Assembly: GCA_963575645.1 (NCBI GenBank)
Contig: OY754468.1
Location: forward strand, 2,790,001 to 2,854,000
Length of the DNA: 64,000 nt
From: Xanthostigma xanthostigma
Taxonomy: Eukaryota; Arthropoda; Insecta; Raphidioptera; Raphidiidae
Direction of reading: 5' to 3'
The notes beneath the pieces were generated by a model. It was not told the origin of the DNA. It worked only from the letters and a program-made list of their open reading frames with translations, and ran no database searches. Below are positions 1 through 64,000 of this stretch, in pieces. The position numbers were made by a program, and so were the translations under genes. Position 1 is the stretch's first letter; the number at the start of each line of letters is the position of its first letter.

Positions 1-56
1 TTTATAAATATCGATACATCGATATATCGATATTTTTTTCACTTCCGACATCCCTA

Positions 57-965
57 GTAGGGTAGGACGGGGAAATGGCGTTCACTTAAGGAAAACATGG
101 TGTATTTTTTAAATTATTTATTATGAATAAAAATTAACAAGAGTAACAAGTCTTTAATTATCGAGTAATCAACAATTTAACAACAAAAGTATATATCTTT
201 CACCTACTAGTAGTAGGAAAACATTATTAAAAAAACATGTTTGAGCGGCATTGCCCCTGACTTTGGGTAATGCCGCTCAGGGTCTCATATAGAAGTGTAC
301 CCAATCCAATCTGGCTGTTTTGCTGCTTTGATCAAAATTGTTTTTGATATTGTTGCGCTCAGCAAATTTATAAACAAGTTTACGCAAATCTGCAACATTG
401 AGTCCATAATATAGCGAGCCCAGCAACTTAACTTGTTCAGCAATTTCAGTTTCTTGCTGTTGGGTGGAAAACGGGCTTCTTCGGTCCAAGCTGCTTTAGC
501 GGTGGTCCTTTGACGATTTCTTGGCATAGCTACCTAAAACAATAAAAAAATAAGTCACTAAGGGGTAATGGCGCTCAGATGAGCGGTATAACCCCAACCG
601 GTCGTTTTGTAATTAATTTGAAATTTTAAAAAAATCATACACGATTGTTGAAAATTGACTGCAATATCACAAAATAGAATAGTTTATTGGCAGAAAAGTA
701 AAATTAGTAATTAAATAAAAATTAAAGTTTTGGACTTACCTACAAAAAACACCTAATTAAAAATTAGATCAGTGCGGCCGCAAACGAAGAAACGCTCTTC
801 ACGGTCACATGACGCGAGCTGACTGTCCGTTTGCAACGCTGTCTATTAGAGGCCCCCTCCCCTTGCGCTTCACGCGACGTGACGTGTCGCTACGTTTCTT
901 TTTGACAGAGTTACAGAGGTGAGCGCCATTACCCAGTGAGCGCCATTCCCCCTCCCTCCCCTACC
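57..965 (-). mobile_element. pogo/pipsqueak-type DNA transposon relic
   Basis: The ends are inverted versions of each other: a GGGGAAATGGCGTTCACT-like block near 75-95 and its complement near 925-950. The motif recurs inside as GGTAATGGCGCTCA near 563-577 and in a hairpin at 243-279. The element encloses a broken transposase start on the minus strand (separate entry). Most of the coding region is missing, so this is a deletion derivative. The exact outer ends are uncertain because the flanks carry no clear target duplication. Confidence 0.6.
277..527 (-). pseudogene. N-terminal transposase remnant, pogo/Tigger-like with pipsqueak HTH deleted
   Basis: The minus strand starts with MPRNRQRTTAKAAWTEEA, the typical N-terminus of pogo/Tigger-type transposases with a pipsqueak DNA-binding domain. 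After WTEEA the frame shifts by one base and continues as FSTQQQETEIAEQVKLLG, then LRKLVYKFAERNNI and DWVHFYMRP before a stop. This second block resembles the CENP-B-type segment that follows the pipsqueak helix-turn-helix in this family. About 40-50 residues of the first DNA-binding domain appear to be deleted at the frame junction, and the DDE catalytic part is absent. Family recognition is from memory of the motif. The protein cannot be functional. Confidence 0.62.
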
Positions 966-1390
966 TACAAGGTTGAACCCTCGGTGCACAAGTCCGACTC
1001 GCACTTGACCGTTTTTTTTTATTTCGACGATTGTATGTCGCAATTAAATATTTGCTGTGAAGTCAATAAATAGTGGATACATTTTTTTTTGTGCACAAAT
1101 ATTTTTTTGCAGCAAATCACATCTCCTTTGTATGCGAAATGGTATTCGCCCCGGGAGATCTTCTTTCTTCACAAAGGTAACAATCGTTTTTTAAGCAATC
1201 TTTTTAAGTTCTGCAGGGAGTCTCTAATGTAGCACCTTTTCACCTGTTCACGCCTTTATGACTTCGCAACTCACGTGTACAAATTTTCTTCGCACAGACG
1301 ACACAAAACGAACCGCTTTCATAATAACGCTGCATAAAAAATACGAAACGTTATATTCTTGTTCTTTTAATTTACTACGTCGTGACGCAT
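966..1390. other. AT-rich stretch with one repeat fragment
   Basis: A fragment near 978-1013 (GAACCCTCGGTGCACAAGTC and on to a T-run) matches a repeat tail also seen near 13191, 14943 and 57386. I see no gene in the rest. Confidence 0.5.
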
Positions 1391-1812
1391 TTTTGACGTG
1401 ATAACGTCTTATAAATTGATGAAACACCGGCTGCACGCACGAAAAAGAGTAACGTTCCGCAAGCTGCGATATAAGCGATAGTCTCTCTCTTCTCGCGTGA
1501 CGTCAGAGAGTAGTGTGCGTTCAACATTTTTTTTCGGCTGTTCCAGCGAAAGCTACATCTGACAGATGGCCAGATAAATTATACGGTTTGTTAACAATTA
1601 TATAATATATATACATTCTTTTAAATGTCTTTTATAATTGCTTAAAAATATGTATTTTGCTTTGGTTGATCAAATTATTAGTCGGGAAAAATATAGTTTG
1701 ACAGCTACTAAAATTTAGGTTATGTACCTATTATTAAATATGATATTCGAGCGGAATACGTTATCACATAAAACTATCGTCCGTAAACCGACTTTACAGA
1801 CAACCAATTTTT
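1391..1812 (+). repeat. Family A repeat, copy 1
   Basis: Family A begins TTGACGTGATAACGTC and ends with CGTTATCACGTAAAAC, then an AAACCGACTTTACAGACAAC tail and a T-run. The inner ACGTGATAACG/CGTTATCACGT motifs are inverted, while the outer ends differ. This copy holds a central stretch (about 1460-1690) not seen in the short copies. The next segments in the window are near 18934, 21803, 30119, 33549, 51249, 53050, 54766, 55881 and 56383. I cannot name the superfamily. Confidence 0.72.
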
Positions 1813-2275
1813 TTTTTTCATAAAAAAGCGAGTGTGCTTTAGACCACACGACTGAAGTAAAGCTTCTTCCTGTCATAATTATTTTGAATATATTTATTAA
1901 GAATAATGCGTAAATACCTCAAATTTGCTCAATTTAAATTCATAAACGAACAATAATATGCAGTCGGTTCGTCTCAAAGTTTATCGAACACAATATAACC
2001 TCACTCTGTAGCACATATCTACAAAATATATTTTTTGATTAATTAATAGGCAAAATATGTATAATATATATTTATTAGCATAATTTATAATACATTTAAA
2101 AGGATTTATTAACTAGCCTACATTATTTCCCGTTACAAAATGCAGCAAAATTCGATGTATTGTATTTTTGATACAAAAAAAAAAAACAGTTGTTTTCATT
2201 TTAAACGTCAAATAGTTGTATTAATGCTCCGTCTTTGTCGCACTCACTAACTTATATCTCCCTCTCAACTCCGAT
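1813..2275. other. AT-rich stretch, nothing recognised
   Basis: The sequence is AT-rich with poly-A and poly-T runs. No coding signal is seen on either strand. Confidence 0.5.
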
Positions 2276-2347
2276 GATGCACTTCCATAAACGATTTCGT
2301 CAGGCATCGCGATATGATGCACTTCCGTAAACGATTTCGTCAGGCAT
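2276..2347. repeat. 40-bp tandem repeat, about 1.8 units
   Basis: GATGCACTTCC(A/G)TAAACG followed by ATTTCGTCAGGCAT occurs at 2276 and again at 2316, an exact 40-bp step with one difference. Confidence 0.8.
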
Positions 2348-2890
2348 TTACCAGCTTACTCCCAAAGTCTAGCGTACCTAAAGAAGTTTTACTTCAAAAA
2401 TATTTCGCATTACAATTCAAATACAAGCCGATGGTCCTATTCAGTCAGTGTTAGAATAGGCATGATGAAAGTATACAAGATCAAAGAATAAATGGTTTTA
2501 GAGACAACTATATGTTGAAAGGATTCTAAAAAATGACCCAGTGTTAATATAAACATTGAGATTAATAAGCTGTTTAATAAAATAAACGTACAAGATACTG
2601 TAATCGGCCATTTTGACTGAAACACTGAATGACGTCACGCCTTCTTAAATCAAAGAGAATATAAACACTTAAAGACAATAATCACCGTGTCGCTTAAATT
2701 TTTGTTGCGATCACTTCGGCATCATTTTATTAGTTGATTTGTTGTTTATTGGTTTTTTGTGATATTTTATAACACTTATGTTATAGGTTATTTTTGAGGT
2801 TAGTTAACTCGCGACTATTTTTAATACTAAGTTTTTACTTCAAAGAAAATACTTAATATAAATCATATTATTAAGTACCTACATACCTTT
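2348..2890. other. No gene recognised
   Basis: This AT-rich stretch has two short TGACGTCA-type palindromes. The 62-residue frame on the minus strand is leucine/isoleucine-rich and has no recognisable domain. Confidence 0.45.
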
Positions 2891-3009
2891 CTAAGAAATA
2901 CCTATGAACCACAGCTCTACATCCATAAATTATGGGTGTAGAGCTGTGGTTCATAGGTATTTCTTAGTTGACATTAGATGTTATATGTTTATTATAACAT
3001 CTAATGTCA
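2891..3009. repeat. Two adjacent near-perfect hairpins
   Basis: The first hairpin has 36-bp arms (2891-2926 and 2932-2967), one mismatch and a 5-base loop. The second follows after one base: 17-bp perfect arms (2969-2985 and 2993-3009) around a 7-base loop. Such compact palindromes are typical of foldback MITEs. Confidence 0.85.
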
Positions 3010-3847
3010 GCGTGACGTCACAAGCGATTACTTCAAAATAGAAAGATAAAAATACAATAATATGCATTAAACGGAAGAAAATGGCTGCCAACATGGCGAG
3101 AAACGGTAAATATTTTAGGGTTCAAAAGACGTTTATACACATAACAAATTATTTTAATGACGTTAGCTGTCGAGCATTCAACACGTGATCTGCAGGATAT
3201 ACACGAGCGAATAAACCACAAAAGTTGACATCGCGACAAACAAAAGCAAAAGAACGGTTTAGACACCTTATATAACACGTTCAAGTGTTGAATTCCGCGA
3301 CATTCTGGTTTAAGTGAAGCTATATTTTTTCGTCACATGAGATTTAACATGTAGTTTATGTGAGTACAACATAAGTATGTCTCTAAATGACAAGGCAACA
3401 TTGCTTATGTCGAATTTTTGGGTTTTTAAAGACCGCGCACAATATCGTATACTAGACAGGGAGAGGAGGGTAATTATCTCCCCCCAGGATCAATAATAAA
3501 AAAATAAAATACCTGGCTAAAAATTAAAATTTAAAAATACTTCTTGAAAAAAATTTGTAAAATTGGTTTGAGAATTAATGTTTTGCTTGACACCTTCCTT
3601 CGTCAGTATTCTTGTGTATAATATTAATAAAAAAATTGAAATATTGATTTTTTTGCTTTGACAAGCGATCTCGAAAAAGAGTAAAACATAAAGAATTATT
3701 CTTAGTGGTGATGATGAATTAATGCTACATTATATATTTATTTATGTATGGGGCTTTTTACATCAATAAACTTAATATGAACATAATATTAAAAAAGAAG
3801 AAAAAAGAGAAGACTATACAAAAAAGAATAATAAAGAAGAATATACA
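3010..3847. other. No gene recognised
   Basis: AT-rich sequence with poly-A tracts. The 83-residue minus-strand frame at 3033-3284 has no recognisable domain. Confidence 0.5.
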
Positions 3848-3849
3848 TA

Positions 3850-4572
3850 CCGGGTGAGTTAAAAGTCCCGGAACGGTTGAATATCTCGCATACTACGCAT
3901 CATATCAAAAAAAAAATACGTGTCAAATATTTTTCGCAAAACTATTTTTTGATACCACACATGACTCCCCACCCCCCACCCAGTTGGTGGGGGAGGGGCA
4001 ACTTTAAAATTTTAAATAGGAACCCCTATTTTTTATTGCAGATTCGGATTCTACGGGAAAAATTACATACAATTGATGTAATTTTTCCCGTGGGTTTTAG
4101 GGGTTGAAAAATATTTTTGGGCCCGAAAATACCGAAAAATTTCTCCAAATCGTTTCAAAATTGAAATTTAACCCTTTAGTAATGATTAAAATGTGCTACC
4201 AAAATTTTATTAAAATCGGCCCGACAGGACCAGACTTAAAAATTTTATGAAAACGTTAGTTTGTAGATATGGATTTATTTAGTGAAGGGTGAATTTAATT
4301 TGTTGTATTGATAGTAATATTAAAATAAAAAAAAAAATTACATACAATTGATGTAATTTTTCCCGTAGAATCCGAAGCTGCAATAAAAAATAGGGGTTCC
4401 TATTTAAAACTTTAAAGTTGCCCCTCCCCCCACCAACTGGGTGGGGGGTGGGGAGTCATGTGTGGTATCAAAAAATAGTTTTGCGAAAAATATTTGACTC
4501 GTATTTTTTTTTTTTGATATGATGCGTAGTATGCGAGATATTCAACCGTTCCGGGACTTTTGCCTCACCCGG
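3850..4572. mobile_element. TA-flanked element with about 240-bp terminal inverted repeats
   Basis: The ends read TA|CCGGGTGAG and CTCACCCGG|TA. The left arm (3850 to about 4093) is repeated inverted at about 4330-4572, including a CCCCACCCCCCACCCAG-type C-rich block and CATACAATTGATG. TA flanks with long inverted arms suggest a nonautonomous Tc1/mariner-type or foldback element. No transposase is present. Confidence 0.82.
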
Positions 4573-4668
4573 TATATCAAATACATGATATTACGATTAA
4601 AATAAATTATATTATAAGTAGGTATTATTAAAGTTTTTTTCTTTTCAGTAAATATGTAAATTTATATA

Positions 4669-5110
4669 TTTTACCATTCCAACCTACAAGGAATGGTACC
4701 TACTAGTTTATGTCAAAAATCACTTTTCAAAAATTTTACAATCTTTCCGTTTTGAGGTCCCCCAAATCCATAAAACATATTTTTGGAAAAACTCTGTGCG
4801 TCTGTTAGTCTGTTGGTCTGTTTATCTGTTAGTCTGTCTGTCTGTGAACACGATACAGGTCAAACGGATGAGCGGATCGAAACCAAATTTTGGGAGGATG
4901 TTTGGTATGCAAATATGAAGAGCCCTATTGTTTTTGGGGAAAATCGGCGCATGCGCAGAAGAGATATTTGCTATAACGGTGTTTTTTATATAATAATGGT
5001 ATACTTTTCATAACGGCTTATTATTTTATTTATTTTTTCAAGAAAATTTCGTTAAAATTTTTTTTTCTAAACTTTATAGTTTCGGAAATATTTTGAAAAT
5101 AAAAAAAATC
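4669..5110 (+). repeat. Family B interspersed repeat, copy 1
   Basis: It starts ACCATTCCAACCTACAAGG and includes TCCGTTTTGAGGTCCCCC, a CTGTTAGTCTGT stretch and CAAACGGATGAGCGGATCG. Copies occur at 44213-44990 (split by a hAT element) and, on the minus strand, at 49568-49917. The class is unknown. The 76-residue frame within it is not conserved as protein. Confidence 0.72.
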
Positions 5111-6087
5111 AGCCGCTCTTTTGTTTTATGGATCAGTCAGAAATAAACAAGTTCGGCATGCTTTGATCAATGTTTACATGACGTGGAACATATTATGTAG
5201 GTAACCATGGCAACGAATAGCAAATATCATATTGAATACTAGCAATTACCCGCGTCACCTCACACGATATCAGAAATTTTATTTTCTTTATTATAATCAA
5301 ATGTCAACATTTTTTAAGTTGGAACGGTCCCGTCGCCCAATTGACTGGAATTTTTTATGAAAAAAATAAAGTACATATTCATATAAACTATTTTAGATTT
5401 TTTTTTGAACGCAAACCCTATTTTTGTATGAACTTCAAACCTTGTATAACACGGATTTTTATTACACGAGGTTTTTGTGGAACCATATAACCGTGTTATA
5501 CGAGGCCCGACTGTAATTTACTGTACATAAGCCATTTTGTCTTCGCACCATAAATGTACAGTTGAAGTTTTTTCTTATTTTTCTTTTTTGTGGAAAACGT
5601 ACAAATTATAGCTTTCCTGAGTTTATTATTTTCTTTTCATACAACATACTCTTGACGTGGATTTTTTACGAAACGTTTTTAATTCTTCTCTTCACATTTT
5701 TTTACGGTTTCGATGTTCAGGCGACTGCGACGACTTTAATTTCCATTCTCATTATTTTAGTATTTCATTTTGTTCCATATTTAAAGTTATGAAATATGCG
5801 CCAAGATGTTTCTGATTTAAATATTTTGTAAAAAGGTAAAGACACTCGAGGCACCGTCATTCGATCATTAGAACACTCTACTTAATTAAAACTCTAATTA
5901 AACGTTATTTTGTTCTTCAGTTAGTTATTCCTCCGAATAAATAGCGATCATTCAATTCACCAACCATAATTATGTTTACTGCAGGTATAACTCTATTCTG
6001 TCCAAATTCTCGGGTATAAATATTTATTCGCCTAATAAAATAATAATGGCCGCCACATAGATCATAATACCTAACCTATAAACGTGG
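5111..6087. other. Mostly unassigned, with a possible pogo-like terminal fragment
   Basis: Near 5440-5515, GTATAACACGG is followed by its inverted partner CCGTGTTATAC and by GAGGCCCGACTGTA. This resembles the CAGT-starting terminal repeat of pogo-type elements in reverse. The rest is AT-rich with no recognisable gene. Confidence 0.4.
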
Positions 6088-6206
6088 AGTATTATATCCT
6101 TAGTTTGCTCTTGTGAATTTATTTATGTATTGTTTATTAACCTTTTGTATATCGGTCGGATTTTTGGGTGAACGTCAAAATAGTCAACAATAAGAGCAAG
6201 GAGTAT
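6088..6206. repeat. Short TIR repeat, copy 1
   Basis: Terminal inverted repeats AGTATTATATCCTTAGTTTG and CAATAAGAGCAAGGAGTAT flank TCGGTCGGATTTTTGGGTG. A longer copy lies at 38706-38921 with about 95 extra internal bases. Confidence 0.65.
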
Positions 6207-6541
6207 GGGGACCGTGCACTACTTACGAAGTTGGCGCTCTCTAGTATCTAATTAATGAAGTAAATGGGATGATTTTTTATAATAGTAAACAATGAAAATT
6301 ATTTGAAAAATGGAAAAAATAAGAAGTTCGCATTTCAACCTTAGTAATTATTAATACTCGTGTACATGGACAGAAAAGCTCAAAAGGCGAAAAATTATAT
6401 AATTCTGGTCATGTATATGATGTTGTCGAAGGTTATTTAAATGGACAAGTTGTCATAACCGCAAAGTTGTACCACAAACAACAGTGTCTACAGTGTACAA
6501 TGCAAAAATTACGTTATGTATAAATAATTTCTTCTTTATAA
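6207..6541. other. Unassigned flank of the LTR
   Basis: AT-rich sequence with no gene recognised. It ends with the target copy ATAA at 6538-6541. Confidence 0.5.
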
Positions 6542-7174
6542 TGTTGCGCATTTCCCCACAGTGATGCGCCTATGAGTTTCTAGAAAAGTCTACACAATAC
6601 TCGAAGGTCAACTGACAAACAATGAAAGCAGGTAACGGACATTCAATCGTTAGAGACTCCCACGCATGTAAAGACAAGCAACAATGAATGTAGGTAGCCA
6701 GCACCCGACTGTAGAGACCCGCATGCGTGGAGAGGAGAGGAAATCTCGATTCGAATATTCTAGAAACACAGACCGAAAACTATAAAAAGGCGAACAGAGG
6801 AAGGAAGCAGTTCAGTCAGTTATTGGAGCTGTTCGTGTGTTGACACCGTGTTCTGGCATTACGACATAAATTCCGTTAATCTGTTGAAATAAATATAACT
6901 CTAGTGAGTGGTTTTAAATAAATGTCATGGTGAATAGACAATTGCGCTGATAAACTCTGTGTTGTGTTCCTGTGTGTTGTTAATACTTCTTTATACATAA
7001 TTTAGCGACTCTTTATTCTCTGTTACTTAGTCTTACATTGTACCTATAATTTAGAACTATTAGTTTTATTTCTGTTAACGTTATACGCTTTCGTTTGTGT
7101 GTTTTTACTGTTTGTTAAACAGTTAATATTGTAAATAAATAATTCCCGCCACAGACTACAGCAGTTTTGTTACA
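6542..7174 (+). mobile_element. Solo LTR (probably Ty3/gypsy type), copy 1
   Basis: The 633-bp unit starts TGTTGCGCATTT and ends GTTTTGTTACA. It is flanked by a 4-bp target duplication ATAA (6538-6541 and 7175-7178), the size usual for Ty3/gypsy. A promoter (TATA at 6781, arthropod initiator TCAGTC at 6812) lies in the middle and AATAAATAA, a polyadenylation-type signal, near 7134. An imperfect roughly 60-bp duplication (CAACAATGAA...CAACAATGAATG, 6618-6725) lies upstream of the TATA box. No gag or pol follows, so it is a recombined solo LTR. A diverged copy lies at 40028-40624. Confidence 0.82.
6750..6817 (+). promoter_or_regulatory. LTR promoter: heat-shock-type element, TATA box, initiator
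   Basis: GAATATTCTAGAA at 6753-6765 is a perfect three-unit heat-shock element (GAA-nn-TTC-nn-GAA). It ends 15 bases before TATAAAAAGG (6781) and TCAGTC follows 31 bases downstream. A two-unit site TTCTAGAA lies at 6578-6585. The diverged LTR at 40 kb has the same order of elements. Confidence 0.68.
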
Positions 7175-7201
7175 ATAATATAAGTATTTTACTTTGTAAT
7201 T

Positions 7202-7230
7202 GCACATACCGCTAAACTAGCGGTATGTGC
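7202..7230. repeat. Perfect 12-bp hairpin
   Basis: GCACATACCGCT, a 5-base loop AAACT, then AGCGGTATGTGC. It stands alone in AT-rich DNA 27 bases after the LTR; its origin is unknown. Confidence 0.8.
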
Positions 7231-7715
7231 TTTATTATCGCTTTGTGCGTCAGAGCTGACTTTCGTTCATATAAGAAGTTATATTTAAGTTAATTTCACA
7301 CGAAATCCATTCAAATTGAAGCTTTTTGAAAAGAGGAGATTCTAATCTATAAAATAGAACCATTTTTAAATCAATTTGAGTTCATAAATACTATTAAAAT
7401 TGTAATTGAAAATCACAAACAGCCGTTGTCGGTTGGTCTGTACGTATGTACGTACGTACGTCACGACTCTACAGATCGCAATTTTGGTCGGATTGCCTTG
7501 GGTTATATTTTATTCACTTTGTTTACTATCAGACCAGAACCCTATTTAAATTCACTAAAATGTGTTCAGTAGTTTAATTTTTATAAACAGTTTTATTTTT
7601 TATTATTTTTGACAGCTAATATAGTTTAAAAACAATATAATAATTGCTATGAAAATATAGTGTAATCCATAAAACAAGTGCTACACTTGTATACCGTGAT
7701 AACACCACTGCCCTA
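7231..7715. other. No gene recognised
   Basis: It contains an alternating ACGT stretch near 7441-7463 and otherwise AT-rich sequence. Confidence 0.5.
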
Positions 7716-7719
7716 TTAG

Positions 7720-7793
7720 GCAGCCGTGGCGTAATGGTTATGCCGTTGGATTCCCAAGGGCAAGGTCCTGGGTTCGATTCCTTACGGTATCAT
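7720..7793 (+). tRNA. tRNA-like pseudogene (glycine-like)
   Basis: A box A-like TGGCGTAATGGTTATGC and a box B GGTTCGATTCC are spaced as in a tRNA, followed by T-runs that would stop RNA polymerase III. The D-arm resembles insect tRNA-Gly. The acceptor and T stems carry several mismatches, so I read it as a tRNA pseudogene or decayed SINE head. Confidence 0.55.
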
Positions 7794-8491
7794 TGACTTT
7801 TTTCTTTTTTTTTTCTTTTTATTTTGTTTTATTTTATTCCACTTGATATTAATTATATATTATATTATGTATAGTTCTTAATTTTTTTTATTTTTGCAAA
7901 CTTAAAAAAAAATATTTTTTCAATTTTTAATTATTTATTTCTTTAAATTTTTAAATCTTTTTAAATTTATTAAAAATATTTTTTAATTGTTATTTTTTTA
8001 TCATACAGTGGAAAACTTGCGGGATGTGCACTTTTGGTTTTGCCAACTATTTACTTATATTTTCGATAACTGAAAAACAAACTGTCACTAATTGACATAT
8101 AAATGCAATTTTTTTATCCAAAGCCTGCTCATAATATATCATTATATTTTGAATAAATGCCCCCATAAAATGAACATTTTTACCACCAGTTGGCGTGAAA
8201 ATCATGAAGATCGGCCCACATAGTGCAGTGCATATTTATTCTTTAAGTAGTAAATAACCTTAAAAAACGGAGATATAGTTCGTCAGATAATCGACAGGGG
8301 GACTGTAGCTAGAGTAGTATATAATTATTGGCCTATGTAGCGCTTTCTTATAAGCCAACTGTATACGTCTAACTATTCCGCAGTTCAGTGAGTTTAGTCG
8401 AAATCTTATTTAATTAAATACAAAATGTCAAGTCTTATCGTTTGGAAAATACCTAGTAAATATAGCGATGATAACTACTACAATGTATATA
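7794..8491. other. Very AT-rich, no gene recognised
   Basis: Long T- and A-runs follow the tRNA-like sequence. No structure is recognised up to the TA-flanked element at 8494. Confidence 0.5.
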
Positions 8492-8493
8492 TA

Positions 8494-9249
8494 CAGGGTG
8501 TCCTATTAAGAATGGGACATAGAACAACCGCAGATTCTCCAATTCAAAATAAAACGATTAAGCGAAATATGCTTAGATAAAATGTTACTCGTTTCCGAAA
8601 TACAGGGTGTTGAAGTTGAAAACTGAAAAATTATTAATGTCCATAATTTTTTTAATACACCGTATAATTTTACTCAAATCGGCACACTTGTTAAATATCA
8701 TAAAATGCACCTAACAATAAAAAAATTAGTTCAGTACGCTCTACCAGTGGCGTACGGCAGGAGTAAGTAATGCTTGTACCCCTTCTAAATGTTACGCCGC
8801 TGTCTAAATTTTAATTTTGACTATAATTTTAATTTTTTTGATATTTTCAAGTCAATAATGTACACTTGTTAGTCATTGGTTTTCGAGATATTCGCAGTTT
8901 TTTTAAGACAAAATTGTAAAAATGAATATTATTAATAATAATACAAATAAAAAGTAGGTACATGTCTATCTACCTTTAACTGCGAATATCTCGAAACCAA
9001 TGACTTTACAACAAACTATCAAGTGTACATTATTGACTTAGAAAATATTAAAAAAAAATAAAATTATAGTCAAAATTAAAATTTAGACAGCGGCGTAACA
9101 TTTAGAAGGGGTACAAGCATTACTTACTCCTGCCGTACGCCACTGGTAGAGCGAGTAACATTTTATCTAAGCATATTTCGCTTAATCGTTTTATTTTGAA
9201 TTGGAGAATCTGCGGTTGTTCTATGTCCCATTCTTAATGGGACACCCTG
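8494..9249. mobile_element. TA-flanked long-TIR element, copy 1
   Basis: The ends are TA|CAGGGTGTCC and GGACACCCTG|TA. The arms are several hundred bases long and pair around a short centre near 8890-8960. A second copy lies at 47599-48335. Ends of this type are common in insect mariner-like nonautonomous elements. No transposase is encoded. Confidence 0.85.
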
Positions 9250-9338
9250 TATATATGGAATAGAAACATAAAATGGAACGAAATAAACATGAAAATGGCG
9301 CGCGACAAAACACAGATTAAAGGAGGATCCCATATATT

Positions 9339-9690
9339 TCTTTACTAATATATAAAGCTGAAGAGTTTGTTTGTTTGGTTGGTTGAACGCGCTAATCTCA
9401 GAAACTACTGGTTCGAATTGAAAAAAAAATTTGTTGGATAGCCCATTTATCGAGGAAGCCTACAGGCCATATAATATCACGCTACGACCAATTGGAGCAG
9501 AGCATCAATGGAAAATGTTGCAAGCTGTAACTCAAAATTTGTCTGTCCGACAAATATTATCAGGTGAAATGCCTTTACTAAATATTGCAATATTAGCGCG
9601 TCACATTCACAAGCCCGGCTAGCTCAGTCGGTAGAGCGTAAGACTCTTAATGCCACGGTCTTGGGTTGAAGCCCCACGTCGGCGAATATA
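9339..9690 (+). mobile_element. Nonautonomous Helitron, tRNA-bearing lineage, 3'-truncated
   Basis: The 5' end reads TCTTTACTAATATATAAAGC with GAAGAGTTTGTTTG. A block ATAGCCCATTTATCGAGGAAG, shared with the other copies, leads to a tRNA-Lys-like gene. The usual 3' end (hairpin, CTAG) is missing; similarity stops after the tRNA. Confidence 0.8.
9613..9684 (+). tRNA. tRNA-Lys-like sequence (CTT) inside a Helitron
   Basis: The 72-base sequence has the D-arm AGCTCAGTCGGTAGAGC, anticodon loop CTCTTAA and a T-arm with TTGAAGC. The anticodon stem (TAAGA/TGCCA) is mispaired and one G is missing near the 3' acceptor end. It matches eukaryotic tRNA-Lys(CTT) in layout. It is probably a pseudogene carried by the Helitron. 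Confidence 0.8.
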
Positions 9691-9755
9691 TTTTAATGTT
9701 TATCAAAAGTGACAATAGTTATAATTTTATGAAGTTTTTTAATTATAAAGAAAAC

Positions 9756-9854
9756 ATGGGCAAAACTAAGCGATCTGGAAATGCTTGTTGTGTTCCAGGC
9801 TGTTGCGCTGATGGCGAACTAAGTAAAATAAAGACCACTGGCGCCATACTTTGA
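9756..9854 (+). pseudogene. THAP-domain-like N-terminal remnant
   Basis: The frame reads MGKTKRSGNACCVPGC followed by CADGELSK and stops after 32 residues. A CxVPGC start close to the N-terminus is typical of the C2CH THAP zinc finger found in P-element-related and other transposase proteins. The remaining ligands and the AVPTIF box are absent. It lies between two Helitrons and may have been carried by one. Confidence 0.42.
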
Positions 9855-9889
9855 CGTTCCGCTGTCAGCGTAAACAAATTAATTATTTA

Positions 9890-10445
9890 CTAGCGTGACC
9901 TGTGCGAATTATTCGCACTAAATAAGTATAATAATTATTACTTTACAAAATTATTTTTTAAATATGATTGCAGGTATTCAATTCGTTTCTAATTTTGCAC
10001 ACTGCTTATAACGTTCTTCTTTTTGTTGTATTACAATATGAAGCTCAGATGACAGATCGGAGAAATATTTTACTAAAATTGTCATATAGAGGCGCAAGTA
10101 GCAAAAGCGTTGAGCTACGCCGTCAGATGGCATCATGCAGCATTGCTGTGACATTATCCAGCGTTGCCCGTCAGATGGCAGTATGCAGTATTTACAATAT
10201 GAAGGCCAGATGATAGTCGAAGTGTTGACGTTGTTTCAAAATTATAGCCGTGGCAGACGTTGTTCAGCGTTGCTGTTAATTAATTAATTTACAAAAACAA
10301 AAGCAATAATAAATTTTTTACTTGTCGATGTCAGTAGAGCAAGAAATTATCTGTAAAATGACATATAATTTATGTGGAGAAATTGTGTGGTTTTTTCTAA
10401 AAAGGAAGGCAAACATCCTTAACCTTTACGTATTAATATATATGA
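9890..10445 (-). mobile_element. Nonautonomous Helitron (second lineage), copy 1
   Basis: On the minus strand the 3' end is the hairpin GTGCGAATAATTCGCAC, then AGGTCACG and CTAG, next to target T. The 5' end is TCATATATATTAATACG next to target A. A 400-bp copy lies at 23114-23513 and lacks an internal block of about 180 bp that contains repeated GTCAGATGGCA motifs. Confidence 0.75.
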
Positions 10446-11127
10446 TATATTGTACGTCATAATTGATAAATAAATAATTCTCACGTACCTTGTATGTTAT
10501 GCTATTTATATAATGGTTTTATATCTGAATTATGGTTAATAAAAAAGTTTTCCTTACTATATTTTTTTACAAATCATAGCCAACTAAAATTTTTGACTTG
10601 CCACAATAGAAACATGTCGCGATTTCCATAAAAAAGTGAGTTCAATAATTCTCTATTACCCACTGGCGGCGCTAGTAGAGTTCGTGTACACAGCCTATAG
10701 GAAAGGTGTCGTGATATTGTAAAATAAATTAATTAAAAAAGTCTTTTGTAAATCCACCTTTAACACCCATTCATACACATATTTTCTATGTGTTGATCTA
10801 ATAAAATGCTTCCATTTAATTTAAAATGGCTTTCATGTCTGTATTTAATAATGTAAATTAAAATATCACCAACAGAGTGTTAAACCGGATTACAAAAGAG
10901 TTTTATCATTCATATAAACTGAATAATGTCACATAAATACAATCAAGTTTATAAATAGATATGATTTTCAATTAAAATTAATCATTTATTAATAATGTAT
11001 TTAGCATTTAGATAATACATACGTTTGTCGAGTATCGGTCGCTGCACACGAGGCTGGATTTGCCACTAGATTCCTTGAAAGATTTGGCTACTTGTTTCAG
11101 ATTCGCTTCGTTTGATCTTATGCAAAC
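10446..11127. other. No gene recognised
   Basis: AT-rich sequence without repeats shared in the window that I can see. Confidence 0.5.
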
Positions 11128-11880
11128 TTATAGAAAAAGTCATTCTGAATCGATTCCGACCACCCGCAACATTGTAACTCTTCTGGTTTCGGAGATATAG
11201 CCAATTTAAACTGTTTAAATTTTTTTACACTTTAATCCGTCATAGCGCCTAAACTAACAGAGATACGAATGTGTGCTTAGGCCCAATCGATTCAGCGTAT
11301 TTTTTTCTATAAGACACGTTACTATTAAGCATATCTAAAAAAATTATATATTTTGCCAAATATCGCAAATCGTTTCATGTTTTCATATCTGTTTTGCAAA
11401 ACTGCAACTTTTTAAGACACTAAGCGACTTTTGGACCGTTTTATATACTAACCGAACTTATAGAAAAAGTCATTTTGAATCGATTCCGACCATCCGCAAC
11501 CCTGTATATCTTTTAGTTTCGGAGATATAGTCAATTTTAACTGTTTAAATTTTTATTCACTTTAAACCGTCTTAGCGCCTAAACTAATCGAGATACGACT
11601 TTGCGCTTAGGCCTAATCGATTCAGCGTACTTTTTCCTATCATGTCAATAAGCATATCCGGAATTCCGGAATATTTTTATATTTTTCCAAATATCGAAAA
11701 TCGTTTCACGTTTTCATGCGTTTTGTTTAGTGTCTTAAGACACTAAACAATTTTTGGCTTGTTTTATATTAACCGGACTTATAGAAAAAGTCAAGCTGGT
11801 TCGCTTCCGGCCATCCGCAACCCTGTATATCTACTAGTTTCGGAGATATTATAATTTAAACTGTCAAAATTAATCATTTT
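11128..11880. repeat. Tandem repeat of about 325 bp, 2.3 units
   Basis: CTTATAGAAAAAGTCA recurs with steps of about 330 and 321 bases (TAGAAAAAG at 11131, 11461, 11782). Each unit also contains CGATTCCGACCA-type and GTTTCGGAGATAT blocks. Confidence 0.8.
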
Positions 11881-12418
11881 TGTAAAATAAATTCGCTGTG
11901 CCTCGTTATTATTATTTAGTTATCTATATATAACTACTTCAAGACCATTATTCGAAGATATGCATTACTCAATTAAAAATATGGCATAGGTCACTTTGTT
12001 TTGACACCGTGGACATAATCCTCGTCATATTCTGCTGGTTGATTAATTATTAGCCGATCTTCTTTCCAATCTCCTATCAAGACAGGTTGTCTTACTGAGT
12101 TCACTTGTTTATCCCACGCACTCTTGCGTTTACACACACACACACAACACCAACACACACACACCGCATGGGTCCCGTCACTTTAAACGTCACCCTGTCA
12201 AAATGTCCTTCCCCGTTCCTTCATCCTCAAGGAATGATAAATGATAAAATGCAACACGCGATCCTCGATTTAAAACATAATCCCTACTTAATTAATTTGG
12301 TGACAACTTTTATTTCAGGATTAGATTGCGTTTTATGCTGTTCTTATCCACTCTAAATGACAGATCTATGCTGGGTTACAAACAGGATTGTCAAAAAGTT
12401 TGATGTTACAATAGTCTT
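11881..12418. other. Unassigned, with a CA microsatellite
   Basis: A (CA)n-type tract lies at about 12132-12163. No gene is recognised; the 83-residue frame starting at 12105 reads through the microsatellite. Confidence 0.5.
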
Positions 12419-12897
12419 ATAGTTATTGGCGTAACTAGTAGTCTAAGCCATGAATGACTTAGCCTACAAGTTACGCCCATAATTTTATTCAACAATTGCG
12501 CGTTATTCATGTTTTATTTATTGTTATTAATGAGATGTTGTAAATATCTATTTATTTCTTTATAAAAAAAAACTGTAAATACTAACAGCACCAAACAGCA
12601 CGATTCATTGTTTTGGTTTGAGGTTAGCCGGTTATGAATAAACTCCATGTCGAAAACATTCGGCCTCTCAATTTTAATCTCAATGGGTAACAACAGGGAG
12701 TTGTTGTTACCTACTATTTCGTTACGACTCAGAAAATAGTTACGTTTATTTTCATTACTCCACAATAGCCGATATAGTAGGAATTTTCATTGAGTTATGA
12801 CAAGTAATTTATTGTCACCAGTCGGTAAATGGCTATTTAGGGTTCGGTTTTTAGGCATGATAAAACATGAATACCGCGCATGAGTTGAATAAAATTG
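12419..12897 (-). repeat. TIR repeat with hairpin flank, copy 1
   Basis: Inverted ends TTTTATTCAACAATTGCGCG and the CGCGCATGAGTTGAATAAAA counterpart bound 12482-12897. A hairpin block (TTGGCGTAACTAGTAGTC with its complement, 12419-12481) lies beside it. The whole unit recurs in the opposite orientation at 36187-36664. No coding capacity is seen. Confidence 0.7.
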
Positions 12898-13247
12898 TTA
12901 ACATACTTTATCCATATGAAGAGCATTGCGTTCGCTACCGGTGAGTTTATACTGCACAATACGAGAACTCTCGCATACAACACGGTACGACAACTAAGCT
13001 ATCTTATACAGCCACGAGGCACAGTACAGTGAGTAGTCCATCTGAACTCATTGCAATTACACGCTCGGTTGGCAAACTGTCCGCGACGTTTATCGATGTA
13101 TGGGAACAAGTTTTCCAACAGCTAAGCGAGAAAAATCTTCGAGACTCGATTCCCGCGATGGGCGAACATTTACATACCTACGAGTTTGTATACGGAACCC
13201 TCGGTGCGCGAGTTCGACTCGCACTTGGCCGGTTTCATTACACGCTT
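12898..13247. other. Unassigned, ending in a repeat tail
   Basis: A fragment at 13191-13238 (GGAACCCTCGGTGCGCGAG and onward) is a repeat tail shared with 978, 14943 and 57386. An 84-residue frame at 13029-13283 runs into it and has no recognised domain; a LINE 3' region is possible. Confidence 0.4.
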
Positions 13248-13728
13248 TATATTAACTTCACTTGTAAGTTTGTATGTATGTAAGTCTGTATGTTTGTAAA
13301 CTCGTTTGGACTACAGCAAGTGGTTTATATAGTGGTATAATATGCCAGCACAGTAAGTACACTGGCTAGCCGTGCGGTCTAAGGCACGGGTCTTCGCTGA
13401 CGTCAACTCTCGGCATCACGGGTCGTGGGTTCTAATCCCGTCCACGCCGAAAAAAAAATTGTTTATTTTTCGGCAAATTTTTGACAATAAATCTAACTAA
13501 AAAGTGGAAAATAAATATAGTTTAAAAAAAACTAAAAAACACGCTTTATATCGAACTAAAAAGTAAAAAATTATTTTTTTAAAATAAGCTTAAAAAGCGT
13601 GGGGCGCTCGATGTACGAAAATGTGGAACAAAGTGCCCCACGCTTTTTAAGCTTATTTTTAAAAAAATATTTTTTACTTTTTAGTTCGATATAAAGCGTG
13701 TTTTTTAGTTTTTTTTAAACTATATTTA
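13248..13728 (+). mobile_element. Composite foldback element with tRNA-Leu-like head, copy 1
   Basis: It starts TACACGCTTTATATTAAC, carries a tRNA-like segment and ends in a palindrome of about 100-bp arms (13508-13728) built from AACACGCTTTATATCGAAC and AAATAAGCTTAAAAAGCGTG. The same order recurs at 17169-19245, where an 8-bp TATATTTT duplication flanks the element. It is therefore one mobile unit. Confidence 0.7.
13362..13450 (+). tRNA. tRNA-like segment (leucine/serine-type)
   Basis: GCCGTGCGGTCTAAGGCAC resembles the D-arm of class II tRNA-Leu, and GGGTTCTAATCCC is a box B with a paired T-stem. The anticodon arm is degraded. It is followed by a poly-A stretch. Confidence 0.55.
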
Positions 13729-13735
13729 TTTTATA

Positions 13736-14098
13736 TTCGTGTTCGCTTGACGCTTATTATTTCAATAGCGATTGACCATAAAAGCAAATAAATAAAAATG
13801 TCGATCCGATGACAGAGTGAGCGGCAACCAATGAACAAAGAGACAAGACGATGAGCGCTCAAAGCAGACAAGCGGACAGACATGAAACTAATTCCCACAA
13901 AACTGATATCGATTGCAATCGCTTTATCATTTGACAGACGAAATACGTTCTCCGACAAATCGACAAATAAAACCAAAAGAAGAAAACACTGTTCTCCTTT
14001 ATCTCTCGCAAACCAGTGATGCCACCATAACGCCTTTCCATTCACTACAACAGTTACTATGTCGTTTATTGCTGCGGACACAAGGCCAAGTGGTTAAT
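13736..14098. other. No gene recognised
   Basis: Several overlapping frames of 60-116 residues occur on both strands here. None shows a recognisable motif and they overlap one another, so I do not call a gene. Confidence 0.4.
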
Positions 14099-14360
14099 AC
14101 AGTGTAAACTCCATTTAATGTCACTCGATATAACGACAAACTCCTTAAAACGTCGAAACTACTTAACTCTAGTTGGTTTACCTTGTTGCTCATGCAATGA
14201 TACACTCTACATAACGACACACCCACTGTAAATAACGACAACAATACGTCACCATTAAGCAATAAACAGTACTTGTTTGTGATGAGTATTTGAAAAGAAT
14301 TCCGTGGCATAAGGATCGAAAATGAAGCAATACTGAGATTTTTTTAAACTTGCATTTAAT

Positions 14361-14397
14361 ACTAACGTTTTGATACGTTTTGTATCATCTTCAGAGT
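14361..14397 (-). ncRNA. Hammerhead-like motif, core base changed
   Basis: This is the inverted partner of 14468-14504. It keeps CTGAAGA and the stem GATAC/GTATC but reads CAAAACGTT instead of CGAAACGTT, so the essential core G is an A. Confidence 0.4.
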
Positions 14398-14467
14398 GTT
14401 CAAATGCTGTCACATGTTATCAGTATATTGTATATTGTTGTATATTAACATGTGACAGCATTTGAAA

Positions 14468-14504
14468 ACTCTGAAGATGATACAAAACGTATCGAAACGT
14501 TAGT
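14468..14504 (+). ncRNA. Hammerhead-ribozyme-like motif
   Basis: CTGAAGA, one extra T, stem II GATAC-AAAAC-GTATC, then GAAACGTT. Stem I is ACT/AGT flanking the core. The ACGT gives a minimal stem III that could pair between two copies, as proposed for Penelope-like retroelement hammerheads. The extra base after CUGANGA is unusual but known from a natural viroid hammerhead. Confidence 0.5.
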
Positions 14505-14703
14505 ATTAAATGCAAGTTTAAAAAAATCTCAGTATTGCTTCATTTTCGATCCTTATGCCACGGAATTCTTTCCAAATACTCATCATTAACTTCAATGGAT
14601 CACAGTTACTCTATTTATTGAATAGAGTCAATCTTCAAGTACTTGTTTGTTATTTTGTTGCCTTGTTGTCGGCGTCATGCGTACCGAAGATTCTAAGAAA
14701 TAC

Positions 14704-15390
14704 AATTAAAATACTGGAGTAGCGAAAAACGTCAGAAAAAGACTATACGCAATAATTTGTGATAGTATGCGCCGTTCACAGGTTTGATCTAGGAAGCTGA
14801 AATTTTGTAAAATTTTTTTTAGGTCCAATGCTAAAACATTAGCCAACAGGACCGAAAAATAAAAAATAAACACCCTAATAAGTATACTTTCCACCAGCTA
14901 TATTTTTCTAAATTCAAAGGAAAATAATATGGTTGGTATAGTATACGGAACCCTGGGCGCGCGAGTCCGGCTTTTATTAAGTTCAAATAGTGACGGTGTA
15001 AAAGTGTAAAATAATGATATTATTCGCAATAAAAATATGTGCCGATTAATAAATTTCATTCTCGACAATCATGTAGCATTTTCTAAAAGTGATCGGCAGT
15101 GCTGCCTCTTTCCATTACAGAAAAATAAACAGCCGAATACCATTCTTGTACTGTACTCAACTGAGAATTTAACAAAATCTGATATAAGCCACTCGGCCTT
15201 GTAGCTATATAGATATGTATTGACTACAATAGACCGCAGGCAACAACAAAAAAATGTTACACAACAGAAAAAAAGAACGTTTCATGAACTTCTTTTATTT
15301 ATTTGATAAATGATAATTGATAACGACACATCCTTCTGGAAGTTTTTTTTTTTTCAGATATTTGGCACACAGCATATTATGACATGTGTT
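14704..15390. other. No gene recognised
   Basis: AT-rich. A repeat-tail fragment (GGAACCCTGGGCGCGCGAG) lies at 14943-14968. Confidence 0.5.
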
Positions 15391-16457
15391 TATAGGCTAG
15401 ACGGCGAGGAGGTAAAAACATTAAAAAGTGTATTATTCGGGCACAGGCGAGATTATAGTTGGAGTCGCTTCGTTTTAGGGTGTAGTTCAACCCCCTAAGT
15501 TTGCTTACAAATTGTTGGTGTGCTTGATTTTATAATTAACAATTAGTAACGAAAATAGCGTTTTTTTCTCTATTTCCTTTAAGATCTCCGTTCCTCTTGA
15601 CTTTTAGTATAGCATATGCATTGAGAAAGTTGTTCCGATCACTTTTTTTTGTTTCCTAAATTGCAAATTGCGCCATTTTTTTCACAAACGGGTTTCGCTG
15701 GTCGGACCAAGCCAGAAAAATCACAAATCCATTCAACTTTAGTATCCCGTTGGAATTTTTGGAAAAAATTAATTCTAACCGATTTTATAACGATTGAATA
15801 TTGGAAAAGTTATATGGTTTTATACGTTTGTCTAAAATTGGTATCGCTAAAGAAATCATTATAAAATCGGTTAGAATTAATTTTTTCCAAAAATTTCAAC
15901 CGGATACTAAAGTTAAATGTATTTGTGATTTTTCTGGCTTGGTCCGACCAGCGAAACCCGTTTGTGGAAAAAATGGCGCAATTTGCAATTAAGGAAACAA
16001 AAAAAAAGTGATCGTTAATTACTCGAGAAGTAATTGACCGATGACGCTAAAATTTACAACATAGACATCATTTTTGAGAATTTCCAGCCATCTATGTGCG
16101 GTCATTTTTTAGTAAAAAAATAGTGAAAAAAACGTGTTTTTTAAACTTTCGGGGCTATTTGCAAGTTAACAATTGCACTTAGCGACCTCTGTCAGTGCTC
16201 ATTTTTGAGGAAATTTCATAAGGAACAACTTTCTCAATGCATATTCTATACTAAAAGTCAAGAGGAACGGAGATATTAAAGGAAATACAGAAAAAACACT
16301 ATTTTCGTCACTAATTGTTAATTATAAAATCAAGCACACCAACAATTTGTAAGCAAACTTAGGGGGTTGAACTACACCCTAAAACGAAGCGACTCCAACT
16401 ATAATCTCGCCTGTGCCCGAAAAATACACCCAAAACTCCTCGCCGTCTCACCTATTA
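15391..16457. mobile_element. Long inverted-repeat element, about 1.07 kb
   Basis: The ends are TATAGGCTAGACGGCGAGG and CTCGCCGTCTCACCTATTA. The outer arms (about 15391-15640 and 16225-16457) and a second inner inverted pair (about 15640-15790 and 15860-16010) nest inside one another. The 63-71-residue frames within it are mirror products of the arms and not genes. Confidence 0.8.
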
Positions 16458-16465
16458 GTATATAG

Positions 16466-16732
16466 CAGGCCTGGGCAAATGGCGGCCCGCAGTAGACTTT
16501 TGTCCGGCCCGCGAAGCATTTTATAAATAAAAGCGAAAATAGTTTGCCAATATAATTTGGCGCATAAAATTTTTTAGAAAAATAGTAAATAGCAAGGGCC
16601 ACAACTGACGAAAAAAGACTTTTTTATTGCGGAAATAAAAGAACTTTTTATTTGGTCTCCAAATTTTTGGCCCGCACAGTCATATTTTCATCAACAATGT
16701 GGCCCGACGGTCAAAAGATTTGCCCGCCCCTG
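16466..16732. mobile_element. hAT MITE 1 (CAGG...CCTG ends)
   Basis: Ends CAGGCCTGGGCAAATGGCGG and TTTGCCCGCCCCTG match the hAT type with GGGCAA ends. The flanks GTATATAG (16458-16465) and GTATATAT (16733-16740) form an 8-bp target duplication with one difference. The length is 267 bp with no transposase. Confidence 0.87.
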
Positions 16733-16991
16733 GTATATATAGTCGGAGTGCCCGTCGGAAAAAATTTACTGACACATACTCTCCCCAAACTTTGTATATG
16801 GCTTCATTAGGCCTAGTCTGACATCTATTTCCTCTATGACTTTTCTTGATTTTGGGGCGTTTTCCCTCAAAATTTTACGAAAGATGTCGTTTTGACGACA
16901 TGTAAAAATTTATAGATACTGTTTGTTTTTTTAATTGAATAGCTTAAAAACTTCAACCAAAACGCTAAAATAATGTTCTCTGACAAATAAC

Positions 16992-17066
16992 ATGAACCAT
17001 TTAAAATGTCTGACACCTCGAATATGTCGAACATATTCGAGGTGTCAAACATTTTAAATGGTTCAT
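16992..17066. repeat. Hairpin, about 36-bp arms
   Basis: ATGAACCATTTAAAATGTC and its inverted partner flank the GACACCTCGAATATGT/ACATATTCGAGGTGTC core, with two mismatches. Confidence 0.8.
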
Positions 17067-17114
17067 TCATTTGATTAGAAACTAATTATTAATTAATTTT
17101 TATATTTTTTAGAT

Positions 17115-17156
17115 CAGTTCTGAAAAAGGTCCAAATCCGTACCGAAACGTTAATGT
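17115..17156 (+). ncRNA. Degenerate hammerhead-like motif
   Basis: CTGAAAA replaces CTGAAGA (core G lost), stem II GGTCC/GTACC is imperfect, and GAAACGTT is kept. Probably inactive. Confidence 0.35.
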
Positions 17157-17291
17157 ATTAATTTTTATATTTTTACACGCTTTATATTAGTTTCACTTAT
17201 AAGTCTGTATGTATGTTTGTTTGTAACCTCGTTTGGACTACAGCAAGTGGTTTATTACCGTTAGTATGTTATGCCACTACTGTAAGAGCAA

Positions 17292-17379
17292 TCGTTGACC
17301 GAGCGATCTAAGGCGCTAGTCTTCGCTGACGTCAAATCTCGGATTCACCGGTCGTGGGTTCTAATCCCGTCCACGCCGA
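17292..17379 (+). tRNA. tRNA-like segment (leucine/serine-type)
   Basis: GACCGAGCGATCTAAGGCGC is a tRNA-Leu-like D-arm and GGGTTCTAATCCC the box B. It occupies the same place as 13362-13450 in the sister element. Confidence 0.55.
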
Positions 17380-17565
17380 AATAAAAAATTTGTTTTTTTT
17401 CGGAAAATTTTTGACAATAAATCGAACTAAAAAGTGGAAAATAAATATAGTTTAAAAAAAAACTAAAAAACACGCTTTATATCAAACTAAAAAGTGAAAA
17501 ATAGATATAGTTTTAAAAAAAAACTAAAAAACACGCTTTATATCGAACTAAAAAGTAAAAAATTT

Positions 17566-18627
17566 GAAAAGAAGTTTGACCCTGCAGGCCATCCCTGTAA
17601 CTTCCCGCTATTTTCGAGTTCAAAACGCTCAAAAATATATAAAATATAGCAAGAAGTTTATTTTTTAGCTCTTCGAGCTCAAAAAAAAAACACTTTGTTA
17701 CGAAATTTTCTTTCACTATATCTCATGAACAAATGAACCGATTGTGATGCGATTTGCAGCAGTCGACTCAATTTTTTATCCTAAAAAAGTAATTTATTAC
17801 AGAAAAATCGATCTCATAGGAATTTTACGGGCAATTTAAAAAAAACACTTTTTTACAAATTTTTCGTTCACGATATCTCGTGAACAAATGAGCCGATTTT
17901 GATGCGGTTTGCGTCGATCGACGCAGTTTTTTTAGCCTAAGAAAGTAAATTATTAGAAAAAAATTGATTTGAGAAGAATTTTACGAGTAATTATAAAAAA
18001 TTACTTTTTTCCTAATTTTTCGTTCACGTTATCTCATGAACAAATGAACCAATTTTGATCTGGTTTGCAGCGATCGACGCAGTTTTTTTAACCTAAGAAA
18101 GTAAATTATTACAAAAAAATCGATTTGAAAAGAATTTTACGAGTAATTATAAAAAATTACTTTTCTCCTAATTTTTCGTTCACGTTATCTCATGAACAAA
18201 TGAACCAATTTTGATCTGGTTTGCGGCGATCGACGCAGTTTTTTTAGCCTAAGAAAGTAATTTATTACAAAAAAATCGATCTGATAACAATTTTAAGAAT
18301 CATTTTAAAAAAACACTTTTTTACGATTTTTTCGTTCACGGTATCTCGTGAACAAATGAACCGATTTTGATGCGGTTTGCGGAAATCGACGCAGTTTATT
18401 AAGGAGAAGAGCTGATTAGATTTTGGAATTAATCGGTTTAGTAGTTTAGAAAATATTTTACAAAAACAAATTTTTAAAAATTTTTGAAACTTGTTTTTTT
18501 AAGATTTCTCAAAATTTTTTGGGCCGAATCGTTTCAAATTTTCAGGAAGTCTAAGTTCACCAAGATCACGTCAGATGCCGCAAACCGCGTTTCAGTCGGA
18601 CACTCCGTTCAAAAGATATAAAAGGTT

Positions 18628-18671
<44 letters not shown>

Positions 18672-18836
18672 TACAGCCCTACGGACATCATCGCCAAAAT
18701 AGTTTTAATAGCTTCCTAGGACCTCAAAACGTCGAGATCTGGCAAAAACTCGATTTTCGAAAATCGGGGTGAAACCAATAACTTCCCGATTTTTGAAAAA
18801 AAAAATTTTTTTTTTTTTTTTTAAAGCGGGAAGTTA
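17566..18836. mobile_element. Satellite-bearing insert with AACTTCCCGCT ends
   Basis: AACTTCCCGCT (17599) and AGCGGGAAGTT (18825-18835) are inverted near the edges. A five-unit tandem array (17712-18400) and a CA microsatellite (18625-18667) lie inside. The sequence interrupts the arm of the foldback element between GTAAAAAATT and AATATTTTTTTT. Class unknown. Confidence 0.6.
17712..18400. repeat. Tandem array, five units of about 156 bp
   Basis: CGTTCACGATATCTCGTGAA-type blocks start at about 17712, 17867, 18023, 18179 and 18335, steps of 155, 156, 156 and 156. Each unit also has GATCGACGCAGTTTTTTTAG. The ends are more diverged than the centre. Confidence 0.9.
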
Positions 18837-18933
18837 AAAATATTTTTTTTAAAATAAGCTTAAAACAATAACGAATAAAAAATACTAGTATTTTTTATTC
18901 GTTATTGATTTAAGCTTATTTTTAAAAAAATAT

Positions 18934-19189
18934 TTTTGACGTGATAACGTCTTATAAATTGATGAAACACCGGCTGCACGCACGAAAAAGTTTCACGTTC
19001 CGCCTAAGCCTGAGCGTGCAAACGAGAGCGCGGCATAAGCGATAGAGAGGCACGATCGGCCCAAACGTCGGCTTGTACGCATTTCTCTCTCTTCTCGCGT
19101 GACGTCAGAGAGTTCATCAATGTTTCTTTATGACGTTATCACGTAAAACTATCGTCCGTAAACCGACTTTACAGACAACCAATTTTTTT
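18934..19189 (+). repeat. Family A repeat, copy 2
   Basis: TTGACGTGATAACGTC start and ACAGACAACCAATTTTTT end. It lies inside the palindrome arm of the foldback element, between AAAAATATT and TTACTTTTTAG. Confidence 0.8.
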
Positions 19190-19303
19190 ACTTTTTAGTT
19201 CGATATAAAGCGTGTTTTTTAGTTTTTTTTTAAACTATATTTTTTGTTAATATATTTATCTGAAAAATTGGTCGACAATTTTATTTATTTAATACCTTTC
19301 AGT

Positions 19304-19633
19304 CATACTGTTGCACGGTATACGTAATGCGTAAAGGGTATATAACTGAAAATTGAAAGCTGAAATATTAATTTATTATCGACATTAGGGGAACCGTGGA
19401 GTGAACGTTACGAAAATTGAGCTGTCGAAAATGTCAGTCAAGGTGGTCATTTCAACGATCGTTTTGATATCACACCGTAGATATAAACCGATGTGAAAAT
19501 TAATTAAACACGAAGGAATTCTTGTTATTCAAAAAGGTAATATCAACATTATATAGGCCGGGTTTATTATCTCGACTAGCTTTTACCGGCGACTTCGTTC
19601 GCCTGGAATCAGTGTGTACAATTGATATAATTG
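19304..19633. other. Unassigned, ending in a Helitron 3' stub
   Basis: ACTAGCTTTTACCGGCGACT at 19574-19593 is a reversed Helitron 3' end (compare 55640-55671). The rest has no recognised gene. Confidence 0.45.
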
Positions 19634-19975
19634 ACTAACGCCCCAGCCCGGTTTCACCCGAATGGGGGGAGGGACATGAGTACGCTCGTTCATCTTAGTT
19701 TACAGAGATGAATGTTGTGTCCAAATTTCATGATGATCGGAGTTACCGTTCAAAAGTTTTTGTCGGACGGACAAATTTGGAGTTATATTTTGCAACATTT
19801 TTCATTGATGCTCCGCTCCTATTGATCGTAGCGTGATATTATATAGCTTATAACCTTCCTCGATAAATGGACTATCCAACAAACATTTGTTTTTCGATTT
19901 GAACCAGTAGTTCCTGAAATTAGCGCGTTCAACCAAACAAACAAACAAACTCTTCAGCATTATATATATTGTAGC
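19634..19975 (-). mobile_element. Helitron, tRNA-bearing lineage, internal deletion lacking the tRNA
   Basis: The 3' side has CCCGGTTTCACCCG and the block TGAATGTTGTGTCCAAATTT. The 5' side has CAAACAAACTCTTCAGC. Both ends are worn (CTAA for CTAG). The tRNA block is missing. Confidence 0.75.
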
Positions 19976-20230
19976 TGTGCCTTCCCACGTGACATGCTGA
20001 CCAATGACACAAGGGGACGCGTGGAACCAGCCAACACGGAAAGTACATGGACCCACGCGGTTGTTAGTAGCCATCAGACGATGAATAGACAAAGCGGACG
20101 ACGCTTGTAATAAAAGATGTGAAGAAGTGTGAAAGAATTAAATAAAATATATTACAAATTGTTAATGATAATTTATTAATAATTGTTGTATCTTATCTAG
20201 TCGCTAACAATATATATATATATATTAGTA
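19976..20230. other. No gene recognised
   Basis: Short unique-looking stretch with CACGCGTCC-type GC-rich sequence, then an AT dinucleotide tract at 20209-20224. Confidence 0.5.
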
Positions 20231-20956
20231 CTAGCGGTCCCGCCCGGTTTCTCTCGGGTGCGAAAGAACGAATGGGGAAGGAAGGGACATGAGTACGCAC
20301 ATTCATTTTAGTTTACCGAGATGAATGTTGTGTCCAAACTTCATAATGATCGGCGTTACCGTTTAAAAGTTTTTGTCGTTAAAAAGCAGTACCTATTTAT
20401 ACTTTTTTTAAGTAATAAATTTCTTTTAATATAATAAATATTTAATTGAAAACACTGTAGGAAAATTATTTTTTTATAGGTGCTTATAGTTGTAACAGCT
20501 TTCAAATGAGCTATTAATAAGATTTATTTAATTTTAATTAGTTGTAATAAAATTTTAAAAAATTGAAATGTAAGCCTTAGAAGAAAGCAATGTAGAAAAT
20601 AAAAAAAAATATATATATATTCGCCGACGTGGGGCTTGAACCTTAGACCCTGGCATTAAGAGTCTTATGCTCTACCGACTGAGCTAACCGGGCTTGTGAA
20701 TGTGAGGCGCTAATATTGCAATAATTAGTTAAGTCATTTCACCTGATAATATTTGTCGGACGGACTAATTTTATGCAACATTTTTCATTTATGTTCCGCT
20801 CCAATTGGTCGTAGCGTAATATTATATAGCCTATAGCGTTCCTCGATAAATGGGCTATCCAACAAAAAATTTTTTTTTCAATTCGAACCAGTAGTTTTTG
20901 AGATTAGCGCGTTCAAACAAACAAACAAACTCTTCAGCTTTATATATTAGTATAGA
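20231..20956 (-). mobile_element. Helitron, tRNA-bearing lineage, complete
   Basis: On the plus strand it opens A|CTAGCGGTCCCGCCCGG and closes TTATATATTAGTATAGA, the reversed 3' and 5' Helitron ends. It holds the tRNA-Lys-like gene and the GATAGCCCATTTATCGAGG block in the same order as the other members. Confidence 0.86.
20621..20692 (-). tRNA. tRNA-Lys-like sequence (CTT) inside a Helitron
   Basis: On the minus strand GCCCGGTTAGCTCAGTCGG opens it and CTCTTAA is the anticodon loop. It shares the unusual TAAGA/TGCCA anticodon stem with 9613-9684, so both descend from one captured copy. Confidence 0.8.
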
Positions 20957-21281
20957 ATAGATATAGATAGATAAAACAAAGTTCCTCCGCCGCGTCTGTC
21001 TGTCTGTCTGAGCGCGATAAACTCAAAAACAACCGAACGGATTTGCACACGGTTTTCACTAATAGAAAGAGCGATAAACGAGGAAGGCTGAACTATGACG
21101 GTTTTTTAATAAAAAAAAAAAATTATTTTCGTAGGTACGCTTACATAGCTAACGCTGGTCAAATCTTTAGAGATACGTCAAAACAATGTATACTTTAATA
21201 GTTCTGCTGTGTAGATGGGAAGGTCAATATAATATTTCCAGAACAGTTTTGCACCCGGCTGAAACCGGGTCGGGCCGCTAG
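20957..21281 (+). mobile_element. Nonautonomous Helitron (third lineage)
   Basis: A TAGATAAAACAAAGTTCC 5' region and CTGTCTGTCTGAGCGCGA lead to a 3' hairpin CCCGGCTGAAACCGGG and GGGCCGCTAG|T. It abuts the previous Helitron directly. Confidence 0.75.
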
Positions 21282-21802
21282 TAAACTATAAAAATAATTC
21301 TGAATGAAATTCTGGTTGGTTGAGTTTGAATTTAATATAAAAGTCTTGAAGATAGAGAAAATCCAATACAAATTTAATCAATTACTCGAGATGTCTACCA
21401 AAATAATATTTTCCTTTTTATTAAAAGATCATAATATGAACTATGTGCAGTTCTCTGTATATAATAATGGTAGGCCCTGCGATTGATAAATTGGAGCTGA
21501 AGCTGAACGATTCGATTCTACTCGAAGCTTGTTGGCTGCTGTTTACTAAGTTTTGTGTATCGAAGCCAAAAACTTATAAACGGTCATATTTTACTTCTAC
21601 GAACACGACGCAGGCACAGACAAATTTATCTTCGTAACAAAACTTTATACACACTCCAAATTATATGAAATTGCGTACAACAAAATGGCGACCAATAACT
21701 TAAACTGACTATTGTTTCGATTTAGTTTTAAATTCCATCAGTCACAACCAGGAAAGTTGCTTGAACTTTCATTTTTGTTCTATGTCAAAATCGCGGAGAA
21801 AA
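21282..21802. other. No gene recognised
   Basis: Two short frames (60 and 64 residues) show no domain. Confidence 0.5.
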
Positions 21803-22466
21803 AAAATTGGTTGTCTGTAAAATCGGTTTACGGACGATATATCATATTATATCATATTTAATAATCACGCACAGGGTCAGGCGGAACGTTAGGATCGTTA
21901 CACTTTTTCGTGCATGCAGCCGGTGTTTCATCTTTTTAACCAACTTCAACAAAAAGGAGGAGGTTCTATGTTCGTCTGTATATTTTTTTTTTTTTATGTA
22001 TGTTCACCGATTTCTCCGTCAATTATGGACCGATTTTCAAATTTTTTTTTTTATTCGAAAGAGTGCACCTCAGAGGTGGTCCCATCGGAACCAAGTCAGG
22101 ATCTGATGGTGGAATCCGGAGAAATCGAAGGAAACTCTCAAATTTCAAAGAAACGCATAATGTTTTTTATGTGTGTTCACCGATTTTTAGTGTTAGATTA
22201 ACACTAAAAAGAGAAAAATAAAATATTTTTAACAAAAAAATTGAACCGACTTCACACTAAAAAGTACAAAATAATTGCGTATTGAAATGTTTTGGAGTCG
22301 GTGTCAGCCAAACTGAAATCTATTTCGAGAACTACACCGACTCCAAAACATTTCAATACGCAATTATTTTTTACTTTTTAGTGTGAAGACGGTTCAATTT
22401 TTTTGTTAAAAATATTTTATATATTGACGTGATTCATCAATTTATAAGACGTTATCACGTCAAAAA
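21803..22466 (-). repeat. Family A repeat, copy 3, interrupted
   Basis: The reversed 3' end TTGGTTGTCTGTAAAATCGG is at 21809 and the reversed start AGACGTTATCACGTC at 22447-22461. Between 21938 and 22425 lie a repeat opening AACCAACTTCAACAAAAAGG and a palindrome. The frames of 73-99 residues here cross repeat joints. Confidence 0.7.
22219..22421. repeat. Palindromic MITE, about 85-bp arms
   Basis: AAATATTTTTAACAAAAAAA and TTGAACCGACTTCACAC mirror their complements, with GTGTAGTTCTCGAAATAGA near the turn. The palindrome includes TATTGAAATGTTTTGGAGTC and its inverted copy. Confidence 0.85.
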
Positions 22467-22531
22467 TAGTATGATTGGACAATAAGTTATAACAATACGT
22501 TCTAAAAAAAGAACCGTTGCCAAAAATAACA

Positions 22532-22870
22532 ATTACTTTTTTATCAAAACTCAAAAGTAAGAGAGAAACAGCCTTTCAAAGTTTAATTCAAAAGCCCGGT
22601 TAACACAGGCGAAGAAATGATAGCACGAATCGGAAATGCATCCCAAATAATTCGCGGAAGGCCCTTATCGCTACTACAAGCATGGCTACGACGCACGCAT
22701 CTTTGTGTCCAAAAAAACGGGGAAAACTTCGAACAATTTCTTTGAATACTTGATAATGACATAACATATTTCCATAGTGACATAAATAACGCCAGGACCA
22801 ACCTCAAACTTTGATAAAAGTTTGAAAACTTGTTCTTCTTTCATTTTTGAGTTTTGTTAGAAAAGCTACT
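22532..22870 (+). mobile_element. Tc1/mariner-like deletion derivative
   Basis: The ends are inverted: TTTTATCAAAACTCAAAAGT (22538) and TTTTTGAGTTTTGTTAGAAA (22844). Between them only the C-terminal part of a transposase survives (separate entry). Confidence 0.65.
22599..22745 (+). pseudogene. C-terminal Tc1/mariner-type transposase remnant
   Basis: The frame reads VNTGEEMIARIGNASQIIRG, then RPLSLLQAWLRRTHLCVQ and KNGENFEQFL before a stop. This matches the C-terminal tail of insect Tc1/mariner-type transposases (NT.EEL..RI..A..., RR...CIQ..GGHFEH.L). The last aspartate region and everything upstream are missing. The frame is intact for 48 codons up to its natural-looking stop. Confidence 0.66.
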
Positions 22871-23113
22871 TGAAATATTCGTCTATTTGATTAATTCTAC
22901 ACGCTGTTAAAAAAAAGAATTAACTTAAAAATCAGCCTATATATGTCAACCATATTTTCTTAACCAATACCGTCGTTATCTGCCAAAACTAGGAATGACG
23001 TTATATATTAATAAACTATCTAACTGTGATAAATTGATTATTTCATTTGTTATTTCTCGGAAACTTTCAGAAGATCTGTTTTTTAACAATGTAATTAATA
23101 ATATACTAATAAA

Positions 23114-23513
23114 CTAGAGTGACCTGTGCGAATTATTCGCACTAAATAAGTATAATAATTATCACTTTACAAACTCATTTTTTAAATATGATTGCAGGTA
23201 TTCAATTCGTTTCTAATTTTGCACACTGCTTATAACGTTCTTCTTTTTGTTGTATTACAATATGAAGGTCAGATGACAGATCGAAGTGTTGACGTTGTTT
23301 CAAAATTAAAGTCGTCAGATGGCAGACGTTGTTCAGCGTTGCTGAATTTTAATTAATTTACAAAAACAAAAGCAATAATAAATTTTTTAGTTGTCGATGT
23401 CAGTAGAGCAAGTAATTATCTGTAAAAACATATATAATTTATGTGGAGAAATTGTGAGGTTTTTTCTAAAAAGGGAGGCAAACATCTTAATCTTAGCGTA
23501 TTAATATATATGA
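23114..23513 (-). mobile_element. Nonautonomous Helitron (second lineage), copy 2
   Basis: It has the same hairpin GTGCGAATAATTCGCAC and CTAG end as 9890-10445 and the same TCATATATATTAATACG 5' end. It lacks the internal block with GTCAGATGGCA repeats, apparently by deletion between short repeats (CAGATGACAGATCG...GAAGTGTTGACG). Confidence 0.75.
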
Positions 23514-24315
23514 TAAATTAATTAATGTATACATATTGTTTTTTTAAATAGATCCAAACAATAGAAAACCAAAATCTCCATTTCTTAGTATAACAGTTGT
23601 TAAATATAACAAAGAATCGCATTTTACAAAAATCCAGGAATCTTTCTAACGCGGAGTGAAATCTAAAAATAAATAAATTTGAATAAACAAGACAAGATGT
23701 TCCAGCTTTGTACAATGGGACAGTTTCAACAGTTGACAGCCTCTGTTGGGACTGAGAAATCAGTGACGTCAGGTGTTAAGCTAAGGATGAGACGACGTGT
23801 AACCCGATTTTGTTCGGGTACTCGATTTTGAAAGCTTAACTTACGTGCAGGATACTTGCCGCTCTTTACCCGATTGAACTTTGTCCCTACAGTATGGCAG
23901 ATTTATTTTAATATTGCATTTTGTATACTGACGATTTGTACCTCATTAGAGCCATGCAAATACACCTTTATTATTATTATCGATTGTAGATAGCAGAAAA
24001 TTCGTCCTGTATTTTTCATAGCATCATCAAAGAGTTCATACCCAACCTTGAACACTTCCGAACTTCGTCATACTGTTCAAGGAACCAGCAAAAACTATTT
24101 TCATCACGAATCCTAAGATCATAAGATCAGTGCCATAGCTGAATTCATCGGCGTCTACAGAAAGATTCTATGTCGTGCCCTCAAAACATTTTTGGTTGAC
24201 ATATTCAACTAAAACATTCACAATCGCATGGCTGATGGCGCCTTGATGCGGTCCCCGGTTGTCAGACACTGGTTACGGCGCTGCTGGAATCAAGGAAGAT
24301 TTAAATCTTTGATTA
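23514..24315. other. No gene recognised
   Basis: Moderately AT-rich sequence with balanced codon-like texture in places but no frame over 65 residues. Possibly old unique DNA. Confidence 0.45.
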
Positions 24316-24393
24316 ACGTCTGATTAGAACTCTTCAATAAATAAAATTATCGAGCAATTTTTCAGACAATATATTAACAAAATATAATTAATA

Positions 24394-24433
24394 CATTAAC
24401 GTTTCGATCCCGATTTGGATCTTCTTCAGAACG
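24394..24433 (-). ncRNA. Hammerhead-ribozyme-like motif
   Basis: Minus strand: CGTT, CTGAAGA, extra A, stem II GATCC/GGATC, GAAACGTT, AATG. Stem I pairs CGTT with AATG (one G-U). Confidence 0.5.
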
Positions 24434-24519
24434 GATCTATTTATTTTTAACGAAATTACTTTCGTTAAAAATAAATAGAAACTAAATAAGTATTAATTAT
24501 TTTTTTATATTTTTAGATC

Positions 24520-24559
24520 CGTTCTGAAGAAGATCCAAATCGGGATCGAAACGTTAATG
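24520..24559 (+). ncRNA. Hammerhead-ribozyme-like motif
   Basis: Same layout as 24394-24433 on the other strand: CGTT-CTGAAGA-A-GATCC-AAATCG-GGATC-GAAACGTT-AATG. Predicted cleavage would fall after GTT, before AATG. Confidence 0.52.
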
Positions 24560-24877
24560 TATTAATTATATTTTGTTAACATATTGTCTGAAAAATTGGT
24601 CGATAATTTTATTTATTCAAGAAAGATTTAGATCAGGTACGGTGGGGTGACCGTATGGACAAAGATAAGAAATCAATTGGAATTTGGAGAACGTTTTCAA
24701 ACACAACTGACAGGAATTAACGGAAACATCTCTCGAGGAACACTGATAATTGGGACGACTGAAGACATTTCCTGACAACACCATGGCTTACCTGTGTGGC
24801 TTTCTGTTCGGGTCGTTTTGGGAAATTTACGGGTTTCGTCAACTGAATTCAGAACACAAACGGGATAATGCATATGT

Positions 24878-25612
24878 TACGGTTTATACCGGAATTCGGT
24901 CAATGACTGAAATAAATGCGCAAGACTAGTTTTGAACAACGAATATTGCCCAAACCCGAAATCTTACATTTAAACGGGTATTGACTGTGATCAAATGAGG
25001 AATACTAGTTTTGCGTATTTTCAGTTGGTCAAAACTAATTCTGCCCATTTCTAAACGGACAGTACTAGTATGGCATCATAATCTTCTTTGCGTTTTTTAA
25101 TTAACTTTTCCACACCAACGATACTTATATCAAAGTGATTTATTCTTCTGTATTGTTTAGCAAACAGAGGTTTTAATTCAGCTTTCAACAAATTTGCTTT
25201 CTTAACCTCACTTAGTGTAGTAAGGTAGTTATGTTTCGTCATAAAATTATGTTTCAGAAGCCTCCAATAGCCGAACTAGATGAGACTCGAATTCACCTTG
25301 CATTTTTACTTAATTATTACACATAATATCCCACCAGTATATTAATTGTAACATTCAGGAGAACTATTCAATAAGTAAACAAGAACATAACCCTCCTTTT
25401 ATTCGGTTTCGGACGTTGATTGAATGAAACAAGCAGAACTAGTATTGTCCGTTCAGAAATAGACAGTACTGAAAACGCGCAGAACTAGTATTGCTTATTT
25501 TATAACACTCAATACCCGTTTAAATGTAAGATTTCGGGTTTGGTAAATATTCGTAAAACTAGTTTTGCACATTTATTTCAGTCATTGACCGAATTCGGGT
25601 ATAGACCGTAAC
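24878..25612. mobile_element. TIR element inside unit 1
   Basis: Ends GTTACGGTTTATACCGGAAT and GAATTCGGGTATAGACCGTA are inverted over about 190 bp. The motif ACTAGTTTTGC/ACTAGTATTG recurs several times within the arms. The imperfect flanking duplication (about 8-9 bp) would fit hAT or Mutator-type insertion. The core encodes a 63-residue frame (separate entry). Confidence 0.72.
25051..25242 (-). pseudogene. Possible short coding remnant in the TIR element
   Basis: The 63-residue frame includes LSEVKKANLLKAELKPLF, KQYRRINHFDISIVGVEK and LIKKRKEDYDAI. The lysine-rich, helix-like composition is unlike chance frames in this AT-rich DNA. I do not recognise the family. It could be a fragment of the element's own protein or noise. 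Confidence 0.3.
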
Positions 25613-25965
25613 ATACATACGATTACAAGCAATCATTTGAATGTCGTTTAAATTGTAGGCAACACGGAATCAATTGGAATTTGGAGAACGTATTTGGAAG
25701 ACCACTAACAGGAATGATCCTTCGAAGAACGCTAAAAATAGGGACGACTGAAAACACTTCCTGACGCACACCGTGGATATTTCTGAGGTGACAGCTTACC
25801 TGTGTGGGATGACTTTATTCATACTTATTACGAATGGATTTCTGTTCGGGTTGTTAAGGAAAATTTACGGGTTTCGTCATCCAAATTGAGAACACAAACG
25901 GGATAATGGATATACGATTACAAACCATCATTTGAATGTCGTCTAAATTGGAGGCAAGACGCGAG

Positions 25966-26560
25966 TCATCAACCTTACTTACTGTTTGTAGGTGTATTGT
26001 CAGGGGATTTGTATAAGATAATGACATCAAAACACCCTTTTTATACACTTTGACAAATACTCGTATACAAATACTCGTATTGTTTTCTTGATACTGCTTG
26101 CAGCTCGATAAATCAAGCTAAAAACGAGCGGATCGTCAAATAGAGACCTAAATTATGTCAAATGATGAGATAATCATAATATGATTGGTTCTAGAAATAT
26201 ATTGTATAGAATTCACTCTTCATTCTGCAAGTACGATTATAGATTTTTACTGTAATAATGTTAATTCACCCAAAGAAAATCTATACCAATATTCTGTCAT
26301 TTGAAATTTGTAAATTTTGACATCAATTCAAAAAACTTTTATTAGTGCAGTAAAAATGTAAAATTGATGAATGGATGGTGACCGCTTTGATTGTCTGTAT
26401 TATTAAACTTAAAATATTTCTATGAATATTGTAGTAAGATACAATAAGATAAGATTTTTATTTGTAATTTACTGAGAGGCCGTTTTACTAAAACCTCAGT
26501 GATATGTTAGAAGAAAAAAAAATGCTTTAGTGTCCCCGTTACTTGTCTCATCGCAACTAT
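25966..26560. other. No gene recognised
   Basis: AT-rich stretch with no shared repeat. Confidence 0.5.
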
Positions 26561-26985
26561 CATAGTATAGACTACACTGGCCGAAATTTTGATATTCTTG
26601 CACTGCGCGCCATGATACCAGAGACGAAGCTGAGGGCATCATATCAAACCAGTGTAGTATATACAATTTTTCTTCATACCTCGGTCGTAAGGACGCTTAT
26701 TAAATAAATAAATTAATTACTTATTAACACAGATTAATTCCAAGCAAGCAGCTTTGAGGCTATACGTAAAAACACGAATGACAGATGTTCGCGACTATTA
26801 GCTAAAATTTAATAAGGGTGCTATGGAAACGACATCTAAACAACAGTTGATAGGTTATTTTTCCTTTACTGCCGCCCGAACGTACGAACTTCCTGCATCG
26901 GTGCGTGTAATTCCACCAATGCGCAAATGTTGGATTTTCTGCCCTACAATTGATGCCGAAAGTATTTACTTTCGATCGAGGTATG
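26561..26985 (+). repeat. Family D repeat with terminal hairpin, copy 1
   Basis: A hairpin block (GTAGACTACACTGGCCGAA with inverted partner, 26566-26672) precedes a unit bounded by CATACCTCGGTCG and CGATCGAGGTATG (26675-26985). Copies: 42866-43805 and, reversed, about 53500-54055. The uninterrupted GGTGCTATGGAAACG here is the empty site of the hAT insert at 43064. Confidence 0.72.
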
Positions 26986-27397
26986 CAGAAAAATCATATA
27001 ATTCAGTTCTAAATTCACGGGCACAAAAACGGGTATTATAGCCAAAGTATGGACATAAGAATTTTTTGCCCAAGTAGAGTTCTTTAAACCAGTTTTTTCT
27101 ATAATTAAATTTTCCAATCGCTTGATTGCAAATGTATTTCTACTGAATGTACCGTGTACGGCATACAGATTTATCAAGTTGAATTTTTTGTGCGGAATCA
27201 CAGTTAAATAAAAAATAAAGCCAACGTCTTTTTGTCCGTCGCGCAAAAAAACTTGAAAAACGTGTCGTTCTTTCCGAATATTCCCAAATGGGATTGAGTC
27301 TCTTGTATAATGCAGCAGGTACTGCAGTCTAAACTGCGAACAGAATAAAAAATATATTCGTGTAAGAAAATACGAACTGTTAAAAATATATTTAAAA
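26986..27397. other. Unassigned
   Basis: A 158-residue minus-strand frame covers this stretch, but it starts in a Helitron end and ends in family D. No domain is recognised. Confidence 0.4.
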
Positions 27398-27537
27398 CTA
27401 GCTGCTCCCCGCGGCTTCACACTTCCAGATGACCTAGAAAGTTGAATTTTTAAGATTTTAAATATTTTCCAAGCAATCGATTTTTATTAACACCTAGCAC
27501 CTTTCGACACAGAAAACTATACGTAAAGGAAAAAATA
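27398..27537 (-). mobile_element. Helitron 3' end fragment
   Basis: A|CTAGCTGCTCCCCGCGGCTT is the reversed 3' end of a lepidopteran Helitron. It is cut off by the SINE that follows. Confidence 0.65.
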
Positions 27538-27977
27538 TTATAATAATAATAATGTGTTTAACGTCCGTTTCTCAACTTTATGTCATAACAGACGCCATTC
27601 GCACCATTACTATTTTCTTCCTACCACACTTCCCGTTATTTTCTACAATTTTTAAACTTCAACTTAATAAATAGCAATGGGCGAATGAAGGAATTTTTAG
27701 GAAATTAAGGATAAGGTATGCAAATTTTGAGCATAGGAGTTTGACAGGTAAAATCGGCCATGGCTTTGAATAAGGAACCATCTCGATATTTATCTGGAAT
27801 TATTGAGGGAAACCATGGAAAACCTCAACAAGATGGCCGGTACAGGAATTACCGTTTCTCGGCGAGAGGCAGTAGGAAAAAGTCCTATAGTCACATCTGC
27901 CCCCGCCGGGATTCGAACCCGGTACGTACCGAATGCGAGTCTAGTGGTCTCACCGCTACGCCACCCCGCTCGGTGTA
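27538..27977 (-). mobile_element. tRNA-derived SINE with ATT tail, copy 1
   Basis: Minus strand: a tRNA-like head (box A around GTGGCGTAGCGGTGAG, box B GGGTTCGAATCCC), a body with CCGGCCATCTTGTTGAGG and CGAGATGGTTCCTTATTC, and a tail ending ACGTTAAACACATTATTATT. Sister copy at 34675-35092 on the plus strand. Confidence 0.85.
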
Positions 27978-28180
27978 AAGAAAAAAAGATTAATTTTAAA
28001 AATCACTTTTGAATGATAAATAATAATCTTTACAAAAAAAGTAGTGATACCCCATCAAAAACATAAATGCGAAAAAAAGGGAACCAAGTTCAATATTCAA
28101 TACAAACATAATTGAGATCTAAAAAAGTGCTAAGTTTTCACTTGACAAGTTTTCACAAATATAAACATGAAGTTTAGGCA

Positions 28181-28503
28181 TAGTACGCGCCACGAATCTA
28201 AAAGGCTCGGAAGTTAGATGCGAATGCAGGCTTGCGCTTGTACAGTCTGTTGAAAAACTACAAACTCGCAACTCAGCAAAATTAACATAGCAATAAAACT
28301 TGACAATAGCGTACTCGACTGTACTTTAAAGCAGGAAAGAGACAAGTGACAAAGGCAACGAGCGATCACGGCCAATCACCGACGAGCGCACGTTCCGTGC
28401 AGGTAGCTGGCGGATGGTGGGAGTATCAACGGCTCTAAAATGTGCCTTTGAGACGCTGTTTGTGACTAACTTCCGAACCTTTTACATCAGTGGCGCATAC
28501 TTT
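28181..28503. mobile_element. Family C TIR MITE, copy 1
   Basis: Ends TAGTACGCGCCACGAATCTA and CATCAGTGGCGCATACT are inverted over about 40 bp including AAAAGGCTCGGAAGTTAG. Copies at 37976-38312 and 40932-41265 are about 330 bp each. No protein is encoded. Confidence 0.85.
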
Positions 28504-28508
28504 ATAAA

Positions 28509-29067
28509 TCTTTATATATAAAAATTACGTGTCACGTTGTTTGTCCGCGATGAACTCCTAAACTACTGAACCGATTTTAAATTTGATTTGCACACCGTGT
28601 GCAATTCGACCCAACTTGAAAGATAGGATAGCTTACATTTCAATTTATAGTCGCAATATTATTTTATTGCAAATTATTTGTCTATTCCTTGAGTCATAAT
28701 TATCTGTTAGCTCCAGGATTGAGTGAATATTCAATAGATGGCGCAACGAACTTAACAACCATATATCTAGATCGAGGATGTAAAAAAACTGAATATCGTT
28801 TAAAACAAATGCTTTTTTTTTCGAGTACGACGGCGCAGCCGGAGTGCTCGAAATAGAGCAAGTGTTTTAAAGACCAGTTATCCACGAATACTTTACGCTA
28901 TTTTTTTTCGAGCACGACGGCGCAGCCGGAGTGCTCGACATACGCACATATACGCCCATGTATATTTTAAAATAGCTAGCAATTAATAAAATAGATAGAT
29001 AGATGTTCCAATTAAATTGTTTTATTATTTCACTTTATACGTAGCGAAGCACGTACAGGGCCGCTAG
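28509..29067 (+). mobile_element. Nonautonomous Helitron with internal hairpin repeat
   Basis: 5' A|TCTTTATATATAAAAATTAC and 3' GTACAGGGCCGCTAG|T. Inside, a GACGGCGCAGCCGGAGTGCT block with a CGAGCAC/GTGCTCG hairpin occurs twice (about 28820-28852 and 28911-28940). Confidence 0.8.
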
Positions 29068-29190
29068 TCATAATATAAAACACGAAAACTTGCCAAGTGA
29101 ATACTTGGCACCTTTTAAGATCTCAATTCTTTTTGTACCGAATACTGAACTTGGCTCCCGTTTTCGCATTTATGTTTTTAATGGCATATA

Positions 29191-30118
29191 TGTACTGTGC
29201 GATCGGCGAAAGAAGACCGGTGGGGAAAGGGCAAGAAGTCGCTGATGTGTTCCCAAATTATCGGAATTCATAGGCGGCGCATAGCAAGGCATGCAAACAA
29301 TGTATAGCTTTAAATTTTAAGGCATTATTTTGAGCCTCTAACTCGCACATTTTAATTACATTCGCTATGACCTCCCTAGCGCCACTTCTAACTGTTTTTC
29401 CGTTTTTACTTTCCATTTTGATGATATTCAGACAACACCTCTCAACTTAGTCCGTGGACGCACGCCTATGTACTGTCTGGTGTATGATTTTTTTGTACTG
29501 TTAGCAAGTGTCGCTGTATAGTCGTACGGCTATAGCAATAGTACAATTATCTCGATAACACAATTGTTAAACGTTTGGTCGACTGAACTCCCTTATTGCA
29601 TAGAAGCGGTTCCAGGATCATTACCTTTTACCAATATAAAATACATGTGCGCTCTTCTGCAATAAGGTCATAGGACTACATTCCATAGACCGGTCTTCTT
29701 TTAAAAATCCAACAGTACTACACGGAACAGTCTATCCTCATCAAAGCTCCGCCAGTCAGTACGCCAGTCGTCTGGGGAATCACAACGAAGTGACTTGCCG
29801 ATGGCGCGTGGAGATTCTATCGCTAACTCTGGTAATCACCGTACCCGTCAGTGCCGCCAACATTTTAAAACAAAATTCCCGGAATTTGCTCTTGAGATTT
29901 CGCCAATTTCCTGCATATCCCATGTTGCCAAGTATATTTTAAAAAATATACAAATCAAATATCAATTTATTTAGTTGTTAGCTTTGAATACAGTCGGATT
30001 TCTCTAACAGAACTACTTTGTTGATTTCCTATACACTCCAATATTTTTATGGTAATTATGAATATTAAAAATGTTTTTTTTAAACTTGAGCATTAATCAT
30101 GTTGACTTTAATATGATA
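29191..30118. other. No gene or repeat recognised
   Basis: This is one of the longest stretches with mixed composition and no shared repeat. No frame of useful length is present. Confidence 0.5.
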
Positions 30119-30700
30119 AAAAAAAATTGGTTGTCTGTAAAGTCGGTTTACGGACGATAGTTTTACGTGATAACGTATTCCGTAATACATAACCTAAATT
30201 TATATAATAATTATAATAATTCGAATCTATGATATTGCATCTTTCGCTTCAAATTAATTAGGTTAATTTTATTTATTAAAATTACTTACCATATAATATA
30301 ATTGTTTTTTTTTATCTTTCTTTCTTTCGTATTTATTTTAAGTCTCTTTGGATTAACTGTCATAATATTTTGAAAACAATTGTTTCACTGTTTATATAAA
30401 ATTCCAAAACCTACTTACAATATTTAAGTATTTTCATACGTCAAAAAATTGATTTTTATAATGATAAAATTTGTATGAAAACGATTTTTTCGAGAGATGA
30501 GACCTAGCTAAAACGATTTTTTGCCCTCCAAAATCCCTTTTCAGTAAATTTCATCCAAATCGTTAGGGCCGTTTTCGAGAAAAGCACGCACAGGGTCAGG
30601 CGGAACGTTAGGAACGTTACACTTTTTCGTGCATGCAGCCGGTGTTTTATCAATTTATAAGATTGGTGATTCATCAATTTATAAGACGTTATCACGTCAA
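30119..30700 (-). repeat. Family A repeat, copy 4, long form
   Basis: Reversed 3' end TTGGTTGTCTGTAAAGTCGG at 30127 and reversed start GACGTTATCACGTC at 30685. The interior (30225-30585) is AT-rich and includes a TTCATCCAAATCGTTAGGGC LINE-tail-like stretch. A short duplication of TTATCAATTTATAAGA/TCATCAATTTATAAGA sits at the end. Confidence 0.72.
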
Positions 30701-31141
30701 TAATTCCAAAGTAGAATTATTCAATGTATTTATAGTTGATGACCTTAGCTGTTTAGCGTCTATAATCTAGAATCTCCTTCTCGATTTATGGTCTCTTTCG
30801 AGATTATTATTAGAAATTATCTTTTAATGTGAGTGATTGTCTTTCAGGGAAACTTTTGGAAAGTTTAATCAATATTATTGCTCCTTGAATCAGTAACGAA
30901 GAATTTTGCTACAGTTCCAAAGTCATCCAAATTTTTCAGAGAGACACACATAAAGATGTAAGAAGGATCCAATCACGAAGGTGAATTAAACAATCCCAAA
31001 CAAAATTTCAATTCTTTAATTAAGCGTTTTCGGAATATATCCCATCATTATATAAATCCAAACTCATCTTCACAGCAAATCACGACTATGATAACACTTA
31101 CATGAAGTGATTTTTTGTCAGCCTACTCAAATTAATTAATA
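30701..31141. other. No gene recognised
   Basis: AT-rich sequence without shared repeats. Confidence 0.5.
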
Positions 31142-31216
31142 CTAGCGGTCAGTCCCGGTTTCACCCGGATGCGATAGACATAATTCTGCAAAATGTATTT
31201 CGTTTGCGGCCCGGCG

Positions 31217-32230
31217 GCATTTTCAGTAACAGCAGACACGCTAGATCATCGGCGGTGCTTCGGCTTTTTTCGGCTTTTCAGTAATGGGCGACAGACTACG
31301 CGGTTGTTTGACTAACACAGCAGACGCACTACGACTACCTGAGTAATCGGTCGTCGTATTTAATTGTTTATCAGCTGAAACGTGTTGGCTGATGTATAAA
31401 AATGGATTGCTTACCAGATAATTATAAGAAATTTGACGATAAATGTGTTGTAAGATCTAATTTAAAATCGGAACAACTGCAAAGCATAAACGCCTGGGTA
31501 TAAGAAAAGGAAAAATGATACGTGTGCAGCCAACAAGTGCAGCTAGAAGAAAATCGGCAATGGGTGGCAAAAAACATTCCTCAGCTGGTAGAAAATTGAA
31601 AAGCTTACTAAAAAAAAAGGCTAAAGCACCCCATTCTCTACAAGAATGTGTCAATATGAATATAGGCTTAGGTGAAAATAAGTTTAAAAAATGATCCTTT
31701 TTTACGTTGATTTGTTATTTTTCTAAGGTTATTTTTTAATAATTTATAAATCAATAAAACATAATATTAGTTATACATTAGGTTATGTATTTTTATTTTT
31801 TTGTTTTTAAATGTGTTTTATATATAAATTAATAACGAAAACAAAGTCATTATTTGCAAAGCTAAAACAAATAAAAAGTTTTTTTATTTTGTCTTTCGAT
31901 GTGGTATTGAATAAAATTTTTTTGTCGTAGTATTGCTGTTGTATTTTTGCACTTTTATATACATAATATAAGTACCTACTTTTTTAGTACAAAAATTGGT
32001 GTACATAATATTATGCACACAGGTACAAAAGCCATATCATTTTATCTATATATCCTTGTCAGTAACAAACTAAATAATATTATTCTGCTATTTTTTTAAA
32101 TCAGTCTCATTTACTTGAAAGTTAACTTAAGGTGAGAAACAGCAGACGTTCTAGACCTAGATCGTCTGCTGTTACTGTCGTCGCCGAACGCTATTCGAAA
32201 ACATAGCGCGTCTGCTGTTACTGAAAATGC
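31217..32230 (+). mobile_element. Mutator-like (MULE) deletion derivative, 9-bp TSD
   Basis: Inverted ends GCATTTTCAGTAACAGCAGA and TCTGCTGTTACTGAAAATGC. An exact 9-bp target duplication GGCCCGGCG occupies 31208-31216 and 32231-32239, the length typical of Mutator-like elements. A frameshifted C-terminal coding remnant lies inside. Confidence 0.85.
31402..31694 (+). pseudogene. C-terminal MULE (SWIM-type) protein remnant, frameshifted
   Basis: Frame one reads MDCLPDNYKKFDDKCVVR through LQSINAWV and stops at 31503. The sense continues in another frame as KGKMIRVQPTSAARRKSA, then AGRKLKSLLKKKAKAPHSL and NMNIG to a stop at 31694. The block VQPTS.ARR...S.GR....K...HSL..CV is characteristic of the tail after the MULE and SWIM domains of animal Mutator-like transposases (from memory). 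Two extra bases at the junction would explain the shift. The catalytic region is absent. Confidence 0.66.
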
Positions 32231-32526
32231 GGCCCGGCGTCTGAACTAATAGCTTTAAGCAAATTCTCCCAGATTTGCTTCTGAACTAATAGATTTGAGC
32301 AAATTCTACCAGATTTGCTTCTGAACTAATAGCTTTGAGCGAATTCTAACAGATGTCGCAACTTGGTACTAAAACGTTTCCTTTTTTTTGCTTCTGAACT
32401 AATAGCTTTGAGTAAAGTCTATCAGATGTCGTTACATGTTACTAAAACAGTTTTTTTTCTCAAAACACGGTAATTTTGAACAAAAAATTTATAAAAACTA
32501 TCCTATAGGAAATTTTATATATGTAG

Positions 32527-32797
32527 ATTGCTAATCGTCCTGACTATCACAGCCGAAACATTCATCCTTAAAATGTTTTAAATAATAGGTATCATATGAT
32601 AAAAAATGAAAAAAGTTTAACTTACGGAAAACGACAATTTGAGAAGAAAGTCCTTACCTGAAAATAAAAAAAACAGAAATCGTTAAAATAAAATTAATAG
32701 AACAAACAATTTACTGCTACAGAGGAAACGCCGTTGCATCTGTTTCCTCCATACTAGTACCGTGGTTGTATTTCTTTTTCCTTCCACTACTTCACAC
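32527..32797. other. No gene recognised
   Basis: Short unassigned stretch between the Helitron and a hAT MITE. Confidence 0.5.
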
Positions 32798-33131
32798 TAG
32801 AGCTGTAACAAACCGTATGTATTCGTTACTGAGTAACGGGTACATCATCTGAGTTGAAGTAACGAACCGTTACTACAAATTCATTTCGTTACTCGCATTG
32901 GTCGTATCCATATCAGTTTGATGCGGTTATACGTTATACGAACGAAGTCATATTGTATCACGTATGGCGTATGCGACGCCCCTCGATGCGATGGTACATG
33001 CTTGATTCTGTTAGTACACGATTGTATGTCGTATGAAAAGTAATGAGTAACGATACGAAAGTAACGGGTACTGGTTCTTTAAGTAACGAATACATACGGG
33101 TAAACAATTTCTCGTTACTTTTAAAGCTCTA
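32798..33131. mobile_element. hAT MITE 2 (TAGAGCT ends)
   Basis: Ends TAGAGCTGTAACAAACC and ACTTTTAAAGCTCTA. Flanks CTTCACAC (32790-32797) and CTTCAAAC (33132-33139) form an 8-bp duplication with one difference. Rich in GTAACGAATAC-type motifs; no protein. Confidence 0.83.
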
Positions 33132-33548
33132 CTTCAAACTGTCGATCGACCTACAGCGGCTATAAAAAAGTTTCGCTTGAAAAAGTAAAAAAAGATTCGC
33201 TGTTCTTTGTTTAATAACTTTCCTCTTGTATAAAGAATCCCGCAGGTACAGAAATAACGTTTCGTGAGAAAATCCGCGACAATTGTCTAAAAAACTTTTC
33301 CTGTAGGGATTTGCCTAGTTAACAGTGCTTTTTTTTACTGGAACCATGACCCGACAAACAAAACGTGTTCACATACTAATCTGACAACGAGTTCATATCA
33401 AATTCCTGACACGTATCTTAGTCAAACAGAAGAAACTGTTTACAGAACTAGTAACAAGATCTCCTTTTATGGTCGCTGAAAACTTTAACAAAGTTAAAAC
33501 AAAAAAAAAACACACTTTCACCCATTGACATTGAGAATTGATCAGCCG
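33132..33548. other. No gene recognised
   Basis: AT-rich stretch without shared repeats. Confidence 0.5.
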
Positions 33549-33790
33549 TTTTGACGTGATAACGTCTTATAAATTGATGAAACACCGGCTGCATGCACGA
33601 AAAAGTGTAACTTCCGAAATGTGTCACGTTCCGCCTGACCCTATGCGTGCAAGCGAGAGCGCAGCATAAGCCCAAGTTTGACAGCTACTAAAATTTAGGT
33701 TATGTATTATTAAATATGATATTCGAGCGGAATACGTTATCACGTAAAACTATCGTCCGTAAACCGACTTTACAGACAACCAATTTTTTT
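33549..33790 (+). repeat. Family A repeat, copy 5, compact form
   Basis: Compact copy of about 240 bp, from TTTTGACGTGATAACGTC to ACAGACAACCAATTTTTT. It carries GTGCAAGCGAGAGCGCAGC and TTGACAGCTACTAAAATTTA. Confidence 0.83.
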
Positions 33791-33800
33791 TTATTATCGA

Positions 33801-34671
33801 CTAGCGGCCCGGTTCGGCTTCGCCCGAATTTGCGGATTGTTACCATTTCATTTTAACGCGATAATATATAGCCTATGTCCATCCTGAAGAACCATTTTAA
33901 ATATTGATGAAACATTTTTGAAATCGGATGTCTAGTTTCGGAGATTACCACCTACATCCAAATTTACAAACTTTACGTCTTTAGAATATTAGTATAGATA
34001 ATGTTTAAAAGCGTGGGACACTCGATGAATTAAATGAATTATAGCAGAGCCGGCAGATGTCGCTATTTGGTACTAAATCGGATGTGTAGTTTCGGAGATT
34101 ACGTCTCCTACATCCAAATTTACGAACTTTACGTCTTTAGAATATTAGCATAGATAACGTTTAAAAGCGTGGGACACTCGATGAATTAAATGAACTATAG
34201 CAGACCCGGCAGATGTCGCTATTTGGTACTAAATCGGATGTGTAGTTTCGGAGATTACCTCCTACATCCAAATTTACAAGCTTTACGTCTTTATAATATT
34301 AGTATAGATAAAGTTTAAAAGCGTGGGACACTCGATGAATTAAATAAACTATAGCAGACTCGGCAGATGTCGCTATTTGGTACTAACCGGATGTGTAGTT
34401 TCGGAGATTACCTCCTACATCCAAATTCACAAGCTTAACGTCTTTATAATATTAGTATAAAGTTTAAAAGCGTGGGACACTCGATGAATTAAATTAACTA
34501 TAGCAGACCCGGAAGATGGCGCTATTTGGTACTTAAACAGTTTTTTTTTTAGAAAATACCGTAATTTTGTACAATATATTTAATAAAAACTATCGTATTG
34601 CGTACGTTGCACCAAGCAAGACACATTTACAAAATTTCATTAAAATCTGTTCAGTGGTTTATTTATATAGA
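33801..34671 (-). mobile_element. Helitron with internal tandem array
   Basis: Reversed 3' end A|CTAGCGGCCCGGTTCGGC and reversed 5' end GTTTATTTATATAGA|T. Four units of about 155 bp (listed separately) fill most of it. Simple, single-unit members are at 39359 and 41337. Confidence 0.83.
33918..34545. repeat. Tandem array, about four units of 153-156 bp
   Basis: TAGTTTCGGAGATTAC occurs at 33933, 34087, 34243 and 34396 (steps 154, 156, 153). Each unit contains AAAAGCGTGGGACACTCGAT and CAGATGTCGCTATTTGG. Confidence 0.9.
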
Positions 34672-34674
34672 TAA

Positions 34675-35092
34675 GTGACCGAGCGGGCTGGCGTAGTTAT
34701 GAGCACTAGACTCGCATTCGGAACGTACCGGGTTCGAATCCCGGCGGGCGCAGATGTGGCTGGGACATTTTCCAGCTGCCTCTCGCCGAGAAACGGTAAT
34801 TCCTGTACCGGCCATCTTGTTGAGGTTTTTCATGGTTTCCTCTCAATAATTGCAGATAAATATCGAGATGGTTCCTTATTCAAGGCCATGGCCGATTACC
34901 TGCCAAACTCCTGTACTCAAAATTTGCCTACCCTATCCGCATGTCTAAAAATTCCTTCACTCGCCCATTGCTATTAATTAAGTGAAAGTTTAAAAATGTA
35001 GAAAGTAACGGGAAGTGTCATATATGGAAAATAGTAATGGTGCGAATGGCATCTGTTATGACGTTAAACACATTATTATTATTACTTTTTTT
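34675..35092 (+). mobile_element. tRNA-derived SINE with ATT tail, copy 2
   Basis: Head GACCGAGCGGGCTGGCGTAG with box B GGGTTCGAATCCC at 34730-34742, then the shared body and tail GTTAAACACATTATTATT. It inserted within a few bases of the preceding Helitron's 5' end. Confidence 0.85.
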
Positions 35093-36186
35093 TCGGTGCT
35101 AATCCAGATTGCATATTGCTGCCACTATGTAATGAAAAGGCAGCTACTACTCTCTATCTCTTTTAATCCGGTGCTACGATTTCGGGACTTGTCTATTCTC
35201 TACGTCAATTGCTATAGCTATATTACAGTACACATCCAATCATTTTACTTTTATGTACCTATAGAGATCGAACGCAAAGCAATAGTTGAATTTTATTTGT
35301 GTTTTTTATAACAAACAATTTTGCTGACTTGATCTATTGTCAATTTTATTCCATGTACTTAGAGTATGAAAAAAAACTGACAACTTCACAGCTGTAAAAA
35401 ATTTTATTAAAAAAAAAAACTTTTTCATTTCCGGTTTCTGCTTACATGAAGCAATCATCAGACAATTTGTTCAATCTACCCCCTTTCCTAAATTTTTATT
35501 ACATCATATTTTTGATCCTAGGATAGAATGTTTGACTTTGCCCCAAATTAAATTGTCTTCTCTTGGAACGTTACATATCAAATTTAAAAAAAAGTTTTGT
35601 TTCGGCTTCCTATGATTGTTGTGTTTCGAGACGGACCGTTTTCTGGCGCACGCGAGATGGCACTGTTATCACTACCTGGGAAAACTTCGGTTCTTTCCAC
35701 ATGTTTTTGCCATAGTTACCAAAGTTGTTTAACTTCACAGACACTACACACATCTAAGCTATGAACGTGTGTGCGTTACCCAGTAGCTGACGCCATATGC
35801 GACAGATTTCGGTCCACCTCCTACGCGCGAGCTGGTTCTCCTGCGGTTATGACTTCCTGGTTCCGGCTTAATTTCGGAATATCAGATGGTTTAACGTCAA
35901 CAAGTTTCAATGTTATTAAAAAGTGTCCTGTAGCCATACGGAAGGGGGACCCCAGAAAAGCCCCAAAAAAATAAAAAAAAATCGCATTATATTAAAAAAA
36001 ACTGTACGCCTGTTGACAACTTTTTGGGAGCCTGTCCAAAAATGGTTAATTGCGAATCTTGCATCGAGTGGCTCAAATCAATATGCGTTTAAAATAATTC
36101 ACGATCGTTGCCAACGTTGCGAACGAAATTTATTTATTAACGTAGATGTACAATAAAAACGTAAAATAAAATATGATTCAAATCTC
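35093..36186. other. Unassigned, no confident gene
   Basis: Frames of 67-98 residues occur. The 77-residue one at 35923-36156 ends NQYAFKIIHDRCQRCERNLF but has no recognised domain. A LINE-type remnant is possible for 35630-36150. Confidence 0.35.
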
Positions 36187-36664
36187 TTTTATTCAACTCA
36201 TGCGCGTTATTCATGTTTTATCATGCCTAAAAACCGAACCCTAAATAGCCATTTACCGACTGGTGACAATTACTTGTCATAACTCAATGAAGATTCCTAC
36301 TAGCTCGGCCATTGTGGAGTAATGAAAATAAACGTAACTATTTTCTAAGTCGTAACGAAATAGTAGGTAACAACAATTCCGTTGTTACCCATTGAGGCTA
36401 AAATTGAGAGGCCGAATGTTTTCGACATGGAGTTTATTCATAACCGGCTAACCTCAAACCAAAACATTGAATCGTGCTGTTTGGTGCTGTTAGTATTGAC
36501 AGTTTTTTTATAAAGAAATAAATAGATATTTACAACATCTCATTGTAATTAAAACATGAATAACGCGCAATTGTTGAATAAAATTATGGGCGCAACTTGT
36601 AGGCTAAGTCATGACCTGTCAGCGCGATGAATGACTTAGACTACTAGTTACGCCAATAACTATT
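36187..36664 (+). repeat. TIR repeat with hairpin flank, copy 2
   Basis: Opposite orientation to 12419-12897. The hairpin flank (36590-36664) here contains 17 extra bases (CCTGTCAGCGCGATGAA-type) at its turn. Confidence 0.7.
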
Positions 36665-36689
36665 TTTAAATCTATATTTGAAAATTAAA

Positions 36690-36860
36690 CTCAAACATTT
36701 TTAACTTCACACTAATTATGAAATCATTTTTTATATTTTTTTTAGCTCAAGTATTATTCAGAGGAAAATCCTAATCCAAATCGAAACGTCAATTGTGCTA
36801 TTAATTATTTTTTTTAATAAATTGCCTGAAAAATAGGTCGAAAATTTGATTTATCTCTTT
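36690..36860 (+). repeat. Diverged PLE-like fragment
   Basis: CCAAATCGAAACGTCAATTG and CTGAAAAATAGGTCGAAAAT align with the unit at 24520-24622. The hammerhead core is lost. Confidence 0.5.
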
Positions 36861-37325
36861 TTTTAAATGCAGTGCGAGAGAAAGTCTCTGAAAAAAATGC
36901 CTAATCAAAATGACAATGATTTTGGTAGATCGATAAAATAGAAAAAAAATAGCTTTTTTTATTGTAACTTTTACTGTTTAAATATATTCCAATCCCGAGC
37001 GCAGTATTTCGTTTTGCCAAAAAATATCCTTTCAAACAGTCTGCAATAGTATTCCCCTACTTGCTTTAGTTTAATTGAAAACCGGAACTTCGAATAATAA
37101 ACCCATAAATCCGGGAAATGTTTTCTGCAATGGTAATGTTTTTTAACAAAGGTTAAAGATCTCAAACATAAAAATAAAACAAAGAAGGAAGCTAATTTAT
37201 CGGCTGGCAAATAAAAGTGTTTCGAAAACGAAACTTATTTAAAATTACAAAAACTTCATAACATTACCATAAACCCTCGTATAGTACAGTAGTTTGGTTT
37301 CTTTAAGCAGAAAGCACAAACTACA
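36861..37325. other. No gene recognised
   Basis: A 79-residue minus-strand frame (36971-37210) has no recognisable domain. Confidence 0.45.
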
Positions 37326-37833
37326 TACAATGTACACTCCATTTAACGTCACTTTAACGATAAACTCCTTAAAACGTCGAAATTACTTAACTCTAGTTGG
37401 TTTACCTTGTTGCTCATATACAATGATACACTCTAAATAACGACACACCCACTCTAAATAACGACAACAATACGTCATCATTAAGCAATAAACAGTACTC
37501 GATTGTTATTTTGTTGCTTTGTTGTCGGCATCATGCGTACCGAAGATTCTAAGAAATTCGTTCTTTTGTTTGTTGGGATTATCTTTCATATGTTTAGCTC
37601 AGTTGCTTATCGATAAGTTATCATATTCTTAGTTGCCCACAAACTTGCAAACTGTGAACATGGCGAGTAAAAGAAAATCTTTGTGTATTGACGAAATTTA
37701 TTAATACGCGTAATAGAGGCGGGAGAAAAGGTAAGTGATAGTAAAAAAATATCTTCTCTTCGTTTAACGACAACTCTCAATAACGCCACAAAGTGCACAG
37801 TCCCTTGAGTGTCGCTATATAGAGTTTACACTT
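37326..37833 (+). mobile_element. pogo-like deletion derivative
   Basis: Left end TACAATGTACACTCCATTTA and right end ATATAGAGTTTACACTTTA are inverted. The first codons of a transposase survive inside. The partner at 14099 lacks the right end. Confidence 0.78.
37660..37739 (+). pseudogene. pogo-type transposase N-terminal remnant
   Basis: The start reads MASKRKSLCIDE; after a frame change the sense continues LIRVIEAGEKVSD. This is the first helix region of the CENP-B-like N-terminal helix-turn-helix in pogo/Tigger/jerky proteins (MASKRK.L...K...I...E.G.K...I). Only about 27 codons remain. Confidence 0.66.
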
Positions 37834-37975
37834 TATTTGCAATTTCTTATTTTTGAAAAATAAATTTGATACTTTTGCCAGTTCAGAACTTGGGAATTGG
37901 GGGCTTGTAATAAATGAGTCTTTGAAACGAAATATAATACAAAGGCATCGCCACACGCTTGGTAATTCTTAAGAC

Positions 37976-38312
37976 CAGAGTATAATACGCGCCACGAATC
38001 TAAAAGGCTCGGAAGTTAGATGCGAATGCGGGCTTGCGCCTGTACAGTCTGTTGAAAAACTACAAAATTGCAACTCAACAAAACTAACATAGCAATAAGA
38101 ACTTGACAATAGCGTACTCAACTGTACTTTAAAGCAGGAAAGCGACAAGTGACAAAGGCAACGCGTGATCACGGCCAATCACCGACGAGCGCACGTTTCG
38201 TGCAGTTAGCTGGGAGGTGGTGGGAGTATCAACGGCTCTAAAATGTGCCTTTGCGACGCTGTCTGTGACTAACTTCCGAACCTTTTAGATCCGTGCCGCG
38301 TACTATACATAA
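37976..38312. mobile_element. Family C TIR MITE, copy 2
   Basis: GTATAATACGCGCCACGAAT start and CCGTGCCGCGTACTATAC end, with the same body as 28181-28503. A 69-residue frame on the minus strand recurs in copy 3 with changes and is not a gene. Confidence 0.85.
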
Positions 38313-38705
38313 AAAAATAAAAATAAGAAGTACCGAGTTATATCGGGGTTGCCAGTATTTATTTTTTTATTAACAAGAAACTTAAATAGTTAAGAACTGT
38401 AATTAGGAAACATCAACACTAACATTTTTCAGTTTTTTATACTATTTTAACACGTCTAATTAAATAAACTTATTAAAGCACTAAAGTTCCGTAATATTAC
38501 GAAGCATGTTTCTGCATTCAAAAAAGCAAACAGCAAAAAGCAAATATTTATCTCGAATAACATTTCACTTCGTTTTGTGCAACACCTTTTTTTTTGCTTT
38601 TAATAATGAGATTTTTAAACTTTTTTCTCATAATTTAGTGCAGATATTTAAAAACCATCATTTTCGAGCTAATTTTAAGCTCTGTACAAGACTGATAATA
38701 CTAGC
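38313..38705. other. No gene recognised
   Basis: AT-rich; a 67-residue frame at 38506 is low-complexity. Confidence 0.5.
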
Positions 38706-38921
38706 GTAGTATTATATCTACAGTTTGCTTTTGTGAATTTATTTATGTGCTGCTTATTAACCTTTTGTGAAGTATGTTGTAGGGCATTAAAGTTAGTGTG
38801 GAATTGGGTTAGGATAAAACATTATAGTTTTGTGAAACTTTTTTTTTAACGTTTACACTAACGCCATCGGTCGGATTTTTGGGTGAACGTCAAAATATTC
38901 AACAAAAAGAGCAAGGAGTAT
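38706..38921. repeat. Short TIR repeat, copy 2, with extra block
   Basis: Same ends and CGGTCGGATTTTTGGGTGAA block as 6088-6206. About 95 bases (near 38773-38868) are extra and have weakly inverted ends. Confidence 0.62.
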
Positions 38922-39358
38922 AGTGCAGTGTAATTCTTTAACTAACTTTTCTACCTGGTAATTTGCTCGGTGAATTGAAAGTAAATTTTATTCCAACGAA
39001 TAAATTTGTTCCAAGATTGGTAACTTCTAGTTTTAATAGCGTTCGGTGTTTTCTCAAAAACTAAAACTATAAAAATAAAAGCAATTCACGCAATTTTACG
39101 CTCGCATGATAGGAAAACAATATTAAAGAAAGAAGTACCTAAATAATATGATAACAGGGTAAATGTAGCAGTCAATAAAGACTGGCGACGGCTAAACAAA
39201 CCGTATCAGAGCATCGTTTATTGCACATAGATATGAGGGATTTCGATCATTTGTTTTTTACGATGGGGAGGGGGTTAGATGCACTGTGCAGCAGAAAGTT
39301 CGGACGTCAGGTCCGTTTTTTTTATCTATCGGTTATTTTTTTACGATATTTTACACTA
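38922..39358. other. No gene recognised
   Basis: Unassigned stretch before a Helitron pair. Confidence 0.5.
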
Positions 39359-39586
39359 CTAGCGGTCCGGTTCGGCTTCGCCCGATTTTGTAGATTTTTT
39401 CGTCGACTTGCGTTGCAAAATTGGTCTCCACGAAAAGCGCTTTTATTTTAACGCGATAATATATAGCCTGTATCCATCGTGAAGGTCCATTCTAAATATT
39501 GGTGAAAAAAAATTTGAAATCGGATGAGTAGTTTCGGAGATTGTCTCCTACATCCAAACTTTACCTCTTTATAATATTATAGCGGT
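39359..39586 (-). mobile_element. Short Helitron, array-lineage single unit
   Basis: A|CTAGCGGTCCGGTTCGGC reversed 3' end, ACGCGATAATATATAGCC and TAGTTTCGGAGATTG body, ending TTTATAATATTATA. It has one unit of what is an array at 33918-34545. Confidence 0.75.
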
Positions 39587-39722
39587 CCGTCCCGTTCAAC
39601 CGGGTGCGATAGATATAATTCTTAATAAATGTATTTCGTTTGTGACCCGGCGTCTGAATTAAATTTGAGCAAATTGCAAGTTCTAACAGATGTCGATTTG
39701 TTTGTTTGCTTCTGAACTATTA
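39587..39722 (-). mobile_element. Helitron fragment, lineage of 31142 and 58798
   Basis: TAGCGGTCCGTCCCGTTCAA and GTGACCCGGCGTCTGAATT. The fragment stops after TTGCTTCTGAACTATTAG. Confidence 0.6.
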
Positions 39723-40027
39723 GTTTAGACTCAGAGTATAAGTGAGACAGACGTATATATCTTTGCTAGCAATATAGAGGGTATTAAATATATGAGTTCA
39801 ATAGCATAACTAAAAACGAGACCGTCAGGAATGGAGAAAACGCTAGCGGCGTACTGATTGGTTGGCGGGTAGTGTAGGTACAAATGTGTTGGAGGGAGAA
39901 ACTCGATCGACAATATTCCTATACCGCATCTTTTTCATTGAAATAGAAAATCAGTTTCTTTAGCCCAGATTATGGAGGGTAGAGGGGAAGGAGAACAATC
40001 TCTGTGTCAATAATTACTTTTTGATAC
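39723..40027. other. No gene recognised
   Basis: Unassigned DNA directly before the second LTR. Confidence 0.5.
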
Positions 40028-40624
40028 TGTTGCGTGCCCCCTGTTGGGACGACTATGGATTCTGTAGAATCTACTAGCAACAGCAACAATGGAAAACAGG
40101 TAAAAAAACCCGACCTGCAGAGAATCGCTTGGAGAAACCAATACAAGTAAAGGAAATGATCTCGATGCTTCCAGAACCTTCGATAAGTGGGGGACGAAGC
40201 TATAAAATGCGAGCGGAGTGGTTGGGCAGTTAGTCAGTTATTCGTGTTGTTCATGTGTTGATGCAAGTACTCTGGCATTACGACACAAATTATGCAGTGA
40301 TACTGTGAAGATAAATGAACTTTAGTAGGTGTAATTATATAAATCTGGTTTTACATAAACGGCTTATAGTTAATAGACAAGTGTGCTGATAAACTGTGTT
40401 GTGTTCCTGTGTTGTAAATATTTGGTGTACATAATTTAGTGACTCTATATTCTCTGTTACTTAGTCTTTTATGTTATTATTTAGAACTGTAGTTATTTTA
40501 TTTCTGTTAACGTTATTATTGCTGTTAAATTAAAGAAGTACACTTTCGTTTGTGTGTTTAACTGTTTTGTTAAACATTTATTATTGTAAATAAATAATTT
40601 CCACCACGGACTACAACAGTTAAA
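40028..40624 (+). mobile_element. Solo LTR, diverged copy 2
   Basis: Begins TGTTGCGTGCCCC and aligns with 6542-7174 from the TATA region onward (TTCGTGTTGTTCATGTGTTG, GTTACTTAGTCTTTTATG, GTAAATAAATAAT). Upstream of the TATA box the two LTRs differ greatly, except for the heat-shock-type site. The right end is uncertain. Confidence 0.72.
40169..40240 (+). promoter_or_regulatory. LTR promoter: heat-shock-type element, TATA box, initiator
   Basis: TTCCAGAACCTTC at 40169-40181 is a perfect TTC-nn-GAA-nn-TTC element, 19 bases before TATAAAATGC (40201). TCAGTT follows at about 40234. Confidence 0.68.
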
Positions 40625-40931
40625 CCGCGAGTATGGTCACTAATTAATATTTGCAGTACGGTCCTGCAATAGTCGACGTCAGTTTCAATAACAGGGCTCA
40701 CTGCGCATACTCCACTGACAGTTTTCTATTTTCATTCCCTTCATAAGTTGGTCTTCTTTAAGGATATTTCATATATATCGCCTGAATGCGTAAATATTCA
40801 ATGTCAATACAAGGTGATGGATATTTCCAAACTAGTAAAATAACATAGGTAACTGGTTTTCTGGGAATACTCTCTTGAATATTTTAAAGTCAAAAAGTAA
40901 ATTCTGTAAGATTTTTTTTCAGAACAAACAT
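40625..40931. other. No gene recognised
   Basis: Unassigned stretch. Confidence 0.5.
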
Positions 40932-41265
40932 ACGTATAATACGCGCCACGAATCTAAAAGGCTCGGAAGTTAGATGCGAATGCGGGTTTGCGCTTGTACA
41001 GTCTTTTGGAAAACTACAAACTCGCAACTCAGCAAAACTAAAATAACAATAACAACTTGACAATAGCGTACTCGACTGTACTTTAAAGCAGGAAAGCGAC
41101 AAGTGACAAAGGCAACGAGCGATCACGGCCAATCACCGACGAGCGCACGTTCCGTGCAGGTAGCTGGGAGGTGGTGGAAGTATCAACGGCTCTAAAATGT
41201 GTCTTTGCGACGCTGTTTGTGACTAACTTCCGAACCTTTTAGATCCGTGGCGCATACTATACTTC
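40932..41265. mobile_element. Family C TIR MITE, copy 3
   Basis: GTATAATACGCGCCACGAAT start and CCGTGGCGCATACTATAC end. Same length class as the other copies. Confidence 0.85.
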
Positions 41266-41336
41266 ATGCGCCAAGGTTACCGTAAATCATGCGAAACCAT
41301 ATTATGTAACCATACAAACTAAAACCAAACATCATA

Positions 41337-41575
41337 CAGCGGTCTGGCCCGGCTTCGCCCGAATTTGTAAATTACCACTTACGTTGCAAAAGTGGTCTTC
41401 ACGTGAAAGCGATTTTATTTTATCGCGATAATATATAGCCTATGTCCATCCTGTAGGTTTGTTTTAAATATTGGTGAATTTTTTTTTAAATCGGATGAGT
41501 AGTTTCGGAGATTACCTTCTACATGCAAACTTACAAACTTTACCTCTTTATAATATTAGTACAGATAATATGTCA
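41337..41575 (-). mobile_element. Short Helitron, array-lineage single unit
   Basis: CAGCGGTCTGGCCCGGCTTC (worn CTAG) to TAATATTAGTACAGA|T. Body as at 39359-39586. Confidence 0.75.
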
Positions 41576-42865
41576 AGTAATTTTATCATCGGAATGGTTA
41601 TTGACTGGAGTTTTTTAAATGCCGTTACCCGCGTCACCGCACGTGCTAACATTTGCTTTAAAATATCGTGTCAATTAGTTATTATTTTTGGAGTTGGAAT
41701 GGTTCCGTCCAGGATCTGTCTGAGATCTAAAAATACGTGTGGCACTCGGGGACTGCCGCGGTAAAGCTATTGCATATTCTTTTTAGGTCTTTAAGTTTTT
41801 CTTCTCTATAAAACGAAAATAGCTAGGTATAAATAATAAGGTAAAAATAGTGTAATTACACACCAAAACAATTATTCATTCAAAAAATTTGAACAAAAAG
41901 AACGATATTAAGAGTTTGATCATAGAATTTCGCGTGATGTACATTTATATAGATATAATATCATATATACTTTCTCTGCACATAACCTAAATAATTTAGG
42001 TTATTTTTATAGCAGTATTATATATAAATTCATTTATACACAAATAAAGATAGAATCAGTTATGAGCAGTTATGCAGTTATGAGCACACAAACACCGTGC
42101 CGAAGTCTGCCGAACTGAAACGACGTTAGACGATGCACGACTTTCAACGCCGCACCGCTGTGCCGGTCGGAGTGGGGGGTGTTAGGTTTTTTTTCGTTAC
42201 GGAATGGGTGTTAGGTTTTTTCGTTACGGAATTTCTTGATTCGGTCGCCGCGCTCAAAGCCCCCGATAGAAGCTATGCAATAGCTTAAAAATTATCGGGA
42301 TAATTGTCAAACGCCTCTACGAGACCGTGTAACTAAAATGAAAAAATCCAGACCGGACTGGACCGACGGCCTACAGGGAAAAGTCCCGGTATTCCCTGTC
42401 CAATTAGCAGGATTTTTTTCTCCCCAAATATCTTTAAGCAACCCGGTTGGACAAATCACAATAAGTTCATATTAAGATAAACTTTATAGAGAGAGTGTAA
42501 TATGTGTCAATAAATATAAAAACCTGACTTATCGACTTTTATTGTTATTCTGGACATAAAAAAAAACTTAAGAGCGCGTGGCGAAACATGGTTAATTTAA
42601 GTTTGTGTTCAGACGCCGTGTTCGAATCTCAGTTTCCAATCACAGAGGGCGGACAGACCGCGTATAACGCACCTACAGATTATGGCCCCAGGGGCACTAA
42701 ACCGCAGATGGTCGTAAAATGCAAATATACGTCCGTATAAATCCCGACTGTTCACACATTTGGCAGAAGTTCGTTCCATCATCAACAAATTCCCAAACCT
42801 ATTCCAAAACAACGTCGTACTGCAGATTGAGGACTTCGAACGAGGGCCTCATCATGCGCAGTGCA
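41576..42865. other. Unassigned, with a possible retroelement scrap
   Basis: At 42760-42865 the frame EVRSIINKFPNLFQNN resembles the spacer before reverse transcriptase in Ty3/gypsy polyproteins, but only weakly. The 97-residue frame at 41471-41764 starts in a Helitron. Nothing else is recognised. Confidence 0.35.
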
Positions 42866-43805
42866 AGGATATCAAACTTTCGGCCAGTTTGGTGTATACT
42901 ATTTTACTTCATACCTCGGTCGTAAGTACGCTTATTAAATACATTAATTAATTAATTACATGAAAACACAGATAAATTCCAAGTAAGCAGCTTTGAGGTT
43001 ATACGTAAAAGCACGAATGACAGCTGGTCGCTACTATTAGCTAAAATGTAATAGGGTTGCTATTAGTGATGTGCCGGATATCCGTATCCGTATCCGCGGA
43101 TCTTGAAACCAAATATCCGTATCCGTTAGTTTTATGGCGGATCTTTTACGGATCTTTTACCTTATTAATTTTCAATTCATAGATGAAATTTTATATATAT
43201 AGGTGATTAGGTAATAATGAAAAACTGTTAAATTCCATTAAGATTATTTTTTATTTCTTAAAATCGTATTTGGCACCTTTCTATTGCAAAAATGTATCGT
43301 AGTGAGTACCATACCAACAGTACATAACTCAAAGGTACTAATAAAAAACTATCTTTATAATGAGATATTGCACATCGATCTCTGGAAAGAGACAATTTGT
43401 TATGAGAGTTAACTCTTAAAGAAGTCAATAACTCTTTCCCATAACAGTCTCTTTCCAAAGGTCGATGTGCAATATTTACCGTCGCGTTCTCTAAGAAAGT
43501 TAAGATCCGTATCCGTATCCGCGGATCTTGAAACCAAATATCCGTATCCGTATCCGCGGATCTTGAAACCAAATATCCGTATTCAGATCCGTATCCGCGG
43601 ATATGCATTTTTAACGATCCGGCACATCACTAGTTGCTATGGAAACGACATCTAAACAACAGTTGATAGGTTATTTTTTTCTTTACTGCCGCCCGAACGT
43701 ACGTACTTCCCGCATCAGTACGTGTAATCCCACCAAGGAGTAAATGTTAGATTTTCTGCTTTAGGTACAATTGATGCCGAAAGTATGCACTTTCGATCGA
43801 GGTAT
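42866..43805 (+). repeat. Family D repeat, copy 2, split by hAT MITE 3
   Basis: CATACCTCGGTCGTAAGTAC at 42909 and CTTTCGATCGAGGTATG at the right, preceded by one arm of the hairpin (AAACTTTCGGCCAGTTTGG). The hAT insert lies at GTTGCTAT. Confidence 0.75.
43064..43632. mobile_element. hAT MITE 3 (TAGTGATGTGCCGG ends)
   Basis: Ends TAGTGATGTGCCGGATATCC and GATCCGGCACATCACTA. Exact 8-bp duplication GTTGCTAT at 43056-43063 and 43633-43640. Inside are repeats of CCGTATCCGCGGATCTTGAA and an inverted pair around GCACATCGA. Frames of 116 and 62 residues are by-products of these repeats. Confidence 0.92.
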
Positions 43806-44212
43806 GGCGAAAAATATCTTTGCTCCCGTTTTGGTCACGTTCTGATCTCGTTGACGATAAAAAGGTGAGCTCATTCAAATTCGATACGCTTACAAAGAAT
43901 GCCAATCTAAATCTGGTAAGCATATTCATCCTTATGGAATGCAAAAATTCCTAACCGGTTCTAAGCTAAATATTTGGAACGAATCTCATAATATCACATT
44001 ATGTTTCTTCTTTTAAAAGCCTTTTGTTGCCTTTAACGGCCCATTTCTGCATTGGTTATTCAAGGAGCAACACATATTGTTACATGAAACATTCCGACAA
44101 AGCTTATTTAATAAAAATATTTTATTGATCTTCGACTTTTATTAAACCTAACGTAGGTAGGCAGTTATTTTTTTTTTACAGTATCTAGTAACCTATTAAA
44201 CTGATACATTAT
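43806..44212. other. No gene recognised
   Basis: Unassigned AT-rich stretch. Confidence 0.5.
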
Positions 44213-44990
44213 TCTTTTACCATTCCAACCAGCGTTGCCAGACGTCCCGATTTTTAAATCAAAATTAAATGTCCCGCGCGGGACAGGCTCAGTCCCGCTT
44301 TTCGGGGATAACTTTAAAAGAAGTTAAATCTTCACAGAAATATCATGAATAAGTAATTCTTATAAATAATTATTCTCTTATTGTAAGTTGCAGTTTGTAA
44401 CACTCACTCCACAGACTATTGTTTGAAACGCCATATTTTTCTAATGAATAAAACTTTTTTGATTTTGATTTCTGTTTTTTTTTTTTATTCTGAAGACGAA
44501 TAAGACTCAACTATTTAACGATAGGGTAAATCTGATTTAAAATATTATATTTTTATTAAAATACATTTTCTATGGCTATTTTTGCTATCTATTGTCACGT
44601 AAACGTAATTTTAATTCAAATAAAATGATAAATAGATATTTGAAAACTTCTGTTTATACTTTATATACGTTTTTTTACTATGTCCCGCTTTCGACGGTTT
44701 TCACTCAAAGAGTTCCAAAATCCCGACTTGGCAAAAAAAAAACTGGCAACGCTGATTCCAACCCACAAGTAGGGAATGGTAGTAGTTTAGGTCAAAAATC
44801 ACTTTTCAAAAATTTTACAATATCTTTTTCCGTTTTGAGGTCCCCCGAATCTAAAAAAACATATTTTTGGAAAAACTCTGTGCGTCTGTTAGTCTGTTTA
44901 TCTGTGAACAGGATACAGGTCAAACGGACGAGAGGATTGAAACCAAATTTTGGGAGGATGTTTAGTATGCAAATATGAAGAGCCCTAAGT
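44213..44990 (+). repeat. Family B repeat, copy 2, split by hAT MITE 4
   Basis: TTACCATTCCAAC at the left and ATTCCAACCCACAAGTAGGG at the right join into the family B start when the insert is removed. The body (TTCCGTTTTGAGGTCCCCCG) continues to 44990. Confidence 0.75.
44230..44754. mobile_element. hAT MITE 4 (CAGCGTTGCCAG ends)
   Basis: Ends CAGCGTTGCCAGACG and AACTGGCAACGCTG. Exact 8-bp duplication ATTCCAAC at 44222-44229 and 44755-44762. The 525-bp body includes GGGACAGGCTCAGTCCCGC. The 128-residue frame at 44592 reads out of it into family B. Confidence 0.92.
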
Positions 44991-45568
44991 TATGGTTTTG
45001 CTTATTCGTCTACAAAAATAAACAAAAAAATGCTTTCGTAAAAAAACGCGATTTTCAATCTAAATATAAGAAATAATATTAAATCAACTCAATCGATTTT
45101 ATGACAAGTTTTTTATCGCAGCTGTTAAACAAATTTAATTAATTTTACTGTCAATTGAAAACTTTTATTCGCTGTGAGACGATGAATAACCCGTTATTTT
45201 CTTTTAATTATTCGAGTATCCTAACTATATAATCTGGTTATTACTTTGTTCGGGTACCGGAGGAAAATGTCGTCATCTCCAGGTCGCAGTTCAAATGTTT
45301 TTAATTTGTTTTCAAGACAAATAAACTAAATAACAGTAACAGTTATTTTAGAACTGTTACTTGAAAAGAACAGCTTCTAAAAATAACGGGTTTTAAGAAT
45401 AACAGGCTCTAAGAATAAAAAGGTTTCAGAATTACGCTCTGCAACAGTACCCTGAGAATCGGTTCTTGAAGAATAATTTTCTTAAGAATATTGCTAAATG
45501 AGTTACCAAGCAAACAGTTGTGAAAAGAACGCTTACTTTTTTAAATTGTGGAAATGAATAAAGCAAGG
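44991..45568. other. No gene recognised
   Basis: AT-rich; AGAATAAC-type short repeats near 45375-45420. Confidence 0.45.
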
Positions 45569-46395
45569 AGAAAACTGAGAATGAAAATTACGGAAATATC
45601 CTTTTTGTTTCTCTTCAAGAATTCAGACACATATTTTAATACAGTTATTTGAAACAGGTTTTTTTAAAGGACAGGAACAAGCAGTAACTGTTATTCAAAA
45701 AGAACTGTTTTACACATCACGTGATGAAATTAAGGAAATATCTGTGTTTTTTGTTTCTCTTCAAGAATTCAGACACAATATATTTTACAAAACTTATTTT
45801 AACACAGTTATTTGAAACTGGTTTTTTTAAAGGACAGGAACAAGCAGTAACTGTTATTCAAAAAGAACTGTTTTACACATCACGTGATTAAATTAAGGAA
45901 ATATCTGTGTTTTTTGTTTCTCTTCAAGAATTCAGACACATATTTTACAAAGGTTATTTTAATACAGTTATTTGAAACAGGTTTTTTTAAAGGACAGGAA
46001 CAAGCAGTAGCTGTTATTCAAAAAGAACTGTTTTACACATCACGTGATGAAATTAAGAAAATATCTGTGTTTTTTGTTTCTCTTCAAGAATTCAGACACA
46101 ATATATTTTACAAAACTTATTTTAACACAGGTTTTTTTAAAGGACAGGAACAAGTAGTAGCTGTTATCCGAAAAGAACTGTTTAACACATCACGTGATGA
46201 AATTAAGGAAATATCTGTGTTTTTTGTTTTTCTTCAAGAATTCAGACTCATATTTTACAAGACTTATTTTATTACAGTTATTTGAAATAAGTTTTTTTAA
46301 AGGACAGGAACTAGTAGCTGTTATTCGAAAAGAACTGTTTTACACAACACAAGATGACCTCAACTTTAACGTAGATGCCGTAATAAAGAATACGT
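45569..46395. repeat. Tandem array, about five units of 150-163 bp, each with an E-box palindrome
   Basis: CACGTGAT starts at 45718, 45881, 46041 and 46191, with a worn unit at 46348 and another before 45718. Each unit has CTTCAAGAATTCAGAC and GGACAGGAACAAGCAGTA. ATCACGTGAT is a 10-bp palindrome. A 133-residue frame across it is not kept in phase by all units. Confidence 0.88.
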
Positions 46396-47598
46396 CTTTT
46401 TGTTTGTTTAAAAATAAAAATATTAGTTTCGTCTAACTTCGTCTTCCAACACAAAACGAACAAACCAAGTATTTATATTGTATTTCTTAAGTTTGTTGAA
46501 TTTTTCTTTCAGAATTCAGAATCTAGATACGAATAAATTGCTTAAATATAAAATAGTATAAATAAAATAGCATATAAACATGGCATACCATGATTGTGAA
46601 ATATCCATCGTTCATAAAGCTCGATTCAAACAAAACATTCTCGCTACTGAATATTTATAATTATTCGGTTTTAGCTAGTCCGGCAATTCTGTACTCTACC
46701 GGGACACGTTTTAGCTACTGCGCATGACTGTACCGACTCCATTACCGTTCGCAGAGATGGTCGAAGGGAGCTATTATGTCTGTTAACTGGTAAGATAGTA
46801 CAATTTGGTTGGACTTAATTGGAAAATTTCGGTGATTATATCTTCACAATTAAGGTCACTGTTAAATCCGCTTTTCTAACGGCGCGTTCTGCAACCCAGC
46901 ATAATTGCAACGTTTCGTTTATAAATTTATGACTTCGTCAAGTGTTTTCTCGTTTGTCTGTTTTAATGTTGTACACGGTTAGAAAATTTATTTTCGTCTA
47001 AGACAGGTTTAAGAATGGGCAGCAGGTAAACAATTAAACATTAATTTATTCAAACTGCAAGTCCTTAAGTACTTTATATACAAAGCGTCGATAAAGTTTG
47101 GAATCCAACGTGGACAACTGTGTCCATTAGGGTGTCCGTTATTTCTCAAGTTAGTTTTTTTTACGAGCCCCCCATCAAATTTTTAGTTTTAGTCCTAAAA
47201 AAAGTATAAATCGCTTAACTTTCATATTAAACCGTGCCAAAATCATGATACATTCCCCTTTAAATAACGTTTTTTTTTAACTTTTCGCATTTATTTTTTT
47301 TTCTCCGAAATAAATGAACGTACAGCAACGGGCAATACATATTTTTGTAGGGAATTGAACGCTCTACAAAAAATATCTCTTATGATTTTTCGATAAATTC
47401 ACTCCTTCAAAAATTATTCAAGGTTAAACATTTTTAAGAAAAAAATAAAATTACATTATTTTTTTTGACCATGTTTCACTCACCAAATGTTGTCAGAAAA
47501 TGTCTTTTATACTCCTCTTTTCTCAGGATTTTTTTCAATTTTTTGAAGTGGTGAAACAATATATGAAAAAAAAAATAAAAACTAATTTTCTTTCTATA
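46396..47598. other. No gene recognised
   Basis: Unassigned AT-rich DNA up to the TA-flanked element. A GTGGACAACTGTGTCCAT palindrome lies near 47130. Confidence 0.45.
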
Positions 47599-48335
47599 CA
47601 GAGTGTCCCATTAAGAATGGGACATAGAACAACCGCAGATTCTCTAATTCAAAATAAAACGAAATACGGGTTCGGTTGTTGAAGTTGAAAACTGAAAAAT
47701 AATTAATGTCCATAATTTTTTTAATACACCGTATAATTTTACTCAAATCGGCACACTTGTTAAATATCATAAAATGCACCTAACAATATAAAAATTAGTT
47801 CAGTACGCTCTACCAGTGGCGTACGGCAGGAGTAAGTAATGCTTGTACCCCTTCTAAATGTTACGCCGCTGTCTAAATTTTAATTTTGACTATCTTTAAT
47901 TTTAATTTTTTTGATATTTTCTAAGTCAATAATGTACACTTGTTAGTTTGTTGTAAAGTCATTGGTTTTCGAGATATTCGCAGTTTTTTTAAGACAAAAT
48001 TGTAAAAATGAATATTATTAATAATAATACAAATAAAAAGTACATGTCTATCTATCTTTAACTGCGAATATCTCGAAAACCAATGACTTTACAACAAACT
48101 AACAAGTGTACATTATTGACTTAGAAAATATCAAAAAAATTAAAATTATAGATAGTCAAAATTAAAATTTAGACAGCGGCGTAACATTTAGAAGGGATAC
48201 AAGCATTACTTACTCCTACCGTGCGCCACTGGTAGAGAGAGTAACATTTTATCTAAGCATATTTCGCTTAATCGTTTTATTTTGAATTGGAGAATCTGCG
48301 GTTGTTCTATGTCCCATTTTTAATGGGACACCCTG
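47599..48335. mobile_element. TA-flanked long-TIR element, copy 2
   Basis: TA|CAGAGTGTCCC and GGGACACCCTG|TA. It is collinear with 8494-9249, including TACGCCGCTGTCTAAATTTT-type arms. Confidence 0.85.
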
Positions 48336-48793
48336 TATAGCTTTGCGTTTAAACAAACGTTTGCTTTTTGTTTACCGTGCTTTGTATTCATCGTGGACAC
48401 AACTGTCCACGGATTGTTTTAAGCCGCGAAGCCATAAACGATATGACAGGGAGCGCGATGAAAACGACATCTGGCGGCCACGTTGCACGATTTATTGCTC
48501 ATTTAGTCCACAGCCCACACTGCGATCGATCAGTTATTCTCCACTCTGTATTCTGCACCCGGCCAATAAATAATATTTACATTCCAAACTTTATTGTTGC
48601 ACTGTATGCAATATATTTGTATATAGGTAAGATCTTGAAAACAAATTGTATTTTATTTTAAAAGCAAGGAGATTGTCTTAACGAAAAAGCTCCAACTTTA
48701 AATAATCATAATTAAAGTTGTAATTAAATTTAGTTACTGCATTCGTAAAGTAAAATCCTATTAAAAACTTTATTGTCCGTAGACTTGTATATA
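48336..48793. other. No gene recognised
   Basis: Two overlapping frames of 76 and 97 residues lack recognisable domains. CGTGGACACAACTGTCCACG at 48392 is palindromic. Confidence 0.45.
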
Positions 48794-49367
48794 CAGTATG
48801 TAAACACGTAAGGTGCACATAGGGAAATTAGCTTTGGGAAAAATACTTGGATTAGAGTTAGCCATGACTGCATTAATTGTTATTTCTATTGAATTATCGT
48901 GGTAATCTTGAGGATTTCTATTTTATTTTGATTTATTTTTATTTTACTTGGCTTTTTTAATAATAAAAAGTTCTTATAAATCATTATTTTAATTTTTTTG
49001 TACAAACATAAAACAAAAAAACAACTCCATCTGTTTGGAAACATTTCATTCAAAAATTGTCTGACTGGTATGACGTATGCGCGTTGGTAAATCAGTGACC
49101 CAATGTCTTTAGGTTCAACACGAATAGGTGGAGATATTTGATCTCGCACCATATTTAAGTATTTTTGGGAATTTAATGTCCCATTAATAAAAAAGTTCGA
49201 TTATGTTGTAATCATTTGAATATTTTCTTTGGTAGTTATACACATTCATTTTGCAAAAGAATATTATCTGTCAAATTGAAAAACAAGATTTCAAGGCTTA
49301 CTCTCTGATCCAGTCATTTTTTCCCAACGTTAATTTCCCTAGGTGCACCTTACGTGTTTACATACTG
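48794..49367 (-). mobile_element. Tc1/mariner deletion derivative, copy 1
   Basis: TA|CAGTATGTAAACACGTAAGG and CACGTGTTTACATACTG-type ends with TA on both sides. 574 bp. It carries a transposase remnant and shares its internal deletion with 59184-59761. Confidence 0.87.
49025..49190 (-). pseudogene. Tc1/mariner transposase fragment
   Basis: Minus strand: FINGTLNSQKYLNMVRDQIS, then PPIRVEPKDIGSLIYQRAYV and IPVRQFLNEMFPNRW. This is the segment around the second catalytic Asp of Tc1/mariner-type transposases (G.LNS..Y...L, QQDGAP.H, VR.FL...FP.RWIGR). The QQDGAPxH block is replaced by LIYQRAYVIP, so the catalytic Asp is gone. The sequence after RW is AT-rich noncoding. Confidence 0.7.
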
Positions 49368-49567
49368 TATACAATAATAGGTATAAGGAGGTAACAAGAA
49401 AATAACTTTCCTATGACTTCAAATAAAAATTCAGACAACCTATTAAATCAAGGTCGCTAACCATATAAAATCTAATCTCAAAAGATAATGCGTTTAACGT
49501 CCACTTCTGGACTTTATGTCATATGTCAAATATGTTTGTCTGACAGATCTACAAAGCAAAAGAACAA
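49368..49567. repeat. SINE-tail fragment and flank
   Basis: GCGTTTAACGTCCACTTCTG at about 49490 resembles the reversed tail region of the SINE at 27538. Confidence 0.45.
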
Positions 49568-49917
49568 CTGTTTTTTTTTATTTTCCAAATATTTCCGAAA
49601 TTATAAAGTTTAAAAAAATTTTTTCAACGAAACCTTCTTGAAAAAATAATAGGCTGTTATGAAAAGTATACCATATTATATAAAAAAACACCGTTATAGC
49701 ATCTCTTCTGCGCCGAAAAACAATGGAGTTCTTCATATTTGCATTTCAAACATCCTCCAAAAATGTGGTTTCGATCCGCTCATCAGTTTGACCTGTATCG
49801 TGTTCACACAGAGTTTTTCCAAAAATATGTTTTCAGGATTCGGGGGACCTCAAAACGGAAAGATATTGTAAAATTTTTGACCTAAACTAGTACCATTCCC
49901 CACTTGTGGGTTGGACT
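49568..49917 (-). repeat. Family B repeat, copy 3
   Basis: Reversed order of 4669-5110: AAATATTTCCGAAATTATAA, then GGTTTCGATCCGCTCATCAG and TGTGGGTTGGACTGGTAAAA. Confidence 0.72.
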
Positions 49918-50388
49918 GGTAAAACTCATAGCGCCTTCCAAACCCACGGCCAATGCTTTCAGGATTTCTGTAGAAACATAACCTATAAAAGCGACATTCC
50001 GAAAAAAGATAAAATCAATTGTTGTGCGAAGAAACGACGACATTGTGTGAACGTGCGCCGGGGAGAAGACATTTTGATTTCCCCCCAGGGTGGAAGTGTT
50101 GTTATGTAATTCTAGAATCATTAATCTAGCTCAAAAGCAGCGTTGGCTACCGACTCACTTCATTATCCTGCTGTTTTTTTCTGTCCTTTTTATTACATTA
50201 CGTGTCGTTAGAAGTTATTTGCCTCGTTTGTTGACGAGATTTGATCAGCTTTAAAACTTAAATCTAACCAATTATTCAGTTTTTCTCAAAACATTCGTTT
50301 TATACATCTTTTTGTTGGTGGACATCGCAATTTAATTTCTCTGCTTTATAATTATAAAGCGTCTTTCATTAAGAGTATTCGTCCCTGC
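49918..50388. other. No gene recognised
   Basis: Frames of 67-79 residues on both strands, without domains. Confidence 0.45.
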
Positions 50389-50772
50389 AAATACCCCCTG
50401 CACCCTTCATCTCAAATCTTTTCCCCTCGCCTAAAAACTGTTCGCGCTCTCCCGACGCTATTTTTAAAGCTAGAGGGTTCTGGTAAACGCCAAATTAAAG
50501 ACAAAGAATCAGACTACAGATCCTTCAGGCGAATTTTTTGAAAAAAAAAATCCTGAAAAATCTTACAACCTTTTGAAAAAAATAATAAGTTACGTAATAT
50601 ACGTAGGCGAAACTATTTTTCAAAAAAATCGCCTGAAGGATCTGTAGTCTGATTCTTTGTCTTTCATTTGGCGTTTACCAGAACCCTCTAGCTTTAAAAA
50701 AAGCGTCGGGAGAGCGCGAACAGTTTTTAGGCGAGGGGAAAAGATTTGAGATGAAGGGTGCAGGGGGTATTT
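50389..50772. repeat. Palindrome with about 150-bp arms
   Basis: AAATACCCCCTGCACCCTTC and its complement GAAGGGTGCAGGGGGTATTT are the outer ends, and TTCAGGCGA/TCGCCTGAA lies near the turn. Foldback-type MITE. Confidence 0.87.
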
Positions 50773-51090
50773 AAGCGCTTCCTCTCTTGAAATTTAAATA
50801 AAACAAAGTATGTATCTTTCTAAAATATATACTAATATATAAAGCTGAAGAGTTTGTTTGTTTGGTTGAACGCGCTAATCTCAAGAACTACTGATTTAAA
50901 TTGAAAAAAAATGTTTTTTGTTGGATAGCCCATTTATCGAGGAAGACTATAGGCTATATAATATCACGCTACGACCATTAGGAGCGGAGCAGTAATGAAA
51001 AATGTTAAAAATGTATCTCAAAAATAAGCTTCTATTCAGGTGAAATGCACTAACTATAAATATACTCATATTAGCGTTGTGATTACACAA

Positions 51091-51163
51091 CCCCGGCTGG
51101 CTCAATCGGTAGAGCGTGCGACTGTCAATATCAGGGTCGTGGGTTCGAGCCCCACGTTGGGCG
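51091..51163 (+). tRNA. tRNA-like sequence (Lys body, GTC anticodon) inside a Helitron
   Basis: D-arm GCTCAATCGGTAGAGC and a perfect T-arm GTGGGTTCGAGCCCCAC. The anticodon loop is CTGTCAA (GTC, as in tRNA-Asp), but the body matches tRNA-Lys, and stem TGCGA/TATCA has two mismatches. This is a second subtype shared with 60450-60522. Confidence 0.78.
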
Positions 51164-51248
51164 AATATATTTTTTTTTCTACATTGCTTTCTTGTAAGGC
51201 TTGCATTTAAATTTATTTTAATTTTATTTAATTAATTAAAAAATAAAA

Positions 51249-51490
51249 AAAATTAGTTGTCTGTAAAGTCGGTTTACGGACCTTAGTTTTACGTGATAAC
51301 GTATTCCGCTCGAATATCATATTTAATAATACATTACCTAAATTTTAGTAGCTGTCAAACTATATTTTTACAGACTCTCTATCGCTTGCACGCGCAGGGT
51401 CAGACGGAACGTGACACTTTTCGGAACGTTACACTTTGTCGTGCATGCAGCCGGTGTTTCATCAATTTATAAGACGTTATCACGTCAAAA
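51249..51490 (-). repeat. Family A repeat, copy 6
   Basis: Reversed: TTAGTTGTCTGTAAAGTCGG to AGACGTTATCACGTCAAA. Confidence 0.83.
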
Positions 51491-51675
51491 ATTATTAGTT
51501 AAAAAAAGTATAAATACTGCTTTTTATCGACAAAAACTTTTGAACGGTAACTCCGATTATCATGAAATTTGGACACAACATTCATCTCGGTAAACTAAGA
51601 TGAATGTGTGTACTCATGTTCTTCCCGTTCCCATTCGTTCTTTTACACCCGGGTGAAACCGGACGGGACCGCTAG

Positions 51676-52093
51676 TCTAGCATAAAACCACAGAAATGTG
51701 AAATTAACTATTCCGGTTTAATTTTACGTCACAAATATTTGAAATTTTCAATAATTTCTACATACGACGAGAAACTTTAATAGAATATATTCATTGAAAT
51801 GATACACAAAGCAATTAAAACTTCTAGAAATTTACATTTTGTTGTTCACTTAGTTCATAATAACAACATATTCGCCTGTAAAATGATCAGAGCGTGGAAT
51901 TTATTTTAGGATTCGAAAATTGAATGAACGAAAAGTTTGAAGCAATGATAAAATAATGCAAAATGCAACGTATAGCAGCTTTGCAAGTTAAATCTATTTT
52001 TAATGCAAAAATAACGGCGCTAGAAAAGTAGTTTATCTATTTTTTTATCAACAGAAAATTCGATTTTAATAATAAATTTATTTATTCAACACG
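51676..52093. other. No gene recognised
   Basis: AT-rich, no repeats shared in the window. Confidence 0.5.
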
Positions 52094-52434
52094 CGTGAGT
52101 AATATGTAATATCGGGGCCCTGCTAAATTCGGGAGAAATAATAAATTACTTCATGTTGACGCGTAGAGTGCTAATAATGAGCCGTACTGTGAGATAATGA
52201 ATTTTCTGGACCAATAGAAACGCAGTAGCAAGCCCAAGGCGTTAAGTAATGAAAAAAAACTGTACAGCTTCTGGACCAATAGGAACGCGGTAGGCGGTAG
52301 CGATTTGTATATATGAAATCAGCATCGCAATTCAGCGAAAGTCAGGGCCATCTGGTGTGCATCGAGGGCGGTGGGTACGTCAATCAATGAAGTGATTTAT
52401 TATTTTTCCCTCTTTTATCAGGGCCCCGATTACA
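52094..52434 (+). mobile_element. TIR element with promoter-like core
   Basis: Ends GTGAGTAATATGTAATATCG and ATTACATATTACTCGTG with CGGGGCCCTG just inside. The core has CTGGACCAATAG twice (52206, 52271), both CCAAT-box-like, and GTATATATGA (52307) where a TATA box could lie. No frame follows. Confidence 0.75.
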
Positions 52435-52459
52435 TATTACTCGTGCTAGTTAAATAAAA

Positions 52460-52576
52460 TATTATGTGCGACCATTGATCGAAGGAGAATATTCCACTCG
52501 CGTGTTACCGCACTCGCTACGCTCGTGCGGCAAGTTTCACGCTCATGGAATCTTCTCCTTCTCTCACTAGTCGCAC
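52460..52576. repeat. Inverted repeat, about 45-bp arms
   Basis: ATTATGTGCGACCATTGATC, GAAGGAGAATATTCC and CTCGCGTG pair with GCACAATA and GGAATCTTCTCC on the other side. CpG-rich centre with GCACTCGCTACGCTCGTGCG. Confidence 0.7.
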
Positions 52577-52667
52577 AATATACTATATTTTCTATGAAAC
52601 CATTAAAATCTCATTTAAAAGTTTTGCCGCAGAAACTCTAATAAAAATTAAAAATTTTGAAAAAACA

Positions 52668-53010
52668 CACGACGGATATAAACGCTGTAATAATAATTGA
52701 AAAAGGGTAAATAAAATGTTGAAACCCCCCGACTGCCCTGAATTAAGAATAGGATAATATCAATCATTCAGTCTTTGATTCACGTCTGATTAGAACTCTT
52801 TAATAAATAAATTTATTGAAAAATATCAATCATATTGGATTATTTACGCACCTAAGGTGATTTAAAAGTTGTAATATTTTAGTTGATTTCAGGGCAGCGA
52901 ATGGCAGCCTCAGACTGATTTTCTTTGATTACTTACCTCCTCTTAGTCGGGGTGTTTCAACATTTTATTTAATCCTTTTTCAATTACGTTTACATTCGTC
53001 GTGGGTTTTA
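52668..53010. mobile_element. TIR element with PLE-like fragment inside
   Basis: ACACGACGGATATAAACG...AATTGAAAAAGGGTAAAT and TTTAATCCTTTTTCAATT...CGTTTACATTCGTCGTG are inverted. A stretch at 52776-52830 (CACGTCTGATTAGAACTC) matches the PLE-like family. Confidence 0.68.
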
Positions 53011-53049
53011 TCAAAATATTTAATTTTGTTTTTTACTTTATTTTATTTT

Positions 53050-53263
53050 TTTTGACGTGATAACGTCTTATAAATTGATGAAACACCAGCTGCACGCACG
53101 AAAAAGTGTAACGTTCCGCCTGACCCTGTGCGTGCAAGCGAGAGCGCAGTATGCTTCGGCCCAAGTTTGACAGCTACTAAAATTTAGGTTATGTATTACG
53201 GAATACGTTATCACGTAAAACTATTGTCCGTAAACCAACTTTACAGACAACCAATTTTTTTAG
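53050..53263 (+). repeat. Family A repeat, copy 7
   Basis: TTGACGTGATAACGTC to ACAGACAACCAATTTTTT, with a shortened middle. Confidence 0.83.
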
Positions 53264-53499
53264 ATTTCTTGCGTTAGGAACCATCGCAGATGAATTACAA
53301 ACATTTTACAGAAAACCGCATCTAAATTGATCAAGCCGTTTTCGAGATAAATGGCGACATTCGAGTGCACAAACATACAAACTAACAAACAAACAATCTC
53401 TCTCACTCTAAACGCATATACCTGCTCCGTTCCGTTGTGGGTAAAAAGAGTTGAAAAGACGAAGAACTCTATAATTGTTCTTACTATTCTGTCTATAAC
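53264..53499. other. LINE-tail-like stretch
   Basis: AAATTGATCAAGCCGTTTTC and ACAAACATACAAACTAAC resemble the 3' untranslated part of lepidopteran LINE-type repeats. Confidence 0.4.
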
Positions 53500-54055
53500 A
53501 TTTACGCATTGGTGGTGATTACACGCACTGCTGCGGGAAGTACGTACGTTCGGGCGGCCGTAAAGAAAAAACAACCTATCTGTTATATAGGGTATTAGAT
53601 AATATTATAATCATTGTAGGTACTTATTATGTAACTGAATCTATGATTGTACGAAACTGATAAAATAATTATTAATAAACTAACTATCGGGGAATACGTT
53701 TAAATCATTCTAAATTGATACGTAAATATACAACACTATCAACTGTTGTTTAGATGTCGTTTCCATAGCAACCCTATTGCATTTTAGCTAATAGTCGCGA
53801 ACAGCTGTCATTCATGTTTTTACGTATAGCCTCAAAGCGTTTGCTTGGAATTTATCCGTTTTTTTTTTTTTTTTTTGGAATTAATAAGTAATTAATTGCT
53901 TAATTTATTCAATAAACGTACTTACGACCGAGGTATGAAGAAAATAGTATACACCACACTGGCCGAAAGTTTGATACCTTGCCCTCCGCGTCAGGCATCA
54001 TGGCGCGCAGGGCAAGATATCAAACTTTAGGCCCTTGTGGTGGAATATACTATTT
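53500..54055 (-). repeat. Family D repeat with hairpin, copy 3
   Basis: Reversed: GTTTCCATAGCAACCCTATT (second empty site for hAT MITE 3), CGACCGAGGTATG at 53925-53937, then the hairpin GTATACACCACACTGGCC with its partner to 54052. About 150 bases near 53580-53735 are extra. Confidence 0.73.
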
Positions 54056-54765
54056 TTTATTCAGTCATTAAAGAACTACAGCTCAGCACAGTGGAGCTAG
54101 TGGATATTTTGATAAAAGGCGATACGGCATGCAGAAATAGGGAAGACTGTTTACTTTATTGTATTCTATTATCCTGAGGGAGAGAACAAACCAACCAAAT
54201 AGGCTAATCCTCACGCTCGTTTATGGTTCTAAACTTCTTTCACTGTATGTGTTTCTATTTACAAGCTGGACCAAAAAAAGTCTTGAGAACTACTACTATT
54301 CTCATTGCGATGTTTTCTGGGAAAATTTTCGTTTTCAACATTTTCCGGAAAAAACAACAACTCTGGTTCTGATTAAGCGAGTTTTTAAATTTTTAAATCC
54401 AATATGACGGACGCCCCAAGATGGCGGAATGTCCTTTTCACTACACGCTCGGAACTTCGTGGTTTACTTAATCACTGTTGCGACACACTGTATAGACTAG
54501 AGATAGTAAACCACGCTGGTAACGTTGCACGAGTGTTCAGTTTAGCGTATACGCGTTTGTATTGTCTGCATAGATATATCTGCGACTTCAGAGCAAAAGT
54601 CGCTATGTCGAATTTTTCATATTTGTTCTATATCTTTTATATTCATTTCAATACACGGTACCGTTATTTCAGTCAAACGTAGAATAAATTTTAGGTACCT
54701 ATACAAAAAGTACGCAATTTATGTAATCAGATTCTAATGCAAAATTTCAAAAATCTAAAAAAAAA
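54056..54765. other. No confident gene
   Basis: Frames of 82 and 92 residues lie here. GTGGTTTACT...AGTAAACCAC (54461-54516) is an inverted pair. No domain recognised. Confidence 0.4.
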
Positions 54766-55084
54766 ACGTGACACATTTTCGTACATGCAGCCGGTGTTTC
54801 ATCAATTTATAAGATTGGTGTTTTATCAATTTATAAGACGTTATCACGTCAAAAAATTGGTTGTCTGTAAAGTCGGTTCCCGGACGATAGTTTTACGTGA
54901 TAACGTATTCCGCTCGAATTACATATTTAATAATACATAACCTAAATTTTAGTAGCTGTCAAACTTGGTCCGATCGTGCGCGGAACGTGACACATTTCGG
55001 AACGTGACACATTTCGGAACGTGACACTTTTTCGGGCATGCAGCCGGTGTTTCATCAATTTATAAGACGTTATCACGTCAAAAC
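54766..55084 (-). repeat. Family A repeat, copies 8a and 8b in tandem
   Basis: A 5'-half copy (54770-54857) abuts a full copy (54854-55084), both reversed and sharing the joint CACGTCAAAAAATTGG. The full copy has CGGAACGTGACACATTT in triplicate. Confidence 0.8.
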
Positions 55085-55117
55085 GCTTAAATAATATATT
55101 AACGAACTAAAAAGTCT

Positions 55118-55253
55118 AAGGCCTAGTTTATATGAGAGGCGTTCAACGCGCGTTGGCCCAACGCGCGTTTAAAACTTCTATACAATTGTATAGAAACTGT
55201 AAACGCGCGTTGGGCCAACGCGCGTTGAACGCCTCTCATATAAACTAGGCCTT
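55118..55253. repeat. CpG-rich perfect palindrome
   Basis: Arms of nearly 60 bp start AAGGCCTAGTTTATATGAGA and contain AACGCGCGTTGG. Each arm also holds its own smaller palindrome around GGCCCAACGCG. It stands out sharply from the AT-rich flanks. Confidence 0.88.
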
Positions 55254-55589
55254 AAGGTCGCTGGAGCCCAGCTGGTCAACTTAGATTTTATTTCTACATG
55301 CCCCTCTGCACCCGCAAAAGCCTATGTTACGAGCATATAAATGCAAAATGCACTATGGAAGAAGATTGATTCGTACATTATCGGATAATTTGATTTCACT
55401 AATTTTATTGATACGAATATCTGCGAAGAATTTATATCTTTTGTGTTACTGTTTCGTTTGCAAACACATTATTGCAGCGGCGTAGGTATAATAATATAAT
55501 AAATATAACTATTTGGGCGTTCATCTAAGCATATCAAGAGATAAAAAACATGCGAAATAAAAAGTGTCTCATACATTTTATTACATTTA
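55254..55589. other. No gene recognised
   Basis: Unassigned stretch. Confidence 0.5.
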
Positions 55590-55671
55590 TCTAAATATAT
55601 AAAAGGAAACCGTGACTGACTGATCTATCAACATCAAACTTGGCGCGAGCGAAGTCGCGGGCAAAAGCTAG
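55590..55671 (+). mobile_element. Minimal 82-bp Helitron
   Basis: A|TCTAAATATATAAAAGG at the 5' end and hairpin CGCGAGCGAAGTCGCG, GGCAAAAGCTAG|T at the 3' end, with only CTATCAACATCAAAC-type sequence between. Confidence 0.75.
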
Positions 55672-55880
55672 TATAATATATATCGAAAAATGGTATTAAA
55701 AAAGTTGTTTATAATATGATTTTAAGAGAAAATTTAAAGAAATATTCGGTTTCTAAATTAACACAAAATTCGAAAAATATCGAAAAAGTTGGTTACAATT
55801 ACTTTCTGGATCGATAATATGCTAATTTAATGTTAAAATATCTAAGTCAATACATGTTCCAAATATACCTACAGACTTTT
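55672..55880. other. AT-rich, nothing recognised
   Basis: No signal seen. Confidence 0.5.
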
Positions 55881-55980
55881 TTGACGTGATAACGTCTTAT
55901 AAATTGATGAATCACGTCAAAATAAAAAGATGAAACACCGGCTGCATGCACGAAAAAGTGTAACGTTCCTAACGTTACTA
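55881..55980 (+). repeat. Family A repeat, 5' fragment (copy 9)
   Basis: TTGACGTGATAACGTC followed by a small internal duplication (ATTGATGAATCACGTCAAAA), then GCTGCATGCACGAAAAAG and a break. Confidence 0.75.
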
Positions 55981-56089
55981 AGTGAACGACTAGAATGCCT
56001 TCGCTAATTTTGAAGCAGATATCATCAACCGATTGAGATGAAAATTTGTATACACGTTTAGTTTGAATGACAATGCATGGTTAGCTGTG

Positions 56090-56380
56090 TGACGTCACTC
56101 TAATTCCAATATGGCAGACTTCTAAAGATGGCGGACTAATTTTATTATGCTTTCCTACAATATGGGTATCAAATGAAAGGGTTTGCTGAGAATAATTCGA
56201 AAAATAAAGTGACGTCACTCTAAATTCAATATGGCGGACTTCTAAAGATGGCGGACTAATTTTATTATGCTTTCCTACAATATGGGTATCAAATGAAAGG
56301 GCTTGCTGAGAATAACTCGAAAAATAAAGTGACGTCATTCTAAATCCAATATGGCGGACTTCTAAAGATGGCGGACTAAG
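56090..56380. repeat. Tandem repeat, 120 bp, about 2.4 units
   Basis: GTGACGTCA starts at about 56090, 56210 and 56330, exact 120-bp steps. Units contain AAGATGGCGGACTAATTTTA and GGTATCAAATGAAAGGG. Because 120 is divisible by three, the minus strand stays open across it. Confidence 0.9.
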
Positions 56381-56382
56381 TT

Positions 56383-56582
56383 TTTGACGTGATAACGTCT
56401 TATAAATTGATGAAACACCAGCTGCATGCACGAAAAAGTGTAACGTTCCGTAACGTTCCGCCTGGCCCTGTGCGTGCAAGCGAGAGCGCAGTAATTTATT
56501 ATTAAATATGATATTCCAGCGGAATACGTTATCACGTAAAACTATCGTCCGTAAACCGACTTTACAGATTACCAATTTTTTT
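56383..56582 (+). repeat. Family A repeat, copy 10
   Basis: TTGACGTGATAACGTC to ACAGATTACCAATTTTTTT; it interrupts the third 120-bp unit. Confidence 0.82.
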
Positions 56583-56589
56583 ATTACTT

Positions 56590-56905
56590 TTTCTTTTAAG
56601 GGTTCCGGACCCGAAGGGTGCCAACGGAACACTATTACTAAGCCTCCGCTGTCCGTCCGTCCGTTTGTCAGCAAGCTGTATCTCATAAACCGTAGTAGGA
56701 TAATTGAAATTTTCACAGTGTGTATTTCTATTGGCGCTCTAACAACAAATAAATCAAGATGGCAAATTTCAAAATGGCCGCCATAATCATTAAAAAAACC
56801 TCCTATAGTGTCTTTGTGCGTAATCGTTTTTGTGCTATCTCCTTGCATTCGTATTACTTCCCTGCACCACGACGGCGAATTTCGAATAGATGTAATTAAA
56901 TTATA
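56590..56905 (+). repeat. Lepidopteran interspersed repeat fragment
   Basis: TTAAGGGTTCCGGACCCGAA, TGTCCGTCCGTCCGTTTGTC and AAACCGTAGTAGGATAATTG are hallmarks of a very common lepidopteran repeat (from memory). The 92-residue frame inside is not a gene. Confidence 0.6.
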
Positions 56906-57478
56906 CAATTACTTGCCAAATTTTTACATATTGTTATAGCACTTCTCTTGTTTCTTTTACAAAAGTGTTTTAAAAGTATGTGGAAATATTGGGTTCAAAT
57001 ATCCCTCTCTTAAGATATCTTATTTTAAAAGTGAAAGTTTTCTTTTCGGATAACATTTGGTAAACGCATTATCAATCCTGTAAAAGGATTTATTTTCTTT
57101 CTTAGAAGTAAAGGTAATTAATACTCAAATTACGAGTCATAAAACCTAGGTATAATTTCACCGTAGAATAGACCCAAAATATTACAAGAGGTAAAAGGAC
57201 AGTTGTTAATAGTTAGTTCTCTCTGATCTGTGACACTATCAAGACATACTTCCAATACTGTATTTTGAATAAAAGACAATCTTTAATAATTAAACTCTTC
57301 AATTATTTAATAAATACACCGTCACCGAATCCATAATCCCAACAAAGTACACAGTGTTTTATCTTGTACGATGGTAGGGAGCCCTTCGTGTGCGAGTTCG
57401 ACTGGCACTTGACCGGTTTAATTTTAATTGCAAAGGTAAAAATATTAAAAATATTACATGTTACCTTCTAATATAAAA
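56906..57478. other. Unassigned, with one repeat tail
   Basis: GGGAGCCCTTCGTGTGCGAG at about 57378-57418 is the same tail as at 13191. Otherwise nothing recognised. Confidence 0.45.
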
Positions 57479-57569
57479 GCAATTCAAGCCATACCTACCT
57501 GCTTTCAAAAATAGATTAAAAAAATTGTTGATGGACATGTGTCCATATGATTCTCATATACGATTTTAG
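57479..57569 (+). pseudogene. C-terminal end of a LINE ORF2-like protein
   Basis: The frame reads YLPAFKNRLKKLLMDMC then PYDSHIRF and a stop. The LP.FK..LK..L pattern just before a stop is typical of the C-terminus of CR1/Jockey-like reverse-transcriptase proteins. The following about 120 bases end AATAAAGATGATATTTTATT and a TTCTA repeat, as expected for a LINE 3' end. Confidence 0.55.
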
Positions 57570-57690
57570 TTATATACTTTTAGTCACGCACGTTTTTCGA
57601 ATTTGTAAATTGAAATTATTATATGACGTTATTATATACCTCTTGGATGTCAATAAAGATGATATTTTATTCTATTCTATAATATAATGT
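57570..57690 (+). mobile_element. LINE 3' UTR and tail
   Basis: It continues from the coding remnant and ends in TTGGATGTCAATAAAGATG and a TATTCTATTCTA tail. Confidence 0.55.
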
Positions 57691-58460
57691 TTTTGATCAA
57701 AAATGATACGAGCCGCTACTGCACATCACACATTTTACGAAAAACAATTTACTTCCACTGTAAAAGTTTGTGTTGGTGGTTCCATCTATGAATCATTTTT
57801 AGTAAACATAACTCAAAAAACATCAGTTTAGAAAATCTAGAATTTCTATGGAAAATCTTTTTCAATCTTTGGTGTTAATGCTTCAAAATAAACTAGAAAC
57901 ATGCACCATTCTTCCCACATGACTTTTAACGAAGTTTTTACAGTTTATTTGACCTAAATAAGCGAATAAAAATCGGGTAAAAACGAGAATTTAGCATAAC
58001 TTTTACACAAATTTTTGTACAGAAAAAAATTAATTTGTTAAAAATTATTGAGCAAGCCAAATTTGTCAATATTTTTGACACCAATTTGCGAAGAAAAAAC
58101 TGTAAAATTTTAATTTGCCTTCCCGTAATTTGAAATCTCGTGACATACTATAAAGAAATATTGACGAATATGGCGTTTTTTGATTAAATTTTTAGTGCAA
58201 AAAAATGTGTTTTCTTAAATTTTTAAGCAGCAAGCCAAATTTTATGAACTTTAATGCTCTATCACAGCTAATAAAAACAGTAGTAAAATGAATTTTGTGG
58301 CCACAATTTGAAATTTCCCGAGTGCGTATTTTACAATCTGCGTACACAGTCACCTTAAACAAAACATTTAGAAGTTTGGGACACTTACTTTATCTATATT
58401 TCATTTGATTCGTCAAATGCTCCGCGCTTCTAAACTTGACAGAAGACAAAGAGATTTATT
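57691..58460. other. No gene recognised
   Basis: AT-rich, with no shared repeats noticed. Confidence 0.5.
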
Positions 58461-58790
58461 TTTTTACTTTTTAGTGCGTCGATATAAGATTTTGTTGAAA
58501 TTATGACATTGATTATAAAATTTTTAGTTATATTACATTATTTTCAATTTTAAACGACTAGAGACACGTTTGCCCACCATCAGCACCCTCACTCCCACCA
58601 CTTATCTACCTTTTTTTACTTTTTAGTGTGTCGATATAAGATTTTTTTTGAAACTATGACATCATTTACAAATTTTTAGTCATATTACATTATTTTCAAT
58701 TTTAAACGACTAGAGACACGTTTTCCCACCACCAGCACCCTCACTTCCACCACTTGTTTACCTTTCTTTAAACATTTTAAACGTATACCT
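58461..58790. repeat. Tandem duplication, 152-bp step
   Basis: ACTTTTTAGTG starts at 58466 and 58618. Both units run through TTAAACGACTAGAGACACG and CACCACTT. Confidence 0.85.
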
Positions 58791-59183
58791 ATAAATATAG
58801 CGGTTTGTCCCGGTTTCACCCGGGTGCGATAGATATAATTCTGCAAAATGTATTTCGTCTGCGGCCCGGCGTCTGAGCAAATTCTACCAGATTTGCTTCT
58901 GAACTAATAGCTTTAAGCGAATCCTATCAGATGTCGCTACTTGGTACTAAAACATTTTTTTTCTTTGTTTCTCAACCAATAGTTTTGAGTAAATTCAATG
59001 AGATGTCGCTACCTGTTACTAATACAGTTTATTTTCACAAAGCACCGTAATTTTGTACAAAGTATTTAATAAAAACTATCCTATAGCGTAAGTTTGAACC
59101 AAACAAGACACATACAAAAATTTCATTAAAATCGTTTCAAAGATTAGCGCAGACAAACATCGTCACACGAGATTTTTTATATA

Positions 59184-59761
59184 CAGTATGTAAACGCGTA
59201 AGGTGCACATATAGGGAAATTAGCATTGGGAAAAAATACTTGGATCAGAGTTAGCCATGACTGCATTAATTGTTATTTCTATTGAATTATCGTGGTAATC
59301 TTGAGGATTTCTATTTTATTTTGATTTATTTTTATTTTACTTGACTTTTTTAATAATAAAAAGCTCTTATAAATCATTATTTTAATTTTTTTGTACAAAA
59401 ATAAAACAAAAAAACAACTCCATCTGTTTGGAAGCACTTCATTCAAAAATTGTCTTACTGGTATGACGTATGCGCGTTGGTAAATCAGTGACCCAATGTC
59501 TTTAGGTTCAACACGAATAGGCGGAGATATTTGATCTCGCACAATATTTAAGTATTTTTGGGAATTTAATGTCCCATTAATAAAAAATAGTCCGATTATG
59601 TTGTAATCATTTGAATATTTTCTTCTGTAGTATACACATTCATTTTGCAAAAGAATATTATCTGTCAAATTGAAAAACTAGATTTCAAGGCTCACTCTGA
59701 TCCAGTCATTTTTTCCCAATGTTAATTTCCCTATTAATATAATATTTATGTGCACATACTG
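59184..59761 (-). mobile_element. Tc1/mariner deletion derivative, copy 2
   Basis: TA|CAGTATGTAAACGCGTAAGG start and GTGCACATACTG|TA end, collinear with 48794-49367. About 20 bases near 59733-59750 differ at the right end. Confidence 0.87.
59412..59668 (-). pseudogene. Tc1/mariner transposase fragment
   Basis: Frame with NECVYYRRKYSNDYNIIGLF, FINGTLNSQKYLN, then VRDQISPPIRVEPKDIGSL and VRQFLNEVLPNRW. Same segment as at 49025, with a longer open left part. The QQDGAP catalytic block is likewise missing. Confidence 0.7.
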
Positions 59762-59771
59762 TATATAAAGA

Positions 59772-60186
59772 TTATTATCGCTAAAATATCAGAATATTGT
59801 ATTATCATCAAAACTAGATACGACGTCAATTGGACATTTGGTAAAAAGTGAAGATTTTTTTTAAACTACACCATACAAGTCAATAAAAGTTTGTTTAAAA
59901 AGCATTCCACATAAGCCGTTTTGGATTGTGGACGTAGATATAGAAGCATAGATAGACCGGTAGAGGAATAATCCCAACAGTTCGGCCAGTTTTGATTGTT
60001 TTACCAAAACAACTTGTACTGCTGCATTGCGTACACGTATGTGCCATCAGCGATCCTAAACTAACACATTACCCACTGCAAATAATCTTCTAATTAGAAA
60101 CACATAATACAGCCCAGGTATCAACTGTTTAAACATCACTGTAACAAAGAGACAAGTCTCCCAGTTATACACCCAAAGAAAATCTA
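59772..60186. other. No gene recognised
   Basis: Unassigned stretch. Confidence 0.5.
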
Positions 60187-60449
60187 TCTATACTAATATA
60201 TAAAGCTGAAGAGTTTGTTTGTTTGTTTGAACGCGCTAATCTCAAGAACTACTGGTTCAAATTGAAAAAAAAAAATTTTGTTGGATAGCCCATTTATCGA
60301 GGAAGGCTATAGGCTATATAAAATCAGGCTACGACAATTAGGAGCGGAGCATTAATGTAAAATGTTGCAAAATGTATCTCAAAAATAAGATTCTATTCAG
60401 GTGAAATGCACTAACTAAATATACTCATATTAGCGTTGTCAGAATGCAA

Positions 60450-60522
60450 CGCCGGCTGGCTCAATCGGTAGAGCACACGACTGTCAATATCAGGGTCGTG
60501 GGTTCAAGCCCTACGTTGGGCG
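60450..60522 (+). tRNA. tRNA-like sequence (Lys body, GTC anticodon) inside a Helitron
   Basis: Same subtype as 51091-51163: loop CTGTCAA and stem ACGA/TATC. The T-arm is GTGGGTTCAAGCCCTAC. Confidence 0.78.
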
Positions 60523-60626
60523 AATACATTTTTATTATTTTTTTTTTATTTTCTACATTGCTTTCTTCTAAGGCTTACATTTAAATTTATTTTAATTTTA
60601 TTTAATTAATTAAAAAAAATTATTCA

Positions 60627-60835
60627 AATTTTTGATTAACGTCTGATTAGAACTCTTCAATAAATAAAATTATCGACCAATTTTTCAGACAATATATTAA
60701 CAAAATATAATTAATACATTAACGTTTCGATCCCGATTTGGATCTTCTTCAGAATGGATCTAAAAATATAAAAAAATAATTAATACTTAGTTTCTATTTA
60801 TTTTTAACGAAATTCGTGAAAGATTTTTTTAATAA
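60627..60835 (-). repeat. PLE-like single unit
   Basis: TTTGATTAACGTCTGATTAG to TTATTTTTAACGAAATTCG, one arm of the dimer at 24316-24622. Confidence 0.65.
60717..60756 (-). ncRNA. Hammerhead-ribozyme-like motif
   Basis: Minus strand: CATT-CTGAAGA-A-GATCC-AAATCG-GGATC-GAAACGTT-AATG. Stem I is fully Watson-Crick here (CATT with AATG), where the dimer has a G-U pair. Confidence 0.52.
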
Positions 60836-61261
60836 TGAAAAAATAATAACAAACAATTTTTTATTACGTAGTCATGGAAATAATTGTGAGCACCTAAAAA
60901 AAAATAAAAAATTATTAAAAACAAAATATTATTTTAAAATAATATTATATAGGTATAGGTATTACTTAAATTTTCTGTATCTAATTGAGCATTGAGAGAA
61001 TTTTTATTTGATTTTATATGTAACATTTCCGAAATAGGTATACATCTCTTTACATTTATATTTATTCGACACTAGATGACGCATACATGTAAATATTTTC
61101 ATCAAAAATGGAGGTTTGAGATTAAAATAAGTAGCAAAGCAGGGAACTGCCGAAAACTGCAAAAAATTTGGACACAACATTCATCTCGGTAAACTAAGAT
61201 GAATGTCCCTCCCTTCCCCATTATGTTTTTCCACCCGGGTGAAACCGGGCGGGACTGCTAG

Positions 61262-62107
61262 TATGAATATACTAAATCGGAAAAACTTTTTAGTTCTTTT
61301 TTATTAACAACTAATAAACTTGTTTATAACTAAAAATTTTTTTCGTTTATTTATTTATATTTGACGGTCGAACTGTTTCAACGCTATCCGGCCCACTTTC
61401 TCAGAAAGCGATTTCAATTGTTTTTAAAGTTTCTTTCACAAATAGCCTGTGGAAATATTGAAACGTCACTCGAGAAAAAGATTACAGTGAAAGAATTTTC
61501 CAAATCGCTTTAGTAGTTCGTAAAATAAGCCGCCGCAAACAAACAAACTTGCTCTTTATAATATGAATAATTCCGAGATTGCAAATCTCTTTTAACATTT
61601 TTTATTCTGACAGAAACATGTATTCGTCATTTAAATTGTCTGTAAAAAATTAAAATTTGCTGTTGATTTCATGTGTAGATTAAAATCGAAGATTATTATC
61701 GTCCATGTAACACGCGATTTCAAATACCAATTTTGTCAGCGTAAAACAGTAAATTAATTAATAATTACGTATATACTAATACATAAAACGCGCTGACGTC
61801 ATGTCAGACTAATAACGGTATTCTGTATGGTTAATGTTAAAATTAACATCGCTGCTTTTGTATTTCACTTTAACTTACGTAAAATTTGTAAGAAAGTGAC
61901 AAAATAGCATAATTCTTACATTGTCGATATACCTACAGAATAGCATCATAAAATTTTTTGGACGAAAGTGATTCTATTTACAGTTCGGTAGGGATGTGCG
62001 AACAATGAATTTTTATTTTTGGAGCGAGTAGAGTGTAATAAATATACTCATTAATTGAAGAAAATTTACATGGAGAACATACATGTTTTCATGTTCAAGA
62101 ACATTTT
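61262..62107. other. No gene recognised
   Basis: AT-rich, with no repeat shared in the window. Confidence 0.5.
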
Positions 62108-62117
62108 TCTATACTAA

Positions 62118-62704
62118 CCCCGGGACCGCACATTGGGGCCAATACTGGCGCCAACGTTGGCGGTATTATTTTTGAAAAGTGTTCACACATTGGGATTTAT
62201 TGGAGCCAACCTCAGTTAGTTCCAAGCAGAGCCAACATCAACATGTCGGACCTAGAAGTGGCTGTGGGTGCGGTTGCTGTGCTAAGCGCTGCTTATCATA
62301 ATATTATTTTTCTACAAAACAAAAAAAAACGTCCGTTTCTATTTTTGTGGTCTTTAATTATTGGATTCCATAAAACTGGTTCGCTTGATAAAGCTCCAAA
62401 AACAGTAATACATTTTCATTTGACCATGTCTCCTTTGATGACATCATTTATAATTTTAAATAATATTACGACGTTGTCACTCGCTTCATCAGATACTGAA
62501 GACTGGTTGGCGTTTTACACGCCAATGTGTGGCCGAATACGCGAACGTTGGGACAAATTCCCTTTGATGTTTCGTCAAAAAACCGACACAAGACGGCCAA
62601 CGTCCAACGTTGGAGCAAACATTGGCACCAACGCTATAATCTCGATCCATACATTGGCCGAGCGTTGTTGGCACCAACATTGGCCCCAATGTGCGGTCCC
62701 CGCT
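62118..62704 (+). mobile_element. PIF/Harbinger deletion derivative, TAA TSD
   Basis: Inverted ends GGGACCGCACATTGGGGCCA and TGGCCCCAATGTGCGGTCCC, with repeated GCCAACGTTGG/CCAACATTGG motifs inside. The TAA duplication is read from the split Helitron. 587 bp. Confidence 0.82.
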
Positions 62705-62707
62705 TAA
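62243..62707 (+). pseudogene. Possible PIF/Harbinger protein remnant
   Basis: The 154-residue frame opens MSDLEVAVGAVAVLSAAYHN and continues LQNKKKRPFLFLWSL. An alanine-rich helix followed by a KKKR block and an aromatic patch is the N-terminal layout of Harbinger transposases. VIHFHLTMSPLMTSF may correspond to the F..Y.RMS...F.. segment. The last third is terminal-repeat sequence read as protein. The DDE domain is absent. Family assignment rests mainly on the element ends. Confidence 0.42.
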
Positions 62708-62729
62708 TATATAAAGCTGAAGAGTTTGT

Positions 62730-62948
62730 TTATAATATATTTTGCATTTTAGATATAAATATGGTGTCTGCATATATAGTAATGGATTACAAAATCCACA
62801 TACTGTGAGAGTTGTTTTTTAATGAATTATACAGACGTTAGCTCAATTAATTCAAATAAATAAAATATTGAACAATTTTAAAGATTCCTAGAGCGAATTT
62901 TCAGTTTTCATCACTTTTTTTCTGTTAGTTTTTAGTACTTATCTTCAA
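62730..62948. other. No gene recognised
   Basis: Short AT-rich stretch between Helitron ends. Confidence 0.5.
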
Positions 62949-63040
62949 TCTATACTAATATATAAAGCTGAGGAGTTTGTTTGTTTGGTTAAACTCGTTC
63001 GAATTGAAAAAAAGATTTCACATAACACATAAAAGCAATT
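62949..63040 (+). mobile_element. Helitron 5' end fragment
   Basis: A|TCTATACTAATATATAAAGC with GAGGAGTTTGTTTGTTTGG; the body is lost. Confidence 0.7.
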
Positions 63041-63733
63041 ACGAAAGCCAGAGTCACAGCACGCTTGAAATCTAGCAACCAAATCTAGCAGCAAAACCAG
63101 CTTCGTGTGCAGCGACAACAATAATGTTATGGATGTAATGTTATGTGATCAAGAAAGGGCCTCCAGATCCACTTAACCTTTCGACCTCCATCTCTCGAAT
63201 AAACACTTTGATAAATGCGCAGTATCAATTAAGTGAATATCACCTTCATATCGCCTAAATTAAAATACAGTATAGCTTCAATTATCCTGGTTTTTTATCG
63301 TACTCTATAGAAGAGATCCTTAAATAAAATTTCTTTTTAGTTTGTGATCAATATTTCATTTCAAACGATCCTGAAATGAAGCAATGCCGTTTAAAAATGG
63401 GCCGAACGACATTACAAATAATCCCCTTTTTTCACAGCGATTTACATAATTAAAATCAATCAACATAAACACTTTTATTATTACACCTGGAGTTTATAAG
63501 CATACATTTTACGATACGCATTTTTTACGGGATAAAGTTTAACGATAGGTCCGGTTAAAAAGTAACTAATATCTCTGTGACCGCAAGGTAAAACCGCGTA
63601 TGTCATAGTTTTAGTTTTTTTTATCTTCGATACTTTTTTTAAGATAGGTACATTCTTTTATTGAAGCTTGTGTATATTTATATAACATAAATGCATGTCA
63701 AAACTCAAGTCTATTCGAATGATATAACATTTT
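63041..63733. other. No gene recognised
   Basis: Unassigned stretch. Confidence 0.5.
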
Positions 63734-63899
63734 CTTGGTTTCCGAGCTTGTATGCCGTGGTCCATTGGTATTTCTACCTGACGTTTCGTCTACAACTGCC
63801 TAGAAGGACAATTCGCCCGCTACCACATCGCCTTTGATAATGTCTACCGCAGTTGTAGACGAAACCAATGGACCACGGCATACAAGCCCGGAAACCAAG
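63734..63899. repeat. Foldback MITE with two inverted pairs
   Basis: Outer arms of 36 bp (CTTGGTTTCCGAGCTTGTAT onward and its complement at 63864-63899, two mismatches). An inner pair TTTCGTCTACAACTGC/GCAGTTGTAGACGAAA lies inside. Confidence 0.87.
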
Positions 63900-64000
63900 A
63901 AGATTTGAATCAACACCGGCCGTGAAAGCCTACACACTTGGATATCACATTTGTGCAAATCGTTCCAGCCCTAGAGCGTGAACACAATAACCTTCCTTTG

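Follow-up and report, generated by a model that had tools for sequence, protein, structure and literature searches.

A head-to-head pair of truncated Penelope-like element pLTRs in Xanthostigma xanthostigma and the one-tail regularity among its sister copies

The window analysed here is a stretch of 64,000 nucleotides (C5:2790001-2854000) of the 623-Mb genome of the insect Xanthostigma xanthostigma. Near 24 kb it contains an inverted repeat with 109-nt arms that are 97% complementary and have 74 nt in between, and the predicted fold of 24316-24622 reaches -170.2 kcal/mol (z -25.8). It is very likely (probability about 0.85) that the segment 24304-24616 is a single insertion of a Penelope-like element (PLE), consisting of two 5'-truncated pLTR copies in head-to-head arrangement between the two copies of a 14-nt target duplication (Table 1). 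The starts of the two arms are nearly equal, at unit positions 1 and 3, and only one arm carries a tail. A sequence-only reading of the window had described 24316-24622 as an inverted pair with two hammerhead-like cores; the two outward-facing cores are real, but the limits of the element had to be corrected to 24304-24616. Nor is the pair the perfect palindrome that had been claimed: three of the 109 arm positions are mismatched, and 38 nt of the right arm are missing from the left one. A 12-nt duplication from 24296 was dropped for the 14-nt one once the sister copies had given the rule. Directly adjoining the insertion, 24631-25960 looks like another mobile element, with inverted and direct repeats nested in one another (197 nt at 81% and about 250 nt at 67%).

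Table 1. PLE-related features of the window
Feature	Position	Strand	Basis or remark
Family A PLE insertion, truncated head-to-head pLTR pair, 313 bp	24304..24616	.	limits set by target-site duplication; arms mapped to single copy
Target-site duplication, left copy TCAAGGAAGATTTA	24290..24303	.	14 nt, 1 mismatch; 0/20 shifted controls as good
Target-site duplication, right copy TCAAGAAAGATTTA	24617..24630	.	pairs with left copy, 14 nt, 1 mismatch
Left arm, minus-strand sense, tail present	24304..24457	-	38 nt near the centre, present in the right arm, are missing
Right arm, plus-strand sense, tail absent	24460..24616	+	mapping to single copy and duplication limits
Tail, left arm only, ends GTTAATCAAAGATT; inner limit approximate	24304..24331	-	pair comparison with sister copies
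Predicted RNA hairpin; family A no-tail arms begin inside it	24318..24367	-	94-nt stretch, z -3.7, 1/200 shuffles as good
Left-arm hammerhead-like core; cut predicted between 24398 and 24397	24398..24429	-	pattern and stems
Right-arm hammerhead-like core; cut predicted between 24555 and 24556	24524..24555	+	pattern and stems
Family A copy, pLTR and tail, reaching 5' into PLE ORF; core 60721-60752	60631..61036	-	mapping reference copy
C-terminal end of PLE endonuclease ORF (ISEMLHIKSNKNSLNAQLDTENL...), stop included	60934..61035	-	ORF remnant, same ORF as L077
Decayed family A relative	17076..17173	+	similarity
Decayed family A relative	36711..36854	+	similarity
3' fragment, family A relative	19238..19292	+	similarity
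Second head-to-head PLE-type insertion, family B, right arm tailed	14281..14637	.	arms and duplication
13-nt target-site duplication AGTACTTGTTTGT, left copy	14268..14280	.	family B insertion flank
13-nt target-site duplication, right copy	14638..14650	.	family B insertion flank
Unoccupied counterpart of family B target, AGTACTCGATTGT, 2 differences	37494..37506	+	related repeat in window
Family B hammerhead-like core, right arm	14471..14501	+	core pattern
Left-arm core of family B; GAAA altered by one G to A	14364..14394	-	similarity

Both cores at 24 kb read CTGAAGA-A-GATCC-6 nt-GGATC-GAAACGTT. The hammerhead order that had been recognised in each arm (CTGAAGA, stem II, GAAA) is therefore present, and so are the CGTT/AATG pairing of stem I directly beside the core, with one G.U pair, and the self-complementary ACGT of stem III. 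A degenerate core pattern matched the window four times (24398-24429, 24524-24555, 60721-60752 on the minus strand and 14471-14501 on the plus strand) and found no match in 100 dinucleotide shuffles; the match at 60721-60752 is a third intact copy of the family A core. Neither this copy nor the family B pair at 14 kb figured in the sequence-only reading. A wider survey covered L077-L103 together with the window, requiring stem II but not stems I or III and permitting 0, 1 or 2 extra bases. It returned 12 distinct stem-II-positive cores, of which nine have a self-complementary stem III as well as a stem I of 2-7 bp. Since the search demanded stem II only, stems I and III are independent support. 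The other three, having neither stem I nor stem III, were set aside as chance. Two of the nine (L086 and L088) are only one base apart, and in 20 shuffled windows a single stem-II-positive site turned up, with no site having all stems. Stem III is palindromic in all nine (ACGT in six, with ACTAGT, ATGTACAT and ACATGT once each), and the sequences of stems I and III vary between families with their pairing retained; CGTT and CATT both occur against AATG in stem I.

One-base insertions between CUGANGA and stem II have a precedent in viroids. The extra base had been regarded as a departure, yet exactly one is present in all nine distinct cores (A in two, T in seven), which suggests that the insertion may be general among the PLEs of this genome. 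Where the base is T a CUGANG-AUG is formed; a stop follows this AUG within nine codons in family B and in the L099 family, where it is therefore not the ORF start. Rfam gave no hammerhead at the gathering threshold over the window and none at E<=10 over 24300-24640, where its 14 matches were mostly miRNA-type hairpins. Since nine core-bearing PLE loci likewise gave none at the gathering threshold, Rfam 15 is blind to this variant here. Core positions of the sister copies contain 7 mismatching cells of 1655, and positions 105-155 contain 49 of 3148 (p 3e-4); because the loci were found by a query that contained the core, no weight is placed on this contrast. In viral contigs, 18 and 14 stretches match the core patterns; inspected by eye, some of the 18 can form stem II and, apart from the pattern itself, none is like family A or B.

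The sequence-only reading had placed these cores with the Penelope-like, dimer-requiring type of hammerhead that is linked to GIY-YIG/RT proteins, and cores do adjoin PLE frames elsewhere in the genome. At L077 a 149-aa frame (VVYKINCENCAKNYIGQTKRALKTRIKEH ... ILDNETNFFKRNISEMLHIKSNKNS...) ends about 180 nt before the core and matches Pfam GIY-YIG with E 8e-4 and 20.1 bits, against a curated cut-off of 22.6. Searching the genome with this frame gave at least 150 matches (150 of 3162 candidates scored). The matches listed include open frames of 835-837 aa and one of 1249, together with adjacent minus-then-plus pairs such as C9:15660077 and 15663942; a single pair, C5:5749492 and 5750490, has the opposite order. 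The family A pLTR region lies directly 3' of the frame in 15/15 fetched loci, in one of them (L135) only as positions -221 to -34. The proposed linkage with both domains is seen at L137, where one 374-aa frame with the pLTR and a core downstream has a partial RVT_1 match (E 8.7e-6, 26 bits, cut-off 29.6) and a GIY-YIG match (E 0.0012, 19.5 bits, cut-off 22.6). All RT and GIY-YIG matches of the family A frames tested (L077, L137) are thus under the Pfam curated cut-offs, and a 276-aa family A frame (L128) has no Pfam match.

A set of five frames was also compared with Pfam. L089 and L095, of other families, have both RT and GIY-YIG above the cut-offs; of the remaining three, one has RT only, one GIY-YIG only and one is without a match. 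Among the best 120 of 428 relatives of the L089 protein, those with names come from insects (Euphydryas, Phthorimaea, Diabrotica and others). A search of the genome for the GIY-YIG family gave at least 37 matches (150 of 521 candidates scored), and among 20 fetched loci, some of them overlapping, a core is found within 1.5 kb in 12 and is absent in 8. L099, which belongs to another family, combines a core-ORF(804 aa)-core tandem with a perfect head-to-head pair. The 24304-24616 insertion is an ordinary member of a large PLE family in this insect genome.

This linkage bears on whether the inverted repeat could instead be a DNA transposon or MITE with long terminal inverted repeats and a chance likeness to hammerheads. 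The window is rich in other inverted repeats (31 pairs of at least 35 nt within 400 nt) and only two of 13 that were inspected carry a core, as such a reading would have it. It does not account for the association with a PLE ORF, for one-sided tails and 12-18 nt duplications, or for nine cores with matched stems and a pattern that 100 shuffles did not match. We consider it scarcely credible, and the ORF-linked copies refute it for practical purposes. Several other long and highly symmetric inverted repeats of the window have no hammerhead core (47808-48237 and 8737-9153; 50389-50772; 15643-16006; 13508-13732; 22218-22420; 55117-55254). None of these core-less repeats has a clear 12-14 nt duplication, and they are probably unrelated foldback or MITE elements. 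The window also holds short satellite-like arrays at 17684-18397, 33921-34533 and 45632-46357 (units of 156, 156 and 160 nt) and a tRNA match at 51091-51163 (Rfam, 39 bits) inside a dispersed repeat that is also present near 20.5, 9.4 and 60.4 kb and is possibly a tRNA-derived SINE. A protein search with the frame at 56084-56908 found one relative.

To place the 24-kb insertion among its sister copies, the genome was searched with the right arm, which gave at least 57 matches (40 of 720 candidates scored). The 39 family A loci examined are all those in that listing, 37 fetched and the window's two, and were mapped on the real single copy at window 60631-61036. A second arm query served for family B (40 of 1409 candidates scored, 20 loci examined), and neither query contained tail sequence. 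Head-to-head pairs with the 5' ends at the centre make up 32 of the 39 family A loci and, under the pairing rule, 13 of the 20 family B loci. The inverted arrangement, which had been thought unusual, is therefore the majority form here as well as a published one for PLEs. Seven family A loci gave no pair under the rule (L040, L042, L052, L057, L059, L076 and the 60.7-kb copy of the window), of which L042, the same locus as L077 and L124, proved to be a pair after all in longer sequence. No direct tandem array of the unit was found within the approximately 400-nt flanks of the 39 loci; L050 and L040 each have two fragments in the same orientation, and at L050 and L054 a neighbouring fragment lies tail to tail. 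Within the window, a 36-bp near-perfect hairpin (16992-17066) stands immediately 5' of the decayed relative at 17076-17173.

An outer duplication of 13-18 nt was found in 26 of the 32 family A pairs (23 at 13-14 nt), equalled by none of 10-20 shifted controls, and every one of these 26 has exactly one tailed arm. The tailed arm ends ...GTTAATCAAAGATTTGAA and the other stops about 28 nt earlier, at ...TTTATTTATTGAA. The six pairs without a convincing duplication count against this rule, since three of them break it: L043 has both arms tailed and L044 and L046 neither, the other three (L068, L074 and L075) having one. In family B all 13 pairs have a 12-14 nt duplication (0/16 controls as good) and exactly one tail, here about 50 nt long; two further family B loci, L108 and L111, appear to be single-arm insertions between 12-13 nt repeats, as judged without controls. 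Nine more pairs with larger interiors were tested likewise, with 32 shifted controls each. Six of them (L124, L126, L127, L132, L133 and L110) have duplications of 12-17 nt (0/32 controls as good) and one tail each, and three (L125, L134 and L123) have one tail and lack a convincing duplication. Exactly one tail is therefore present in 45/45 convincingly duplicated pairs (26 of family A, 13 of family B and the six further ones). Duplications are mostly 13-14 nt long in family A (L040-L076) and mostly 12-13 nt in family B (L104-L123), a difference that suggests an element-specific spacing of two nicks. What is new here is the regularity of one tail per duplicated pair; head-to-head pLTRs, one-sided tails, duplications and pLTR hammerheads are already published features of PLEs. 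Among the titles and abstracts listed for PLE priming, PLE hammerheads and head-to-head PLEs, none states this rule.

These pairs bear on how PLEs insert, and with dozens of pairs in two families and clean duplications the choice between fold-back and two-strand priming becomes testable by counting. We think it probable, if far from certain, that the pair arises by cutting of both target strands, priming at a distal and a proximal site and joining of the cDNAs. The PLE protein would cut the two strands about 13 nt apart and each target 3' end would prime reverse transcription of the element RNA. One strand would prime at the distal start site, which would yield the tail, and the other at the proximal site, which in family A would lie inside the predicted hairpin. 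The two cDNAs would stop at unrelated points and then be joined, often via short overlaps. The alternative is that a single cDNA (or antisense RNA) folds back and primes a copy of its own strand, as has been proposed for rotifer PLEs owing to palindromes at their junctions, according to the available text of PMC3846280.

Several observations at the pairs suit fold-back. The centre of 24304-24616 is a 20-bp inverted repeat with a 4-nt loop, and the nearly equal arm starts of this pair would also be explained. The variant at unit position 60 has the same letter in both arms at 15/15 loci, four of these G/G, which points to a shared source. At several other variable sites the arms often disagree (6/31 at position 138 and 8/27 at 157), and discordance is greater in the poorly aligned 5' part. 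A perfect palindrome is also present in a PLE of another family, where L099:5868-9009 consists of two 5'-truncated copies with 1572-bp arms that are 100% identical and adjoins a tandem PLE copy. It is either a fold-back product or an assembly artefact.

Under fold-back, one particular arm would have to carry the tail. In 15 of 21 clear family A pairs (two-sided p 0.08) the tail is on the longer arm, which agrees with this, but in the other six it is on the shorter, and this split weakens fold-back. The 21 clear pairs leave out 11 of the 32; counting all 29 pairs with one tail, the tailed arm exceeds the other in length in 15, falls short of it in 12 and equals it in two. Within a pair, the 5' start of one arm is not correlated with that of the other (Spearman -0.10, p 0.61, n=29), again contrary to fold-back, and fold-back alone leaves the two different fixed 3' sites of the arms unexplained. 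We therefore regard it as an unlikely origin of the pairs, and the pattern favours reverse-transcription priming on two target strands at two start sites.

The junctions and start sites can be set beside two-strand priming in the same way. Of 32 junctions 19 are clean, and 12 of these 19 show overlaps of at least 4 nt, compared with 5.3% of joins in simulation, although BLAST ends may inflate the overlaps; the 13 that are not clean comprise 11 with 3-52 extra nt and two overlapping by 49 and 69 nt. The hairpin at the early end of family A has z values of -3.6 and -3.7; the corresponding family B stretch is not significant (z -0.7). Hammerhead cleavage as the origin of the arm 5' ends is not supported, the 58 starts being spread from -221 to 143 with four at 88-93, shortly before the predicted cut after 94, and none at 95. 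We would give even odds to the stronger proposition that PLE insertion is two-ended and intrinsically asymmetric, one strand always using the distal start site and the other always the proximal one. If so, an asymmetric protein-RNA complex would give the two target strands different roles, and the two cDNAs would afterwards be joined where they share a short overlap. PLE insertion would then normally yield head-to-head pLTRs, which would not be a by-product of self-priming.

The fate of the cores within an inverted pair was considered separately. The 24-kb cores are, judged from motif and stems, the minimal dimer-type hammerhead carried by PLE pLTRs. A transcript through the pair is predicted to form a hairpin of -172.9 kcal/mol against -107.6 kcal/mol with stems I and II forced, a cost of about 65 kcal/mol, so that such a transcript should bury its core. 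This does not sustain the earlier view of the pair as a working ribozyme arrangement, in that the sense core would be paired with its antisense copy. Furthermore, a head-to-head transcript contains one sense core only, and a dimeric stem III requires two. Taken singly, an A-type core has stems I and II in its MFE structure; for the G-type core of the 24-kb pair another pairing is favoured, both alone and cofolded, and the cofold of two sense G-type cores shows a competing intermolecular duplex. The hammerhead, if active, would work on transcripts with two sense units and not on the inverted pair, which is best read as an insertion product and not as a ribozyme device.

It could be argued that the palindrome is itself functional: as an inverted dimer with two ribozymes, it would spread in the manner of a foldback or retrozyme-like element. 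The great stability of the structure and the frequency of head-to-head pairs speak for this. Against it, the junction points vary by locus, which means that pairs arise anew with each insertion, and single arms and ORF-bearing copies exist; the predicted burial of the cores in the duplex speaks against it as well. We hold this reading to be very improbable, and continue to treat the pair as the product of a PLE insertion.

Head-to-head pLTRs are a described form of PLE insertion, and for inverted pLTRs the 2013 rotifer paper, in its available text, leaves two templates possible (PMC3846280). The insertion at 24 kb and its sisters resemble Pen2a_Av of Adineta vaga in having head-to-head pLTRs, a short duplication and an ORF with GIY-YIG and RT; elements of this type in A. 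vaga likewise have AT-rich targets, and one of their inverted pLTRs may end 3' in a tail of about 31 bp. They differ from A. vaga, as it is described in that text, in that many insertions here consist of two pLTR pieces only, the duplications are 12-18 nt (mostly 12-14) instead of 8-10 nt and exactly one tail is present in every convincingly duplicated pair (PMC3846280). They also resemble Poseidon of Anolis carolinensis (PAc), which has a hammerhead at the pLTR/ORF start, an internal RT start and a tail bounded by two RT start sites (PMC11167929). PAc cleaves and extends both target strands in vitro, which fits two-strand priming; the 2024 paper describes the later insertion steps as unvalidated (PMC11167929). 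Since PAc showed no strand difference in start site in vitro whereas the pairs here use one of each, the one-of-each rule is an additional and unexplained regularity. The PAc ORF is reported to begin inside the ribozyme, at the CUGANG-AUG position (PMC11167929), where family A has AAG and family B and the L099 family have an ATG that is soon stopped.

The minimal type I hammerheads of PLEs were reportedly described by Cervera and De la Pena in 2014 and by Lunse et al. in 2017. They are without a closed helix III and are thought to act as dimers, according to the available parts of PMC7761336 and PMC6155905, and the cores here are likewise without closed helix III and of the dimer type. With metazoan retrozymes, as portrayed in the available text of PMC7229834, the family A copies share short non-autonomous units, type I hammerheads, low GC and duplications of >4 bp. 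Retrozymes are direct tandem repeats with canonical hammerheads, whereas family A consists of head-to-head pLTR pairs with minimal cores, and some of its copies carry PLE ORF sequence.
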